Assembly (NCBI GenBank): GCA_009827235.1
Contig: SPMW01000004.1
Coordinates: 1 to 64,000, forward strand
From: Candidatus Campylobacter infans
GTDB lineage: Bacteria > Campylobacterota > Campylobacteria > Campylobacterales > Campylobacteraceae
Reading direction: 5' to 3'
Length of the DNA: 64,000 bases
Below, piece after piece: positions 1 through 64,000 of the stretch (its first letter is position 1; each line of letters opens with the position of its first letter). The position numbers and the translations under genes are program-made. The notes below the pieces were generated by a model that was not told where the DNA came from, ran no database searches, and saw only the letters and a program-made list of their open reading frames with translations.

Positions 1-113
1 AATGCTTAAATAGAAAAAATTTTTTTAAAATTTCTAAAATCTATTAAAATTTCTAAAAATTTTAATACAATTACTAATTTAGCAATCAATATATAAAATT
101 TTAAAGGCAAAAA

Positions 114-590
114 ATGCCACAAATTTCATTAGAATCAAATCAAATGCTTGATAATTTCGTGCTAAATTACGAACTTAGCAAACATTGCAAAATCGCCCCT
201 ACGGCGTATAAATTTTGGCAAAAGACGATTAGCGCGCATTTTAGTGGCGCAAGGGCTGTATTTTTGCTAAAATCATCAATCCCGCCAAAATACCAAAATC
301 AAATCCAAGAATGCTCCAATCTTAGCGGATTAGTGCTAAGTAGCGCATTTTGCGCATTTAGCGGGCTTGCTAGCTCGCACCTTACGCGCTCAAACTGCTC
401 GCGCTTAAATGAATTATTAAAAATTCATAAAATCGGCCCTTTTAAATTCGTAGATTTACGCCATTTTCTAAACTCTTTGGGCTTGGAAAACGATGCTAAA
501 ATTTACATCGAAAAATGCAAATTTTTCTCGCCCGCACCGCTTGAAAAATGCATAAAACTAACGCCAACATTGTGTTTGGGCTATTATTAA
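114..590 (+). CDS. Hypothetical protein
   Basis: I do not recognise this 158-residue protein. It has no signal peptide or obvious membrane segment, is rich in Lys, Leu, Ser and Cys (seven Cys), and shows no motif I can assign. The middle (about residues 65-90) is small-residue rich (Ser, Ala, Gly) and could be a buried helix. The ATG at 114 follows an AGGCAAAAA purine stretch, a plausible weak ribosome binding site. It stands alone, convergent with the ComM-like gene on the other strand, after an AT-rich leader (1-113) in which I see nothing else. Codon use resembles the neighbours, so it is probably a genuine gene of lineage-restricted type. Confidence 0.6.
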   Translation: MPQISLESNQMLDNFVLNYELSKHCKIAPTAYKFWQKTISAHFSGARAVFLLKSSIPPKYQNQIQECSNLSGLVLSSAFCAFSGLASSHLTRSNCSRLNELLKIHKIGPFKFVDLRHFLNSLGLENDAKIYIEKCKFFSPAPLEKCIKLTPTLCLGYY

Positions 591-632
591 ACTAAATAAA
601 TTTTAAAATTTATAATTAAAATTTACGCAATA

Positions 633-2156
633 TTAACGCATACGAAAACTTAAAGCCTCGATAATATGTTCTTTTTGTATTTGCTCGCAAGAGCTTAAAT
701 CTGCGATAGTGCGCGCTACTTTTAAGGTTTTGTTTATACCGCGCTGGGTTAAATGATAATTGCTAATGGCTTTATTTAGCACCTGCTCGCTTGCGTTATC
801 GATTTGGCAAAAGCGTGCTATATCGCGCTCATCTAGCTTGCCATTTAGTTGCTTTTGCTTGCGTAAAATTTGAGCGTTGAAAGCTTGCATTACTTGTTTG
901 TGCATTTGCTGGCTTGTTAGGCCACTAGCGTCATTTGCGCTTATTTCGCTCATAGCCACATATAAATCAATGCGGTCAATTAACGGAGCAGAAATAGCAC
1001 TTTTATAACGAGCGATATCACGCTCATTACAACGACAATTTAAGCTTTGAGAAAAGGCATTGCCACAAGCGCAAGGATTCATCGCGCTCACAAATAAAAA
1101 TTTTGTTTCATAGCGCACTTTTGAATTAACGCGCGAAATGTTTATACAATTATCTTCAAGCGGTTCGCGCATACTTTCAAGGATTTGCTTACCAAAATGC
1201 GGTAATTCATCAAAAAATAGCACGCCACCATTTGCAAGCGCAACCTCGCCGATTTTTGCCATTTGCGAACCACCACCAAAAATGCTCGAACGCGTGCTAG
1301 TATGATGTGGAGCGCGATAAGGTCTAAGCGCGCTAAAATCGCTATCTTGGCTATTTAAACTAGCATAAGCACTAGCTAATAAAACCTCGTCTAAACTTTG
1401 TGGTGGCAAAATATAGCGCAAACGCTTCGCGCTCATTGATTTGCCACATCCTGGGCTACCTTCAAATAAAATATTATGCATGCCAGCAGCTGATATAATA
1501 CAAGCACGCTTGGCTCTATCTTGGCCTTTAATATCACTAAAATTTAGCTCATAATTTGTATTAGGGACAAAAACTTGTCCTGCGATATTTAAAGTATGCT
1601 CAAATAATGGATGCGTAGCAGTTACAGCACAAGTCTTAGCAAAATCGCTATCGCAAAAAAACCTAAAAGCTTCTTCAAGATTACAAATGCTAAAAACTTC
1701 TAAATTTGGTATCATCGCAGCTTTTAAAGCTATGTCTTGTGGGACTAAAACGCGGATATTTTTTGCTTTTGTGCTTAAAAATAATAAAATTGAAAACAGC
1801 TCAGCATTAGAGCGCACATTGCCATCAAGCCCCAACTCTCCAAAAACGAAAAAATCATTATCAAAGCGGATTTTTTGTAGCATAATTAATAAGGCTATTG
1901 CCAAATCAAAATGCGAGCCATTTTTTTTCACATCGCTTGGGCTAAGATTTACGCTAACGCGCATAGCTGGGAGTTTGGCGTGTTCGCAAGATTTTTGCAA
2001 ATTATTAAGAGCGGCTTTTACTCGCGTGGTGCTTTCTTTTATCGTGGTGCCAGCAAGCCCTACAATCTCAATAGCTGGCAAGGCCGGGCTAAGCGAAACC
2101 TCGATATTTATTATATGCAAACTATCGCCAAGACAAGCCGATTTTAACGATTTCAT
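633..2156 (-). CDS. comM: ComM/YifB-family Mg-chelatase-like AAA+ ATPase
   Basis: A 507-residue ATPase of the YifB/ComM family. In naturally competent bacteria ComM is a hexameric helicase that promotes branch migration during recombination of incoming DNA. The N-terminal third (about 1-170) is the Lon-protease-like fold typical of the family. The Mg-chelatase-type AAA+ core follows, with Walker A GSPGCGKS at 233-240 and Walker B VLFFDE at 312-317. A later Cys pair pattern (NPCACG then NCRC) is family-typical. Length is normal. It lies downstream of def on the same strand with a gap of about 80 bp. A DNA-uptake role fits Campylobacter competence but is inferred from family membership only. 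Confidence 0.92.
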   Translation of the reverse strand: MKSLKSACLGDSLHIINIEVSLSPALPAIEIVGLAGTTIKESTTRVKAALNNLQKSCEHAKLPAMRVSVNLSPSDVKKNGSHFDLAIALLIMLQKIRFDNDFFVFGELGLDGNVRSNAELFSILLFLSTKAKNIRVLVPQDIALKAAMIPNLEVFSICNLEEAFRFFCDSDFAKTCAVTATHPLFEHTLNIAGQVFVPNTNYELNFSDIKGQDRAKRACIISAAGMHNILFEGSPGCGKSMSAKRLRYILPPQSLDEVLLASAYASLNSQDSDFSALRPYRAPHHTSTRSSIFGGGSQMAKIGEVALANGGVLFFDELPHFGKQILESMREPLEDNCINISRVNSKVRYETKFLFVSAMNPCACGNAFSQSLNCRCNERDIARYKSAISAPLIDRIDLYVAMSEISANDASGLTSQQMHKQVMQAFNAQILRKQKQLNGKLDERDIARFCQIDNASEQVLNKAISNYHLTQRGINKTLKVARTIADLSSCEQIQKEHIIEALSFRMR

Positions 2157-2235
2157 TTATCTGTGCTTTGTTTAAATTTTAAATATATTAAAATTTGCGT
2201 AAATTTTAAAATTTGTTTTTGCCTCATTCAAAGCC

Positions 2236-2796
2236 CTAATTTTCACTTTTTGCTTTTAATTCTTTGATTTTTGCTTTATAGTCTTTGTCGAACTTTTTGC
2301 GTTTCGTGTAGCCGATTTTTTCTATAAATAAATGACCTTCTAAATGATCGTATTCGTGCTGAATGCAAACAGCTTTTAATCCATCAGCACTTAAAATTTG
2401 CTCTTTACCAAATCTATCAAAAAATTTTAATTTAATACTTTTAGCCCTTTTAACATCTTCGTAAAAATCAGGCACGCTCAAACAACCTTCTTTACATATT
2501 TGCTCGCCTTCAAGCTCAATAAATTGTGGATTTATAATTTCAAGCAAATCTTCTTTAAATTGCTCAGCGATAAACTCGCCATTTTCATCTAATTCTTGGC
2601 TTTGGCGCGGTATTAAAACCAGCATCGCACGAATTGGCTTATCTACTTGTATGGCCGAAATCCCTATGCCATCATAAGCTCGCATAGTATCATATAAATC
2701 ATCTAAAAATTTATGCAAATTTTCATCAAAATTTTCTACTGGCTTGCTTTTCATAAATAAATTTTTATTTGGGTAAGTGATTATTTTTAATACCAT
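2236..2796 (-). CDS. def: Peptide deformylase
   Basis: Removes the N-formyl group from initiator methionine of nascent proteins; a cytosolic metalloenzyme. All three family motifs are visible: GIGISAIQ (residues 43-50, the GxGLAAxQ motif), EGCLSVP carrying the metal-binding Cys, and HEYDH, the HExxH motif supplying two His ligands and the catalytic Glu. The length of 186 residues is slightly long for the family, with a Lys-rich C-terminal tail. The ATG at 2796 is 2 bp from the stop of the upstream GGDEF-like gene, so the two are probably co-transcribed with clpP and tig. This order matches the def-clpP-tig neighbourhood of C. jejuni and H. pylori. Confidence 0.97.
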   Translation of the reverse strand: MVLKIITYPNKNLFMKSKPVENFDENLHKFLDDLYDTMRAYDGIGISAIQVDKPIRAMLVLIPRQSQELDENGEFIAEQFKEDLLEIINPQFIELEGEQICKEGCLSVPDFYEDVKRAKSIKLKFFDRFGKEQILSADGLKAVCIQHEYDHLEGHLFIEKIGYTKRKKFDKDYKAKIKELKAKSEN

Positions 2797-2798
2797 TT

Positions 2799-3875
2799 TT
2801 AATCCACTATAAAATAATCTTTGCCGCTTGATTTTTCTAAACCATCAAGCGCGCTTGAAATTAATTCCTCTGCACTCAAATCTGCTTTTAGCGGAGCTAT
2901 GACGATTTGTATTTGTAATTTAATCTCTGATTCGCTAATAAAAAATTTAGCCTGTCCTAGCAAGCGTTTTATTCTCTCACAAGCCATCTTGCCACCTTCT
3001 ATATCGGTGTGTTGCATCAAAACGCCAAAACAGCCATTTTCATAATGAGCCACAATATCTGAGCGGCGCGAAATATTAAATAAAGTTTGAGCGATATTGC
3101 GTAAAATCCCGCGTTTATCGTTTATAGAATCAATGCTTGCAAGCACTTTTGGATCCACTTGGGTTAGCATTAAGGTTTCGTTATAGCCGTATTTTTTAAC
3201 ATATTCAAGGTTGTTTTTTATAATAGCTATAAAATATCTTTTATTAAATACAGCATATTGCGTATCATAAACGCTTTGATTTGAAATGCTTTTAAATACT
3301 CTGCCGATTTCATCATAGCTCGTTTTTATGGCTTCTACATGGCGAGCGATTAGGGCATTTAGCTTTAATAAATCATCATTAAAGGCCTTTATGCAACTTT
3401 GGATTTCAAAAGCGTTAGTGTCGTTTTTGCTCTCATCTAAGCGCTTTTTAACTATGCCCTCCATTACTAGCAAATTTTTATAAATCACAGTGATGATTTG
3501 TAAAATATTTTTAATTTGAACAAAACCATGCCTTATGTCAGTTTCCATTTGAACGCGGGTTTGAGTGCTAATTCTCTCGCTACTTTCCATACTGGCTATA
3601 TAGCCTTTTAGCTCGCTATCTTCGCCCTCTAAAAGTTTAGCAAAATAAATTTCATAATTTTCAGGCGTGGCGACTACTTTATCATTTAACATATGATCAA
3701 GCACATTTGTAGCAAATCTTGCGATGGAATTTAATAAAGAAGCATCTATTTGCGATGCTGGTTTTTTTACCTGCTCTTTTACTGATTTTTCTTCTGTGTT
3801 TTTGGTGATTGTAATTTCTTTGGCGTTTTTATTAAAATTTGGCTTTCTATCACTTTGTAAGCTAACCGCTGGCAT
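2799..3875 (-). CDS. Degenerate GGDEF-domain protein
   Basis: A 358-residue protein with a charged, disordered N-terminus (1-42), a long helical middle (about 45-200) and a C-terminal nucleotide-cyclase-like domain (about 203-355). The domain is recognisable from the VFNKRYF segment (209-215), which corresponds to the L-x-N-R-R-Y-F start of GGDEF domains, and from the RRSDIVAHYENGCFGVLM stretch, which is where R-x-x-D...GGDEF-x-x-L normally falls. The signature itself reads ENGCF (279-283), so diguanylate cyclase activity is unlikely. A regulatory or scaffold role is inferred. It lies tightly between clpP and def. Similar inserted GGDEF proteins occur at this locus in other Campylobacter from memory, not checked. 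Confidence 0.78.
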   Translation of the reverse strand: MPAVSLQSDRKPNFNKNAKEITITKNTEEKSVKEQVKKPASQIDASLLNSIARFATNVLDHMLNDKVVATPENYEIYFAKLLEGEDSELKGYIASMESSERISTQTRVQMETDIRHGFVQIKNILQIITVIYKNLLVMEGIVKKRLDESKNDTNAFEIQSCIKAFNDDLLKLNALIARHVEAIKTSYDEIGRVFKSISNQSVYDTQYAVFNKRYFIAIIKNNLEYVKKYGYNETLMLTQVDPKVLASIDSINDKRGILRNIAQTLFNISRRSDIVAHYENGCFGVLMQHTDIEGGKMACERIKRLLGQAKFFISESEIKLQIQIVIAPLKADLSAEELISSALDGLEKSSGKDYFIVD

Positions 3876-3972
3876 ATCGATCCTTTTTTTACTTAAAATT
3901 TAAGATTAAATTTTAAGTAAGTTATACATTTAGATTTAAAATTTGCGTTTTGGCTAAATCAACACCAATTTA

Positions 3973-4569
3973 TTATTTAAAAGATTTACTAAGGACATTA
4001 TCTATAATGCCATATTCAGCGGCTTGCTCAGCACTCATATAAAAATCGCGCTCTGTATCTTTTGCTATTTTGCTTAATTTTTGGCCTGTATTTTTAGCCA
4101 AAATATCATTTAATAGCTCTTTTAGGCGCAAAATTTCTTTGGCTTGAATTTCTATATCAGTGGCTTGTCCTTGCGCTCCACCAAGTGGCTGATGAATCAT
4201 AATGCGTGAATTTGGCAATGAATACCGCTTACCCTTAGCCCCACAACTTAGCAAAAACGCACCAGCACTTGCTGCTTGGCCTATGCAAATCGTACAAACA
4301 TTTGGCTTTATGTAATTCATAGTATCATAAATGCTAAATGCGCTTGTTATCACGCCGCCTGGGCTATTTATGTATAAATAAATATCTTTATCTGGGTCTT
4401 CTGCTTCTAAAAACAGCATTTGCGCCACGATGGCCGATGAAACGCCATCGTCTATTGCGCCACTTAGCATAATTATGCGATCTTTTAAAAGACGCGAATA
4501 AATATCATAGCTTCGCTCACCTTTACTAGTGCGCTCTACGACATATGGGATATATTGATTATTCATCAT
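3973..4569 (-). CDS. clpP: ATP-dependent Clp protease proteolytic subunit
   Basis: ClpP forms the tetradecameric serine-protease barrel that degrades substrates unfolded by ClpX or ClpA. The catalytic triad is visible: Ser101 in GQAASAGAF, His126 in MIHQPLGG and Asp175 in TERDFYM. The length of 198 residues is typical. The start codon lies inside the end of tig: the two genes overlap by about 11 bp, indicating an operon and possible translational coupling. The first codon could be either of two adjacent Met codons (MMNN); the difference is one residue. Downstream are the GGDEF-like gene and def. Confidence 0.98.
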
Positions 4570-6058
4570 CTTTAATCTTTTTGCTTTTTGTTGTTTTTGT
4601 GCTTGGTTTTTTGGCTACTTTTTCATCGCCTTCTTCTTTTTTCGCACTTACTTTTTTAGTGGTTTTTGCTGCGCTTTCATCTTTTTTTGGGCTTGCTTTT
4701 TTGGTGGTTTTTGCTACGCTTTCTTCTTTTTTCGCGCTTACTTTTTGGCTTTGATTGTTTGATTCTTCATCGCTAGGCAATTTAAATAAATCAACAAAAA
4801 GTTTTTCTTCTACTATCGCCATTTTTACAGCTGGGAGCATACCGGTATTTTTGTAATATTCTAAATGCTTTTTAGGATCTAATCCGTTTCTATATGCTTC
4901 TATATAAATTGTTTGAAGTAGCTCTTGCTCGCTAACGCTGATTTTTCTAAGCTTGGCTAATTCATCGATGATAAAAGTAAGCTTTACACTGCGAAGTGCG
5001 CCTGCTTTAAATTCTTCTTTTTTTGCCTCATAAGCTTTAACATCTTGGCTTAAACTCTTGCGCTCATCATCGCTAAATGCCCCCCAGGCGTTGCGAATGC
5101 GCATATTTATTTCTTGGTCTAAAATATTTTGAGGCACATCAAAATTAAATTTCTCCACAGCATTATCAGCAAATTTTACTTTTAATTCTTCATTTAATAA
5201 TTTTGTAAATTTTTGTGCTTTTATCTGTGCTTTCATTTGTTTTTGTAAAATTTCTTTGCTTGGGTTTTCTTCGCGAGGCAAAATCGCTTTTAGCGTTTTT
5301 TCATCTAATTTGGCCTCGCCTTTTTGCTGAATTTCATGTAATTTTATTTTAAACACAACCGCCTTGCTTGCTAAATGTTTGGCGCCGTAATCTTTTGGAA
5401 ATTCTACATTTATATCTTTATTTTCACCAGCTTTCATACCAATCATAGCATCTTCAAATCCCGGTATAAACTGCCCTGAGCCGATTTGTAATACATAATT
5501 TTCAGCCTTGCCACCCTCAAAAGGCTTACCATCTAAAAAGCCCTCAAAATCAAATTTTGCAAAATCGCCTTTTTCAAGTTTAGCTTTTTTAGATTTTTCA
5601 AGCGGAGCAAAATTAGTTAAAATTTCATTAATTTTATCTTCTATTTCTTTATCGCTTACTTCTGGTGCTTTAAACTCTGGTAAAAGCTCTTCATAACCGC
5701 TTATATCAAAATTTGGGCGAAATGATATGATAATATTTGCTTTTATTAGCCCGTCTTTTTCATCTAAATCTTTAACCACAGGCTCGCCGATTAGTTCATT
5801 TACTTCTTTTTTTAATTCTTTTAGTGCTAAACCGATTGAATCAGCTAATAAGCGGTTTTTAGCATCTTGATCTAAGCCTTTGCCATATCTTTGTAGCATT
5901 ACCTCAGGTTTTACTTTACCTTTGCGAAAACCATCTATTTTTGCGTTTTTAGCCGCTTCTTTGGCAAGAGCTAATTTTTTATCATTTAGTTCTTTTTGGC
6001 TGATTGTTACGCTTGCGTTTGCGTTTGCGTTGTCAATTTTGCTGGTTTTAATATCCAT
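4559..6058 (-). CDS. tig: Trigger factor with lysine-rich C-terminal repeat tail
   Basis: Ribosome-associated chaperone and peptidyl-prolyl isomerase acting on nascent chains at the exit tunnel. The N-terminal ribosome-binding domain carries the FRKGKVK signature (GFRxGxxP-like), followed by an FKBP-type PPIase domain (about 150-245) with [14 protein letters not shown], and the helical chaperone domain. I chose ATG 6058, preceded by AAGGA at good spacing, over the longer reading frame that begins ten codons upstream. At about 499 residues the protein is longer than the usual 430-450. The excess is a 67-residue tail of Lys, Ala, Ser, Thr and Glu containing three roughly 15-residue repeats ([19 protein letters not shown]). 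The tail-coding end overlaps clpP. Confidence 0.96.
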
Positions 6059-6087
6059 GCTTATCCTTTGAGAAAAAAAATCGAGCA

Positions 6088-6093
6088 AATATA
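6088..6093 (-). promoter_or_regulatory. Putative -10 box of the tig-clpP-def operon
   Basis: TATATT on the minus strand, in an AGC-TATATT-TGC context about 30 bp upstream of the chosen tig start. Campylobacter sigma-70 promoters rely on the -10 element with AT-rich upstream DNA, as here. Inference from pattern only. Confidence 0.4.
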
Positions 6094-6157
6094 GCTAATT
6101 TTTGCTTTATTTAAACATAAATCAGCTAAATTTCGCTACTTTTTTTAGGATAATAAA

Positions 6158-6745
6158 ATGTTAAATACAGACAAACAAATAAAACTTGAAGAATGTATAA
6201 GAGAAATTTTAAATCTCTTAGGTGAAAATCCTGCGCGCAATGGCTTGCTCCACACGCCAAAACGCGTAGCAAAATCGCTTGATTTTATGACCTCAGGCTA
6301 TTATGAAGACCCAAAAAATGTGCTAAATGATGCGCTTTTTGAAAGCACAAATAACGAAATGGTGCTAATTAAAAATATTGAATTTTATAGCCTTTGTGAG
6401 CATCATTTATTGCCTATAATTGGTCGCGCGCATGTAGCTTATATCCCAAATGGCAAGGTTGTAGGACTTAGTAAAATTCCACGAATGGTTGATATTTTCG
6501 CGCGCAGATTACAAATCCAAGAGCAATTAACCGAGCAAATCGCACAAGCCATTGAAGAATGCATAAATCCGCAAGGCGTGGGCGTAGTGCTTGAAGCAAG
6601 ACATATGTGTATGGAGATGCGTGGCGTTGGAAAAATTAATTCAATAACAACCACATCGGCATTACGCGGAATTTTTCTAAAAAAACATGAAACAAGAAAA
6701 GAATTTTTTGATTTAATAAACGCCTCAAAAGTAAATAGTTTTTAG
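6158..6745 (+). CDS. folE: GTP cyclohydrolase I
   Basis: Converts GTP to 7,8-dihydroneopterin triphosphate, the first step toward folate and 7-deazapurines. The 195-residue length is typical. Zinc ligands are recognisable: Cys and His in SLCEHHLLP and the second Cys in [10 protein letters not shown]. The N-terminal [18 protein letters not shown] segment is the family signature for the active-site region. ATG 6158 is preceded by AGGA at about 8 nt. It diverges from tig and is followed after 42 bp by fliI on the same strand, the same folE-fliI arrangement as C. jejuni. Confidence 0.97.
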
Positions 6746-6787
6746 TCGCAAAACTAGCAAATTTTAATAAATTTTAATGGAAAAATC

Positions 6788-8086
6788 GTGAGCCTTGATA
6801 AATTAAAAGACAAGCTTTTAAAAAATGATTTTAAGCTAAGTGGTGCTTTTGGCCTTATCTCAAAAATCAGCGCAAACACAATTGATGCCACAGGGCTTAA
6901 AGTAAGCATTGGTGATATTGTAAATATAATAGGCGAGAGCAAAAAAGAGCTGGGTATGGTTACACAAATTTATCAAGGCGGTGCTAGCGTTTGCCCTTTT
7001 GGCTTTGTAGAAGGATTTAAAATTGGCGATAGAATTTATGCTAATAATCAAGGTATGAATATCCCAGTAGGCGATGGCTTGCTAGGGCGCGTGGTTGATC
7101 CATTTATGAATCCAAAAGATGAAAAAGGCCCCATAAATGCGACATCTTTTGTGCCTATAATGCGCGCGCCTATTGATGCGCTAAAACGCGGGCTAATAAA
7201 TGAGCCTTTTAGCGTTGGCGTTAAAGCAATTGATGGCTTGCTAACTTGTGGTAAAGGGCAGAAATTAGGGATTTTTGCTGGCTCTGGCGTGGGTAAAAGC
7301 ACGCTTATGGGAATGATCGTTAAGCATTCAAGCGCGCCTATAAAGGTAGTAGCGCTTATAGGTGAGCGCGGGCGCGAGGTGCCTGAGTTTATTCAAAAAA
7401 ACTTAGGCGGAGATTTAAATGATACTGTTATGATAGTAGCAACTAGCGATGATAGCCCGCTAATGCGTAAATATGGTGCATTTTGCGCTATGAGTGTGGC
7501 GGAGTATTTTAAAAATCAAGGCAAAGATGTGCTTTTTATTATGGATAGCGTTACGCGTTTTGCTATGGCTCAGCGTGAAATAGGCCTAGCTCTTGGCGAA
7601 CCACCAACCTCAAAAGGCTATCCCCCAAGCGTGCTTACGCTTTTGCCCCAACTTATGGAGCGCGCAGGCAAAGAAGATGGCAAAGGCTCGATAACGGCGT
7701 TTTTTACCGTGCTTGTCGAAGGCGATGATATGAGCGATCCAATAGCTGATCAAAGTCGCTCGATTTTAGATGGCCACATAGTGCTTGATAGAAATCTAAC
7801 TGACTTTGGCATTTATCCGCCCATAAATATCTTAAACTCCGCAAGTCGCGTAATGAGCGATGTAATAAGCCAAGAACATCTTTTAAACGCTAGAAAATTT
7901 AAAAAATTATATTCACTTTTAAAAGAAAACGAGATGCTAATTCGCATCGGGGCTTATCAAAAAGGTTCAGACAAAGAGCTTGATATGGCGATGGCAAAAA
8001 AAGATTTTATGGATGATTTTATCCGCCAAGACCCAAATGAAGGCGTTGATCTTAGCAAAACAGAGCAAATTTTAAGTGAAATTTAA
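6788..8086 (+). CDS. fliI: Flagellum-specific ATP synthase FliI
   Basis: The ATPase of the flagellar type III export apparatus, energising and ordering substrate export with FliH and FliJ. The 432-residue sequence shows an F1-beta-like fold with Walker A AGSGVGKS (164-171), Walker B-type LFIMDSVTRFAMAQREI and the ALGEPPTSKGYPPSV motif shared by FliI and type III ATPases. The start is GTG with only a weak purine stretch upstream. It follows folE by 42 bp. The stop is followed by a gene remnant, so fliI ends its transcription unit here. Confidence 0.97.
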   Translation: MSLDKLKDKLLKNDFKLSGAFGLISKISANTIDATGLKVSIGDIVNIIGESKKELGMVTQIYQGGASVCPFGFVEGFKIGDRIYANNQGMNIPVGDGLLGRVVDPFMNPKDEKGPINATSFVPIMRAPIDALKRGLINEPFSVGVKAIDGLLTCGKGQKLGIFAGSGVGKSTLMGMIVKHSSAPIKVVALIGERGREVPEFIQKNLGGDLNDTVMIVATSDDSPLMRKYGAFCAMSVAEYFKNQGKDVLFIMDSVTRFAMAQREIGLALGEPPTSKGYPPSVLTLLPQLMERAGKEDGKGSITAFFTVLVEGDDMSDPIADQSRSILDGHIVLDRNLTDFGIYPPINILNSASRVMSDVISQEHLLNARKFKKLYSLLKENEMLIRIGAYQKGSDKELDMAMAKKDFMDDFIRQDPNEGVDLSKTEQILSEI

Positions 8087-8105
8087 CGCGCAAATAAATA
8101 ATTTA

Positions 8106-8311
8106 AAATTTTAACGCACCACGCAATTATAGAGCTAAAAAATATTATAGCAAAAGAAAAAGCTAAAAGCGTAGAGACACAGGAAAAGTCTATTAGCGAT
8201 GATGAAAAACATAGAGAAGCTCAGCTAAAAGAAATTGAAAGACTAAAAGCACAAAGTAAGTTTAATCCAAACTCCACTAAGAGCCAAAGAGAAAAAGAAC
8301 GAGAACCCTAA
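8106..8311 (+). pseudogene. Start-less C-terminal gene remnant
   Basis: An open frame with no usable start codon runs from just after an in-frame TAA to a TAA at 8309-8311. It encodes about 67 residues that are Lys, Glu and Gln rich (EKAKSVETQEKSISDDEK then EIERLKAQSKFN), typical of a charged coiled-coil C-terminus. The absence of a start just downstream of fliI suggests the tail of a gene whose 5' end was deleted. I cannot name the parent family; phage or mobilisation proteins often end this way, but that is a guess. The stop codon lies within a perfect palindrome (8304-8329). Confidence 0.45.
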
Positions 8312-8329
8312 AAATTAATTTTTAGGGTT
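8304..8329. terminator. 26-bp perfect palindrome, likely bidirectional terminator
   Basis: AACCCTAAAAATT is followed immediately by its exact reverse complement and then TTTT. It overlaps the stop of the upstream remnant and lies between convergent reading frames, the usual place for a bidirectional intrinsic terminator. The stem is AT rich with a GGG/CCC clamp. Confidence 0.6.
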
Positions 8330-8332
8330 TTA

Positions 8333-8524
8333 CTACGCCATAATATCCATTTTTGTATTTGTTTTAATACTAATTTCTTCTACACTAAATTCAACTTTTA
8401 TTTCGTTTTTAGTTTCTTCTTTCTTGTCTTTTTCATCTTGTATTTCTTGTAACCTCAACAAATCATACATTTGATGATATTCTTTAGGCATACAAGGGTG
8501 AGAGTATCCATTTATCCTTATCAT
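8333..8524 (-). CDS. Small hypothetical protein
   Basis: A protein of about 63 residues starting at the ATG at 8524 (MIRINGYSHP), preceded by AGG about 8 nt upstream. A reading six codons longer begins inside the upstream gene. The sequence is basic and acidic in patches, with a Lys/Glu-rich centre (EIQDEKDKKEETKNE), no signal peptide and no membrane segment. The family is unknown to me. It follows the small secreted protein on the same strand and may be co-transcribed with it. It ends beside the 8304-8329 palindrome. Confidence 0.5.
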   Translation of the reverse strand: MIRINGYSHPCMPKEYHQMYDLLRLQEIQDEKDKKEETKNEIKVEFSVEEISIKTNTKMDIMA

Positions 8525-8532
8525 AATGTTGC

Positions 8533-8733
8533 CTAAAAACAATATACATATCTACAAAGAAATTTGCGTGCAGCTTCTTTTTTTATATCTCTTGCTTTAT
8601 CAAAACATTCGCTCGCATCATAACCATATGCGTATATTTTAGTGCATCCATCCGCACCGTAATACCAACTAGCAGCAGATACACTAGAGGCTAATCCACA
8701 TAAAATTGCAATAGAAAAAATAATTTTTTTCAT
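8533..8733 (-). CDS. Small secreted cysteine-containing protein
   Basis: A 66-residue protein with a clear Sec signal peptide: MKK, a hydrophobic core (IIFSIAILCGLAS) and a likely cleavage site after SVSA. The mature peptide of about 45 residues is Tyr rich and has four Cys (GADGC, SEC, FLC, YVYC), enough for two disulfides, and a basic C-terminal half. ATG 8733 has a strong AAGGAG ribosome binding site. The family is unknown to me. It lies in a small accessory patch between fliI and fliK. A secreted or periplasmic role is inferred from the signal peptide; nothing further is supportable. Confidence 0.6.
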   Translation of the reverse strand: MKKIIFSIAILCGLASSVSAASWYYGADGCTKIYAYGYDASECFDKARDIKKEAARKFLCRYVYCF

Positions 8734-8789
8734 AAAATCTCCTTAAAACCATTTTCTAAAATAATATCTATGTATATATAAAATTTTAC

Positions 8790-8876
8790 TTAATCTATAT
8801 TTTTCTTTTTTGGCGTTATAGCACGAGCTTGCGCGAGATGATAGCGCAACGCTAGAAAAACAAAGCAAGCCCGCAT
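8790..8876 (-). CDS. Possible 28-residue ORF or coding remnant
   Basis: A short frame from ATG 8876 to TAA 8790 reads MRACFVFLALRYH and then LAQARAITPKKKN. Its base composition is markedly richer in GC than the flanking AT-rich DNA. There is no convincing ribosome binding site. It could be a small gene, the eroded end of a larger one, or a dispersed element. I include it because the GC-rich island stands out in an otherwise AAATTTTAAAA-type spacer (8734-9047) that holds nothing else I can name. Confidence 0.2.
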   Translation of the reverse strand: MRACFVFLALRYHLAQARAITPKKKNID

Positions 8877-9047
8877 TTTCTTTCCCCGTTAAATTTCAAA
8901 CTACAAATGCGCGAAAATTTTAAAATTTTAAAAAACATATTTTAAAATTTTAACAAGCAAAATTTAAAATTTTTTATCCCTCAAATTTTAAAATCTTTTA
9001 CCGCGAAAATTTTAAAATCTTAAAAAATAAAATATTAAAATTTTAAA

Positions 9048-10730
9048 TTAAATATATTTTGGCAAAATCACTTCAAGCGTTTTTTCGCCATTTTCGTTTA
9101 TTTCATTTATTTGTATATCGTCATTTTCATAGGCGCGTTTTGCGCTTTTGGCGCGATTTTGTGAGCCATTGCCACCGCCTTGTTTTGCGTCTGAAAAGTT
9201 CATTTGCACATCACTATATCCCATATTTACAAGGCTATTTTTAAACTCAGCTTGATTAGCCACGAAAAGTTGCATTGTTTGGGCGTTGCTTGTGATGTTG
9301 ATGTGTAGATTATTTGCGCGACTTATCATCGTTACGCTTACCTCGCCAAGCTCAGCTGGATTTAGCACCATCGCAATGCGCGTAATCGGCGGTTTATAAT
9401 CGTTTATTTTTTGTGCCATCTCAGCAGCAAAACTTCGCACACTTGAAATTTGTGTTTCTTTGCTTATATTTTTTAATTTAGCATTTAGCATAATATCTTT
9501 TAAGATGCTTTGTTCGCTTGATTTTATCGTGCTTTGCTCGTTTTGTGTGCTTTGGGCGTCATTTGTGAAATTTTCAAAATTGCTAGGCGTGCTAGGATCT
9601 TGTAATGGCGTGCTAGCATTTTGGGCTGCTTTTTTAGAAATCGCATCTAAATAGCTATCAATCGTGGCATCATTTGATTTATTTTTTAGGCAAATAGGCG
9701 TGCTTTTAGGCTCAGTTTTTATTTGAGTATCATTTAAAAGCGCTTTTAAATCATTGCCTACTTTTTTGTCCTCATTTAATGCTAAAATCAAGCTTTCATT
9801 TAAAGCGGAATTTTTGCTAAATTTAAGCTCTTTTGGCTCTGTTTTTAAGACATTTTTAGCTTCATTTACTCCGTTTAAAAGCTTGGCAAGATTGTATTTT
9901 GGATTATTTAAGTTTTGTTTGCTTTTTTGCTCGTTTGCCTTGCTTAGACTAAGAGAAACATTATCAAAAAAGCCCTTTAAATTAAGATTTTTAAACTCAC
10001 TTTGAAGTGCTTTTATATCGCTATTTGTTATGCTAATTTTGCTTAAATTTAGCCCAAATTTATCAGCGATTTTTATTAAATCTTCTAAACTTTTTATGCT
10101 CTTTATTTGTGCCACATTTATTTCGGTGTTTAAAATTTTATTAAGTTTATCATCGCCTGTGGCTAGCTTATCTAGCAAGCCTAAAATTTTCATAAATTTT
10201 GCTGATTCTAGCGCGCTTTGGCTATCATCACTTAGTGGGTTTGTTATTAGCGCGCCAGCCGTTACTGCTGATAAATCGTCATTTATTAAGGTTGCAAGAG
10301 CCGAATTATTTAAAATTTGCGTATTATTTTCGCCATCGTTTTTTGAAATTTCATTATTGTTATTTTTTGTTTGGGTTTGGTTTTCATTTAAAAGATCTTT
10401 TAGCTTTGTTGGATTTTGCGGATTTTGATCTTGGCTTTGATCTTTTGTGCTTTCTTGGGTTTGGTTAGGGTTTGCGGGACTGGTTTGATTTTGGGCTTGA
10501 TTTTGGCTTTGTGTTTGATTTTGTGTTTGTGTTTGATTAGAGTTTGTGGGGCTGGTGGTTTGGGTTTGGGCTTTTTCATTAGTGCTGTTGTTAGCTTTTT
10601 TAATATCGTTTTTATGGACATTTTCAAGTAAAGTAGCTAGAAAATCTCCGCTTGTTTTGTTGCTTAATTTTTGAGTGGTTTGCTCGTTTGAAATAGCGTT
10701 TTTGCTTGATGTTGGCTTAAAATTTAGCAT
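9048..10730 (-). CDS. fliK: Flagellar hook-length control protein FliK
   Basis: FliK is exported through the flagellar apparatus, measures hook length and triggers the export specificity switch. The 560-residue protein has the expected layout: a low-complexity N-terminal half rich in Gln, Asn, Thr and Ser (around residues 50-130, QTQNQTQSQNQAQNQT), then a conserved C-terminal Flg_hook domain (about 440-520) with RIAMVLNPAELGEVSV and LFVANQAEFKNSL. The N-terminal SGDFLATLLENV resembles the FliK start. ATG 10730 has AGGATG just upstream. It is divergent from typA. C. jejuni FliK is similarly large and repetitive. Confidence 0.88.
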   Translation of the reverse strand: MLNFKPTSSKNAISNEQTTQKLSNKTSGDFLATLLENVHKNDIKKANNSTNEKAQTQTTSPTNSNQTQTQNQTQSQNQAQNQTSPANPNQTQESTKDQSQDQNPQNPTKLKDLLNENQTQTKNNNNEISKNDGENNTQILNNSALATLINDDLSAVTAGALITNPLSDDSQSALESAKFMKILGLLDKLATGDDKLNKILNTEINVAQIKSIKSLEDLIKIADKFGLNLSKISITNSDIKALQSEFKNLNLKGFFDNVSLSLSKANEQKSKQNLNNPKYNLAKLLNGVNEAKNVLKTEPKELKFSKNSALNESLILALNEDKKVGNDLKALLNDTQIKTEPKSTPICLKNKSNDATIDSYLDAISKKAAQNASTPLQDPSTPSNFENFTNDAQSTQNEQSTIKSSEQSILKDIMLNAKLKNISKETQISSVRSFAAEMAQKINDYKPPITRIAMVLNPAELGEVSVTMISRANNLHINITSNAQTMQLFVANQAEFKNSLVNMGYSDVQMNFSDAKQGGGNGSQNRAKSAKRAYENDDIQINEINENGEKTLEVILPKYI

Positions 10731-10792
10731 TTTTCATCCTTAAACTTTTCTAGCTTACACGCAAATTTTATTCCAAATTAAATAAAATCCGC

Positions 10793-10798
10793 TATAAT
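10793..10798 (+). promoter_or_regulatory. -10 box of typA promoter
   Basis: TATAAT in the context CCGC-TATAAT-CG, 38 bp upstream of the typA ATG, with AT-rich DNA upstream. It matches the Campylobacter sigma-70 pattern, which lacks a conserved -35. Confidence 0.65.
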
Positions 10799-10835
10799 CG
10801 CCCACTTTAAATTTAAGCAAAATCAAGGCAAAGCT

Positions 10836-12644
10836 ATGCAAAACATACGAAACATCGCCGTTATCGCCCATGTCGATCACGGCAAAACAACTATGGTCGA
10901 TGAGCTTTTAAAGCAATCAGGCACTTTTGATGAAAGAGCAAATATCGCCGAGCGCGTAATGGATAGCAATGATATAGAAAAAGAACGCGGCATTACCATA
11001 CTTTCTAAAAACACCGCCATAACTTATAAAGATTATAAAATCAATATCATCGATACTCCCGGACACGCTGATTTTGGCGGAGAGGTTGAGCGCGTGCTTA
11101 AAATGGTCGATGGCGTGCTTTTGCTTGTCGATGCGCAAGAAGGCGTAATGCCACAAACAAAATTTGTGGTCAAAAAGGCGTTAAATCTTGGATTAAAACC
11201 GATTGTGGTGGTTAATAAAATCGACAAGCCAGCCGCTGATCCAGATCGCGTGATAAATGAAATTTTTGATTTATTTGTGGCTCTTGGGGCAAATGACGAG
11301 CAGTTGGAATTTGCCGTGGTTTATGCAGCAGCAAAAAACGGCTATGCAAAATTAAACTTAGACGATGCAAATGAAAATATGATACCTTTATTTGAAACAA
11401 TAATCGAGCGCGTGCCAGCTCCAAGCGGCAACGAAGAAAACGCCTTACAAGTTCAAGTTTTCACACTAGATTATGATAATTATGTCGGTAAAATCGGCAT
11501 TGCACGCATTTTTAATGGCAAAATCTCAAAAAACGCAAGCGTAATGCTAGCAAAAGCAGATGGGACAAAAACGCAAGGTCGCATTAGCAAATTAATTGGC
11601 TTTATGGGCTTAGAGCGCACAGAAATCACCCAAGCAAGCGCAGGCGATATTGTAGCAATTGCTGGCTTTGAAAGCTTAGATGTAGGCGATAGCGTGGTTG
11701 ATCCAGCTAATCCTATGCCACTTGACCCGCTACATATTGAAGAGCCAACCCTTAGCGTGGTTTTTAGCGTAAATGATGGCCCACTAGCTGGGAGCGAGGG
11801 CAAGTTTGTAACAAGCAATAAAATCGCAGAACGCTTAGAAGCAGAAATGAAAACAAATATCGCGATGAAATACGAAAATATCGGCGAAGGCAAGTTTAAA
11901 GTAAGCGGGCGCGGGGAGTTGCAAATTACAATTTTGGCTGAAAATATGCGTAGAGAAGGTTTTGAGTTTTGTCTTGGCAGGCCTGAGGTTATCGTGCGTG
12001 AAATTGATGGCGTTAAATGCGAACCTTATGAGCTTTTAGTAATTGATGCCCCAGATGATTGCACTGGCGCTGTAATAGAAAAACTAGGCAAAAGAAAGGC
12101 TGAAATGACAGCGATGAACCCAACAGGCGATGGGCAAACGCGCATAGAGTTTGAAATCCCAGCGCGCGGGTTAATTGGCTTTCGCTCGCAATTTTTAACA
12201 GATACTAGGGGTGAGGGCGTAATGAATCATAGTTTTTTGGAATTTCGTCCGCTTAGTGGAGCAGCCATTCATCGCAGTAACGGCGCGCTAGTGAGTATGG
12301 AAAATGGCGTAGCACTTGCTTATTCGTTATGGAATTTACAAGAGCGCGGCGTGTTATTTAATGAGCCACAAGATAAGGTTTATATAGGTATGATAATAGG
12401 CGAGCATAGCCGTCCAAACGACCTTGAAGTAAATCCTATAAAAGGCAAAAACCTAACAAATGTCCGCGCCAGTGGCAGCGATGATGCCATCAAGCTAGTT
12501 CCACCGCGCAAAAATACGCTTGAGCGCGCGCTTGAATGGATAGAAGATGATGAATTAGTAGAAGTTACGCCTAAAAATATCCGTATAAGAAAAAAATATT
12601 TAGATCCAAACATAAGAAAAAGAATGGCAAAAGCAAACGCTTAA
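10836..12644 (+). CDS. typA: GTP-binding translational regulator TypA/BipA
   Basis: Ribosome-associated translational GTPase of the EF-G/LepA superfamily, involved in stress responses and 50S assembly. The 602-residue length is normal. G motifs are visible: G1 AHVDHGKTT near residues 10-18, the G2 region RGIT, G3 DTPGHADF and G4 NKID. The C-terminal half contains the BipA-specific domain ([18 protein letters not shown] and the Gly-Arg-rich [14 protein letters not shown]). A consensus TATAAT precedes the gene. It is followed by a 22-bp palindrome and an AT-rich spacer. Confidence 0.97.
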
Positions 12645-12646
12645 AC

Positions 12647-12668
12647 TTAAAATTTGGCCAAATTTTAA
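12647..12668. terminator. 22-bp perfect palindrome after typA
   Basis: TTAAAATTTGG and its exact complement start 2 bp after the typA stop. With only a GGCC centre the hairpin is weak, so termination is tentative. The remaining spacer to 12829 is repeats of the AAATTTTAAAA type with no gene. Confidence 0.35.
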
Positions 12669-12829
12669 AAATCTAAATTAAAATTTTAAAATTTGGCTTA
12701 ATCTAAAAAGCACGCAAATTTTAAAATTTACTCTATGAAATTTTAAACAAATTAAAATTTTGGTTTAAAATTTTAAATATTTTAGAATAATTTAGGCAAG
12801 TTAAATGATGAATTTAAGAGGCTGTTATA

Positions 12830-12868
12830 AAATTTTTAGCCCAAATTTTTAGCCCAAATTTTTAGCCC
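12830..12868. repeat. Three perfect tandem copies of a 13-bp repeat
   Basis: AAATTTTTAGCCC occurs three times without change just beyond the 3' end of the phosphoribosyltransferase gene. The unit length of 13 bp is the same as in the array at 57.3 kb. Confidence 0.85.
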
Positions 12869-12882
12869 CAGTTTTGGTAAGC

Positions 12883-14247
12883 TTAACTATGTTCTATGAT
12901 TCTTGCTTTTATTTCATCAAAGCTGCTTTTACGCAAAATTTCACCATTTTTAAAGACAGGTTCTAGCTCATTTTTTTGATTTTTTAATTCATCGGCTCTT
13001 ATGGTATGATAAACGCCATCTTTTTTAATCAAGGCCAAAACGCCAGCTTTTGAGCGTTTAGTCATATCGGTATTTGGAGCTTTGAAAACATCTTGCCAGC
13101 TTATGCCATCTTTACTAATCGCGCTTGCTTTCATGGCAAAACGCAAGGTATCGCGGTTTAAATGCTGTAAAAGCGCGCCACCCATACCAAAATTAATATT
13201 TGAAGCACTAATGTGGCGCATTTTTAGCTCATTTAATATATCATTAAGGCTTTCGGGCGTAATGCCATCGCCATAAATCAAACGCACAAAAGGCGGTAAA
13301 AGTTTATAGCCTTTATCATTTATGCTATAACCTGTATGGCTCATAATGCGTTCTAAGCACGCGCTAGCCATCATTACTGGATTGCCACTATCAGGGCGAA
13401 GCACCACGCGCCCACCACGCTTTTTAATCTCATCAAAATTTTTAGCCCATAAATCAATAGCATTTAGCGCATCATAGCTATCAATAACGCAAGCAAAAAC
13501 TCCATCGCCAAAACGCTCACACATATTTTTAAAAGCATTAATTTCGCCATCTTTGCCCCAGGCTGTCATTGTGCTATGCTCGCTAGCTGGTATGCTAATG
13601 GCTGGCATTTGCCCTCCATAATACTTCATAGCAAAAAGCGCGCCCGCGATAGTATCAGAACCACCAAAATTTAATAAATGCGCGCTCCCGCCAATGCTAG
13701 CACTTTCAAAACTAGAAGCACCGCGCGCACCAAAATCATGCAAGGCAAATTGCGCATCTGCCTCATCGCCCGTTTCATCTAAAAAACGCAAAATCGTTTG
13801 CTTACAAAAATAGCTTTGAGTAGCAACTGCCACAGGATACCAAATAGAGCGCAAAAGCGCCGTTTCTATCCAGCCTACTATCCACGGCACCTTTTCATCT
13901 GTGTTTTGAACTTGTAAAAGCACATTTTCAGTGCCTATTATTGCGCCTTCTTTTAAAGATTCAATGCTAACTGGCAAAGCTCCGCCATGCTCTTTTAATA
14001 TATACTCCCAGCCTTGTTTATTAAATGGCATACCATGAGCCTTAGAAAACTCGCAAGCCTCGCTTATATTTTCAGCTGTGATTTTTTGGCTTAAATATTT
14101 TATTAAAAAGGCTTGCAAGCCATAAAATATCAAGCGATTCCATCGTCCGCCGCGACTTTCTATGTAAGAATTTACAAATTTTATATCTTTTGGATATTGT
14201 AAATAATGCGATAATTTATAACTATCTGTATTTAATATAGGATTCAA
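12883..14247 (-). CDS. nadV: Nicotinamide phosphoribosyltransferase (NadV/NAMPT family)
   Basis: Predicted to join nicotinamide (or nicotinate) to PRPP, giving the mononucleotide for NAD salvage. The 454-residue protein resembles NAMPT/NadV more than bacterial PncB: HDFGARGASS (around residue 170), SIPASEHSTM, VLRPDSGNPV with the conserved Asp of the phosphoribosyl site, and INFGMGGALLQH near the C-terminal third. Asp rather than a substituted residue at the start of HDFGARG and the YGDGIT segment fit the NAMPT-like subfamily. It lies 22 bp downstream of gyrB on the same strand, an unusual position. No NMN adenylyltransferase or Nudix partner is adjacent. Nicotinamide preference is inferred. 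Confidence 0.87.
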   Translation of the reverse strand: MNPILNTDSYKLSHYLQYPKDIKFVNSYIESRGGRWNRLIFYGLQAFLIKYLSQKITAENISEACEFSKAHGMPFNKQGWEYILKEHGGALPVSIESLKEGAIIGTENVLLQVQNTDEKVPWIVGWIETALLRSIWYPVAVATQSYFCKQTILRFLDETGDEADAQFALHDFGARGASSFESASIGGSAHLLNFGGSDTIAGALFAMKYYGGQMPAISIPASEHSTMTAWGKDGEINAFKNMCERFGDGVFACVIDSYDALNAIDLWAKNFDEIKKRGGRVVLRPDSGNPVMMASACLERIMSHTGYSINDKGYKLLPPFVRLIYGDGITPESLNDILNELKMRHISASNINFGMGGALLQHLNRDTLRFAMKASAISKDGISWQDVFKAPNTDMTKRSKAGVLALIKKDGVYHTIRADELKNQKNELEPVFKNGEILRKSSFDEIKARIIEHS

Positions 14248-14269
14248 AATTTAGCCTTTTAAAATTTCA

Positions 14270-17664
<3,395 letters not shown>

Positions 17665-17729
17665 AAAAGCTCCTTGGTTTTTTTATTTTTGCTTATTTTA
17701 GTTTTATAAATTTTATATTATTAAGCTGT

Positions 17730-17815
17730 GTGAAATTTTGAAAAATGGCTTAAAATTATTAAATATTAATATTTTGGCCGTTAAAATTTTTAAAATTTTA
17801 TTCACATAATTTCAC
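17730..17815. other. DnaA-box-like cluster, dnaA-dnaN spacer (possible oriC2)
   Basis: The spacer holds one GTGAA (17730-17734) and two close TTCAC motifs (17801-17805 and 17811-17815) within very AT-rich DNA containing TTAAAATTTTTAAAATTTT stretches that could unwind. TTCAC is the core I recall for epsilonproteobacterial DnaA boxes. In C. jejuni and H. pylori a DnaA-dependent unwinding region lies beside dnaA on this side. Function is inferred. Confidence 0.55.
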
Positions 17816-19149
17816 TATTTTTGCTCTAAAATTTTATTTTTTATCTCTTCTAATCTTATTTTGAAAACTTCATTTGTGTCTATTAGTTCATTTATTTTTT
17901 TTATGTTATGGCTTACGGCGCTATGATCTTTTAGGCCAAAATGCGTGGCTAATGCGGGCATGGAATTTGGTGTTAGGTTTTTGGCTAAATATATGCAAAT
18001 CCTGCGCGCTTCTACGATTTTTTTAGTTTTATTTTTGCTTTTTATTTCACTTATTTTTATGTTTAATTCTTTGGCTACTAAGTTTATTATTTCTTCTAAA
18101 TTTGTGCTATTTTTTTGTATTTTGATTTTATCTTTTATGCGATTTTTGGCAAAATCTAGCGTGATTTCTTCATTCATTATCCTACTATATGCGCCAAATT
18201 CCAAAATCGTCCCTTCAATCTCTCTAATATCATCGCCCATATTTGTAGCCATATAATTTATTACATCATCTTTTAAAATAATTTTATCAAATTTACATTT
18301 TGCTTTTATGATGCGTATTTTTGTATCTAGCTCAGGTGGCGTTATATCAGCTACTAAGCCGCTTTCAAAACGAGAAATTAAACGCTCTTCAAAACCTTTT
18401 AAATATTTTGGATGTTTATCGCAAGTAAGCGCTATTTGTGCTTTTTTTTCACGCAATTCATTAAAGGTGTGAAAAAACTCTTCTTGGACTTTATTTGATT
18501 TTGTAGCCAAAAATTGAACATCATCTATTAATAAAACATTAGTATTTCGGTATTTGTCTTTAAATTTTAACATAGTTTGGCTAGCTACATTTGCTATAAA
18601 ATCATTATAAAATTGCTCACTTGTTATGTAGGTTACATTAAGACCGCGTTGTAAGCAATAATGCCCGATTGATTGAAGTAAATGTGTTTTGCCAAGCCCA
18701 GTAGAGCCGTAAATAAAAAGCGGGTTATAACTTTTGCCCGGATTTTTTGCCACATTTAATGCCACTTCATAAGCGTAATGATTGCTATCGCCTACGATGA
18801 AATTATCAAAGGTTAAAAACTCATCTAAAACTAAACTTTGTTTTTTTATATTTTCAATATCAATGCTTGGTTTTTTGCTGGTTTTTTGGTTAGGTTTGTT
18901 GCTTAAAATTTTAATTGTAGGGCGTTTATTTAAAATTTTTTCAAACTCAGTGCTAAAATCATTGCCGTATTTTGTGCTTATAAACTTAGCAAGTATTTCA
19001 TTAGGCGCGATAAATATTATATTTTCATCATTTGAAAGCTTTACATCAAAACTTATTTGTGCTATGTATGGGTTATTGTTTTTTAGTTTTGAAAGTATGG
19101 TATTTGCTGCGCTTTCTAACACTCTAAACCTTTTTGAAAATTCACGCAT
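17815..19149 (-). CDS. dnaA: Chromosomal replication initiator DnaA
   Basis: Binds DnaA boxes and opens oriC, then recruits the DnaB helicase. The 444-residue protein has domain I (about 1-85), a short Lys/Asn/Ser linker (85-108), the AAA+ domain with Walker A GSTGLGKT (148-155), Walker B LLIDDVQF and sensor motifs (RLISRFESGLVADITPP), and a C-terminal domain IV with the DNA-binding signature THFGLKDHSAVSHNIKKI. The ATG at 19149 has no clear Shine-Dalgarno; family alignments would be needed to exclude an alternative start. It is flanked on both sides by DnaA-box-like clusters. Confidence 0.98.
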   Translation of the reverse strand: MREFSKRFRVLESAANTILSKLKNNNPYIAQISFDVKLSNDENIIFIAPNEILAKFISTKYGNDFSTEFEKILNKRPTIKILSNKPNQKTSKKPSIDIENIKKQSLVLDEFLTFDNFIVGDSNHYAYEVALNVAKNPGKSYNPLFIYGSTGLGKTHLLQSIGHYCLQRGLNVTYITSEQFYNDFIANVASQTMLKFKDKYRNTNVLLIDDVQFLATKSNKVQEEFFHTFNELREKKAQIALTCDKHPKYLKGFEERLISRFESGLVADITPPELDTKIRIIKAKCKFDKIILKDDVINYMATNMGDDIREIEGTILEFGAYSRIMNEEITLDFAKNRIKDKIKIQKNSTNLEEIINLVAKELNIKISEIKSKNKTKKIVEARRICIYLAKNLTPNSMPALATHFGLKDHSAVSHNIKKINELIDTNEVFKIRLEEIKNKILEQK

Positions 19150-19184
19150 TCTAGCAAAATTATTTTAAATCTCTCTTAGTTTAT

Positions 19185-19337
19185 GTGAAAATTTATTCAT
19201 TAAAATGTGAAATTTTAGCTAGAATTACGAGTATAACGCGCTTAAATTTTCACATGTGAAAAAAGGGTGAAAATTTCGTGTTTTTTGTATAAAAAATTTG
19301 TATTTATGGGCTTTTTAGCCCTGTGAAAAAAGGTGAA
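19185..19337. other. DnaA-box cluster, dnaA-ruvC spacer (putative oriC)
   Basis: Seven GTGAA/TTCAC cores lie in about 150 bp: 19185-19189, 19207-19211, 19249-19253, 19256-19260, 19267-19271, 19323-19327 and 19333-19337. Two form the 16-bp perfect palindrome TTTTCACATGTGAAAA at 19247-19262. The density is well beyond the rest of the window. Together with the cluster on the other side of dnaA this resembles a bipartite Helicobacter-type origin. The last two cores overlap the start region of ruvC. Confidence 0.65.
19308..19321 (+). promoter_or_regulatory. GGGCT-TTTT-AGCCC hairpin ahead of ruvC
   Basis: A 5-bp GC stem with a TTTT loop ends just upstream of the GTG at 19323 and 19 bp before the favoured TTG start of ruvC. 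It lacks a following T-run, so it is more likely a leader structure than a terminator. Confidence 0.3.
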
Positions 19338-19340
19338 ATT

Positions 19341-19820
19341 TTGAATATTTTAGGCATAGATCCAGGGACTAAAAATTGCGGTTATGCGATAATTTGTAAA
19401 AATGGCAACACTTTAAATGCGCCAAAAAAATTACTAGAAGCAGGTTTAATTAAAATTTCAAAAGATAATTTACAAGCTCAAATATTAGAGCTTTGCCAAG
19501 GGCTTGATTTGATTTTTAAAGAGCATAAGATCGATGAGGTGGCTATTGAGGATATATTTTTTGCTTATAATCCTAAAACCGTGCTTAAATTAGCCCAATT
19601 CCGCGGAGCTTTAAGCCTAAAAATTTTACAAAATCACGGCACTTTTAGTCAATACACGCCCTTACAAGTAAAAAAAGCCCTAACAGGCAATGGCAAAGCC
19701 AGCAAAGAACAAGTTAGTTTTATGGTGCGTAAAATTTTAGGCATACAAAAAGAAATTAAACCACTTGATATCACAGATGCCATAGCCATAGCTTTAACGC
19801 ATAGTTTTAATTTGCGTTAA
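19341..19820 (+). CDS. ruvC: Holliday junction endonuclease RuvC
   Basis: Resolves Holliday junctions by paired nicking within the RuvABC complex. The N-terminus carries the first catalytic Asp in [23 protein letters not shown] supplies the catalytic Glu and [11 protein letters not shown] the C-terminal acidic residues. I prefer the TTG start at 19341 (about 159 residues), because AAGG lies exactly 7 nt upstream and the protein then begins MNILGIDPG as in relatives. A GTG at 19323 would add six residues but has no ribosome binding site. It diverges from dnaA across the putative origin. Confidence 0.95.
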
Positions 19821-19829
19821 TTTATAAAA

Positions 19830-20627
19830 TTATTTATTTAATCGCAAAATATAGCTATTTTTGCCTTTATTTAGCGTGGTTTTATAATTTGAGTTTAGGT
19901 ATAAAACAACGCGGTAAAATTTGCCGTGAGAGCCGATTATTAAGCTATTTACAGGGATATTCTCAAAGGTATTTGTTTGCGTGGCATAATCTCTTGCGCG
20001 CTTAGCAAAATCAATAACAATCTTAGCCTTGTTTTTTTCATATTTTATATCATATCTTAGCATTTTATCGGCTGTTTTAAGAATAATCTTATCACTAAAA
20101 TTTTCAATAAAAAGTCTTTTTGCAAAACTAACTTTTATGCTTTGTTTTGTTGAAAGGGTTGAAATTTGCTCGCCCGTGTATTTGCTAGCGTTGTTGCCTA
20201 TTAATTCTCTTATGCTATTTGCTTGGCTTTGTTTAGTTTCTTTTGTGGCTAAATTTTGTGGGCTTTTAGTGGCGTTTTGCTCTGCTGTTTTTGCCATCTT
20301 GGTTGGTGGGTTTTGGGTGTTTGTTTTAATTTTTTCTTGTGTGCTAAGGATTAAATCATCTTGCCAATTTATGCTATAAGGCGCATTTACATTATAAGAG
20401 CGCAAAACTCCATCAACGCCTTTATAAACAAATAAAACCCTAACCAATTCTCGCGCATCGCTAGGCAAGTTTAAGCTAATGGATTTTAATGGGGCAAGTT
20501 CGTTTTTTACATTGCTTGTGTTCATATCTTTTGCGTTAATTTGTGTGGGAATGAAAGGATTATCCCTGCCGTTTAATGCTGTGCTTGCTAAAAATGCGAT
20601 AAATAATATAGTTTTTAAATATTTCAT
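19830..20627 (-). CDS. AMIN-domain periplasmic protein, CgpA-like glycoprotein
   Basis: A 265-residue exported protein: signal peptide (MKYLKTILFIAFLASTALNG), a Thr/Lys/Gln/Asn-rich low-complexity centre (about 97-140) and a C-terminal beta-rich AMIN-like domain (about 165-265; VSFAKRLFIENFSDKIILKT). The position just after an FtsB-like gene downstream of eno matches C. jejuni Cj1670c (CgpA), a known N-glycoprotein, from memory. Two bacterial N-glycosylation sequons (D/E-x-N-x-S/T) are present: D-M-N36-T-S and E-Q-N118-A-T. The start overlaps the end of the FtsB-like gene by 4 bp. Function unknown; AMIN domains bind the cell wall or secretin complexes. Confidence 0.8.
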   Translation of the reverse strand: MKYLKTILFIAFLASTALNGRDNPFIPTQINAKDMNTSNVKNELAPLKSISLNLPSDARELVRVLFVYKGVDGVLRSYNVNAPYSINWQDDLILSTQEKIKTNTQNPPTKMAKTAEQNATKSPQNLATKETKQSQANSIRELIGNNASKYTGEQISTLSTKQSIKVSFAKRLFIENFSDKIILKTADKMLRYDIKYEKNKAKIVIDFAKRARDYATQTNTFENIPVNSLIIGSHGKFYRVVLYLNSNYKTTLNKGKNSYILRLNK

Positions 20628-20902
20628 AATTTTCCTTCTTTATAACTAGGATCTAAGCCAATTAGTTCAAAATATTCTTTTTGCAAGATAGAATTTTGCT
20701 CTTGCATTTTTTTTACTTGCTTTTGTAAATGCTTTTTTTGCGTGTATAAATCATTTAACACATTATAACCTCGCGTCCCAAATAATATATTCCCATAATA
20801 CCACGCAAGCAAGCTCACAATAATAGCCAAAAAAATAAAAATAAAAACACTTTTTAGCTTTTGTTTGCCTTTTTTTGGTAAAGAGCTTTTTATTTCATTC
20901 AT
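20624..20902 (-). CDS. FtsB/DivIC-like septum formation initiator
   Basis: A 92-residue bitopic membrane protein: basic cytoplasmic N-terminus (KKGKQKLK), one transmembrane helix (about 19-38, FIFIFLAIIVSLLAWYYG), then a periplasmic coiled coil (about 50-80, LYTQKKHLQKQVKKMQEQN) and a short tail with the YFELIGLDP motif typical of FtsB/DivIC. It would act in the divisome with FtsL/FtsQ-type partners. It sits where C. jejuni has Cj1671c, between eno and the CgpA-like gene, and overlaps the latter by 4 bp. The upstream eno linkage is interrupted here by accessory genes. Confidence 0.8.
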   Translation of the reverse strand: MNEIKSSLPKKGKQKLKSVFIFIFLAIIVSLLAWYYGNILFGTRGYNVLNDLYTQKKHLQKQVKKMQEQNSILQKEYFELIGLDPSYKEGKL

Positions 20903-20925
20903 TTATAAACTTTAATCTAATTTTT

Positions 20926-21030
20926 TTACGGCAAAATCCGCGCCCTTTGTAAAGGACGCTCATAAATAAAATCATTTAAAAGCACTAAACCAAGCTGTTT
21001 TAATGCTTCTAATCTTACATCATCTTGCAT
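20926..21030 (-). pseudogene. Decayed N-terminal copy of the neighbouring acetyltransferase
   Basis: A 34-codon frame (ATG 21030 to TAA 20926) reads LKQLGLVLLNDFIYERP. It aligns with the start of the phase-variable acetyltransferase encoded about 1.1 kb upstream (LKKQGLLVFG...LNNFIFERPF), with an internal deletion of a few residues. The nucleotide runs AATGATTTTATTTATGAGCG and its counterpart are almost identical. After GAGCGTCC the frame diverges and stops. It looks like the leftover of a duplication or recombination event. Confidence 0.6.
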
Positions 21031-21051
21031 TTTTTACCTTGAAATTTTAAA

Positions 21052-21375
21052 TTATTGCGCATTTACGGCTGTTCCGCTAACTACTACCACAAGCATAATA
21101 TTTGGCCCGCGTGCGATTGTTTCACAATCCATATGCATGCCAATTACGGCATTTGCGCCCATTTGTATAGCTCGGCGCGTCATTTCGGTGATGGCGTCAT
21201 TTCTAGCTTTTATCAATTCGCCCTCATAAGATTTCGTTCGTCCGCCAAAAAAATCCCTAAATCCAGCAAAAAAATCCTTATAAAAAACCACGCCCGAAAC
21301 CACTTCACCAAAAACCACGCCTTTATATTCTAAAATCCTTTTTCCCTCGATGTTTGGAGTTGTTGTAAGTATCAT
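21052..21375 (-). CDS. YbjQ/UPF0145 family protein
   Basis: A 107-residue protein of the YbjQ (UPF0145) family, small pentameric proteins of unknown biochemical role sometimes labelled heavy-metal-binding. Family hallmarks are the opening [35 protein letters not shown], the helix [27 protein letters not shown] and the closing [11 protein letters not shown]. Full length. It lies between the decayed acetyltransferase fragment and the phase-variable acetyltransferase, in an insertion relative to the eno-ftsB order of C. jejuni. No functional partner is evident. Confidence 0.9.
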
Positions 21376-21435
21376 AAAATTCCTTTAAATTTTAATTAAA
21401 ATTTCATTATTAAACCCGCATTTGATAGTAAAATT

Positions 21436-22192
21436 TTAATCCAAGTTTTGTAATTTAAATTCTCCACTTTCAACAAAAATTCTTTTTAGCTCTTTTTGCA
21501 TTTTAAAAGGCGCGAGTAAATCCGCACCGCCATTTTTATACCACGAAATAAACTCAACCGGATTTTGCTCTGGCAAAAAATTTCTTTTTGCTTGATTAAA
21601 ATTTTTAAAATTTGCGCTTATGAATGCGCCCCAGTCATACTCCCACCATTTGCTTTGCTCTAAATCGGCACAAATTTCATCGCTAAATCGCATTTTTATA
21701 ATTTTTGCTGGATTACCAGCAAACACGGCATAAGGCGGCACATCTTTTGTTACCACGGCATTTCCTGCGATTATTGCGCCGTTGCCGATATTTATTTGAT
21801 GCGCGCCCGGGATAAAAACGCCATGGCCGATCCACACGCCATTATTTATAGTAGTAAGTTCTGGCAAAACCTGCGCCTCATATAAACTCTGGCAAAAATT
21901 CTCATCGCTCCCGCTTGAAGTTTGCCCTAAAAAATTATTCAGGTTTGATAGCATTACAAAATTTGTATCGTGGCGGAGCGCGCCTATTTTTACATTTTGT
22001 GCGATAGCGCAATACCGCCCAAGACTTACATTATTTAGCTCTGTGTTAGAATTTATATACGAGAACCCCCCCCCTTACATTTTGGCAATTCACGCTTGCA
22101 TAAATGCAAAAAGGACGCTCAAAAATAAAATTATTTAAATAGCATTTATCTCCAAAAACTAGCAAACCTTGTTTTTTTAATAGTTCTCTCAT
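21436..22192 (-). CDS. Phase-variable hexapeptide acetyltransferase, frame OFF (G9)
   Basis: A left-handed beta-helix O-acetyltransferase (WbbJ/CatB type) that probably modifies a surface glycan. The 5' part starts at ATG 22192 and reads to a tract of nine G (plus-strand C at 22066-22074). With nine G the frame hits TAA shortly after. With eight or eleven G it would continue as NVR-Gly-Gly-FSYINSNTELNNVSLG into the hexapeptide domain (GVWIGHGVFIPG, IGNGAIIAGNAVVTKDVPPYAVFAGNPAKII), about 250 residues in total. Internal starts could make only the C-terminal 172 residues. The acceptor is unknown; lipooligosaccharide or capsule is the usual target in Campylobacter. Confidence 0.85.
22066..22074 (-). 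repeat. Poly-G (G9) contingency tract
   Basis: Nine consecutive C on the plus strand, nine G in the sense of the acetyltransferase gene. The count places the downstream domain out of frame; 8 or 11 would restore it. Homopolymeric G tracts of about 8-11 are the standard phase-variation device in Campylobacter. Confidence 0.92.
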
Positions 22193-22231
22193 AATCTTTA
22201 CAGCCTAAACTATCAAATCTAAATTAAAATT

Positions 22232-23491
22232 TTAAAATTCCAAGCCCAAATATTCAGCATTTTCAAGCATTTCAATCTCTAATAAACGATTATATTTTGC
22301 CATTCTGTCGCTTCTAGCAGTTGAGCCAGTTTTGATTTGGCCTGTATTTAATGCCACAGCAAAATCGGCAATAAAAGCATCCTCACTCTCACCACTTCTA
22401 TGGCTCATTATGCAAGAGTAATTGTTGCGCTGAGCAAGGCGCACTGTTTGCATGGTTTGGCTAAGCGTGCCGATTTGATTTGGCTTGATTAAGATGGCAT
22501 TTGCGATATTTTTATCTATGCCCTTTTTTAAAATTTGCTCATTTGTTACAAATAAATCATCGCCCACAAGCTGGATTTTTGCGCCTAATTCTTTGCTTAA
22601 TAAAGCCCAGCCCTCCCAGTCATCTTCGCTTAATCCATCTTCAATAGAAAAAATCGGGTATTTTTCGCATAAACTTTTATACATCGCTACCATTTGCTTG
22701 CTTGAATACTCTTTGTTTGCGATTTTGTAGCCTTTATTGCTTACTAGCTCGCTAGCTGCTACATCAAGGGCAATTTTTATTTCTTTGCCTGCTTTATAGC
22801 CTGCATCTTTTATGGCGCGCATTATGGTTTGTAGGGTTTCTTCGTTATCATTAAAATTTGGCGCAAACCCGCCCTCATCGCCTACGGCTGTGCTATGTCC
22901 GCTAGCACTTAAAATTTCTTTAAGTTTTGCGTAAATTTCAGCAGCAGCTCTTAGCGCATCGCTAAATTTTGTAAAACCAAAAGGCATAATCATAAATTCT
23001 TGAAAATCTAAATTATTATTTGCGTGCGCCCCGCCGTTTATGATATTTAGCATAGGTACTGGCAAAATCCTAGCGTTTGCGCCACCTAAATATTTATAAA
23101 GCGGGATTTGTAATTCATTTGCAGCTGCCCTTGCTACTGCCATTGACACGCCAAGCACAGCATTTGCGCCTAGCTTTGAGTAATTTTTTGTCCCATCAAG
23201 TTTTAGCATTAAATTATCAATATTTGCTTGATCAAACGCACACTCTCCACAAAGCTCTTCTGCTATTGCGGTATTTACATTATTTACAGCTTTTAGCACG
23301 CCTTTTTTATTAAAGCGTTTGGCATCATTATCTCTAAGCTCTAAGGCTTCTTTTTTGCCCGTGCTTGCGCCACTTGGGACTATGGCTTGGCCTATTGCTC
23401 CACTTTGTAAAAGCACGCTTGCTTTTATTGTGGGGTTGCCGCGACTATCAAATACTTCATAAGCGTGAATTTTTTCTATTTTACTCATCAT
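22232..23491 (-). CDS. eno: Enolase
   Basis: Interconverts 2-phosphoglycerate and phosphoenolpyruvate. The sequence shows [10 protein letters not shown] at the N-terminus, the catalytic loop [31 protein letters not shown], metal ligands in [17 protein letters not shown] and VGDDLFVTN, catalytic Lys in LIKPNQIGT, and [10 protein letters not shown] place the start at one of the paired ATGs (23491 or 23488), 6-9 nt from AGGAG, rather than the longer frame inside recA. The start lies 5-10 bp upstream of the recA stop codon, so recA and eno are probably translationally coupled. Length is about 417-418 residues. Confidence 0.98.
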
Positions 23492-24512
23492 TTTCTCCTG
23501 CGCTTGATTCATCAATGTTTAAAATATCGCCCATTTGCTCTTTGATTTTTGCGCTTATTTCATCACTTAGGGTGCTGTCTTCTTTTAATTTAGCTTTTGC
23601 GTTTTCGCGCCCTTGGGCTAATTTTGCGTTGTTATAGCTTAGCCACGCTCCGCTTTTTTCTATTATGTCAAGCTTAATGCCATAATCGATTATTTCGCCC
23701 TCACGGCTTATGCCCTCGCCATACATTACATCAAACTCAGCTTGTTTAAATGGCGGAGCTACTTTATTTTTTACTACTTTTACGCGCGTGCGGTTGCCTA
23801 TTGGCTGTTCGCTTTGCTTTAAAGTGGCTACTTTTCGCACATCAAGGCGTACAGAAGCATAAAATTTTAAAGCATTTCCGCCTGTTGTGGTTTCTGGCGT
23901 GCCATAACCCATTGCGCCGATTTTCATACGAATTTGATTTATAAAAATCACAGTTGCGCCCATTTTATGCACCACGCCGGTTAATTTGCGTAAAGCTTGG
24001 CTCATTAATCTTGCTTGCAAACCTACATGCTGATCGCCCATTTCGCCGTCTATTTCGTTTTTTGGAGTTAGTGCTGCTACGCTATCAACTACTATTAAAT
24101 CCACCGCGCCGCTTCTAGCAAGAGTTTCAACCACATCTAATGCTTGCTCTCCAAAATCAGGCTGTGAGATATAAAGATTATCTATATCCACGCCTAAATT
24201 TTTAGCATAGCCTGGATCTAGGGCATGCTCAGCATCTACAAAAGCGCAAATTCCGCCATTTTTTTGGCATTGTGCGATTATGTGAAGGGTTAGCGTGGTT
24301 TTGCCTGAGCTTTCAGGGCCGTAAATTTCAATAATACGCCCCTTTGGCACGCCACCTATACCAAGTGCTATATCAAGGCCTATTGAGCCTGTGCTAATGC
24401 TTTCGATAGGTTCGATTTCTTTATCGCCAAAGCGCAAAATCGTCCCCTTGCCAAATTGTTTATCGATTTGTTTTATGGCTAAATCTAGGGATTTTTGTTT
24501 GTTTTCGTCCAT
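23481..24512 (-). CDS. recA: Recombinase RecA
   Basis: Strand-exchange protein for homologous recombination, natural transformation and DNA damage tolerance. The 343-residue protein carries Walker A GPESSGKT (65-72), [12 protein letters not shown] around loop L1, the ATP-sensing [10 protein letters not shown] segment and an acidic C-terminus ([12 protein letters not shown]). ATG 24512 is preceded by AAGGATAAGT. Gene order recA-eno is as in C. jejuni. Epsilonproteobacteria generally lack a canonical LexA system; I see no LexA box here. Confidence 0.99.
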
Positions 24513-24668
24513 ACTTATCCTTTAAGCAAAATTTTGAGATTGTAGCCAAAAATGCGTAAAAATTGAGTAAAAAAAATATTAAAATATGCTTAGAGTTACA
24601 AATAAATCTAATTTTAAAATAAATTAGGCTAAATTTACAGCTTTTAATAAAATTTATAAAGATAGCAA

Positions 24669-26660
24669 ATGGATATTAAAAATTTAAGCATCGAAGAACT
24701 TAACGATTTAGCCTGTGATATTCGCGCACAAATTCTACAAACCGTTAGCCAAAATGGCGGGCATTTAAGCTCTAATCTTGGCGTGGTTGAGCTTAGCATA
24801 GGTATGCATTATGTTTTCAATAATCCTAGCGATCCTTTTATTTTCGATGTTAGCCATCAATGCTACACACATAAAATTTTAACAAAGCGCGGCGGCGAAC
24901 GCTTTAAAAGCTTGCGAAAATTTGGCGGGATTAGCGGCTATACCAACCCAAATGAAAGCGAATGTGATTTTTTTGTAGCAGGGCATAGCTCTACTTCAAT
25001 CTCTCTTGGGCTTGGGCTTTGTAAATCAATAGCGCTAAAAGCCCAAAACCGCGTGCCTGTCGTGCTAATAGGTGATGGCGCATTAAGTGCTGGGCAAGCT
25101 TATGAGGCTTTAAATGAGCTTGGCGATAGAGAATATCCTTGCGTAATAATATTAAATGATAATGAAATGAGTATTTCAAAGCCTGTTGGCGCTATAAGTA
25201 AGTTTATTTCGCATATGATGGCTGGGAAATTTTATCAAGGATTTAAGGCCAAAATAAATGCCCTATTAGAATACGCCCCACAATCAGCTGCTTATATGGC
25301 AAAACGCCTTGAAGAAGGAATGCGTTTAATTACGCCTGGGTTGTTGTTTGAAGAGCTTGGGCTTGAATACATAGGTCCTATAAATGGCCATGATATAAAA
25401 GAAATAATTACCACGCTAAACACCGCAAAACAAATGCAAAAACCTGTAATTGTCCATGCCCAAACTATCAAAGGCAAAGGTTATGCCCCAGCTGAGGGCA
25501 AGCTAGAAAAATGGCACGGAGTAGCGCCTTTTGATATAAAAGATTATGAAAAATCCGCCCAAAATGAGGTTTGCCCTACAAATTTTAATAAAGAAAATTT
25601 AGCAAATTTTAATAAAGAAAATCTGGCAAATTTTAATAAAGAAAATTTAGCAAAAACCCCGCAAAACGCCACTAAAATTTTTTCTCAAAAGTTATTAGAG
25701 CTAGCCACTAAGCACGAAAATATCGTGGGCGTAACAGCAGCTATGCCAAGTGGCACCGGAATGGACGCGCTAATTGCTAAATACCCACAACGCTTTTGGG
25801 ATGTAGCAATTGCCGAGCAGCACGCCATTACCTCAATGGCAGCTATGGCAAAAGAGGGCTTTAAGCCTTTTGTGGCTATTTATTCTACTTTTTTACAGCG
25901 CGCTTATGATCAAATAATCCATGATTGTGCTATTTTGGATTTGCCTGTGGTGCTTTGTATTGATAGAGCGGGCATTGTAGGCGAAGATGGTCCAACGCAT
26001 CAAGGTGCTTTTGATATTAGCTTTTTAAATGCTTTGCCAAATATTATGCTTTGCGCTCCGCGCGATGAAAACAGCTTTAAAGAGCTTTTATCTTATGCTT
26101 ATACTTGTTCGCATTTGCTTGGCGTGCGCTATCCGCGCGGGAGTTTTATTTGCGATAAAATGGGCTTTTTGTATGATTTTAATACCAAGATTATAAGCGA
26201 AAATAAAGATTATAAAAACTTACCTGCTGCTCTGGCTAATCAAAATAATTCTTTTTCTAGGCCAAGCTCGCAGCTACTTAAAGAAGCAAATTCCAACATA
26301 GCCTTTATTGGCTATGGCAATGGCGTTGGCAAGGCTTGTTTGGTAGCTAGTATTTTAGAGGGTAAAATTAGCCCAAATATAATAGATTTGGTTTTTGTAA
26401 AACCGCTTGATAAAGCCTTTTTAAAAGATCTTGCTAGCAAAACTAAGCTTTGGTATATTTTTAGCGATTCGGCTAAAAAAGGTGGCGTTGGCGAAATTTT
26501 AAGTTCGTTTTTACAAGATGAAAATATTTTTGATGTAAAAATTAAAAGCTTTGAGTATGATGATTATTTCATAGCTCACGGCTCTTTGAGCGAGGTAGAA
26601 AAGGCCTTAAAAATTAGCGCCCAAGAAATAGCTAGTTATATTACTTCGCAAGAGTTTTAA
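24669..26660 (+). CDS. dxs: 1-deoxy-D-xylulose-5-phosphate synthase
   Basis: Thiamine-diphosphate enzyme that condenses pyruvate and glyceraldehyde-3-phosphate, the entry to MEP isoprenoid synthesis. The 663-residue protein shows the SHQCYTHK start region, the ThDP-binding IGDGALSAGQAYEALN...ILNDNEMSIS motif, the transketolase pyrimidine domain with DVAIAEQHAITSMAAMA (catalytic Glu) and DRAGIVGEDGPTHQGAFD. Residues 305-328, in the interdomain linker, are three tandem NFNKENLA units encoded by 24-bp repeats (25581-25652), making the protein slightly longer than usual. The ATP-binding gene follows after 33 bp. Confidence 0.98.
   Translation: MDIKNLSIEELNDLACDIRAQILQTVSQNGGHLSSNLGVVELSIGMHYVFNNPSDPFIFDVSHQCYTHKILTKRGGERFKSLRKFGGISGYTNPNESECDFFVAGHSSTSISLGLGLCKSIALKAQNRVPVVLIGDGALSAGQAYEALNELGDREYPCVIILNDNEMSISKPVGAISKFISHMMAGKFYQGFKAKINALLEYAPQSAAYMAKRLEEGMRLITPGLLFEELGLEYIGPINGHDIKEIITTLNTAKQMQKPVIVHAQTIKGKGYAPAEGKLEKWHGVAPFDIKDYEKSAQNEVCPTNFNKENLANFNKENLANFNKENLAKTPQNATKIFSQKLLELATKHENIVGVTAAMPSGTGMDALIAKYPQRFWDVAIAEQHAITSMAAMAKEGFKPFVAIYSTFLQRAYDQIIHDCAILDLPVVLCIDRAGIVGEDGPTHQGAFDISFLNALPNIMLCAPRDENSFKELLSYAYTCSHLLGVRYPRGSFICDKMGFLYDFNTKIISENKDYKNLPAALANQNNSFSRPSSQLLKEANSNIAFIGYGNGVGKACLVASILEGKISPNIIDLVFVKPLDKAFLKDLASKTKLWYIFSDSAKKGGVGEILSSFLQDENIFDVKIKSFEYDDYFIAHGSLSEVEKALKISAQEIASYITSQEF
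25581..25652 (+). repeat. Three 24-bp in-frame tandem repeats inside dxs
   Basis: AATTTTAATAAAGAAAAT plus TTAGCA occurs three times with a single change in the middle unit (CTGGCA). The unit is a multiple of three, so copy-number change would alter only the linker length. Confidence 0.88.
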
Positions 26661-26693
26661 AATTTATCAAGCAAAAATTTAAGGATTAAAATT

Positions 26694-27767
26694 TTGGAGA
26701 TTTTAAAATATTTATACGAAAATCCGCCAAAAATAAACAATTTTTTGCCTAGAAAATTACAAATAGATACAAAATTTGCCCTGCTTTTTGGTGCGCCACT
26801 TTGTGGTAAAAGCACGCTTGCTATCGCGCATTTATCGCGCTTTGATAAATTCTTATATGTGGATTTAGACGATATTAGAGCGAGGATTGATTTAAAAATT
26901 ATAAATGAGTTTGTTTTAAAATTTCAAATAAAAGCACTTTGTATTGATAATGCCACAAGCAAGCATTTAAAGGATTTAGAGCGTATAAAACAACAATGTA
27001 AAGAGGCTGAAATTTTAATCATCAGCAAGGATTTAAGCCTAAAAATTGATGGTTTTAAAAACTTTTATTTGCGCGGGTTAGATTATGAAGAGTTTATAGC
27101 TTTTTTTAAAAGAAATTTTGATGAAAGCACGATTTTTGCGCATTTTATGGATTTGGGTAATTCGCCATTTAATGCGCTAAATGCTCACAAAAATTATTTA
27201 GAACAAGCCATTTTTTCAAAAATTAGCCCACAAAAACGCCAAATAATGGCAAATATCGCAAATAAATGCGCTGAGAATTTTAGCGCGCTTTCTTCATTTA
27301 ATGAATTAAAAAATGAATTAAAAATTAGTAAAGATAGCTTTTATAATGAACTTTTAGAGCTTAAAAATTTAGGTTTGATAGAGTTTTTAGAAATTTTTAG
27401 CCAGCAAGAAAATAAACGCCTAAGGCGCGTATATTTTAGCGATTTTGCCCTGCGCGGTGTTTTTAGTTTTAGCAAAAATCCGCGCGCTTTAATTTTAAAT
27501 ATGCTTTATTGCCAATTAGCTAGTAAAGCCGTGTATTTTGCGCCGAATTTGGATTTTTATTTACATTATGAAAAGCTAGGCATAATCGTTGCTCCGTTTT
27601 TAAGCCCTGATTTATGTTTGATGAAAATTAAAAAGCATTTAAAAGATTATCAAAAACTAAATCTTAATGAAATAATCGTTATCTCAAATAGCGCGAATTT
27701 ATCCCAAATTTTAAACGGCATTAAAATTAGCATTTTGCCATTTTGGCGTTTTGTCGCTGGATTTTAA
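26694..27767 (+). CDS. AAA-type ATP-binding protein
   Basis: A 357-residue P-loop ATPase. FALLFGAPLCGKSTLAI (about 28-44) is the Walker A, KFLYVDLDD and KALCIDNAT are Walker-B-like strands, and the C-terminal half has a winged-helix-like stretch (ELKNELKISKDSFYNELLELKNLGL) followed by a nuclease-like region of DUF4143-type ATPases (VYFAPNLDFYLHYEKLGIIVAP). The start is TTG, supported by AAGGA 8 nt upstream; no ATG is available. It lies between dxs and dnaE and may be co-transcribed with dxs. The partner and substrate are unknown. The DUF4143 comparison is a resemblance, not a firm assignment. Confidence 0.7.
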   Translation: MEILKYLYENPPKINNFLPRKLQIDTKFALLFGAPLCGKSTLAIAHLSRFDKFLYVDLDDIRARIDLKIINEFVLKFQIKALCIDNATSKHLKDLERIKQQCKEAEILIISKDLSLKIDGFKNFYLRGLDYEEFIAFFKRNFDESTIFAHFMDLGNSPFNALNAHKNYLEQAIFSKISPQKRQIMANIANKCAENFSALSSFNELKNELKISKDSFYNELLELKNLGLIEFLEIFSQQENKRLRRVYFSDFALRGVFSFSKNPRALILNMLYCQLASKAVYFAPNLDFYLHYEKLGIIVAPFLSPDLCLMKIKKHLKDYQKLNLNEIIVISNSANLSQILNGIKISILPFWRFVAGF

Positions 27768-27813
27768 GCCAAATCTTATTAAATGCGTTAATTAAAATTT
27801 CAAGCTCTTTTGC

Positions 27814-27819
27814 TACAAT
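27814..27819 (+). promoter_or_regulatory. -10 box of dnaE promoter
   Basis: TACAAT in the extended TTTTGC-TACAAT-TTCGC context, 22 bp upstream of the dnaE ATG, with AAGGA between. The short leader is consistent with a sigma-70 start near 27826. Confidence 0.5.
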
Positions 27820-27840
27820 TTCGCTTTTTAAGGACTAGTT

Positions 27841-30800
27841 ATGGATTATACGGTTTTACATTTACACACAGAATATTCACTACTTGATGGATTTAATCAA
27901 ACTGAGAGTTTAGCAAAACATTTAAATGAAATTGGCGTTAAGGCCTGCTCGATTACAGATCATGGCAATATGTTTGGGGCGATTGAGTTTTATAAGACTA
28001 TGAAAAAATTTGGCATTAAGCCTATAATCGGGCTTGAAGCTTATATTCATAATAACGAAGATTTAAGCTTTAAGCTTTATGAGCCGCGCCCAGGCGAAAA
28101 GATCGGGCGAAAAGATCCAATTTATCATATTTGCCTTTATGCCAAAGATGAAGAGGGCTATAAAAATTTAATGTATTTAAGCTCGATGAGTTATATTAAG
28201 GGTTATTATTACAAGCCAAGAATAAATAAAAAAATTTTGCGCGAGCATTCATCTGGGTTGATTTGTAGCTCTGCTTGCTTGGCTGGCGAGATAGCAAGAA
28301 ATCTAAATTTTAATGAAAAATATTTAAAGAAAAACAATCCACAAGGCTACGAATACGCAAAATCGGTGGTAATGGAATTTAAAGAAATGTTTGGCGATGA
28401 TTTTTATTTAGAGATTATGCGCCACGGACTTTATGATGAATTAAACATAGACAATGATTTAATTTCTTTAAGCCTTGAAACAAATACAAAGCTAATTGCT
28501 ACAAATGACGCTCATTACACCTTTAAAGATCAAGCGCTTTTACAAAAAATTTCTTTTAAAATCAACACCCAATCCGTAAAAGCAAAAAATAGCGATGATG
28601 AATTTGATGATGACGAATCCAAATACGCGCATTTACCGCTTGATGATAGATTAAAGCGAACGCTTTTGAGCGAGTTTTATGTAAAAAGCGCTGATGAAAT
28701 GCTTGAAATTTTTGCTGATATCCCTGAGGCTGTGGCAAATACAAATGAAATTGCAAGTAAATGTAATTTAGAAATAAAACTAGGCGATGCCACGCCTCCA
28801 AATTTTAAATTCACCCGCGAATACGCACAAAATTTCAATCTCACCCTAAGCGAACCAGACGCTGAGTACAGCCTAGAAAACGATGCAAAACTTTTTGAGT
28901 TTATGTGCGAAAAGGGATTAAAAGATCGCTTAAAATTTATAGATCAAAGCAAGCACGAAGCGTATTGGGAGCGTTTAAATACTGAGATTAAGATTATTGA
29001 AAATATGAAATTTGCGGGCTATATGCTAATAGTTGCCGATTTTATCGGTTATGCTAAAAATCAAGGCATACCAGTAGGTCCTGGGCGTGGCTCTGCGGCT
29101 GGTTCTTTGGTGGCATTTGCGTTAAAAATCACCGATATTGACCCTTTGCCGTATAATTTGCTTTTTGAGCGTTTTTTAAACCCTGAACGCGTTAGTATGC
29201 CAGATATTGATGTGGATTTTTGCCAAGATAAAAGAGGCGAGGTTATTGATTATGTTATACAAAAATACGGCGAGTATAATGTAGCACAAGTTGTTACCTT
29301 TGGCAAAATGCTAGCAAAAGGCGCGGTGCGCGATGTAGCGCGCGTGATGGAGGTGCCTTATGACGAGGCAGATAAATTTGCCAAGCTAATACCAGATGAG
29401 CTAGGCATAACGCTAAAAAAACGCAAAAACAAAAAAGGCGAATACGAAGATGGCGCTTACGAAAAAGAGCCAAAAATAGCCGAAGAAATGGCTAAAAATG
29501 TGCTTTTAGAGCGCACTTGGGAATATGCTTGTGGCTTGGAGGGCTATGTGCGAAATACCGGTATGCACGCAGCAGGCATTGTAATAAGCAACGAGCCATT
29601 ATGGAATAAAACCCCGCTTTGGCATCCAACATCAAATAGAGCTAATCAGCATGTAACGCAATATTATAAAGATTACCTCGAAGATGTGGATCTAATAAAA
29701 TTTGACTTTTTAGGGCTTAAAACCCTAAGCGTAATAGAACACGCAAAAAAGCTAATAAAACAACGCTTTAATAAAGAAATAATCTGGGAAGAAATTGATT
29801 TTAACGACCCAAAAACCTATAAAACAATCCAAAGCGGCGATACATTAGGGATTTTTCAAATAGAATCAGCTGGCATGCAAGATTTAGCAGCTAGATTAAA
29901 GCCTGATTGTTTTGAAGATATCATTGCGATGATTGCGCTTTATCGTCCTGGACCGCTTGATTCTGGTATGGTTGATGATTTTATCGCCATTAAGCATGGA
30001 GATAAAAAGGCTGAATACGCTTTTGAAAGCTTAAAGCCAATACTTAGTCCAACTTATGGGGTGATTGTTTATCAAGAACAAGTAATGCAAGTAGTCCAAG
30101 AAATAGGCGGATTTTCTCTTGGTGGGGCGGATTTAGTGCGCCGTGCGATGAGCAAGAAAAAAGAAGACGAGATGATAAAAATCCGCAGCGAGTATCTACA
30201 AGGTGCCAAAAATAAAGGCTATGATGAAAAAAAAGCCGATGAACTTTTTGAGCTTATTATGAAATTTGCGGCTTATGGCTTTAATAAATCCCATTCTGCT
30301 GCTTATGGTATGGTTTGTTTTCAAACGGCTTATTTAAAAACTTATTATCCGGCTGAGTTTATGGCTGCTTTGCTAACTAGCGAGGGCGGAAATGTAGAAA
30401 AAATCGCAAAATATAAAGATGAAATAAACCGCCTAGGCTATATTATGCTACCGCCAAATGTAAATGAAAGTATGCGGGAGTTTTCTGTTGTTAGTAAAGA
30501 TGGCAAAGATGCGATAATTTACGGGCTTGAATCCATTAAAATGCTTGGGACGCCAGTTGTTGATGCTATTATTAAAGAGCGTGGCGATAAACCTTATGAA
30601 AATTTATGCGACTTTTTACAAAGGCTTAATCAATACAACATTTTTAATAAAAAAGGCTATGAAGCCCTAATAAAAGCTGGCGCGGTTGATATTTTTGGCT
30701 TAAATCGGCGCACTTTTATGGAAAATATTGAGCAAATTTTAGAGCAAGCAAAGCTAGCGCGCACAGCAAGAGAATCGCTTGCGGATTCGCTATTTGCTGA

Positions 30801-31896
30801 TGATGAAAGCTTACAAAATCCAAATTTTGATTTAAGTTTTATAAGAGAATTTAAAGAATATAGCAAAAAAGATATGCTCTCTTATGAAAAAGAAGTGCTT
30901 GGCTTTTATGCTAGCGGGCATCCCTTAGATGAATACAAAGAGCAAATAAGCGCCCTTACTTACACCAAAACAAGTCAGCTAGAAAGCATAAGCGATGCTA
31001 GCGAAATATTGCTAATAGGCACCATCGAAAAATACGATAATAAAATTTTTGATAGCGGACAAAAAATGCATATTTTAAGCATTATGGATATTGATGGCAG
31101 TGTTGAGGTTACGGCTTTTGATGCTTATAATAAAATAGCAAATAAACCAGCAGGCCCTTTTGCTTTTAAGGTTAAAGTAAGCAAAAACGATCAAAGGCTA
31201 AGATTAAGTTTGGTTGAGGCTTATGAATTAAGCGAGGCTAAAAGCGTAAAGCTAAAAGCAGGGCGCATAAGCGATGAGCTAATAAAGCAAAATGCCCAGC
31301 TTTTTGAGAGTGCGCACGCTAAGATTAGCGATTTTGCTAGCCTAAAAACCCAAAGCATTTTAATAGCAAAAATCAACGCCTTTGAGCAAAAAACCAGCAA
31401 AAACGGCAACGCTTATGCCAGAGTGGATTTGATAGATGAAAGTGCTAGCGCGCAATTAACCGGATTTAGCGATATTATTGAAAGCTTACAAAACCTAAAC
31501 CTAGATGAAATTTATGGCGTTATAATAAATCCATCAAAAGACAGTGCTAGCAAGCCAACCATAGCTGCTATCATAGATAAAAGCCAAATTCCTACTTTTA
31601 GCCCAGCAAAAGAGCGCAAAAGAAGCCCTAAATTTCAAAATGAGTTAAATTTTAATCCCCCAAAACTAGAAAATCAAAAAAGCAAAATCGATGGAGAGCT
31701 AGATATAAAGCTAGATTTATGCGAGCTAAACCACGATGTAATAATCAACATTCATTCATTAGCCCTAAAAGAAAAAGGCTCTTTACGCTTAAATTTACAT
31801 TTAAAATGCCCGCAAAACACCACGCGCCTTTACCGCACACAAATTGGCGTAAATAAAGATTTTGAAAATAAAATCAAACAAGCTCTTTTAGCCTGA
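27841..31896 (+). CDS. dnaE: DNA polymerase III alpha subunit
   Basis: Replicative polymerase catalytic subunit. The 1351-residue protein begins with the PHP domain (HLHTEYSLLDGF, SITDHGNMFGAIEFY), then the polymerase core with GPGRGSAAGSLVAF and the catalytic PDIDVDF, fingers (YRPGPLDSGMVDDFI; YQEQVMQVVQEIGGF), helix-hairpin-helix segments, a beta-binding region and a C-terminal OB fold (EILLIGTIEKYDNK). It is longer than the 1160-1211 residues of E. coli and H. pylori. Contributors are an acidic insert after the PHP domain (NSDDEFDDDESK) and an extended C-terminus after the OB fold. Confidence 0.98.
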   Translation: MDYTVLHLHTEYSLLDGFNQTESLAKHLNEIGVKACSITDHGNMFGAIEFYKTMKKFGIKPIIGLEAYIHNNEDLSFKLYEPRPGEKIGRKDPIYHICLYAKDEEGYKNLMYLSSMSYIKGYYYKPRINKKILREHSSGLICSSACLAGEIARNLNFNEKYLKKNNPQGYEYAKSVVMEFKEMFGDDFYLEIMRHGLYDELNIDNDLISLSLETNTKLIATNDAHYTFKDQALLQKISFKINTQSVKAKNSDDEFDDDESKYAHLPLDDRLKRTLLSEFYVKSADEMLEIFADIPEAVANTNEIASKCNLEIKLGDATPPNFKFTREYAQNFNLTLSEPDAEYSLENDAKLFEFMCEKGLKDRLKFIDQSKHEAYWERLNTEIKIIENMKFAGYMLIVADFIGYAKNQGIPVGPGRGSAAGSLVAFALKITDIDPLPYNLLFERFLNPERVSMPDIDVDFCQDKRGEVIDYVIQKYGEYNVAQVVTFGKMLAKGAVRDVARVMEVPYDEADKFAKLIPDELGITLKKRKNKKGEYEDGAYEKEPKIAEEMAKNVLLERTWEYACGLEGYVRNTGMHAAGIVISNEPLWNKTPLWHPTSNRANQHVTQYYKDYLEDVDLIKFDFLGLKTLSVIEHAKKLIKQRFNKEIIWEEIDFNDPKTYKTIQSGDTLGIFQIESAGMQDLAARLKPDCFEDIIAMIALYRPGPLDSGMVDDFIAIKHGDKKAEYAFESLKPILSPTYGVIVYQEQVMQVVQEIGGFSLGGADLVRRAMSKKKEDEMIKIRSEYLQGAKNKGYDEKKADELFELIMKFAAYGFNKSHSAAYGMVCFQTAYLKTYYPAEFMAALLTSEGGNVEKIAKYKDEINRLGYIMLPPNVNESMREFSVVSKDGKDAIIYGLESIKMLGTPVVDAIIKERGDKPYENLCDFLQRLNQYNIFNKKGYEALIKAGAVDIFGLNRRTFMENIEQILEQAKLARTARESLADSLFADDESLQNPNFDLSFIREFKEYSKKDMLSYEKEVLGFYASGHPLDEYKEQISALTYTKTSQLESISDASEILLIGTIEKYDNKIFDSGQKMHILSIMDIDGSVEVTAFDAYNKIANKPAGPFAFKVKVSKNDQRLRLSLVEAYELSEAKSVKLKAGRISDELIKQNAQLFESAHAKISDFASLKTQSILIAKINAFEQKTSKNGNAYARVDLIDESASAQLTGFSDIIESLQNLNLDEIYGVIINPSKDSASKPTIAAIIDKSQIPTFSPAKERKRSPKFQNELNFNPPKLENQKSKIDGELDIKLDLCELNHDVIINIHSLALKEKGSLRLNLHLKCPQNTTRLYRTQIGVNKDFENKIKQALLA

Positions 31897-31985
31897 TTTT
31901 AAAGCGCAAATTTTAAAATTTAGCCATTTTTTGGCATAAATTTTAAAATTTACATTAAAATTTTATAAATTTAAGTCTAGCCTTA

Positions 31986-31995
31986 GGGGGGGGGG
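31986..31995 (+). repeat. Poly-G (G10) tract in promoter
   Basis: Ten consecutive G lie one base upstream of a TACAAT -10 box (31997-32002) and 38 bp upstream of the DUF2972-like ATG. Its length would set the distance between the -10 box and upstream elements. This differs from the coding-region tract at 22.07 kb. Confidence 0.9.
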
Positions 31996-31996
31996 C

Positions 31997-32002
31997 TACA
32001 AT
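31997..32002 (+). promoter_or_regulatory. -10 box of the DUF2972-like gene
   Basis: TACAAT directly after the G10 tract, giving a leader of about 25 nt with AAGGA before ATG 32034. The tract occupies the spacer where Campylobacter promoters normally hold T-rich DNA. Confidence 0.5.
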
Positions 32003-32033
32003 ATATAGCTAATATTAAGTTTAAGGATTAGCT

Positions 32034-33605
32034 ATGACATTAGAGCAAATTTGTAGTATCGGCAAGGTTGAAATAAACGATGAAAATACCAAAATCATAA
32101 AATCTTATCAACAATACATAATCCCTTGGCTAAATAGCGATAAATTTAAAGATCACTGGGCAAACAAACCCTATCCACCGCTAATTGATCCAGATAAAAT
32201 GGAGTGGGGCGGCTCAGATGCCTTACATGCTTGGACGCTTAATTTGCCTTTGCCAAAATTTTATGATTTTGTGGTTTTTGGCTCGCACGGGGTTGGCATA
32301 AGCACTGCGATGAATAGGTTTTTATGGATGTGTAAGGCTGTGGCTGTGTGCTGCAATAAACTAGCAAAAATAAATGAAAAAGACGAAAAAGAAAACCCAT
32401 CAAATAAGGCAAATTATGTAAATATGCTAAAACATCTTGTTTTTTTTGAGGGGTTTAGAAAAGCCCAGGCCAAAAGATTAGAAGATAAAGAAATTGAGGC
32501 TATGAGTTTTAAGTATGTTTATTTACAGCTAAATGACTTTATAAACGACAGCGATGCTAAGAAATTTTATAGCCTAATCGATGCTAGCCTAGCCCTTCAC
32601 ATCGTGCGCGATCCTATCTCAAACCTAAAAAGTTTAGTAAATAACCCCCAAATGATAACTCACACAAAATACGAAGACGATGAAAATCTTAAAAAATTTG
32701 CTCTAAATTTTAATACCAACGCCAAAAAAACATTATCAAAGGTGATAATCTACCCACAAGGCGGAGCTTTTGAAAAGAAAAAAATGCAAAAAATCGGCGA
32801 AGGCGGAGAAATGAATGTGCGCCCTTGTATTGATAGCATTGATTACTGGATGCTTGATAACACGCAAACTTTTCACGATGGCGCGCTTTTTACCTTGCTA
32901 AGTGGCTCGCTAAATAAAATCAAGCTAAAACAAACAACTGATTTTATTGGAGAAAAAAGCTATGATTGTATGTGCGAGATTTGCGAGTTTTTTGGCTTAG
33001 ATAAACCAGATGAAAAATTTGCGCCTATTTTTGCTAAAAGAGCAGCAAATAGCGTAGGATTTTTACCACTTAGCATTTACGCAGATGATAAAACTGAGTT
33101 TTTTGATAAAAAATTTGGCGCAGGTGCTAAGTTTAATGCCGCTTCTATAAAAAACAGCGCAAAAATAATCCTTAGCTCAGCAAACGACCCAGCAGCCAAG
33201 CTTTCGCGCTATGATATAAGCGAGTATTTTAAAGATGTAAAAGGCTTTGATGATAGTGCGATGCTAATAAGCACTGGCGCAGATGATCTAGTAAAGCTTC
33301 TAGCTCCAAATATGATGAAAAAGCTTAAATATTATATAAAATCTTTACTAAAAGCTATTGATGAAATTTTTGAAGAGCATTATAAATATAGATTTAGCGA
33401 AGATGATGTTTTGGAGTATTTTAGGCAAAATAAACGCTCGCGCCAGGTGATGAATTATATTTTAAATCAGCATTTGTATTTTTTAAATACGCACAAACCA
33501 GATGTAGTAAAAAACTATAAATGGTATCAAAAATTTTTAGAGCTTTGTAAAGACGATGAGCCACTAGAAAATAGCGATGTAAATTTTAGTGTAACTTCAT
33601 TTTAA
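32034..33605 (+). CDS. DUF2972-type protein with sulfotransferase-like motifs
   Basis: A 523-residue cytosolic protein resembling the Campylobacter-restricted DUF2972 family, loosely annotated as sugar transferases. Diagnostic segments are PYPPLIDPDK, AWTLNLPLPKFYDFVVFGS, IVRDPISNLKSLVN and RPCIDSIDYWMLDN. FGSHGVGIST (82-91) resembles a nucleotide-binding loop. R192-D-P-x5-S200 has the Arg/Ser spacing of the sulfotransferase 3'-phosphate motif. No signal peptide or transmembrane helix. The C-terminal 100 residues are helical and charged. ATG 32034 has AAGGA upstream. Transcription may be phase-variable through the G10 tract. A surface-glycan role is inferred from the family and the switch. 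Confidence 0.7.
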   Translation: MTLEQICSIGKVEINDENTKIIKSYQQYIIPWLNSDKFKDHWANKPYPPLIDPDKMEWGGSDALHAWTLNLPLPKFYDFVVFGSHGVGISTAMNRFLWMCKAVAVCCNKLAKINEKDEKENPSNKANYVNMLKHLVFFEGFRKAQAKRLEDKEIEAMSFKYVYLQLNDFINDSDAKKFYSLIDASLALHIVRDPISNLKSLVNNPQMITHTKYEDDENLKKFALNFNTNAKKTLSKVIIYPQGGAFEKKKMQKIGEGGEMNVRPCIDSIDYWMLDNTQTFHDGALFTLLSGSLNKIKLKQTTDFIGEKSYDCMCEICEFFGLDKPDEKFAPIFAKRAANSVGFLPLSIYADDKTEFFDKKFGAGAKFNAASIKNSAKIILSSANDPAAKLSRYDISEYFKDVKGFDDSAMLISTGADDLVKLLAPNMMKKLKYYIKSLLKAIDEIFEEHYKYRFSEDDVLEYFRQNKRSRQVMNYILNQHLYFLNTHKPDVVKNYKWYQKFLELCKDDEPLENSDVNFSVTSF

Positions 33606-33633
33606 AATTTGCTAATAAGCCCTAAACTTTTGC

Positions 33634-33639
33634 TATAAT
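33634..33639 (+). promoter_or_regulatory. -10 box of putP promoter
   Basis: Consensus TATAAT in the extended TTTTGC-TATAAT-CGCG context, 25 bp upstream of the putP ATG, with AAAAGGA as ribosome binding site between. Confidence 0.65.
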
Positions 33640-33663
33640 CGCGCATTTTGCAAAAGGATATAA

Positions 33664-35160
33664 ATGAGCCTATACATCGCTATTGGTATATATTTTGCCG
33701 TGCTTTTAGTAATTGGCGCGCTAAGTTATAAAAGAGAATCTAATTTAAATGAATATTTGCTTGATAATCGCCGCTTAGGCCCAGTTACTACTGCTTTAAG
33801 CGCTGGGGCTAGCGATATGAGTGGCTGGATGCTACTTGGCATTCCTGGCGCGCTTTATCTTAGCGGGATTAGCACGGTTTGGATACTTTTTGGGCTAGTA
33901 ATTGGCGCGTGGGCGAATTACCGCTATTTAGCGCGCAGATTACGCATTTATACAGAAGTAGCAGATGATTCAATTACCATACCAGACTACCTTGAAAAAC
34001 GCTTCAAAGACCGCACAAAAGCTCTTCGCATAATCTCTGGCATTTTAATTTTAATTTTTTATACTCTTTATGTTAGTAGCGGGATAATAGCTGGGGGCAA
34101 AAGTTTTGTTAGTTTTTTTGGGCTAAATTTTGAATACGGCGCGATTTTAACGCTTGGGATAGTTGTTTTTTATACATTTTTTGGTGGGTTTAAGGCTGTT
34201 TGTTTGACAGATGCTTTTCAGGGTGCGTTGATGTTTGCTGTGATGGTGGCAATCCCGCTAATGGCATATTTTAGCCTTGATTTTAACTCTACAAATTTTA
34301 ATCCAAATGGATTTATCGCCACGATAAACTCCCTTGATAGTGAGCATTTAAATCTTTTTGCGGGGCAGAGTTTTTTGGGGATTTTAGGACTTTTGGCTTG
34401 GGGTTTTGGCTATTTTGGACAGCCTCATATCATCGTGCGTTTTATGGCTATAAAAAATCACACAGAGCTTGATTTTGCCCGTAAAATCGGTATTTCTTGG
34501 ATGGTTATAAGTTTAATTGGCGCGAGCGTTACTGGATTAATTGGCTTTGTGTATTTTAGCCAGCAGCCTTTAAAAGACCACGAAACCGTGCTTTTAGAGC
34601 TTGGCAATGCTTTATTTCATCCTTTCGTGCTTGGCATTATCATTTCAGCGGTGCTAGCAGCTATTATGAGCACGATTTCTAGCCAGCTTTTAGTAAGTGC
34701 TAGCTCGATTACGCGTGATTTTATTTTTGCTTTTTATAAGCACGAAGTGAGCATAAAAACGCAAGTAATAACTGGGAGAATCGCCGTTGTGGTAGTGGCT
34801 TTAATAGCTACTATTTTTGCTTTTAACTCCACAGATACGGTGCTTGGAGTAGTTGGCAATGCTTGGGCTGGTTTTGGTGCTAGTTTTGGGCCTGTGTTGC
34901 TTTTTAGCCTTTATTCGCGTAATATGAGCGCATTTAGCGCGCTTGTTGGTATGCTAGTTGGCGGAATTACCGTGCTTTTGTGGATTAGCTTTGGGCTTAA
35001 TAGCGTGGTTTATGAACTTTTGCCGGGATTTATTTTTTCAGCTTTTAGCATTTGGGTGATAAATCACTACACAGGCTTAATCTCTAAAATGAATAACGAG
35101 CCAAGCCAAAGCGCGGTAAATATGGAATTTGATAAAATGGATAAATTAAGCAAGGATTAA
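33664..35160 (+). CDS. putP: Sodium/proline symporter PutP
   Basis: Sodium:solute symporter (SSS family) importing proline, an important carbon and energy source for Campylobacter. The 498 residues form about 13 transmembrane helices. The N-terminal YKRESNLNEYLLDNRRLGPVTTALSAGASDMSGWMLLGIPGA contains the conserved Na+-binding region of PutP. QPHIIVRFMAI and SQLLVSASSITRDF are also characteristic. It has its own promoter, and a strong inverted repeat follows the stop. putA is not adjacent. Confidence 0.95.
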   Translation: MSLYIAIGIYFAVLLVIGALSYKRESNLNEYLLDNRRLGPVTTALSAGASDMSGWMLLGIPGALYLSGISTVWILFGLVIGAWANYRYLARRLRIYTEVADDSITIPDYLEKRFKDRTKALRIISGILILIFYTLYVSSGIIAGGKSFVSFFGLNFEYGAILTLGIVVFYTFFGGFKAVCLTDAFQGALMFAVMVAIPLMAYFSLDFNSTNFNPNGFIATINSLDSEHLNLFAGQSFLGILGLLAWGFGYFGQPHIIVRFMAIKNHTELDFARKIGISWMVISLIGASVTGLIGFVYFSQQPLKDHETVLLELGNALFHPFVLGIIISAVLAAIMSTISSQLLVSASSITRDFIFAFYKHEVSIKTQVITGRIAVVVVALIATIFAFNSTDTVLGVVGNAWAGFGASFGPVLLFSLYSRNMSAFSALVGMLVGGITVLLWISFGLNSVVYELLPGFIFSAFSIWVINHYTGLISKMNNEPSQSAVNMEFDKMDKLSKD

Positions 35161-35190
35161 AATTTGCCTAATTTTCATTAGGCAAATTTT
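35159..35190. terminator. Bidirectional intrinsic terminator
   Basis: AAAATTTGCCTAAT, a TTTC loop, then the exact complement ATTAGGCAAATTTT. It separates the convergent putP and dynamin-like genes and ends in T-runs on both strands. Confidence 0.8.
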
Positions 35191-36989
35191 GTAAATTTTT
35201 CAAGTTCTTTAAATGATAAAAGATTGTCGTTGTGTCGTTTTTTGATCCCATCTAGGCTTTTTATATTTTTTATGCTTAGTTCAAAAAAGCTCTGCTTTAA
35301 AGAGCGCAAAAATTTCACACAAAAAGGCGCAGTGCCGATAAACTCGCTCTCAAACTCATAATAACTAAGCTCATTAAGCACGCGCTCGGTTATTTCGTTT
35401 TCTTTTGGATAATAAAGGCTAAAACTAAGTGGCTCGCTTTCATAATCTTTTCTTGCGCGTTCTAATTTGTTTGCTAAAAAATCCACGCTAAGGCGGATTG
35501 AGTTTTGATAATTTGTAGAAATTTTAATATTTATGCGTTCAAAAAATAGCCCAAGATGCGCGTATTTGGCATTTAATTCAGCTTTATAAGGGCTAATGAA
35601 GCTTGCATAGACATCACAGCTAAATTGCCTAATATCAGCAAAAAGCCTATCTGAGTGTAATTCATCGCTTTTTCTTAGCGTTTCATAGCGCGCTTTAAAA
35701 AGCTTGATTTCATCATCAAGCACGGCAATAATCTCATCAATATCGCCTTTAATTTTAGCGTGTAGATTATCCATTTCGCGTTTAAAATTTCTAAAAATTT
35801 TACTCATTTTATCGTCATTATAAATTAGTTTGCTTAGGGCTTCGTTGCTATCAAGCACAGGGCAAGAATAGCTGATTTTTTCGTAATTTTGCGCCCCCAA
35901 AATGCTTTTTTTTGGCTTAAAATATTCGCATTTTTGCTCTTTTATTGCGTTTTTTATCTCAGCACTAATTGTTAAGGCGTGGCGTTTAAGCTCATTAAAG
36001 GCTAGCTCAAAATCTTTTTTGTATTCGTTTTCTAGGTTGCTTAGCTTTTTTTCAAAAGAGTTTGAAAATCTCATAATGATTGATGTTAGCTCGGCTATTA
36101 TGCTACTAGCTCTTATTTCTTGGGCGTTTAATGAGTTTAGGATTAAAGCGCAATTAGAGCGAATGAAGTTTTCTTTGTTATTTTTTAAGCCTTTTAAAAA
36201 GCTAAAAACTTCGCTAAATCCGCTATTTTCTTCGCCTTTAAGCTCCATTAGAGCTGAAATCGCATAAGTTGCGCTAAAAAAATCTTTATAAGTAAGGGCG
36301 CAGTGGGCTAAAACGCGCTTTATTTCATCATCATTTAATCTATCTTTTTGATTTAATAAGCACAGCGCATTTGCTTTTAGCGTGCTTGGGATTAGCTCTA
36401 ATTCGTTAATCTCGCTAGCGCGCGCGGCGTTATTTATCAAGCTAATCCAAATTAGCGCATTTGCTTGGCGGAGGATTTGCATGGTTTCTTTGGTATCGGC
36501 ATTTGAGCGCGAATTAAGCCCTGGCGTATCGATAAAACTAACATCTTTTAAAATTTCATTATTTAAATAAATATAAAGATGCTTTACATCTTTTAGAGCT
36601 TTTCGCTGATCCACAAAGGCCCCAATCTCGCTAAGGCTTAAATACTCTTGCCTGCCATCATTGTATAAAGCCATTAAAAAATTATGCGGGGCGTATTTGA
36701 TAAAAGTCGGCTTTGCTGTAACTGGCACCACACCAGTTGGTAAAATTTCACTTCCTAAAAGAGCGTTTAAAAAGCTAGATTTACCACTGCTAAATTGCCC
36801 AACAATCGCCACAAAAGGCGGTTCATAATTTAAAAAATCAAGTGAGTTTAAGCGCTCTTTAAGCTCGCTGCTTGGGTGGAGCTTTGGCTCTAAAACGCTA
36901 GCACAAAATCGCTCAAACTCACCCTTAAATCCTTGCGAAAAACTAAAATCATAAAGGCTTTTATACTCAGCAATAAACTCTTTTAGCAT
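35178..36989 (-). CDS. Dynamin-like GTPase (DLP2-type)
   Basis: A 603-residue bacterial dynamin-family GTPase. G1 GQFSSGKS is at 64-71, G3 DTPGLNSR and G4 NQKDRL follow, then a long helical region (about 270-520) with alternating acidic and basic helices consistent with a dynamin stalk/neck. It overlaps the upstream 695-residue GTPase by 7 bp. C. jejuni has an adjacent pair (Cj0411/Cj0412, DLP1 and DLP2) shown to form a hetero-oligomer that tethers membranes, so the pair here is probably equivalent. Which of the two is DLP1 or DLP2 is assigned by order and size only. Confidence 0.88.
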   Translation of the reverse strand: MLKEFIAEYKSLYDFSFSQGFKGEFERFCASVLEPKLHPSSELKERLNSLDFLNYEPPFVAIVGQFSSGKSSFLNALLGSEILPTGVVPVTAKPTFIKYAPHNFLMALYNDGRQEYLSLSEIGAFVDQRKALKDVKHLYIYLNNEILKDVSFIDTPGLNSRSNADTKETMQILRQANALIWISLINNAARASEINELELIPSTLKANALCLLNQKDRLNDDEIKRVLAHCALTYKDFFSATYAISALMELKGEENSGFSEVFSFLKGLKNNKENFIRSNCALILNSLNAQEIRASSIIAELTSIIMRFSNSFEKKLSNLENEYKKDFELAFNELKRHALTISAEIKNAIKEQKCEYFKPKKSILGAQNYEKISYSCPVLDSNEALSKLIYNDDKMSKIFRNFKREMDNLHAKIKGDIDEIIAVLDDEIKLFKARYETLRKSDELHSDRLFADIRQFSCDVYASFISPYKAELNAKYAHLGLFFERINIKISTNYQNSIRLSVDFLANKLERARKDYESEPLSFSLYYPKENEITERVLNELSYYEFESEFIGTAPFCVKFLRSLKQSFFELSIKNIKSLDGIKKRHNDNLLSFKELEKFTKFA

Positions 36990-39070
36990 TCTTTTAACCT
37001 TGTTAATAAATTTTGTAAAAACTCTAATTCATTTTCTTTATTTTCTTTTAGTTCTTTTAGCTTGGCTTTGTCTTCTTTGGCTTGATCTAAGAGTGTTTGG
37101 AGCTGGCTTGATTGCTCGTTTAGGTTTTGTTGTATGGAATTTATGGCCAAATTGGTGCTGTTTTTAAGCTCATCTACGCAAATTTTAAGCAAATCGCTAA
37201 CTAATTTAAGCGGATTTAGCGTGCTAATAAAATCATTTAGCAAATTTTGAATATTTAAATTAAGCTTGCTTAGATCGCTTTCGTTTTTTATGGCGTTTTT
37301 TAGTGCGTTGTTAAGATCATTAAAGCTTGGGCGTGGGGCATTTTTTTGTAAGTACTCTCTTGCGTTAAAGCTAAGATCAGGCAAGTTTGTAAGATTAAAT
37401 CTAAGCTTAATATCATCAAAAATCCCGCCTAAATCAAGCTTGGCTCTGCTATCGCGCAATAAATCAAGCAACATATCATTTATGCCACTTGCACAAATTA
37501 TATTTATGCGATCAAAATTTATCTTGCTTTTTTTATCTTTTGTGTATTTGATATCGGCTATCACGCGCCCTGCTAGATTAGCGCAAATACTAGATATTTC
37601 ACTTTTTTGCTCTATTTGTTTTGCCAAATCATTAAAAATATTTTCTAGCTTTGCGTTTATTTGGTTTTTGGCGTTTAAGATGGCGTTTTGTTTGGCTAAG
37701 AGCGAGTTGATGTTGTCATCTTTATTTTGGCTTATAAGCGCGCTTAGGCTTTGGCTCGCTTCGTTTATCAAGCTTAAAATTATAAGCCCTAGCTCTTTTT
37801 TGTAATTTTGTAAAATTATGCTAGCTTTTTTAGAATTTTGGCCAAAAAAGCTTTCATACAAATGCGCTTTTAGCTCGTTTATGCCTATGTTTTTTGGCGC
37901 GCTTAGCTTAAAATAATGAACCTTATTAGCCAAGCTCTCATCAAAGCCACATTCTTTTAATTCTGTTTTTATGCTTTGTTTTGTGTATTCTAGCGCGCTT
38001 TTTAGCTCTGTTTCATCTAATTCATCAATATGGGTTAAAACCACGCCAAATTCGCTACTCTTAGCATTTTGTAGCACTTCGCAAATAAATAGCATATCTT
38101 TTTTGCTAGATGCTTGGGCGGCGTTCATTAAATGTAAAATATAATCGCATTTATTGATATAGCTTTTAGTTAGCTCTTCGCGCCAAATAACAGCATCATC
38201 AAGCCCTGGGGTATCTACAATGCTTAATCCATCTTTTAAAATTTCTAAATCTAAAAAAATCTCGCTTTGTTTTATGTATCTTGCAAGGGCGGAATTTGCG
38301 CCTGTGTAGTTTTTTAGCTCATCTAAACTCACGCTAAGCTCGCTTAAATCTTTTATCTCTAAGCCCATTAGCTCTTGTAGGTTCTTATCCAAAAACTCGA
38401 TTTTAGCGTGCTTTTGCTTGTCATAGCTTAGCACGCTTATGCTAGCAGTTTCTGGGATATTTGATACGCCAAGGATATTTTGCCCCATTAAGGCATTTAG
38501 CGTGCTTGATTTGCCAGCATTTATTACGCCAGTAATTGCTACATAAAAGCGTGAATTATTAGCATTTTGCTCGGCGTTTTCTAGCCTTTGATAAAGGCTT
38601 TTTTGCTTTGAAATTTTAAAATACTCACAAAGGCTTTTATAAATTTCATTTAAACTGGCTAAATTTTGTAAAAAGCTAGTATTTAGCTGGGCAGAAGTTG
38701 CTAAATCTTTAAGTTTTAATTCGTTTAAAAAGGTGCTGATTTTTTCAAAATGGCTAAACTCACAAAGATTTTCTTTGCTTAAAATTTTAAGTGCTTCTAA
38801 AAGCTCGGCACGCTTGATTTTTAGGGCATTTACATTAAAAATCGCGCTTGATTGTAAAAGTTCTAAATTATAAAGATTAAGCTCTAAATCAAGATTTTTA
38901 AAAAGCTCTTTAAAGCTATCTAGGCTAGCAAAACGCTCGTAATTTTGCGGGTTGGTAGCTAGTATGATAGCAGCAGTTTGTGCGCTAAGATTTTTGATCT
39001 CTTTATAATCGATGTAGAGCTTATTAAAACCCCAAATTTGTTGTAAAAGCTCATCAATTCGTGCTTTCAT
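36983..39070 (-). CDS. Dynamin-like GTPase (DLP1-type)
   Basis: A 695-residue dynamin-family GTPase with a helical N-terminal extension (1-170) before the G domain: G1 GVINAGKS at 181-188, G3 DTPGLDDAV and a G4-like THIDEL. The remainder is long helices. A coiled coil ends the protein (about 640-690, QLQTLLDQAKEDKAKLKELKE). It is the first gene of a two-gene unit, its stop overlapping the start of the second GTPase. The role in membrane remodelling or tethering is inferred from the C. jejuni pair. No transmembrane segment is obvious. Confidence 0.88.
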   Translation of the reverse strand: MKARIDELLQQIWGFNKLYIDYKEIKNLSAQTAAIILATNPQNYERFASLDSFKELFKNLDLELNLYNLELLQSSAIFNVNALKIKRAELLEALKILSKENLCEFSHFEKISTFLNELKLKDLATSAQLNTSFLQNLASLNEIYKSLCEYFKISKQKSLYQRLENAEQNANNSRFYVAITGVINAGKSSTLNALMGQNILGVSNIPETASISVLSYDKQKHAKIEFLDKNLQELMGLEIKDLSELSVSLDELKNYTGANSALARYIKQSEIFLDLEILKDGLSIVDTPGLDDAVIWREELTKSYINKCDYILHLMNAAQASSKKDMLFICEVLQNAKSSEFGVVLTHIDELDETELKSALEYTKQSIKTELKECGFDESLANKVHYFKLSAPKNIGINELKAHLYESFFGQNSKKASIILQNYKKELGLIILSLINEASQSLSALISQNKDDNINSLLAKQNAILNAKNQINAKLENIFNDLAKQIEQKSEISSICANLAGRVIADIKYTKDKKSKINFDRINIICASGINDMLLDLLRDSRAKLDLGGIFDDIKLRFNLTNLPDLSFNAREYLQKNAPRPSFNDLNNALKNAIKNESDLSKLNLNIQNLLNDFISTLNPLKLVSDLLKICVDELKNSTNLAINSIQQNLNEQSSQLQTLLDQAKEDKAKLKELKENKENELEFLQNLLTRLKEC

Positions 39071-39149
39071 ATGACCTTCTTAAATAAAATAAAGCCAAAA
39101 TGTTAGCTAAATTGAGATTAAAATTTGTTTTATAAGCGCAAAAACACGC

Positions 39150-39155
39150 TATAAT
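39150..39155 (+). promoter_or_regulatory. -10 box of the DNA ligase gene
   Basis: TATAAT in an ACACGC-TATAAT-CTAG context, 21 bp upstream of the ligase ATG; AAGGA lies between. Confidence 0.6.
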
Positions 39156-39175
39156 CTAGCCTTTAAGGACAAAAA

Positions 39176-40045
39176 ATGCGTTATATTTTAATTTTTTTAG
39201 CACCGCTTTTATTAAATGCGGCTATGCTTTTGGGCGTTTATAAGGATCAAAATTTAAGTGGCTGGGTAATGAGCGAAAAATACGATGGCGTGCGCGCCAT
39301 TTGGGACGGCAAAAACCTAAAATCGCGCAATAATTTAAAATTTAACCAACCTAGCTTTTGGAGTGCGGATTTTCCGCCGTTTTGGCTCGATGGTGAGCTT
39401 TATACTAAGCGCGGGGATTTTGAGCGCATTAGCTCTATTGTAGCAAGCACTGATGAACGCTGGAAAGAAATTGTATATTTGATTTTTGATGTGCCTAATG
39501 CTAAGGGCGATTTATTCGAGCGTTTGGCGGTTTTACAAGATTACTTAAACAAGCACCAAAACTTAAAAAATCGCATAAAAATAATAGAGCAAATCCCAAT
39601 AAAATCGCGCGCTCACGCATTTAGCTTTTTAGATGAAATTTCAAATGCTGGCGGCGAGGGCGTGGTGCTAAGAAATCCTAAGGCAAATTACGAAAATACA
39701 AGAAGCAAAAATATCTTAAAACTTAAAAAATTTTATGACGCAGAATGCGAAATAACCGCGATAAATGAAGGCAAGGGCAAGCTAAAAGGACGGCTAGGAT
39801 TTGTGCTTTGTAAGGATTTAAAAAGCAAGATTAGTTTTAAAATCGGCTCAGGTTTTAGCGATGATGAGCGCGCACTTTGTGATGATTTTGGCCTAAAAAG
39901 CACAGAACAAAACAAAAGCCAAGCTATAAAAAGCGCGCCCAAATGCCTAAAAATTGGCGATATAATCACTTATAAATATCAAAATTTAACCAAAAACAAA
40001 AAGCCACGCTTTCCTGTTTTTTTAAGAATTCGCAATGAAATTTAA
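39176..40045 (+). CDS. Exported ATP-dependent DNA ligase (LigE-type)
   Basis: A 289-residue minimal ATP-dependent ligase. Motif I EKYDGVRA gives the adenylated Lys35. WLDGELY (motif III), EGVVLRNP (motif IV) and KLKKFYDAECEI (motif V) follow, then an OB fold ending TYKYQNLTKNKKPRFP. The first 16 residues (MRYILIFLAPLLLNAA) are a signal peptide, so the enzyme probably acts in the periplasm, as proposed for LigE proteins of competent Gram-negative bacteria. In C. jejuni the ligase gene follows the cgpA gene; here it has moved elsewhere. It has its own promoter. Confidence 0.93.
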   Translation: MRYILIFLAPLLLNAAMLLGVYKDQNLSGWVMSEKYDGVRAIWDGKNLKSRNNLKFNQPSFWSADFPPFWLDGELYTKRGDFERISSIVASTDERWKEIVYLIFDVPNAKGDLFERLAVLQDYLNKHQNLKNRIKIIEQIPIKSRAHAFSFLDEISNAGGEGVVLRNPKANYENTRSKNILKLKKFYDAECEITAINEGKGKLKGRLGFVLCKDLKSKISFKIGSGFSDDERALCDDFGLKSTEQNKSQAIKSAPKCLKIGDIITYKYQNLTKNKKPRFPVFLRIRNEI

Positions 40046-40053
40046 GGCCAAGT

Positions 40054-41187
40054 TTAAAATTTAGCCTTAAACTGAGCAAGCACCGATTTTAGCGTGCTGA
40101 TTATAAAATTTGCGTCTTCTTGGCTCATTAGTTGATGGCAAGGCAGGCTAAGTTCGCTTTCATAGAAATTTTTTGCGCTTGGGATATTGATTGTGCCGTA
40201 TTTTTGGCGGTAAAAACTAAACTCATAGCTTGGTTTGTAATGAACTTGCGCGCCTATGCCAGCTTTTTGTAATTTTGTAAAAATTTCTGCCTTATGCGCC
40301 CTTAAATGCGGGGCTAATTTAATAGGGTAAAGATGCCTTGAAGATGTAAGATTATTAGGAATTTTAATAAGATCTAAAAGCTCATTAAATGGCTCTTTAC
40401 AAAGCTCGCTATCATAATACAAGGCTATTTGTTCGCGTTTTGCTATGAAGCTATCAAGCTTTTTGAGCTGACTTAGTCCTAGCGCGCAAGCCACATCGCT
40501 TAGGCGGTAATTATATCCTAGCACGCTTATATCGCTATCCCAAAGCTCTTTTTTGCTAATGCCGTGAGAGCGAATTAACCTTGCTTTTTTAGCGATTTGC
40601 TCATCATCTGTAAGCAAGGCTCCGCCTTCAAGCGTGGTAATAGGCTTAATCGCATGAAAACTAAACACGCTTGCATTTGCTTTTTTACCGACTTTTACGC
40701 CTTTATAAGTGCTACCTAGGGCGTGGCTAGCATCATCAAGCACAAGCAAATTGTGTTTTTTTGCAAGACTTAAAATTTCGTCCATATCCACGCTTAGCCC
40801 GCCAAAATCCACAGGGACAATGATTTTTGTGCGCGGGTTAATTAGGGATTGAATGCTTGAAATATCGATATTGCCGCTGTATTCATCAACGCCTGCCCAG
40901 CGCACATCTGCTCCGCACATAATAGCAGCATTTGCTGTGGCCGCAAAGGTGATTGGAGAGGTGATTATTTCATCATTTTGGCTAAGTCCTAGGGCTAGAT
41001 AGCCTGCGTGGAGAGCTGAGGTGGCTGAGTTCATTACCACGGCAAATTTTACGCCGATGTATTCACAAAGTGCGCGCTCAAACTCATCTACTCTTTTTCC
41101 ACAAGTTATAATATCATCTTCTAAGGCGGCGCAAACCGCGCTTATATCATCGTTTTGTATGTTTTGGCGAGAATAGGGGATAAACAT
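40054..41187 (-). CDS. pseC: PseC-type UDP-sugar aminotransferase
   Basis: PLP aminotransferase predicted to form UDP-4-amino-4,6-dideoxy-N-acetyl-beta-L-altrosamine in pseudaminic acid synthesis, used to glycosylate flagellin. The 377-residue DegT/DnrJ/EryC1-family sequence opens IPYSRQNIQNDDISAV and has NSATSALHAGYLALG, SPITFAATANAAIMCGA, LDDASHALGS and the PLP-binding Lys in SFHAIKPITTLEGGAL. Overall it resembles PseC more than PglE. Other pse genes are not in the window. ATG 41187 has an AAGGATT site. Confidence 0.87.
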   Translation of the reverse strand: MFIPYSRQNIQNDDISAVCAALEDDIITCGKRVDEFERALCEYIGVKFAVVMNSATSALHAGYLALGLSQNDEIITSPITFAATANAAIMCGADVRWAGVDEYSGNIDISSIQSLINPRTKIIVPVDFGGLSVDMDEILSLAKKHNLLVLDDASHALGSTYKGVKVGKKANASVFSFHAIKPITTLEGGALLTDDEQIAKKARLIRSHGISKKELWDSDISVLGYNYRLSDVACALGLSQLKKLDSFIAKREQIALYYDSELCKEPFNELLDLIKIPNNLTSSRHLYPIKLAPHLRAHKAEIFTKLQKAGIGAQVHYKPSYEFSFYRQKYGTINIPSAKNFYESELSLPCHQLMSQEDANFIISTLKSVLAQFKAKF

Positions 41188-41202
41188 ATTAATCCTTTTA
41201 AT

Positions 41203-41637
41203 TTATTGTTTTAAAACAAAATCAATGCTAGCGATTATATTTGTGCCATCAAGCACATCAAGGCGGTAAAGCATTTGGCTTTGGGTACAACTTGCTAGCA
41301 TTATTTTTGTTTGGTAGGTTTTATTTGCTTGATGAAGTGGGGATTTTATCACGCCCATATCCATATTTAGCCCATAAATTCGCACGCTTGGCTTAGCTAG
41401 CGTGCCTAAACCACTAAAAGAAAAAAGACTTTCATTCATAGCTTTTAGCGGTTTTGGATCAACGCTTAAAGTGGCGTTGATATCAGTAATTACGCTATTT
41501 AAAGCGCAGGTGTTTAGGTTTATATCACAGCTTATGTTTGCTGGGCTTTTGTTTAGGTTTTGTTCGTTTTTGTATTGCAGGGCTAAATATGCTAGTAAAA
41601 AAAGAAAAGCAGTGGCTACAAAAAAAATTTTTTTCAT
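41203..41637 (-). CDS. Exported FixH/YtkA-like protein
   Basis: A 144-residue protein with an N-terminal signal anchor (FFVATAFLFLLAYLALQY) and a periplasmic domain. The pattern DPKPLKAMNESLFSFSG, GLNMDMG and a following Cys-bearing strand (KIMLASCTQSQMLYRLDV) resembles FixH/YtkA domains, which often have an MxMG and Cys combination linked to copper or oxidase biogenesis; weak resemblance only. A sequon D-I-N54-A-T suits periplasmic N-glycosylation. It precedes pseC by 15 bp on the same strand. The function is unproven. Confidence 0.55.
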   Translation of the reverse strand: MKKIFFVATAFLFLLAYLALQYKNEQNLNKSPANISCDINLNTCALNSVITDINATLSVDPKPLKAMNESLFSFSGLGTLAKPSVRIYGLNMDMGVIKSPLHQANKTYQTKIMLASCTQSQMLYRLDVLDGTNIIASIDFVLKQ

Positions 41638-41710
41638 CTTTTACCTTAAAAATTTATACAAAATAATAGCCAAAAACGCGCCAAATTCCAAAAATATTTA
41701 AAATTTATAG

Positions 41711-41716
41711 TAAAAT
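41711..41716 (+). promoter_or_regulatory. Putative -10 box of trpBA
   Basis: TAAAAT in the context ATAG-TAAAAT-ACGC, 26 bp upstream of the trpB ATG. No leader peptide with tandem Trp codons is visible, so classical attenuation is not supported. Confidence 0.4.
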
Positions 41717-41742
41717 ACGCGCCAAATTTTAAGGATTTGGAT

Positions 41743-42918
41743 ATGAACTCATATTTTGGCTCTTATGGCGGACAATTCGTCCCTGAAACCGTAATGAACG
41801 CGCTTTGCGAGCTTAAAGCTGCTTATAAAAAAATCAGCAAAACAAAGCAATTTCAAAATGAATTAAAAGCTCTTTTAAAAACTTATGTGGGCAGACCAAC
41901 GCCACTTTATCACGCTAAAAGGTTAAGCGAGCATTTTGGGCATAATATTTATTTAAAGCGCGAAGATTTAAACCACACAGGCGCGCATAAAATCAACAAC
42001 GCCCTAGCCCAAGCCCTGCTAGCAAAGCATATGGGCAAAAAAAAGGTTCTAGCAGAAACTGGCGCAGGCCAGCACGGGCTAGCCACAGCCACAGCAGCAG
42101 CTCTTTTAGGGCTTGAATGCGATATTTACATGGGCGCACTTGATGCTAAACGCCAAGCCTTAAATGTGTATAAAATGGAGCTTTTAGGCGCAAGAGTAGT
42201 GCGTATCGAAGATGGATTAAAAACGCTAAAAGAAGCCACCACAGCAGCAATTCAAGCCTGGGTTAATGAAATACAAACGCGCTTTTATATCATCGGCTCA
42301 GCTGTTGGACCACATCCTTATCCGCATATAGTGCGTGATTTTCAAAGCGTAATTGGCAAAGAAACAAAATCTCAGCTAAAAAAATACGGCATAAAGCCTG
42401 ATATTATAATGGCTTGCGTTGGTGGTGGCTCTAATGCAATAGGTATGTTTAATGAATTTTTAAGCGATGAAAAAGTGCGCTTAATTGGCCTAGAAGCAGC
42501 AGGACTTGGCATAGATACGCCTTATCACGCAGCAACTCTTAGCAAGGGTAGCGATGGCATAATTCACGGTATGAAAACTAAGGTCTTACAAGATAAATAT
42601 GGCAGGATTTTGCCAGTTCATAGCATTTCAGCAGGGCTTGATTATCCGGGCGTTGGCCCACAGCACGCGCATTTAAATAAAATAAAACGCGTAGAATACT
42701 ACGCCGTAAGCGATGATGAATGCATAAGCGCACTTAAACTTTGTAGCCAGATTGAGGGCATAATCCCAGCCATTGAAAGCTCGCATGCGCTAGGTTATTT
42801 GCCAAGGCTGTGCGCTGGACTTAAAAAGCGCCAAAATATTATAATAAATTTAAGCGGGCGCGGTGATAAAGATATGGACACGGTTATGAATTATAAAAAG
42901 GGAGAGATTTATGGATAA
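41743..42918 (+). CDS. trpB: Tryptophan synthase beta chain
   Basis: Condenses indole with serine to tryptophan using PLP. About 391 residues. Diagnostic segments: YGGQFVPETVM, RPTPLYHAKRLSEHFG, the PLP Lys in NHTGAHKINNALAQA, ETGAGQHGLATATAAAL (with the catalytic Glu), the phosphate-binding GGGSNAIGMF and LSGRGDKD. I chose ATG 41743, 7 nt after AAGGA, over a TTG two codons earlier. It overlaps trpA by 8 bp. It is a canonical alpha-associated TrpB1 type. Confidence 0.97.
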   Translation: MNSYFGSYGGQFVPETVMNALCELKAAYKKISKTKQFQNELKALLKTYVGRPTPLYHAKRLSEHFGHNIYLKREDLNHTGAHKINNALAQALLAKHMGKKKVLAETGAGQHGLATATAAALLGLECDIYMGALDAKRQALNVYKMELLGARVVRIEDGLKTLKEATTAAIQAWVNEIQTRFYIIGSAVGPHPYPHIVRDFQSVIGKETKSQLKKYGIKPDIIMACVGGGSNAIGMFNEFLSDEKVRLIGLEAAGLGIDTPYHAATLSKGSDGIIHGMKTKVLQDKYGRILPVHSISAGLDYPGVGPQHAHLNKIKRVEYYAVSDDECISALKLCSQIEGIIPAIESSHALGYLPRLCAGLKKRQNIIINLSGRGDKDMDTVMNYKKGEIYG

Positions 42919-43654
42919 GTTTAAAAAAGCTTTTGAAAATAAGGCAAATATCGGCTATATAGTTGCTGGTTATCCAAGCTTGGAGTATTCAAAAAATTTT
43001 ATAAATGCCCTTGATGATAGCGCGCTTGATTTGCTAGAAATTGGCATCCCTTATAGCGATCCCTTAGCTGATGGGCCTGTAATCGCCAAAGCTGCCTTTG
43101 ATGCTTGCCAAAATGGCGTTAGCACCGATAGTGTCTTTGAAATGCTAAAAGAATGTAAAACTAGCAAATGCTTGGTGTTTTTGGTTTATTATAATATGAT
43201 TTTTGCTTATGGCGAGGATGAGTTTTTATTAAAATGCCAAGAATGCGGTATAAGCGGGCTTATAGTGCCAGATTTACCTTATGAAGAAAATAAAAGTCTA
43301 AAAAACAAATGCGATAAAATCGGCATTGCGCTAATTGCGCTAATAAGCGTAACATCAGGCCATCGCGCCAAAAAAATTCTAAAAAACACAAGCGGATTTG
43401 TGTATATGGTATCAGTCCTTGGCGTAACAGGTGGCGAGCAAAGTAGCCAAAATAGCCTAAAAAATCTTTACTCACATATTCGTAAATATAGCGATTTGCC
43501 AATAGCTGTGGGCTTTGGGCTAAAAAACAATGCTGATGTAAAAGCCACAAAATGCTACGCAGACGGAGCCATAATCGGCACGCAAATCGTAAAAGCCAGC
43601 AAAGATAAAAGCGTAAGCGAACTAAATGCTTTTATAAAAGAGCTTTTTGCTTGA
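42911..43654 (+). CDS. trpA: Tryptophan synthase alpha chain
   Basis: Cleaves indole-3-glycerol phosphate to indole, which channels to TrpB. The 247-residue TIM barrel shows GYIVAGYPSLEYS, catalytic Glu in LLEIGIPYSDPLADGPVI, catalytic Asp in LIVPDLPYEE, and phosphate-binding GVTGG and GFGLKN. Slightly short compared with 260-270 in other bacteria. The start lies within the end of trpB and is probably coupled. The unit ends at the hairpin at 43698. No trpE, trpD, trpC or trpF is adjacent. Confidence 0.97.
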   Translation: MDKFKKAFENKANIGYIVAGYPSLEYSKNFINALDDSALDLLEIGIPYSDPLADGPVIAKAAFDACQNGVSTDSVFEMLKECKTSKCLVFLVYYNMIFAYGEDEFLLKCQECGISGLIVPDLPYEENKSLKNKCDKIGIALIALISVTSGHRAKKILKNTSGFVYMVSVLGVTGGEQSSQNSLKNLYSHIRKYSDLPIAVGFGLKNNADVKATKCYADGAIIGTQIVKASKDKSVSELNAFIKELFA

Positions 43655-43697
43655 TGATTTTTGCTTTTATAAAGAATTAAAATTTATTCTTTTTGGT

Positions 43698-43740
43698 TAG
43701 CATTTGCCAAGGTGGCTAGGTAAATGCTAGCTTTTTATTT
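43698..43740 (+). terminator. Intrinsic terminator of trpBA
   Basis: TAGCATTT pairs with AAATGCTA across a short GC-containing loop that can extend the stem (GCC with GGC), followed by CTTTTTATTTT. It lies 44 bp after the trpA stop. Confidence 0.75.
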
Positions 43741-43972
43741 TCCAAAGTAAAAATTATGAAGCGATTTTAAAATACAAAAATTAAATTACAGAGCATAACA
43801 AGCAAAAAATTACAAAGTTTTGTTTTAAAATTTATTTTACATTATGAAATTTTAAAATTTAAAAGATATCTCCAAAAAAGCTAATTTTATAGCAAAATTA
43901 CTTTAAAATTTGCTAGAAATTCCTTCTAAAATAAAATGGGCAATGTTTTGAAAAATTTGATACGCTTTTATC

Positions 43973-44473
43973 GTGCCGTTGCAGTTTAAAAAATGGAGCG
44001 TGCAAAAAAATCTAAATAAAAATTTTAAACTAATTTTTAGCGATATTTTAGAGCCAAATTCTTTTATCTTTAACGGCAAGGATTGTCAAATTCGCTGCTG
44101 CTTTCAAATATGGACTAGGTGCGAAAGCAAAATAAACCTGCGCTTAAAAGAGCCACCACCAACTACGCATAAAGACTTTCAAATGTGGCAATACAACAAC
44201 ACGCCAGAAGCTAGAAAATACTTTGATAAGAAAAAATATCAGTGGGATTTTGCAGTAGTTAGACAAGGTTTTTATGATTATAAATGTATTATTATAAAAG
44301 AAACAGAACTAAATCCAAGGGTGCAATACATATTTTTTAGGGCTTTTGATAGCAAAACAAAAAAGAATTTAAAAAGCCTAGATTTTGAGAGATTATCGCA
44401 TAAAAACACTACAATTCCAGGCTTTGGCAAAGCAGATGTAATAGCAGAATACAAAAGGATGTTTGATGAGTAA
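43973..44473 (+). pseudogene. 5'-truncated DNA adenine methyltransferase remnant
   Basis: The frame carries only the C-terminal half of a SAM-dependent DNA methyltransferase family common on phages and plasmids. Recognisable segments: PLQFKKWSVQKNLNKNFKLI, NSFIFNGKDCQIRCCFQIW, KDFQMWQYNN, WDFAVVRQGFYDYKC and the terminal KNTTIPGFGKADVIAEY. The residues before the GTG at 43973 (AFIV in frame) also match the family, and a stop just upstream cuts the frame. The N-terminal SAM-binding and catalytic (N/D)PPY part is absent, so it should be inactive. It overlaps a further truncated ORF. Family recognition is from memory. Confidence 0.65.
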
Positions 44474-44552
44474 TTTAATAAAGTTTTTTGAAGAAATTCA
44501 CAAAGATAAATCTAAAATCACAGCATCGCCAGATGGCAAGATTTTTGAATAA
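44466..44552 (+). pseudogene. Short truncated ORF after the methyltransferase remnant
   Basis: ATG 44466 overlaps the end of the methyltransferase frame by 8 bp, as in an operon, and encodes MSNLIKFFEEIHKDK plus 13 more residues before TAA. It looks like the start of a longer gene cut short. I cannot name it. The DNA from 44553 to 44947 is AT rich with no supportable gene, consistent with further erosion of the same locus. Confidence 0.35.
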
Positions 44553-44947
44553 AATTTTAAAAATTATCATTTTTAAGCCTAAAATAATTTGAAATACATA
44601 CATCTTATTTTCTAATTTTAATAGATTAATCTTAGCGTTTAAATTAGCAAACTTGCGCTCCAAATCGCTCTTTGCGGTAGATTTTCTACTTTGGCAAGTA
44701 AAAATAAAGCCTAGATTACACTTTGATATTTTATAATTTTATAGGCTATGCTATTTTAACAAGTTTAAAAGCATTGTAATGATGAATTTAATGGCTATTA
44801 TAGTAATTTATCTATATTTTTTACAATTATGCCATAAATTTTAATTGAGTATAAATTTGCCACAGCCTTAAATTTGGTGGCAAATATTATGAATTTTAAA
44901 TTAGATAAAATAAAAATACCTAAGCAAAAGGCTTAAATTTTATTAAT

Positions 44948-45961
44948 TTATAAAATCTCACTGCTTAAAAGATTAAAATTTGCCTGTGATTTTATTTCAT
45001 ATTTTTGAGATTTGTAAATAAATTTTAGTTCATTTGCATGGAGCATTAGTCGCGTTGCGCCGGTTAAATTTATACGCTCTTGTAGGCTTAGTTTGTTATC
45101 GATTAAATCGCCGGTTTGTTCTTTGCTAAGTCCATAAAGCGGCTCGCCTAAAATGCAATGTTTTATGTGAAACAAATGCAATCTAATTTGGTGTTGCCTA
45201 CCAGTAAGTGGCAAACATTCAAGCAAGCTGGCATTACAATTAAGCTCTTTGGCGGATTTAAGCACGCGAATTAGCGTAAGCGCGCGCTTGCCATCATCTG
45301 CTATAACCATCTTTTGCTTTAAAGCAGTAGCATACCCGCCTAATTTCATGGCTTTATCGATAAAATAACCCTTAAAATCTTTAATAAATTCAAACTTTTG
45401 CTTAAACTCACTAAAAATTTCGCTATCAAGACTACTTTTAGTAAATTTGCGTAAATCTCCGCGTTCTACTAAAATATCTGCGCAAAAATCGCCCTTTACA
45501 TAGGCTAAATAGCTTTTAAAAACCGCACGATTTTCAAAAAGTTCTTTTAGTTTTGTTGTAGCTTGGGGTGATTTTGCTACTAGCAAAAGTCCGCTAGTTT
45601 GAGCATCTAAGCGGTGCGCCACGCATGCTTGTTTGCCGTATAAATGCCAAATTTCATCATACATATTATAAGGACTTTTTCGCCCGCTAGGATGGCTTAA
45701 AAGCCCACTAGGCTTATCAAATACAGCAAAATCATCGCATTCAAAAATCGGCTTTAATCCGCGTGACTCACACACATAATCAATCATAAAAAGCTCGCCA
45801 TCTATGATATCATTTTTGGCTAGTAGCGCACCAGAGCCATTTTGCAATCTGCCTTTATCGCATAATCTTTGGGCTTGCTTTATGTTATATCCTAGGTTTT
45901 TTAATGCGACAAAGACCTTTTTTTGTGAAAATTCACCGATTTTTACTAATTTGTATGGCAT
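44948..45961 (-). CDS. RluA-family pseudouridine synthase
   Basis: Predicted to isomerise specific uridines in rRNA or tRNA. The 337-residue protein has an S4-like N-terminal part (QKKVFVALKNLGYNIKQAQRLCDKGRL), then the RluA/RluD catalytic domain with HRLDAQTSGLLLVAK (catalytic Asp in HRLD), FDKPSGLLSHPS and a C-terminal LTGRQHQIRLHL motif. In C. jejuni a related gene (Cj0022c) adjoins purB. Here a methyltransferase gene sits between. The target uridine cannot be told from sequence. A parS-like 16-mer lies within its coding region (45159-45174). Confidence 0.92.
   Translation of the reverse strand: MPYKLVKIGEFSQKKVFVALKNLGYNIKQAQRLCDKGRLQNGSGALLAKNDIIDGELFMIDYVCESRGLKPIFECDDFAVFDKPSGLLSHPSGRKSPYNMYDEIWHLYGKQACVAHRLDAQTSGLLLVAKSPQATTKLKELFENRAVFKSYLAYVKGDFCADILVERGDLRKFTKSSLDSEIFSEFKQKFEFIKDFKGYFIDKAMKLGGYATALKQKMVIADDGKRALTLIRVLKSAKELNCNASLLECLPLTGRQHQIRLHLFHIKHCILGEPLYGLSKEQTGDLIDNKLSLQERINLTGATRLMLHANELKFIYKSQKYEIKSQANFNLLSSEIL
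45159..45174. other. parS-like site 1
   Basis: TGTTTTATGTGAAACA matches the common chromosomal parS consensus TGTTTCACGTGAAACA at 14 of 16 positions, with the right half-site perfect. It lies within the pseudouridine synthase gene, about 26 kb from dnaA. Confidence 0.4.
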
Positions 45962-46044
45962 ATTTTTGCCTTTTGAGTTTAAAATTTTATTTTAGGTAAT
46001 GATTTTGGGAGCAGTGGATTAAAATTTATAAACATTTTACAGCT

Positions 46045-46794
46045 TTATTTGCTAATTATCATCGCGCCTATTTCGCGCGAATGTGTGAGTTTTACCATTT
46101 TGTTAGTATCTGCGTATTTGCTTATGATTTTAGCGCATAGCTTTTCATCTACGCTAGCTAAACTCATTTTGCATTGTATTTTTGTGCGGTTTATGGCATC
46201 ATCTAGGCTTAGCATTTTTGTAAAATTTTGTTTGAAATATTTGTAGGTTATAGGTGATTTGTCAGCGTTTTCTAGCCATTTTAACGCATCTGGCAAGCCT
46301 TTTGGTAAAATCAGATTTGCGCCGTGAGCTTCTAAAACCTCTTGGGTTAGCCCGTCTTGCCTATATCTGCCCCAGCCTACATAGCAAAAATACTCTCTAC
46401 CAAGATTTAGAGCATTTAAAAAGCTTTTTTCATTATTAAGCGCTGGTGTCATAGCACCAAAAACTATATCAAAAGCACCTAAATCTTTATAGCTTTCATC
46501 AAAATCAGCGCATTTTATACTAATATTTTTTAGCCCTAGACTAAGGCAGTCGCTATGTAAATCATCAAGCATATTTTTAGAAATATCCAAGCAAAGCACG
46601 CTATTTGCGCTGTTTGCAAGTTCAAGGGCAAAACGCCCATTACCACAACCTATATCAATTATGCTTTTATTATTAAAATTTACGCCAAATTCTTTAAAAA
46701 AATTTAAAATTTCCAAGGTGTCGCTATTATTTTGCTTGAAGCGTTCAAAAGTTTTTGCCTTTTCGTCCCAAATTTCTCTTTGCTTGTTATTCAT
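46045..46794 (-). CDS. Class I SAM-dependent methyltransferase
   Basis: A 249-residue methyltransferase with the canonical SAM motif I SIIDIGCGNGRFALELA (about 44-60), acidic motif II (VLCLDISKNMLDDL) and a post-motif region (FDIVFGAMTPALNN). The substrate cannot be predicted. It overlaps purB by 8 bp on the same strand and is presumably co-transcribed. The C-terminal part is helical and Lys rich. It is not a DNA methylase: no (N/D)PPY motif. The small-molecule or RNA target is unknown. Confidence 0.82.
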   Translation of the reverse strand: MNNKQREIWDEKAKTFERFKQNNSDTLEILNFFKEFGVNFNNKSIIDIGCGNGRFALELANSANSVLCLDISKNMLDDLHSDCLSLGLKNISIKCADFDESYKDLGAFDIVFGAMTPALNNEKSFLNALNLGREYFCYVGWGRYRQDGLTQEVLEAHGANLILPKGLPDALKWLENADKSPITYKYFKQNFTKMLSLDDAINRTKIQCKMSLASVDEKLCAKIISKYADTNKMVKLTHSREIGAMIISK

Positions 46795-48127
46795 CTACGC
46801 CCTTAAATACACGCTCAAATATAGCATCTACATTTTTGGTGTAATAGCTATAATCAAAACAAGCCTTAATTTCATCATCGCTTAATTTTGCTCGTAAATC
46901 GCTATCGTTTAAGAGATATTGTAAAAATAACGAATTGCCATTTTCATCAAGCGCACTTTTACCCTCGCTTAAATCAGCCCAAACTTTCATAGCGTTTGTT
47001 TGAACGATTTTATAGGCATCTTCGCGGCTAATCCCTCTCTTAGGTAGCTCTAAAAGCACGCGCCCAGAAAATACCAAGCCACCTGTTAAGTTTAGGTTTT
47101 TCATCATATTTTGTGGGTAGATTACTAAATTTTTAATTAAACTTGTAAGGCGAGCTAGCATAAAATCAGCCGTAATAAACGCATCTGGCAAAATAAATCT
47201 CTCCACTGAACTATGGCTAATATCGCGCTCGTGCCAAAGTGCTACATTCTCCATAGCCGGCGTTACATAGCTTCTTAAAACCCGACAAAGCCCAGTGATA
47301 TTTTCGCTTAGCACGGGATTTCTTTTGTGCGGCATAGCACTTGATCCTTTTTGTCCTGGGCTAAAATATTCTTCGGTTTCATAAACTTCTGTGCGTTGAT
47401 AATGTCGCAAGGCTATGGCGATTTTTTCACAGCTACTAGCTAGCATGGCAATAGCGGTTATTACTTGTGCGTAACGATCGCGCTGAATGATTTGGTTGCT
47501 AGCTGGGGCAGGATTTAGTCCTAAATATTCGCATACTAAATTTTCAAGCTCTAATGGAGCGTGCGCAAAATTTCCCATTGCTCCACTAATTTTACCAGTT
47601 GAAATAGTGGATTTTGCGTGCTTTAAAAGCTCTAAGGCGCGGTTTATTTCATCATACCATATCGCAAGCACCAAGCCAAAGGTTATTGGCTCGCCGTGAA
47701 TGCCGTGGCTTCTGCCGACCATAAGTGTGGATTTATGCTCAAATGCGCGCGTTTTTATGGCTTTTTTTAGCTCTTTTACATCGCTTAAAATTAAATCCAT
47801 TGAATCTATGATTTGGAGGGCGTTTGCTGTATCTATACAATCGCTACTTGTCATACCATAATGGATAAATCGGCTTTCATCGCCTAAACTTTTGCTTAGG
47901 CTAGTTAAAAATGCTATCACATCGTGCTTTGTTGTTTTTTCTATTTCATCGATTTGTGCTACATCAAATTTTGCGTTTTTTTGTATTTTTTCGCAATCAT
48001 CATCTGGGATTAAACCTAATTTATTCCAGGCTTTGATAGCAGCTAGTTCGACTTTTAACCAAGCATCGTATTTGGCTTGTTGCGTCCATTTGCTTTTCAT
48101 TTCATCTCGTGCGTATCGTTCTACCAT
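46787..48127 (-). CDS. purB: Adenylosuccinate lyase
   Basis: Acts twice in purine synthesis, cleaving SAICAR and adenylosuccinate to release fumarate. The 446-residue fumarase/aspartase-superfamily protein has HYGMTSSDCIDTANALQ, GRSHGIHGEPITFGL (catalytic His region) and the signature loop GSSAMPHKRNPVLSENI containing the catalytic Ser. The opening MVERYARDEM is typical. It is the first gene of a unit with the methyltransferase. The 160-bp upstream spacer holds a parS-like palindrome and no other gene. Confidence 0.98.
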   Translation of the reverse strand: MVERYARDEMKSKWTQQAKYDAWLKVELAAIKAWNKLGLIPDDDCEKIQKNAKFDVAQIDEIEKTTKHDVIAFLTSLSKSLGDESRFIHYGMTSSDCIDTANALQIIDSMDLILSDVKELKKAIKTRAFEHKSTLMVGRSHGIHGEPITFGLVLAIWYDEINRALELLKHAKSTISTGKISGAMGNFAHAPLELENLVCEYLGLNPAPASNQIIQRDRYAQVITAIAMLASSCEKIAIALRHYQRTEVYETEEYFSPGQKGSSAMPHKRNPVLSENITGLCRVLRSYVTPAMENVALWHERDISHSSVERFILPDAFITADFMLARLTSLIKNLVIYPQNMMKNLNLTGGLVFSGRVLLELPKRGISREDAYKIVQTNAMKVWADLSEGKSALDENGNSLFLQYLLNDSDLRAKLSDDEIKACFDYSYYTKNVDAIFERVFKGVDE

Positions 48128-48142
48128 ATTTACTCCTTGCTG

Positions 48143-48158
48143 TGTTTCGTGTGAAACA
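48143..48158. other. parS-like site 2
   Basis: TGTTTCGTGTGAAACA matches the parS consensus TGTTTCACGTGAAACA at 14 of 16 positions, with arms TGTTTC/GAAACA forming a perfect inverted repeat. It lies 16 bp upstream of purB, 3 kb from the other site. Confidence 0.45.
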
Positions 48159-48287
48159 AAACTTCATTGCTTGTTTTATAAGACATTAAAATTTTAATGC
48201 TTCAAAAGCCTTAAACGCTTGTTATAAGCCATATAAACTTAAATTTTAATTACAGCCTTATTTAAAACGGCATAAAATTTATTAACA

Positions 48288-49100
48288 TTATTTTAATTGT
48301 TCTAAGCGTTCTTTTTTGCTACCAATTTCTGTGATTTGTACGCCAAAATTACCATCTATTATCACCACTTCGCCAAGGGCCACTAGTTTATCTCCTATTA
48401 GCACTTCAAGCGGATCATTTGCTAGCTGATTTAGCTCGATTACTGAGCCTATATCCATAGACAGCACATCTTTTAAAAGCATTTTTTTAGAACCAATTCT
48501 CACGCGAATAGGTAAGCGCACATCCATTATAAGCCCGATATTTCGTATTTCATCGCCTAATTCTGCTTTATTTTGGCCTTGGGCTTGATTTTGGCTTGGA
48601 TCAATGGCCCTTAAAAATGCCCTATCTACCGCAAAAGCCAAATGACCCATTATGCCATCAAGGCTTACGCTATACACAAAAATTTTATCAAATTCACTTA
48701 AATGTAATGGCTCATTTTGTCCTATAAATGCGATATTTTCAATTTCAAAATTTAATTTTGGTAAATCATTTTGGGCATTAAGAGCGGTGCTAATAGCAGA
48801 TAAAATATTAGAAAAAATCTCTTTACACGCGTCTATTTCATCGTTTGTGATTTCTTCATTCATTGTAGGTTTTTCTTCGCCTAGCATTAAATCATTTATC
48901 GCTGTTACTAATAAAGGCGTTGCACAAATCCTTATTTTGCCCTCACCAGCATTTACTAACGCACTTATTACAGGCGGATTTATGCCAGTTTGAACCCTGG
49001 CTTCAAACTCGTTTGCTTCGCCTATTACAGGCGCTTTACCAGTTAGCCCTTCGATAGTAGAACTACTCTCAGAGCTAAAAATTTCTAAAAATTTATTCAT
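48288..49100 (-). CDS. fliY: Flagellar motor switch protein FliY
   Basis: C-ring component combining a FliN-type C-terminal SpoA domain with an N-terminal CheC/FliM-like region. I chose ATG 49100 (MNKFLEIFSSE, about 270 residues) over a longer frame deep in fliM. The SpoA domain (about 190-265) contains LIMDVRLPIRVRIGSKKMLLKDVLSMDIGSVIEL and VALGEVVIIDGNFGVQI. The start overlaps the fliM stop by 8 bp. The order fliA-fliM-fliY matches C. jejuni Cj0061c-Cj0059c. Confidence 0.94.
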   Translation of the reverse strand: MNKFLEIFSSESSSTIEGLTGKAPVIGEANEFEARVQTGINPPVISALVNAGEGKIRICATPLLVTAINDLMLGEEKPTMNEEITNDEIDACKEIFSNILSAISTALNAQNDLPKLNFEIENIAFIGQNEPLHLSEFDKIFVYSVSLDGIMGHLAFAVDRAFLRAIDPSQNQAQGQNKAELGDEIRNIGLIMDVRLPIRVRIGSKKMLLKDVLSMDIGSVIELNQLANDPLEVLIGDKLVALGEVVIIDGNFGVQITEIGSKKERLEQLK

Positions 49101-50196
49101 CTTCATATTCTTCGCTTTCTTGCCCTTGCTCTTCATCATAGGCTTGGATTTTGGCTATTCTGTCTTCTTCATAGCTTTCTAAAATCGCCTTTATTTCATC
49201 TTTATCGGTTTTTATTAATTCTTCGATTTGTATGCTTTTATGATAGCGGTATAAGCCAACTTGTGCTAAAAAAACATCTTTTTTGTCTATGCTTACTATG
49301 GCTTTATCATCAGCACTTCTATTTAGTTTTAAAATATCGCCTGGTTTAAGCTCTAAGAATTCATGCACGCTAATATTTGTGCGTCCCAAAATAGCCTCAT
49401 AAAGCACCTCAGCACGACCTACTAGTGTTTTTAGCTCTTTATTGCGTGATTTTTTAGCACTTGTTTCGCCTAGCATTACATCGCGGTTAGCAAGCTTTGA
49501 AAGTATAGGTTCAAGGTATATCACAGGATAGCAAAAGTTTATCATACCGCTACTTGCGCCTATGATTATCTCCATTACAGCCATAATTATAATTTCATTT
49601 TGGCTTACTACTTGAACGACATTTGGGCTTGATTCTTTGGCTTCTATATTTGGATACATATCAGTTACCATGCTCCAACTCTCGCGCAAGCGTTGCATCA
49701 TAATGCGCAAAATCGCATCCAATAAATTTATTTCTATTTCGGTTAATTCACGATTGCTATCAAAACCATCGCCATTACCGCCTAGCAAGCGATCTATCAT
49801 AGGAAAGGCTATGCTTGGGTTGATTTCTAGCACGCAATTACCATCAAGTGGTTTAATGCTAAATACATTAAAACTAGTAGGGCTTGGCAAGCTCATTAAA
49901 AACTCGCCATAAGTCATTTGATCTACGCTATGGAGCTTGATTTCTACGATAGAGCGCATAATTGATGAAATTTGGCTTGCTAGATTACGCGCTAATTTAT
50001 CGTGTATGCCTTTAATGGCGCGAAGTTGCTCTTTGCTTACGCGATTTGGGCGTTTAAAATCATAGATGATGATTTGTTTATCATCGGGCAATTTAGATGA
50101 TTTTTTTGATACTATCGTATCGCTATTTTGAGCCTCGTCATCATCTACAGCTTGTAAAAGAGCGTCTATTTCTTCTTGACTTAAAATATCTGCCAT
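49093..50196 (-). CDS. fliM: Flagellar motor switch protein FliM
   Basis: C-ring protein that binds CheY-P and couples chemotaxis to rotation. The 367-residue protein starts with the CheY-binding LSQEEIDALLQAV motif (4-16), then the middle domain with LKSVDQMTYGEFL-like HSVDQMTYGEFLMSLP and the GGNGD region (LLGGNGDGFD), and a C-terminal SpoA domain (LKPGDILKLNRSADD). It has an acidic tail (EEQGQESEEYEDE). It shares one base with fliA upstream and overlaps fliY downstream. Confidence 0.98.
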   Translation of the reverse strand: MADILSQEEIDALLQAVDDDEAQNSDTIVSKKSSKLPDDKQIIIYDFKRPNRVSKEQLRAIKGIHDKLARNLASQISSIMRSIVEIKLHSVDQMTYGEFLMSLPSPTSFNVFSIKPLDGNCVLEINPSIAFPMIDRLLGGNGDGFDSNRELTEIEINLLDAILRIMMQRLRESWSMVTDMYPNIEAKESSPNVVQVVSQNEIIIMAVMEIIIGASSGMINFCYPVIYLEPILSKLANRDVMLGETSAKKSRNKELKTLVGRAEVLYEAILGRTNISVHEFLELKPGDILKLNRSADDKAIVSIDKKDVFLAQVGLYRYHKSIQIEELIKTDKDEIKAILESYEEDRIAKIQAYDEEQGQESEEYEDE

Positions 50197-50909
50197 TAAA
50201 AGCCTAACCTTTCTCTAATTTTTAAAATAAGTTGTTTGTTAATTTGTGAAATGCGCGATTGTGTGATATGTAAAATTTCGCTAATTTCACGCAAATTTAA
50301 TTCTTCAAAATAATAAAGCTGTAAAATTTGCTGTTCTTTTGGTTTAAATTCTTTTAAAATTTCTTTAATTTTTTCAATCAATTCATCTTTTTCTATGCTT
50401 TCAAGCACGCTGTTTTTATTTGATGTGCCTAAATAACTATATTGCTCATCAAGCGGTAAAAGCATTGTTATTTCATTCATAGCGCGCGCATCGCGTATTT
50501 GTTTTATGTCTAGGTTTAGCTTTTTGGCTAGCCATTCATCGCTTGGTTCTTCTTCGTGTTCGTTAAAATAACTATTTATGGCTTCGTTTATTTGCTTTAT
50601 TAATTTTCTATCGCCCCTGCTTAGCACATCAAGCCCGCGCAAAAAATCTAGCATCGCGCCATATACACGCGTTCTAGCATAGCCCCAAAAATTATCATTT
50701 ATTTCTTTATCATATGAGCGCGAGAGCTTTACCATAGCCGTTACGCCAGCGCCTATTAAATCATTTAGCTCCACGCAAGCTGGCAGGCGAGATTTTAACC
50801 GCAAAGCAAGCCCGCGTAAGGCCGGCATATAATTTAGCACCAAATCATCTTGGCTTTTTTTAATTTCGCTTTTGTAAATATCAAGCTGCTTGCGCTTTTG
50901 TTCGTTCAT
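50196..50909 (-). CDS. fliA: Sigma-28 factor FliA
   Basis: Sigma factor for late flagellar genes including flagellin, held by anti-sigma FlgM until the hook is complete. The 237-residue sequence has region 2 (DLIGAGVTAMVKLSRSYDKE, FWGYARTRVYGAMLDFLRGLD), region 3 and the region 4 helix-turn-helix (EELNLREISEILHITQSRISQINKQ split over two helices). The start lies 29 bp inside the upstream membrane-protein gene, indicating coupling. It sits directly after flhG/flhF control genes, as in C. jejuni. Confidence 0.98.
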   Translation of the reverse strand: MNEQKRKQLDIYKSEIKKSQDDLVLNYMPALRGLALRLKSRLPACVELNDLIGAGVTAMVKLSRSYDKEINDNFWGYARTRVYGAMLDFLRGLDVLSRGDRKLIKQINEAINSYFNEHEEEPSDEWLAKKLNLDIKQIRDARAMNEITMLLPLDEQYSYLGTSNKNSVLESIEKDELIEKIKEILKEFKPKEQQILQLYYFEELNLREISEILHITQSRISQINKQLILKIRERLGF

Positions 50910-51249
50910 TATTTTTAACGCCCTTTTTGCGTTTTAAAGTGCTTTTAGGCACTAATTTTTCGCGTTTAATTTCTATTATTGCATCCATTCTTCTTTCTCT
51001 ATCGTTTAATTCATCGATTAAATAATCGTTTATTTCTTCATATCGTTCTTTATCAAAGCACCACATAGCCTTTTTGCCAGTTTCTATGTAATTCATAATT
51101 ATAATATGTATAATTAAGTAAAAAATAAAAGTAATTAAAAACGCATATATTAGCATTTGCGAAGCAGATAAATCAGCTATAACGATAAAAGCAAGACTTA
51201 CAAAAAAACCGCAAGCTGTAAAAAAACCTACGAAATTATCAGTATTCAT
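50881..51249 (-). CDS. Small membrane protein of the flhF-fliA operon
   Basis: A 122-residue protein with two transmembrane helices (about 7-26, FFTACGFFVSLAFIVIADLS; and about 31-50, MLIYAFLITFIFYLIIHIII) and a charged cytoplasmic C-terminus (REKLVPKSTLKRKKGVK). It occupies the position of C. jejuni Cj0062c between flhG and fliA. The reading frame overlaps fliA by 29 bp. No functional motif is recognised. A role tied to flagellar regulation is inferred from position only. Confidence 0.8.
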   Translation of the reverse strand: MNTDNFVGFFTACGFFVSLAFIVIADLSASQMLIYAFLITFIFYLIIHIIIMNYIETGKKAMWCFDKERYEEINDYLIDELNDRERRMDAIIEIKREKLVPKSTLKRKKGVKNNERTKAQAA

Positions 51250-51318
51250 TCTTTACCTTTATTTAAATTTTAATTGTATTTTACAGGCAAATTAGCTAGA
51301 AAACATTAAAATTTTAAT

Positions 51319-52179
51319 CTAAGAACCATTAGCTAATTGCTTAAAAAATCCTGTAAAACTTTTGCCATTTATCCCTTTAAGCACTTTTTGTTCCATAGCA
51401 GCTAAAAGACCATCTGCAATGCTTTTTAAGCCTATACAAGGCTGCGCATCTGGTGCTTCATCGCTAAAAAGAGCACGGTTTTTAATGCTTTTAGTTATTG
51501 TATTATCGCGCAGTATATAGCCTAAAAATTCTAACTCTAAACTTTGTATATTGCGCTTTGCTACATTTTGGATTGTGTTAAAAATTTTAAGTGCCTCATC
51601 TTCGTTTTTAGCAAAATTTACTATCATAAAAACACGCTTTTTATCCGCACAACTTGTTTTAAGCACAGCATAAGCGTCAGTAATTGCGGCAGGATCTGGC
51701 GTGGTAACTACGATTATTTCATCGCTTGCGCCTAAAAATGTTTGCGTGCTAGGTCCTATGCCAGCGCCTGTGTCTATTACCAAAAAATCAGCTTCATTTA
51801 AAATTTGCGCATCATTTATAAACTTATCAAATAAATAATTATCATTAAACTTAAAAATATCTGCGCCACTTTCGCCAGGCACTAAGTATAAATTTTGTTT
51901 TACTTCAACGATAATATCGCTAAACTCGCATTCTCCGCGCATAACATTTAATAAATTTTTATTAGCTCGCACATTTAAAAGCACATCAAGATTTGCTAAA
52001 CCTATATCAGCATCAAAAAGCACTACTTTATAGCCATTTTTTGCTAAGATATTTGCTAAATTTGCGCTTATTGCGCTTTTGCCAACGCCACCTTTGCCAC
52101 TAGTGATTGCGATGGCGTGAGTGTTTGGCTTTTGCGCGCTATTTGCTAGTAAAGAGCGTAATTTACTTGCTTGATCCAT
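51319..52179 (-). CDS. flhG: Flagellar number regulator FlhG (MinD-like ATPase)
   Basis: MinD/ParA-family ATPase that counters FlhF to limit flagellar number and, in Campylobacter, also influences division placement. I chose ATG 52179, which has AAGGA 7 nt upstream, over a TTG two codons earlier. The deviant Walker A SGKGGVGKS begins near residue 27, followed by VVLFDADIGLANLDVLL and VIDTGAGIG. The C-terminus is basic and amphipathic, suited to membrane association. Its start lies inside the end of flhF. Confidence 0.96.
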   Translation of the reverse strand: MDQASKLRSLLANSAQKPNTHAIAITSGKGGVGKSAISANLANILAKNGYKVVLFDADIGLANLDVLLNVRANKNLLNVMRGECEFSDIIVEVKQNLYLVPGESGADIFKFNDNYLFDKFINDAQILNEADFLVIDTGAGIGPSTQTFLGASDEIIVVTTPDPAAITDAYAVLKTSCADKKRVFMIVNFAKNEDEALKIFNTIQNVAKRNIQSLELEFLGYILRDNTITKSIKNRALFSDEAPDAQPCIGLKSIADGLLAAMEQKVLKGINGKSFTGFFKQLANGS

Positions 52180-53626
52180 TGCCAAGTCCTTCTAATACGC
52201 ATTTAACCAAGCGTGTATTTTCGGCTATTTCAATATCATCTGGGACATTTTGTCCTATTGAAAAAAAGTTGATGGGCGTGTTTGTTTCATAAACCAAAGA
52301 AAAAATATTACCAAGAATTTTAGTTTCATCTAGCTTTGTGATAATCAAAGAATCAATATTCATAATAGAAAAACTTTCGTAAATTTCAAGTAAATCTTCT
52401 GTTTTGGTGCTAGCACTTAGCACTAATTGCACATCAATATCGGCCCCGCTACCAATTAAAATTTCTTTTAAATTCGCTAGTTTTTGCGTATCATACTGGC
52501 TTGAGCCGACAGTATCTACTAAAATCAAATCACAATCACTAAGCAAAGAAAGCGCTGATTTAAACTCGTCTATATTTATGGCTTCAATCATTCGCATTCT
52601 CATAACTTGTGCGTATTGTGCTAGCTGCTCTACTGCGCCTATGCGGTAATTATCTAGCGTGATAATGCCAGTTTTTAGCCTTTTTTGTCCGCCATAAGCG
52701 TATTTGTAAGCTAGTTTGCTTAAAGTGGTGGTTTTGCCCACGCCAGTTGGGCCAACTAACATCATAATGCGTTGTTTATTTGCTATATCGTGTGTTTTTT
52801 TGCGTGGTAGCATTTTTTCAAGCAAAAAATAAAAATACCTCTCTACTGCTGCTGGGTTACTAATCATTTTGCTTGGCATATTGGCGATTGTAACCTCCAT
52901 TATTTGTTTTAAATGCTCGCTTTTCATACCACTGCTTGCGGCTTTTTTATAAATGGTAGCAAATTCTCGTGGTATATTTATATCGCCTCTATTTGTAGCG
53001 CCATCTTTCCACATCGCATCAGCTATTAGCAAGAGCTGATCGCCTAATTTATCAACCTTTTTTTCTAAATCTTTTTGCATATTTTTCATTTTTTCATCGT
53101 AATCATTTGTGCTTGCTGGCGTGATATTTGCTAATTGTGCTATTTGCTCTGCTGTTTTAGAAAAGCTAAGTGCGATGTCTTCATCGTCTTTGGCTTTTTT
53201 TGTGTCGCTAGGACTAGCGTTTAAGTTTGCGCCAGAAAAATTATTTTGCTTTTTGCCTAGATTTGTGTAGGCTTGGATTTGGCGTTTGATGGCGTTTTTG
53301 CGCTCTTGCTCATTTAGCGGGTCTGTGAAATTTTGATTATTAAAATTTTGAATAACATTTGAAAAATTCGTATTTTTGGCATCTTTTGTTTTGGCATTTG
53401 AAATTTCATTTTCGATGGTAAAGTTTTGCTCATTTAGCACGCTTTTTAAGGGTTCATCGTTTTTTTCTTCTCGCCCGACTATTATTTCATAAATCGCTTT
53501 TTGATTTAGCGTTTTAGGGCGGATTTGTTTGGTGGCTTCTAGCGTTAGATCCTCGCCTAGCTCGTCTTTTGCTTTTTGTAAGGCAAGCGCAGGCGATTCA
53601 CCAGTAAAAGAATAATGCTTAATCAT
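52163..53626 (-). CDS. flhF: Flagellar biosynthesis GTPase FlhF
   Basis: SRP-family GTPase that sets polar flagellum placement and number and is needed for sigma-54 flagellar gene expression in Campylobacter. The 487-residue protein has a B domain of charged, Asn/Lys-rich sequence (about 60-190), the N domain, then the G domain with P-loop GPTGVGKT (292-299), LVDTVGSSQYD and ITKLDETKILG. It overlaps folK (4 bp) upstream and flhG downstream, so this is one operon. Confidence 0.98.
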   Translation of the reverse strand: MIKHYSFTGESPALALQKAKDELGEDLTLEATKQIRPKTLNQKAIYEIIVGREEKNDEPLKSVLNEQNFTIENEISNAKTKDAKNTNFSNVIQNFNNQNFTDPLNEQERKNAIKRQIQAYTNLGKKQNNFSGANLNASPSDTKKAKDDEDIALSFSKTAEQIAQLANITPASTNDYDEKMKNMQKDLEKKVDKLGDQLLLIADAMWKDGATNRGDINIPREFATIYKKAASSGMKSEHLKQIMEVTIANMPSKMISNPAAVERYFYFLLEKMLPRKKTHDIANKQRIMMLVGPTGVGKTTTLSKLAYKYAYGGQKRLKTGIITLDNYRIGAVEQLAQYAQVMRMRMIEAINIDEFKSALSLLSDCDLILVDTVGSSQYDTQKLANLKEILIGSGADIDVQLVLSASTKTEDLLEIYESFSIMNIDSLIITKLDETKILGNIFSLVYETNTPINFFSIGQNVPDDIEIAENTRLVKCVLEGLGNGSSK

Positions 53627-54120
53627 AAAATTTCTCCTATCAATGCCAAAGGTAAAATCACGCTAAGGCGCGCGTGTGCTTGTGGGTGGGGCAAGCGCAG
53701 GCGTTGGCTTTGTTTAGTTTTTGCGCTAAAATTTACCAAATCAATATCTAGCGTGCGCGGAGCATTTTTAAAGCTTCGTTTTCTACCAAATTTTTTTTCA
53801 TAATTTTGCATAATTTTTAAAATCTCCCCAGCATAAAGCGAAGTTTTTAGCTTTAAAATGGCATTTAAAAAATCAGCCTGCTCTGTGTAGCCAAATGCCG
53901 CATTTTTGATAATTGGTGAGCTTTTAAGCACAAAAAAGCGTTTGTCTTTCATTAAGGCAAAATATAAATTATTAAAACGCTTGATTATTTGCGCTTTCGA
54001 GCCGATGTTGCCACCTATGCTAAGCGTTATTTCATATTTATAATTTTTATTATTTTGCTTTATTTTTGGATAAAAGCGCGATTTTATTAAGCATCGCACA
54101 CCTTTACAATACATATTCAT
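53623..54120 (-). CDS. folK: HPPK (6-hydroxymethyl-dihydropterin pyrophosphokinase)
   Basis: Transfers pyrophosphate from ATP to 6-hydroxymethyl-7,8-dihydropterin in folate synthesis. The 165-residue protein carries the TLSIGGNIGSK opening of the core, a FLNAILKLKTSL strand and the signature RTLDIDLVNF with catalytic acidic residues; LRLPHPQAHARLSV closes the fold. The N-terminus has about 30 residues before the core, as in C. jejuni FolK from memory; the exact start is uncertain (two Met near the beginning). It is linked by overlap to flhF, a regular Campylobacter arrangement. Confidence 0.93.
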   Translation of the reverse strand: MNMYCKGVRCLIKSRFYPKIKQNNKNYKYEITLSIGGNIGSKAQIIKRFNNLYFALMKDKRFFVLKSSPIIKNAAFGYTEQADFLNAILKLKTSLYAGEILKIMQNYEKKFGRKRSFKNAPRTLDIDLVNFSAKTKQSQRLRLPHPQAHARLSVILPLALIGEIL

Positions 54121-54224
54121 TTGCTTGCCATTTTAGCTATAAATTTTGTCATTTTAGCATATAAAGCAGTGATTTTAAAATTTATCTTTTTGCCAAAGCT
54201 ACTATTACAAAACGCAAATTTTAA

Positions 54225-55259
54225 TCAAAATATCTCGCAGCCGTTTTTTGTAACCACTACGACATCCTCGATTCTTACTCCAAATTCCCCCTCAAAATAA
54301 ATCCCAGGCTCAATGCTAAAAACCATACCCTCTTTTAATATCTCGGTGCTTGATTGATTAATGCGCGGTAATTCGTGTATATCAAGCCCTACGCCATGCC
54401 CCGTGCTATGAAAAAAATTTTTGCCATATCCTGCTTTTTGTATCACAGATCTCGCCTTAGCATCAATATCGCAAGCCAAAACGCCAGGTTTGACCGCATT
54501 TATCGCGGCTTGCTGGGCTTGTAGAACTATTTGATAAATTTCATTTTTTTTGCTGTCTTTGAACTTTTGGGTTTTGCTCATTTGCATTTTTTGGCTTAAT
54601 TCAAGGGTTCTGGTGCGATCGCTACAATACCTTTGATAGCGTATGCCAGCATCTAGCAAAAATAAATCTCCCTTTTTGGCAATAATTTGCTCAGGCAAAG
54701 CGTGCGCTTTGGCAGCGTTTGCATTAAAAGCCGTAATAGGCGCAAAACTAAGCCCTAATTGGCCATGTTTTTGTAAAATTTGCGCGCTTAAAAAATTTAA
54801 TTTTTGCTCGCTAATTTTTTCTTTATTTGCGATTATTTTGGATAGTTTTTTTGCTATTTTATTAAAGCCTTTTGCGCCCAATTTTGCCGCTTTTTTTAAA
54901 ATTTCAATTTCATCGGCATTTTTGATTATGCGTTTTTTTTGAGAAAAATTATGCGCAAAATCTAGGCTAAAATACATATCGCGTGTTAAATCTTTTAGGC
55001 TTTGATAGCTAAAATCAGCCGGATCTAGGCTGAGTTTTTTAGGGGCTAATTTGCGCAATAATAATCTTGCCTCTTTGATTAAAGAAGTTTGTGCAACGAT
55101 TAAATGCGTATTTTTTAAGTGACTTTTTGCTTCGATGCCATATCTTGCATCTGTTATAAAAAATTGTTCATCGCCAGCTTTAATGAATATTTCATTATCG
55201 CAGCTATAACCGCATTCATAATAAACGGCATTTTCATTTTGGAGTATGAAATTTTGCAT
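54225..55259 (-). CDS. pepQ: M24-family Xaa-Pro peptidase
   Basis: Predicted metallo-aminopeptidase cleaving X-Pro bonds. The 344-residue protein has the creatinase-like N-terminal domain (1-115) and the pita-bread catalytic domain with all five metal ligands: Asp in LLDAGIRYQ, Asp in CSDRTRTLE, His in STGHGVGLDIHELP, Glu in FSIEPGIYFEG and Glu in VRIEDVVVV. Aminopeptidase P versus prolidase specificity is not resolved. It sits directly after aroQ with no spacer, an insertion relative to the folK-aroQ order of C. jejuni. Confidence 0.92.
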   Translation of the reverse strand: MQNFILQNENAVYYECGYSCDNEIFIKAGDEQFFITDARYGIEAKSHLKNTHLIVAQTSLIKEARLLLRKLAPKKLSLDPADFSYQSLKDLTRDMYFSLDFAHNFSQKKRIIKNADEIEILKKAAKLGAKGFNKIAKKLSKIIANKEKISEQKLNFLSAQILQKHGQLGLSFAPITAFNANAAKAHALPEQIIAKKGDLFLLDAGIRYQRYCSDRTRTLELSQKMQMSKTQKFKDSKKNEIYQIVLQAQQAAINAVKPGVLACDIDAKARSVIQKAGYGKNFFHSTGHGVGLDIHELPRINQSSTEILKEGMVFSIEPGIYFEGEFGVRIEDVVVVTKNGCEIF

Positions 55260-55733
55260 TTAGGCTTGTTGTGTCTTTCTTGCGGCTTTTGCGGCTTTTA
55301 TTTGGTTGAAAATTTCTATCATAGAAATAATTGCTATATGATAGCCTAATGGGCCAAAACCTGCTATTACGCCAGTAGCTGCTGGTGCGGTCATGCTTTT
55401 AGAGCGAAATTCCTCTCTTGCGTGGATATTTGATATATGCACCTCAATAGTAGGTAGCCTTACGGCACTAAGTGCGTCTAAAATAGCAATAGAAGTATGC
55501 GTAAATGCGGCAGGATTTATAATAATACCATCTACCTTGCCTAAACATTCTTGGATTTTATCGACAATCTCGCCTTCGTAATTGCTTTGAAAAAATTCTA
55601 TTTCATGGCCTGCGGCATCGGCTACTTTTTTCATATTATCGTGGATATCATCCATACTCATAACGCCATATATCGATGGATCGCGCTTTCCTAGCATATT
55701 GATATTTGGACCTTGAATTACTCTAATTTTCAT
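55260..55733 (-). CDS. aroQ: Type II 3-dehydroquinate dehydratase
   Basis: Third step of the shikimate pathway. The 157-residue length is typical of the dodecameric type II enzyme. Motifs: [18 protein letters not shown] with catalytic Tyr, [34 protein letters not shown] with Asn and Ala of the active site, and [14 protein letters not shown] with the catalytic His. It ends in an Ala/Lys-rich tail. ATG 55733 lies downstream of AGGAGC. The peptidase gene follows immediately. Confidence 0.98.
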
Positions 55734-55795
55734 TTTTTTTAGCTCCTAATCTAAAATAAATCGCATATTTTACAAAAAAATTTCTAAATTTTTGC

Positions 55796-55801
55796 TACAA
55801 T
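55796..55801 (+). promoter_or_regulatory. -10 box of the aminofutalosine deaminase gene
   Basis: TACAAT in a TTTTTGC-TACAAT-TTTG context, 32 bp upstream of ATG 55833. Confidence 0.5.
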
Positions 55802-55832
55802 TTTGTTATTTTTAATTTTAAAGGGTTTGTTT

Positions 55833-57053
55833 ATGAAAGTATTGGTGCCAAAGTATATTATAACTTGTGATGATGATTTTAGGATTTTGCAAGACCACGC
55901 GATTTTGTTTGACACTCACATTGAAAAATTAATCCCGCTTAAAGAATTGTCAATTAGCCCAAATGATGAAATAATCTCAGTGCCAAATTATGTAGCATTG
56001 CCAGCATTTATCAATACACACACTCATTTAGAATTTAGCATAAATAAAGCTAGATTAAAATACGGCGATTTTATTTCTTGGCTTGGTAGCGTTTTAGCCC
56101 AAAGAGAAGCCTTGCTAAAAAAGCTAAATAAAGGCGTGATAAGACGGGCTTTAAAAAGTATGCTAGAAAGTGGAGTTGGCACGGTTGGTGAAATTTCAAG
56201 TTTTGGTGAGGATTTAAGCGTGCTGGCTAAAAGCGAAGCTAGAACTGTGTTTTTTACTGAAATTTTAGGCGCGAAAGAAAACGAAATAGAAAAAAATTGG
56301 GCTGAGTTTTTAACGCGTTTTAAAGAAGCAAAAATTCATAAAAGCGAACTTTTTACCCCAGCAATTAGCGTGCATTCACCGTATTCTACGCATCCTGAAC
56401 TTTTAGGGCGCGCCGTAAAATTGGCAAAAAGCGAAAACACGCTAGTTAGCACGCATTTTTTAGAAAGCAAGGCTGAAAAAATCTGGCTCGAAGATGAAAG
56501 CGGAGATTTTAAAAAATGGCTTTCTAGTTTTAGCCATGAATCTAAGCCATTTTATACAGCAAAATCATTTTTATCAGCTTTTGATAAAGAAACTACGATT
56601 TTTGCGCATTGTTTGTATGCTAGGGATTATTTTGAGGATATTTTGCACATTGCGCATTGTCCGCGTTCAAATCGCTTGCTCGATGGCTTCACGCTTGATA
56701 TTAAAAACGCCTCCAAGCACGCAAATATAACGCTTGGCACCGATGGTATGAGTTCAAATTTTAGTTTAAATATTTGGGACGAGATGCGGGCTGCGCTATT
56801 TACACATAGAAGTTCTATAAATACTCTTTCAAAAGATTTGTTAATGATGGCTACAAGAAACGGAGCAAAGGCTCTGCGCCTTGATAACGGCATAATCACA
56901 AAAGGCGCGCCAGCTGATATAGCTGTGGCGATTTTGCCAAAAGGTAGCGATATCAAACAGCTCCCGCTTGATATGATTTTGCATTCATCGTTAGTTTCGC
57001 ATTTATTTGTAAATGGAAAAAATGTCAATTTACACAAAGAAAAGAAAGAATAA
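55833..57053 (+). CDS. Aminofutalosine deaminase (amidohydrolase)
   Basis: Amidohydrolase-family metalloenzyme matching the position and type of C. jejuni Cj0067, which deaminates 6-amino-6-deoxyfutalosine in the futalosine route to menaquinone. I chose ATG 55833 (preceded by AAAGGG), giving about 406 residues, over an upstream TTG. Metal and catalytic motifs: FINTHTHLEFS (HxH), VSTHFLESKAEK, FAHCLYA, HCPRSNRLL and the Asp in TLGTDGMSSN. It is divergent from aroQ and followed by a strong hairpin. Confidence 0.88.
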   Translation: MKVLVPKYIITCDDDFRILQDHAILFDTHIEKLIPLKELSISPNDEIISVPNYVALPAFINTHTHLEFSINKARLKYGDFISWLGSVLAQREALLKKLNKGVIRRALKSMLESGVGTVGEISSFGEDLSVLAKSEARTVFFTEILGAKENEIEKNWAEFLTRFKEAKIHKSELFTPAISVHSPYSTHPELLGRAVKLAKSENTLVSTHFLESKAEKIWLEDESGDFKKWLSSFSHESKPFYTAKSFLSAFDKETTIFAHCLYARDYFEDILHIAHCPRSNRLLDGFTLDIKNASKHANITLGTDGMSSNFSLNIWDEMRAALFTHRSSINTLSKDLLMMATRNGAKALRLDNGIITKGAPADIAVAILPKGSDIKQLPLDMILHSSLVSHLFVNGKNVNLHKEKKE

Positions 57054-57088
57054 ACTTAATTTTGGCATTAATTTTTTTGTATCAAGCA

Positions 57089-57108
57089 ACGCCTGTTTTA
57101 ACGGGCGT
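57089..57108 (+). terminator. Hairpin after the deaminase gene
   Basis: ACGCCTGTT-TT-AACGGGCGT forms a nine-pair stem with one G-T pair. It lies 36 bp after the stop. No immediate T-run follows, so terminator status is moderate. Confidence 0.5.
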
Positions 57109-57232
57109 CTAGCTATTTATAACTCATTTAAAATTTTTTATTTAAAACTTATAAATTAATTTAGTAGAAAATCTTGTAAATTTTATGTGTTTAAAATTTT
57201 AAATTATTTTTTTGAGTTAGGCATAATTCTTA

Positions 57233-57491
57233 GAAATTTTAAAAAGAAATTTTAATTCACTGCCAGGGCCAGCCGTTGTTAGCCCCGCGCGGGCTAAGCC
57301 AACAAAAAATTTTAAAATTTAAGAAATTTTAAAAAGAAATTTTAAAAAGAAATTTTAAAAAGAAATTTTAAAAAGAAATTTTAAAAAGAAATTTTAAAAA
57401 GAAATTTTAAAAAGAAATTTTAAAAAGAAATTTTAAAAAGAAATTTTAAAAAGAAATTTTAAAAAGAAATTTTAAAAAGAAATTTTAAAAA
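57233..57491. repeat. 13-bp tandem-repeat array with GC-rich insert
   Basis: GAAATTTTAAAAA occurs about two times at 57233-57256 and then 13 perfect times at 57323-57491. Between lies a segment of about 45 bp that is much richer in GC, with the hairpin TTAGCCC-CGCGC-GGGCTAA. The unit is not a multiple of three, so it is not a coding repeat. The 57054-57540 spacer contains no gene I can support. Confidence 0.9.
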
Positions 57492-57507
57492 GATTAAAAT
57501 TTTAAGC

Positions 57508-57532
57508 TAGCGCACCTAGCAAAGGCGCGCTA
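57508..57532 (-). terminator. Weak hairpin downstream of rpsH
   Basis: TAGCGC pairs with GCGCTA across a 13-nt loop. On the minus strand it is followed by GCTTAAAATTTT and the A/T-rich repeat array. It may end the ribosomal operon. Confidence 0.35.
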
Positions 57533-57540
57533 AAAAGAGC

Positions 57541-57933
57541 TTACCAAACGGTACAAAGTATTTCGCCGCCAACGCCTTCTTTATGGGCATCGTCATTGCT
57601 TAAAACGCCCTTATTTGTGCTTACGATGATTGTACCGTAGCCATTTTTGAAGCGTTTTATTTCATCTTTGCCTTTATATACGCGGCGTCCTGGCTTTGAG
57701 ATGCGTTTAAGTTCATTGATTACGCTTTTGCCAGTTTCATCGTATTTAAGCACTACATTTATAAATTTTTTGTTATCTTCACTAACTACATTATAGCTTT
57801 CTACATAGCCTTTTTGCTCTAAAATTTTAAGTGTAGCTTCTACGACATTAGAGTGTAAAAGCTTTGTAGTATCTAGTTTGCGAAGGGCTGCATTGCGGAT
57901 GCGAGTTAGCGCATCTGAGATTAAATCATTCAT
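57541..57933 (-). CDS. rpsH: 30S ribosomal protein S8
   Basis: Primary 16S rRNA-binding protein and, in E. coli, translational repressor of the spc operon. The 130-residue sequence opens [15 protein letters not shown] and ends with the diagnostic [27 protein letters not shown]. It is the last ribosomal gene in this cluster: the usual following genes (rplF, rplR, rpsE, rplO, secY) are not downstream. A repeat array and an unrelated convergent gene take their place. Confidence 0.98.
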
Positions 57934-57942
57934 TATCTGTCC

Positions 57943-58128
57943 TTACCAACTTGCTTTTTTAAGGCCTGGGATTAGACCTTCATTAGCCATTTTTCTTAGG
58001 CACACACGACAAATTCCAAAGTCGCGATACACTGAATGCGGACGCCCGCAAATATTGCATCTAGTGTATTTGCGGCTTGAAAATTTAGCTGGGCGTGCCG
58101 CTTTTGCTATCATTGATTTTTTTGCCAT
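57943..58128 (-). CDS. rpsN: 30S ribosomal protein S14 type Z
   Basis: Zinc-binding short S14. About 61 residues from ATG 58128, which has AAGGA upstream; a longer frame starting inside rplE is not needed. Two CxxC pairs (CNICG and CRVC) bind zinc. The ending [13 protein letters not shown] is typical. It lies between rplE and rpsH in the standard spc order. Confidence 0.97.
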
Positions 58129-58129
58129 T

Positions 58130-58684
58130 TTACTTTCCTTTTGCAAATGGTAGGCCCAAAAGCTCTAATAGCTTCATTGCCTGTTTATCGTCTTGTGCGG
58201 TGGTTACTATGGTTATATTCATACCATGAGTGCGGATGATTTGATCATATACTACTTCTGGGAACATTAGCTGTTCTGTTAGGCCAAAGTTATAATTACC
58301 GCGCCCATCAAAGCCATTTCTTGGCAAGCCTCTAAAATCCTTAACGCGTGGCAAAGCAATGCTTATTAGCTTATCAAGAAAAACGAACATTTGTTCTTTT
58401 CTAAGCGTTACTTTAATGCCCACAGGGAAGCCCTCGCGCACCTTAAAGCCCGCTACTGATTTTTTAGCATTGGTTATAACGGCTTTTTGTCCTGCTATTA
58501 GCGAGATAGTATCAGCCATATTTTGTAATGTTTTTTGATCTTTTGCTAATTCGCCTGCGCCAACGCTTATTACTACTTTTTCTAAGGCCGGTATTAGCAT
58601 AGGATTCTTAATCCCAAACTCACTGCTTAAAGCTGGGCGAGCGCCGTCTTTATATTTTTGTTGTAATCTTGCTTGAAATCCCAT
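58130..58684 (-). CDS. rplE: 50S ribosomal protein L5
   Basis: Binds 5S rRNA with L18 and forms the central protuberance. The 184-residue sequence shows [48 protein letters not shown] and [18 protein letters not shown], all family-typical. It follows rplX with a 3-bp gap. Confidence 0.98.
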
Positions 58685-58687
58685 CTC

Positions 58688-58921
58688 TTAGCCCTCTACT
58701 TTTGCTACATTTGAAATATCAATAGCCACTTCTTTATTCACAAAGCCACCATTTTGATATTTTTCACTAGGTTTTACAGCTTTTTTAGCTAGGTTTATGC
58801 CTTCGCAAATCACCTTATGCTCTTTTGGTAAAACAGCTAAAATTTTACTGATCTTGCCTTTATCATCACCAGCGATAATCTTAACACTATCGCCTTTTTT
58901 TAGTTTAAATTTTACTGCCAT
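58688..58921 (-). CDS. rplX: 50S ribosomal protein L24
   Basis: An assembly initiator of the large subunit near the exit tunnel. The 77-residue KOW-domain protein opens FKLKKGDSVKIIAGDDKGK. It shares one base with rplN (stop/start overlap) and ends with SNVAKVEG. Confidence 0.97.
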   Translation of the reverse strand: MAVKFKLKKGDSVKIIAGDDKGKISKILAVLPKEHKVICEGINLAKKAVKPSEKYQNGGFVNKEVAIDISNVAKVEG

Positions 58922-59289
58922 TATAAAACCTCCGGTGCCAATGAGACAATTTTCATAAAATTTGCATAGCGCACTTCACGACCAACTGGCCCAAAAATAC
59001 GAGTGCCAATAGGTTCGCGTTTTGCATCTAAAATCACAGCCGCATTTTCATCAAAGCGAATAAGCGCGCCATCTGCTCTTTGAACTTCTTTTTTAGTGCG
59101 AACTACCACAGCCTTTACTACTTGACCTTTTTTAACCTTGCCATTTGGTAAGGCCTTTTTTACAGAGCATACGATTACATCGCCTAGGCTTGCGTAGCGG
59201 CGTTTGCTACCACCTAAAACCTTTATGCACATTAATTCTTTTGCTCCGCTATTATCAGCTACTGCTAGTCTTGTAAAACTTTGTATCAT
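58921..59289 (-). CDS. rplN: 50S ribosomal protein L14
   Basis: Interface protein of the 50S subunit and the binding site of RsfS-type factors. The 122-residue sequence has [22 protein letters not shown] and [10 protein letters not shown]; length is universal. It is the first gene of the classical spc group and follows rpsQ with a one-base overlap. Confidence 0.98.
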
Positions 59290-59546
59290 TATTCAACTCC
59301 TGTTTTCAAAACTGCTTTTAGGCGGAATTTTTTGCGTGCGCTTAATGGGCGGCATTCTATTGCTGCTATTGTATCGCCTATTTTTAGCTCGTTTTTTTCA
59401 TCATGAACTATGTATTTTTTAAATCTTTTTACAAATTTATGGTATCTTGGGTGCATAACCTTGCGCTCTACTAGCACAGTAGCGCTTTTATCGCCTGCGC
59501 GTGCTACGACAAGACCTTGAATTTGTCTTTTCATTTCTACTGCCAT
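59289..59546 (-). CDS. rpsQ: 30S ribosomal protein S17
   Basis: 16S rRNA-binding OB-fold protein of 85 residues. It shows [21 protein letters not shown] and the signature [20 protein letters not shown]. Ends the S10 group; 10 bp separate it from rpmC. Confidence 0.97.
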
Positions 59547-59556
59547 TTTCTATCCT

Positions 59557-59742
59557 TTACTTAGTTAGAGAAATCGCAGTATTGATCTTTGCGATGTCTT
59601 TGCGAGCATCACGAATCTCATTTGGATTAGTTAGCTGCATTGTTTTAAGCTTTTGTTTAAGGGTAAATAAAAGCACCTTTTTTTCTTTTAGTAGCGTGTT
59701 TAACTCAGCCACGCTTTTATCTTTTAACTCAGTATATTTCAT
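59557..59742 (-). CDS. rpmC: 50S ribosomal protein L29
   Basis: Small helical hairpin protein near the polypeptide exit tunnel, a docking site for trigger factor and SRP with L23. The 61-residue sequence opens [15 protein letters not shown] and has [14 protein letters not shown]. Its start overlaps the end of rplP by 14 bp. Confidence 0.96.
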
Positions 59743-60154
59743 TTTCGCTCTGCCTTGTTATAAACTTAGTTTTAAAAGGTAGCTTATGCATAGCGATGGT
59801 TAGCGCTTCTCTTGCTAGCTCTTCGCTAACGCCTGCTAGCTCAAATATAATCCTGCCCGGTTTTATATTCATAACCCACTCTTCTACTCCACCTTTACCT
59901 TTACCCATACGAGTTTCTAGTGGTTTTTTGGTGATAGGTTTATCAGGAAATACTCTAATCCAAGATTTTGCTTGTCTTTTGGTATGACGAGTAAAAGCTT
60001 GGCGAGCTGATTCTATTTGGCGAGAGTTAATGCGACCAGCCTCAATAGCTTTAAGTGCAAAATCGCCAAGGGCTAAGGTATTTGCGTTATTTGCATAACC
60101 GCGATTGCGCCCTTTCATCATTTTGCGAAATTTTGTTCTTTTTGGTTGTAGCAT
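59729..60154 (-). CDS. rplP: 50S ribosomal protein L16
   Basis: Protein near the A-site tRNA elbow, essential for late 50S assembly. The 141-residue sequence opens [31 protein letters not shown] and [19 protein letters not shown] are signatures. It shares one base with the rpsC stop. Confidence 0.98.
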
Positions 60155-60852
60155 TATTTGCTCCTTCTAGTGCGTCTTGGGCGTTTTGGTGTAGCATCTT
60201 CGCTTTTTTCTGCTTGAATGCCTTTTTGTAAAATTTCACCCTTGAAAATCCATACTTTTATGCCTATATTGCCATAAGTTGTATGCGCCTCAGCAAAACC
60301 ATAATCAATCTTAGCGCGTAAAGTATGTAGTGGCACGCGTCCTTCAAGATACCATTCAGTTCTAGCCATTTCAGCTCCGCCTAAACGACCTGCAACGCTT
60401 ACTTTTATACCCTTAGCACCTGCTTTTTGTGCGCCTTGGATTACCTTTTTCATAGCACGGCGAAAAGCCACGCGGCGTTCTAATTGCATAGCTACATTTT
60501 CGGCTGCTAGCTGAGCAGAGCTACCTGCGCGGCGCTCTTCTTTTATATTGATTGCTACATCTTTATTTACTAGCTTTACTACATCTGCGCGTAAATTTTC
60601 AATCTCGCCACCTTTTTTGCCGATAATCACGCCAGGTCTTGCTGCTACTACTGTTACGCGGATTTTTTTAGCTGTGCGCTCTACTAGGATTTGTGAAATT
60701 CCAGCATAATATAATTTTGCTTTTAGGAATTTTCTAATCTTATAATCCTCAGCAATACCATCAGCTAAGCTAGACTTAGCAGGAAACCAGCGAGATTCCC
60801 AGTTTCTATTTATACCTAATCTTAGGCCTATTGGATTAACTTTTTGTCCCAT
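60154..60852 (-). CDS. rpsC: 30S ribosomal protein S3
   Basis: Forms the mRNA entry site with S4 and S5. The 232-residue protein opens [21 protein letters not shown], has the KH motif [13 protein letters not shown] and the signature [20 protein letters not shown]. It has a Lys/Arg-rich tail ([11 protein letters not shown]). Confidence 0.98.
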
Positions 60853-60853
60853 T

Positions 60854-61186
60854 TTATGCTTCCTTACTATTAGCTTTAGATACTTCTACTAGGATATGGC
60901 TAGTAGGTTTGCGGATTCTACTAGCAGATCCTCTGGCTCTTGGGCGAAATCTTTTTAATACAGGACCAGCATCCACGCGACAACTTTTAACTATTACCTC
61001 TTCTGGTTCAAAGCCACCATTTGCTACGGCTGAGCTAATGGCAGTGGCTATGTATTTAGCACCACGATTTGGCATAAAGCTTAGGCTTGCAAGGGCAAGT
61101 TCAGCATTCATGCCTTGAACCTCTCTTGCTATTAAGCGCGCCTTTGTTGGAGATAAGCGAACAAATTTTATTATAGATTTACTCAT
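60854..61186 (-). CDS. rplV: 50S ribosomal protein L22
   Basis: Lines the exit tunnel with an extended loop where macrolide resistance changes map. The 110-residue sequence has [21 protein letters not shown] and, in the loop region, [20 protein letters not shown]. It lies 1 bp from rpsC. Confidence 0.98.
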
Positions 61187-61196
61187 TGCCTACCCC

Positions 61197-61478
61197 TTAC
61201 TTACCAATTTTCTTTTGCACTGAGCCTTTATGGCCTTTAAAAGTGCGTGTAGGTGCAAATTCGCCAAGCTTGTATCCTATGTGATTTTCTGTAATATACA
61301 CAGGGATAAAATTTTTGCCATTATGCACATTAAATGTTAGCCCTATCATATCAGGCACTATGGTGCTTCGTCTTGACCAAGTTTTGATAGGTTTGTTGTC
61401 GTTAGCCTTTTTAGCGGCTAGAACTTTTTTCATCACATGGCCGTCTACAAATGGACCTTTTTTCAATGATCTAGCCAT
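61197..61478 (-). CDS. rpsS: 30S ribosomal protein S19
   Basis: Small-subunit head protein of 93 residues. It opens [19 protein letters not shown] and carries [21 protein letters not shown] and [16 protein letters not shown] [19 protein letters not shown]. It abuts rplB directly. Confidence 0.98.
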
Positions 61479-62309
61479 CTATTTGCCCTTTCTTCTTGAA
61501 ATTATTAGCTTATCGCTCGCTTTTTTACGGCGAGTTTTTGCGCCTTTGGTTGGTTTGCCCCAAGGAGTTACTGGGTGGCGTCCTGAGTTTTTCTTGCCTT
61601 CACCACCGCCGTGTGGGTGATCTACTGGGTTCATCGCTGAGCCACGAGTTTGTGGGCGAATTCCGCGGTAGCGATTGCGTCCAGCCTTGCCTATTGTTAC
61701 ATTTGCCCATTCTTCATTATCTACTACGCCAATTGTAGCCATACATTCAGCTAATACTTGACGCATTTCACCACTTGGTAAGCGCAAGATTACATATTTT
61801 TCTTCTTTACCCATTAGCTGTGCATAACCGCCTGCTGAGCGTGCTATTTGAGCGCCTTTACCAGGTTTTAATTCTATATTATGCACGATGGTACCTACTG
61901 GAATGCTTTTTAGTTTCATAGCATTACCTGGTTTAATATCAAGTCCTGCTTGGCTAGCACTTACCATATCGCCTACATTCAAGCCACTTGGGTGGATAAT
62001 GTAGCGTTTTTCGCCATCAAGATAAGACAATAAAGCTATACGACAATTTCTATTTGGATCGTATTCAATGGCTTCTACCTTTGCTGGAACATCGTATTTT
62101 TTGCGTTTAAAATCAATTATACGATATAGTTTTTTAGCGCCAGCTTCTTTGTGGCGGCTTGTTATTCTGCCGTTATTGTTGCGTCCTGCAGTAGCTGGTA
62201 GTTTAACTAGCAAAGAACGCACGCTTGGTTTTGCTGTGATATTTTCGCTAGAAATACCTGTCATAAATCTCCTGCTTGGAGTGTATGGTTTGTATGATTT
62301 TATCGCCAT
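61479..62309 (-). CDS. rplB: 50S ribosomal protein L2
   Basis: Core peptidyl-transferase-associated protein, 276 residues. It opens [17 protein letters not shown] and has [21 protein letters not shown] [17 protein letters not shown] containing the conserved His, and [18 protein letters not shown]. It abuts rplW with a 1-bp gap. Confidence 0.98.
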
Positions 62310-62310
62310 T

Positions 62311-62592
62311 TTATGCCTCCTGGTTAGCTAGACTTACGCCCTCAGGCAAGGTTACATAGAATTTCTTAAAATCATCTCGCACACCAGCCCTACCTCTAAA
62401 ACGCTTAACTTTTCCGTCCATTCTTAAAGAATTGACTTTAAGTGGCGTTACACCAAAATATTGTTTTAATACCTCTTTTAACCCGTTTTTTGTAACGCGC
62501 GGTGATGTTTGTATAACAACCACGCCATTTTCTTGTAAGCTTAGGGTTTTTTCTGTATAAAGTATAGATTTGATATCTGTTATATCTGCCAT
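62311..62592 (-). CDS. rplW: 50S ribosomal protein L23
   Basis: Exit-tunnel rim protein that recruits trigger factor and SRP. The 93-residue sequence has [16 protein letters not shown] and the C-terminal [20 protein letters not shown]. Relevant here because the trigger factor in this genome has an unusual basic tail. Confidence 0.96.
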
Positions 62593-62593
62593 C

Positions 62594-63208
62594 TTAGCCC
62601 TCTTTTATAATTGATTCTAGCGCTGATTTTTCGGCTATTACTGCGCCATACACAGCTACTAAATAGGCATTTACCTCGCTTGCATCTACCACATAGCAAT
62701 TTTGTAAATTTCTAAATGCTAGTAAGGTGCTAGCTTCTAGGCTATTTAAGATAATTAGCGCATCACGCACGCCTGCTGTTTTAATCATAGCGGCCGCATC
62801 TTTTGTTTTGCCACTTTCTATTTTAATGCTTTCAAGCGCAAAAAGCTTGCCGTTTGTGGCTTTTTCATTTAAAGCAAATTCCAAAGCAAGGCGTTTTTGT
62901 TTTTTATTGATTTTTTGGTTGTAGTTTCTATCGCTTTTAGGACCAAAAGCTACTGCTCCGCCTACCCATACAGGTGTGCGAGTTGAGCCTGCTCTTGCTC
63001 CGCCACGACCTTTTTGACGCCATGGTTTTTTGCCACCACCGCTGATTGTTGAGCGAGATTTAGTGTGTGCTGTGTTTGAGCGAATGCTAGCAAGATAGCT
63101 TTTTACATATAGATATAAATTGTGTGAGTTTATTTTCTCGTAGCTATCAGGCAAGGCTAACTCACCGCTAGGTTGAAATTTCTCGTTTAATACTGAAATT
63201 TTACTCAT
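62594..63208 (-). CDS. rplD: 50S ribosomal protein L4
   Basis: rRNA-binding assembly protein and, in E. coli, autogenous regulator of the S10 operon. The 204-residue sequence has the tunnel-loop motif [20 protein letters not shown] and [17 protein letters not shown]. It overlaps rplC by 4 bp. Confidence 0.98.
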
Positions 63209-63786
63209 TTTACCACCTTTATACGACCCATAGCGCCATTAAATCCTGGCACAGAGCCTTTTAGCACTAAAACGCCATTAGCTTCATCAAAGCTTACTAT
63301 TTCGTTTTTAACGCTAGTTTTTTCATTGCCATAATGTCCTGCCATTTTCATACCAGGTTGAACGCGTCCTGGCCATTCGCAGTTACCAATAGAGCCTGGG
63401 CGTCTATGAAAGCGTGAGCCGTGGCTTTTTGGACCACCAGCAAAACCATGGCGTTTAATTACGCCAGAAAAACCGCGTCCTTTTGTATTAAAATTTACTT
63501 TTAAAATTTTAGCCTCTTTTAGCGGGCTTACATCTACATCGCTGCCAGCTTCGCTATTAGCCACGCTTAGAGTCGCAAAGCTATTAAATTCTTTGCTTAG
63601 GCCATATTTGGCTTGTTGGCCACTGATTGCTTTATTTGATGCTTTTGTGTGAGCATAAGCTACGATGGCACGCCCATTTTCACCAAGAGCGCAAACCTTT
63701 GCTGGTATTACTTTTATCAAAGTAACTGGCACGCTAGGCAAACCGATCGTTCGGCTCATACCGATTTTTTCAACTATATATTCCAT
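63205..63786 (-). CDS. rplC: 50S ribosomal protein L3
   Basis: Early assembly protein near the peptidyl transferase centre. The 193-residue sequence opens [15 protein letters not shown] and has the family segment [20 protein letters not shown] and [17 protein letters not shown]. It follows rpsJ with an 11-bp gap. Confidence 0.98.
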
Positions 63787-63797
63787 ATTTTACCACC

Positions 63798-64000
63798 TTA
63801 TTTATTGCCAAGTGCGCGCACTTCTACATTCACCTCAGGCGCAAGGTCAAGCTTGGTTAGGCTATCTACGGTATCTGGCGTAGCTGCTAGTATATCAAGC
63901 ATACGGCCGTGAATTCTCATCTCAAACTGCTCGCGGCTGTCTTTATTGATGTGTGGAGATTTTAGCACTGTGTAGCGTTTAAGCTTAGTAGGCATTGGTA
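63798..64000 (-). CDS. rpsJ: 30S ribosomal protein S10 (partial, runs off window)
   Basis: Only the C-terminal two thirds are present: the frame runs past the end of the window (a Pro codon precedes the internal [18 protein letters not shown]). The remainder, ARMLDI-like [22 protein letters not shown] and [12 protein letters not shown], is unmistakably S10, normally about 103 residues. It is the first gene of the S10 operon, so the operon promoter lies outside. S10 (NusE) also acts in transcription antitermination. Confidence 0.97.

What the first reader, a model, noticed from the sequence alone, without database searches (positions are those of the whole stretch)
22066..22192. Phase-variable acetyltransferase captured in the OFF state
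A nine-G tract splits a hexapeptide O-acetyltransferase into an upstream part with a start codon and an out-of-frame downstream domain. Frame counting shows 8 or 11 G restores one continuous protein of about 250 residues. Poly-G slippage is the known switch mechanism for Campylobacter surface genes, so this is a likely ON/OFF decorator of a surface glycan.
Basis: partly seen in the sequence, partly recalled or inferred. Interest (0 to 1): 0.75.

Follow-up and report, generated by a model that had tools for sequence, protein, structure and literature searches.

The report
On/off-switchable bacterial acetyltransferase gene
A run of nine G's breaks this Campylobacter-type acetyltransferase gene out of frame, and matching genes in related bacteria show the same kind of run in both intact and broken states, so it is very probably a real but ordinary on/off switch.

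Summary
A 9-G tract (minus strand, 22066-22074) separates a 39-residue head with an ATG from a 209-codon hexapeptide acyltransferase body in another frame. It is one of two G/C runs of 7 or more in the window, far beyond chance. Intact 252-residue relatives, 99% and 90% identical over the body, exist in public data. Two unnamed Campylobacter-family genomes carry paralogues with poly-G over the same glycine motif. In 3 of 3 orthologous pairs one copy is continuous and the other split, with bodies open and dN/dS below 1. Translational phase variation is therefore well supported. The tract overlies a near-invariant glycine (49 of 53 sequences). The catalytic-type histidine lies after the tract and before the first restart codon, so the split form should be inactive. 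The substrate is unproven: the gene is an orphan between eno and ybjQ, outside any lipooligosaccharide or capsule locus seen here; one paralogue lies in a sugar-nucleotide cluster. New member of a known kind. A second tract sits at a promoter-like site upstream of a DUF2972 gene.

The parts
22066..22074 (-). nine-G tract inside the acetyltransferase gene, over the codons of the conserved Gly motif
   Evidence: near-invariant Gly in 49 of 53 relatives
22075..22192 (-). head of the gene: ATG and the first 39 codons before the tract
   Evidence: tblastn of P0002 residues 1-46 onto this stretch
21436..22065 (-). body of the gene (209 codons and stop): hexapeptide, CatB-related acyltransferase domain, in a different frame from the head
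   Evidence: 99% identical to P0002
22232..23515 (-). eno, same strand, ending 39 bp upstream of the acetyltransferase ATG; possible read-through transcription (inference)
   Evidence: ORF; enolase PF00113 7e-114
21052..21375 (-). YbjQ-family gene directly downstream of the acetyltransferase
   Evidence: PF01906 8e-36
20915..21030 (-). fossil of a sibling acetyltransferase: head and a short tail of a P0016-like gene, the middle missing and frames broken
   Evidence: tblastn of P0016 residues 1-34 at E 2e-9, and a weak 11-residue tail match at E 0.07
31986..31995 (+). ten-G tract one base before a -10-like TACAAT, upstream of the DUF2972 gene; candidate promoter-type phase-variation tract
   Evidence: similar layout in a relative, L121
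32034..33605 (+). DUF2972 gene behind the ten-G tract
   Evidence: PF11186 2.8e-22

Best explanation
A phase-variable acyltransferase gene. Slipped-strand mispairing in the poly-G tract changes its length during replication (known for Campylobacter; not measured here). In some cells head and body are in one frame and a 252-residue acyltransferase of the CatB-related hexapeptide kind is made. In others, as in this assembly, translation stops a few codons after the tract, before the catalytic-type histidine. The gene may be transcribed with eno just upstream (inference). The most likely job is O-acetylation of a cell-surface sugar, so cells would differ in surface chemistry (inference). Shown: tract, split frames, intact relatives, opposite states in orthologues, selection on the body between orthologues, family. 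Inferred: slippage in living cells, transcription, substrate, benefit.
For: Tract and frames. Intact natural relatives: P0002 (252 aa, 99% over the body, cluster of 322 member sequences) and P0003 (252 aa, 90%). Poly-G at the same Gly motif in 5 of 30 family loci. Orthologous pairs between G008 and G009: A split/continuous, B continuous/split, C continuous with an A-interrupted run/split. Body dN/dS 0.16, 0.30 and 0.07 by NG86; 0.18, 0.46 and 0.13 by YN00; eno between the same genomes 0.07 by NG86. His75 in 52 of 53 relatives, aligned in the profile with the His of CatB8; the first ATG/GTG/TTG in the body frame comes after it. Model of P0002: pLDDT 91.6, the Gly motif between strands 35-41 and 45-47. 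Tract lengths 9 and 10 are the commonest in the genus (PMC6321876, passages). Paralogue D lies beside dTDP-sugar epimerase, DegT aminotransferase and epimerase/dehydratase genes.
Against: No reads and no second isolate of the window's species, so variation of this very tract was not seen. P0003 and P0004 rest on 6 and 1 member sequences, and P0003 lacks glycines at the motif. A recent split would leave little trace in dN/dS. In three split relatives the body frame has a start codon upstream of the tract (TTG in L052 and L075, ATG in L077), so their split state may still yield a protein with another head; the window gene has a stop there. No glycan locus was seen around the window gene. The best PDB matches are xenobiotic acetyltransferases. 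The body falls just under the Pfam Hexapep cut-off (25 against 27 bits).
Confidence: 0.82

Rival explanations
1. A dying pseudogene: the tract shift is permanent and the gene is on its way out, like the fossil sibling next door.
For: A fossil of a sibling gene lies about 400 bp downstream; G014 and G075 have a DivIC-like gene right after eno and no acetyltransferase there, so the gene is dispensable.
Against: 209 codons open after the tract; a 99% identical intact relative in a cluster of 322 sequences; pairs of relatives with one split copy keep dN/dS well under 1.
Confidence: 0.08
2. A homopolymer error of sequencing or assembly: the real length differs and the gene is simply intact.
For: Homopolymers are error-prone, only one assembly was read here, and the nearest relative in the database is intact.
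Against: Relatives carry the same tract in several copies and in both states. An error would alter only the recorded state, not the tract.
Confidence: 0.05
3. The tract is a slippery site for RNA polymerase or ribosome, so some full-length protein is made in every cell whatever the DNA length (not exclusive of phase variation).
For: Long G runs can be slippery in transcription (general knowledge).
Confidence: 0.05
4. Switching is real, but the enzyme acts on a small molecule (antibiotic-like or metabolic) rather than on a surface glycan.
For: Best PDB matches are CatB, VatA and other xenobiotic acetyltransferases; the best NCBIfam hit is a phosphonate-metabolism hexapeptide family, under its cut-off.
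Against: Resistance models score far below cut-off (CatB 71 of 350, Vat 89.6 of 300 bits); a paralogue sits in a sugar-nucleotide cluster; drug modification is not a usual phase-variable trait (general knowledge).
Confidence: 0.2

Closest known systems
Poly-G phase-variable (contingency) genes of Campylobacter
   Same: Nine-G tract inside a reading frame, head and body in different frames, intact and split orthologues; lengths 9 and 10 are the commonest in the genus (PMC6321876 passages)
   Different: This gene stands alone in a housekeeping region; the tract overlies a near-invariant Gly of the enzyme
CatB-related / XAT-type hexapeptide acyltransferases (CatB8 8j40, VatA 4hur, PaXAT 1xat)
   Same: Profile match over about 140-160 positions, conserved histidine, Foldseek matches to the model
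   Different: The profile match starts after the Gly motif; far below the resistance-family cut-offs; Foldseek TM scores of these three only 0.43-0.48 by query length
Phase-variable O-acetyltransferases of surface sugars in other genera (Haemophilus oafA; Neisseria lot3, pglI; recalled, only PMC6479036 seen, as a search listing)
   Same: Repeat-driven on/off acetylation
   Different: Recalled as other repeat types or other enzyme families; homology not tested here
DUF2972 genes of Campylobacter (C-terminal domain of a putative capsule MeOPN-transferase, PMC5808241 passage)
   Same: Also carries G tracts here and lies two genes before acetyltransferase copy C in a relative
   Different: A different protein family; in the window its tract is promoter-like, not coding

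Membership tests
Repeat-driven phase-variable gene (translational type) | Mononucleotide tract long enough to be hypermutable, inside a coding region | tested here: met
   9 G at 22066-22074; 0 of 100 shuffles reach the window's count of such runs; hypermutability itself not measured
Repeat-driven phase-variable gene (translational type) | Tract change switches between full-length and truncated protein | tested here: met
   Split in the window; intact natural relatives P0002 and P0004; the window halves themselves were not joined
Repeat-driven phase-variable gene (translational type) | Tract length and state vary among relatives | tested here: met
   Orthologous pairs A, B and C differ in 3 of 3
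Repeat-driven phase-variable gene (translational type) | Reversible variation within one clone or population | not testable with these tools
   No reads or colonies
CatB-related hexapeptide acyltransferase | Hexapeptide-type fold and sequence profile | tested here: met
   CatB8 E 1e-43 with profile A1; P0002 model pLDDT 91.6; but Pfam Hexapep just under cut-off and modest TM scores
CatB-related hexapeptide acyltransferase | Conserved catalytic histidine | tested here: met
   H75 in 52 of 53, aligned with the H of CatB8; its catalytic role in the known enzymes is recalled
Chloramphenicol (CatB) or streptogramin (Vat) resistance enzyme | Curated NCBIfam score cut-off | tested here: not met
   71 of 350 and 89.6 of 300 bits, body only
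Lipooligosaccharide or capsule locus acetyltransferase | Lies within a glycan biosynthesis locus | tested here: not met
   34 window ORFs besides the body scanned with Pfam, housekeeping genes around the gene; met only for paralogue D in a relative
Lipooligosaccharide or capsule locus acetyltransferase | Acetylates a surface sugar | not testable with these tools
   -

The most novel reading that the evidence does not exclude
The glycine turns of this acyltransferase fold act as a nursery of switches. Codons of conserved Gly pairs have become poly-G tracts more than once (the GGG-F/Y-S-Y turn in the window gene and copies A, B and C; the W-G-G motif in copy D and in G001), while sibling copies recombine or die. 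Such lineages would then vary both whether and what they acetylate: on/off by slippage, acceptor by tail swapping, as in P0004.
Probability: 0.35. Interest if true: 0.5.

Novelty: new member of a known kind. Interest (0 to 1): 0.36.

Why it matters
It adds an acyltransferase family, with several copies in some genomes, to the list of switchable Campylobacter-family genes. It also gives a concrete case of a hypermutable tract built on codons that a protein fold needs anyway, which bears on how such switches arise. Since copies in two related species sit in opposite states, the family suits counting states in existing read sets.

Tried and rejected
Pfam and NCBIfam on the 39-residue head gave no family. 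Own-genome search: none held. The genome-contig scan with the body returned 49 loci, the best 45% identical in its first segment by E-value order; the window's species did not appear. Papers on such a gene in Campylobacter: the searches 'phase variation / Campylobacter / acetyltransferase / poly-G' (2 papers), 'phase-variable / Campylobacter / O-acetyltransferase / homopolymeric' (2 papers), 'hexapeptide / phase variation / homopolymeric' (1 paper) and 'CatB-related O-acetyltransferase' (4 papers) showed none. Of these I looked at passages of the two (metabolic and PseH enzymes only) and at listings for the rest; the library lacks most subscription journals. A tree of the bodies (24 rows, long branches, 7 of 21 inner forks open) puts tract-bearing copies in separate clades but cannot tell one origin from several; one of its rows (P0051) was cut badly and is a long branch. 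In one search minus-strand loci were read on the wrong strand for the motif check; one search repeats it correctly, and only the eno flanks are used. Copy D was first taken to have its tract at the same motif; it lies at the upstream W-G-G motif instead.

Full report
Check of the observation. The window holds nine C on the plus strand at 22066-22074, nine G on the coding strand. Only two G or C runs of seven or more exist in 64 kb: this one and ten G at 31986-31995. Shuffles give 0.09 matches of eight G/C against 5 overlapping ones seen, with 0 of 100 shuffles reaching 5. The ATG at 22192 opens 39 codons, then the frame crosses the tract and stops after residue 48. The body frame is open for 209 codons after the tract to its stop at 21436. 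The finding's coordinates cover head and tract only.

What it is. The body matches hexapeptide acyltransferases: the best NCBIfam hit is TIGR03308 at 114 bits, under its cut-off of 202. The best PDB matches are CatB and Vat enzymes, by single sequence and by a profile of 53 sequences that I chose among the 120 listed relatives (CatB8, E 1e-43). The natural relative P0002 is modelled at mean pLDDT 91.6; Foldseek puts VatA, CatB8, a maltose transacetylase and VatD first, at modest TM scores. Resistance models score far below their cut-offs, so I do not file it as a resistance gene.

What the split does. His75 (P0002 numbering) is kept in 52 of 53 relatives and aligns with a His of CatB8. In the window it is residue 32 of the body, and the first ATG/GTG/TTG in that frame is at residue 38. 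A product restarted there would lack it. The split state should therefore be inactive (inference from sequence).

Evidence for switching. Of 2013 database relatives found (120 listed), P0002 (99% over the body, 252 aa, cluster of 322 member sequences), P0003 (90%, 252 aa, 6 members) and P0004 (72%, 247 aa, 1 member) are intact. Among 153 genomes of the family of G001 (the genome of L003, a record titled Campylobacteraceae bacterium), 24 have a relative at E 1e-15 or better, in 31 rows, 30 of them with loci. Of those 30 loci, 8 have a coding-strand run of seven or more G within 100 bases before the match start, from 4 genomes; L053 has one after its match. Five of the 8 (G008, G009) lie directly at the Gly-Gly-Gly-Phe/Tyr motif, as in the window. 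The 31st row, read as L119, has no such run there. Of the 8, three are continuous (L051, L078, L057) and five split (L050, L052, L075, L077, L079). Against a clean reading: L052 and L075 have a TTG, and L077 an ATG, in the body frame upstream of the tract. The three orthologous pairs of G008 and G009, recognised by matching neighbours, are each in opposite states. In pair C the continuous copy has its run broken by an A, which would lock it on (inference). Body dN/dS is 0.16, 0.30 and 0.07 by NG86 and 0.18, 0.46 and 0.13 by YN00, against 0.07 (NG86) for eno. So split copies show no sign of free decay, though a recent split would not yet show.

Where the tract sits. The middle glycine of the motif is present in 49 of 53 aligned relatives and lies between two strands in the model. 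GGG is 73 of 494 glycine codons in 15 window genes, so three in a row is not the local habit. Copy D and the G001 copy carry their runs at an upstream W-G-G motif instead, and G098 (L057) at another place still. The tree cannot settle the number of origins.

Neighbourhood. The gene starts 39 bp after eno on the same strand and is followed by a ybjQ gene, a fossil of a sibling acetyltransferase (20915-21030), a DivIC-like gene (Pfam score under its cut-off) and an AMIN-domain gene. In G014 and G075 a DivIC-like frame follows eno directly; in G008 and G009 short repeats and then that frame follow. So the acetyltransferase, ybjQ and the fossil look like an insertion in the window's lineage (inference). 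P0004 looks like a head of the window type (176 of 183 identical to P0003, 97 of 183 to P0016) with a tail of the P0016 type (59 of 64 identical, against 18 of 62 to P0003), as recombination between two such siblings would give. It rests on one member sequence and could be an assembly chimera.

Function. The window gene is an orphan: 34 window ORFs besides the body were scanned with Pfam (others were not), and the only sugar-type gene among them is a DegT-family aminotransferase at 40054-41187. In relatives, pair A/B lies beside DAHP synthase and a gyrA-type gene. Copy C lies two genes after a DUF2972 gene with a G tract of its own, a helix-turn-helix gene between. Copy D lies in a sugar-nucleotide cluster. 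DUF2972 is also the C-terminal domain of a putative capsule MeOPN-transferase of C. jejuni NCTC12662 (PMC5808241, one passage). The surface-glycan role is thus plausible, not shown.

Compared with the known. Poly-G tracts dominate Campylobacter phase variation, with lengths 9 and 10 commonest (PMC6321876, passages; PMC8355987, passages). Neither main text contains the word acetyltransferase or DUF2972; supplements were not read. I file this as a new member of a known kind.

Second tract. Ten G at 31986-31995 end one base before TACAAT and 38 bp before the ATG of a DUF2972 gene. In G009 nine G abut TATAAT before a DUF2972 gene with similar spacing (L121). Other DUF2972 copies in G008 and G009 carry tracts inside the gene (L120, L123/L128, L124, L126), and some none (L122, L125, L127, L129). 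At E 1e-20 this family was found in 2 of 153 genomes.

Noticed in passing
window 31986-32002 and 32034-33605: Ten-G tract one base before a -10-like TACAAT upstream of a DUF2972 gene; a similar arrangement in L121 (9 G, TATAAT). A likely transcriptional phase-variation tract.
   Followed up: partly
window 20915-21030: Fossil of a sibling acetyltransferase: head and a short tail of a P0016-like gene with the middle missing.
   Followed up: yes
P0004 (database protein): Chimera-like protein: head as in P0003, tail as in P0016, junction at a shared motif near residue 183; one member sequence only.
   Followed up: partly
P0003 (database protein): 90% identical intact relative in which the Gly-Gly-Gly at the tract is replaced by Cys-Leu-Leu; a lost tract or an assembly error, DNA not seen.
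   Followed up: no
L118 5023-5030 and 3865-5136: Eight-G tract in frame inside an FAD/NAD-binding amine-oxidase-like gene beside acetyltransferase copy D in a sugar-nucleotide cluster.
   Followed up: no
L117 2500-2990 and L116 12801-13000: Short repeats (translating as repeated ILEF-like words) between eno and the DivIC-like gene in G008 and G009.
   Followed up: no
window 35178-39070: Two adjacent dynamin-family GTPase genes (PF00350 in both).
   Followed up: no
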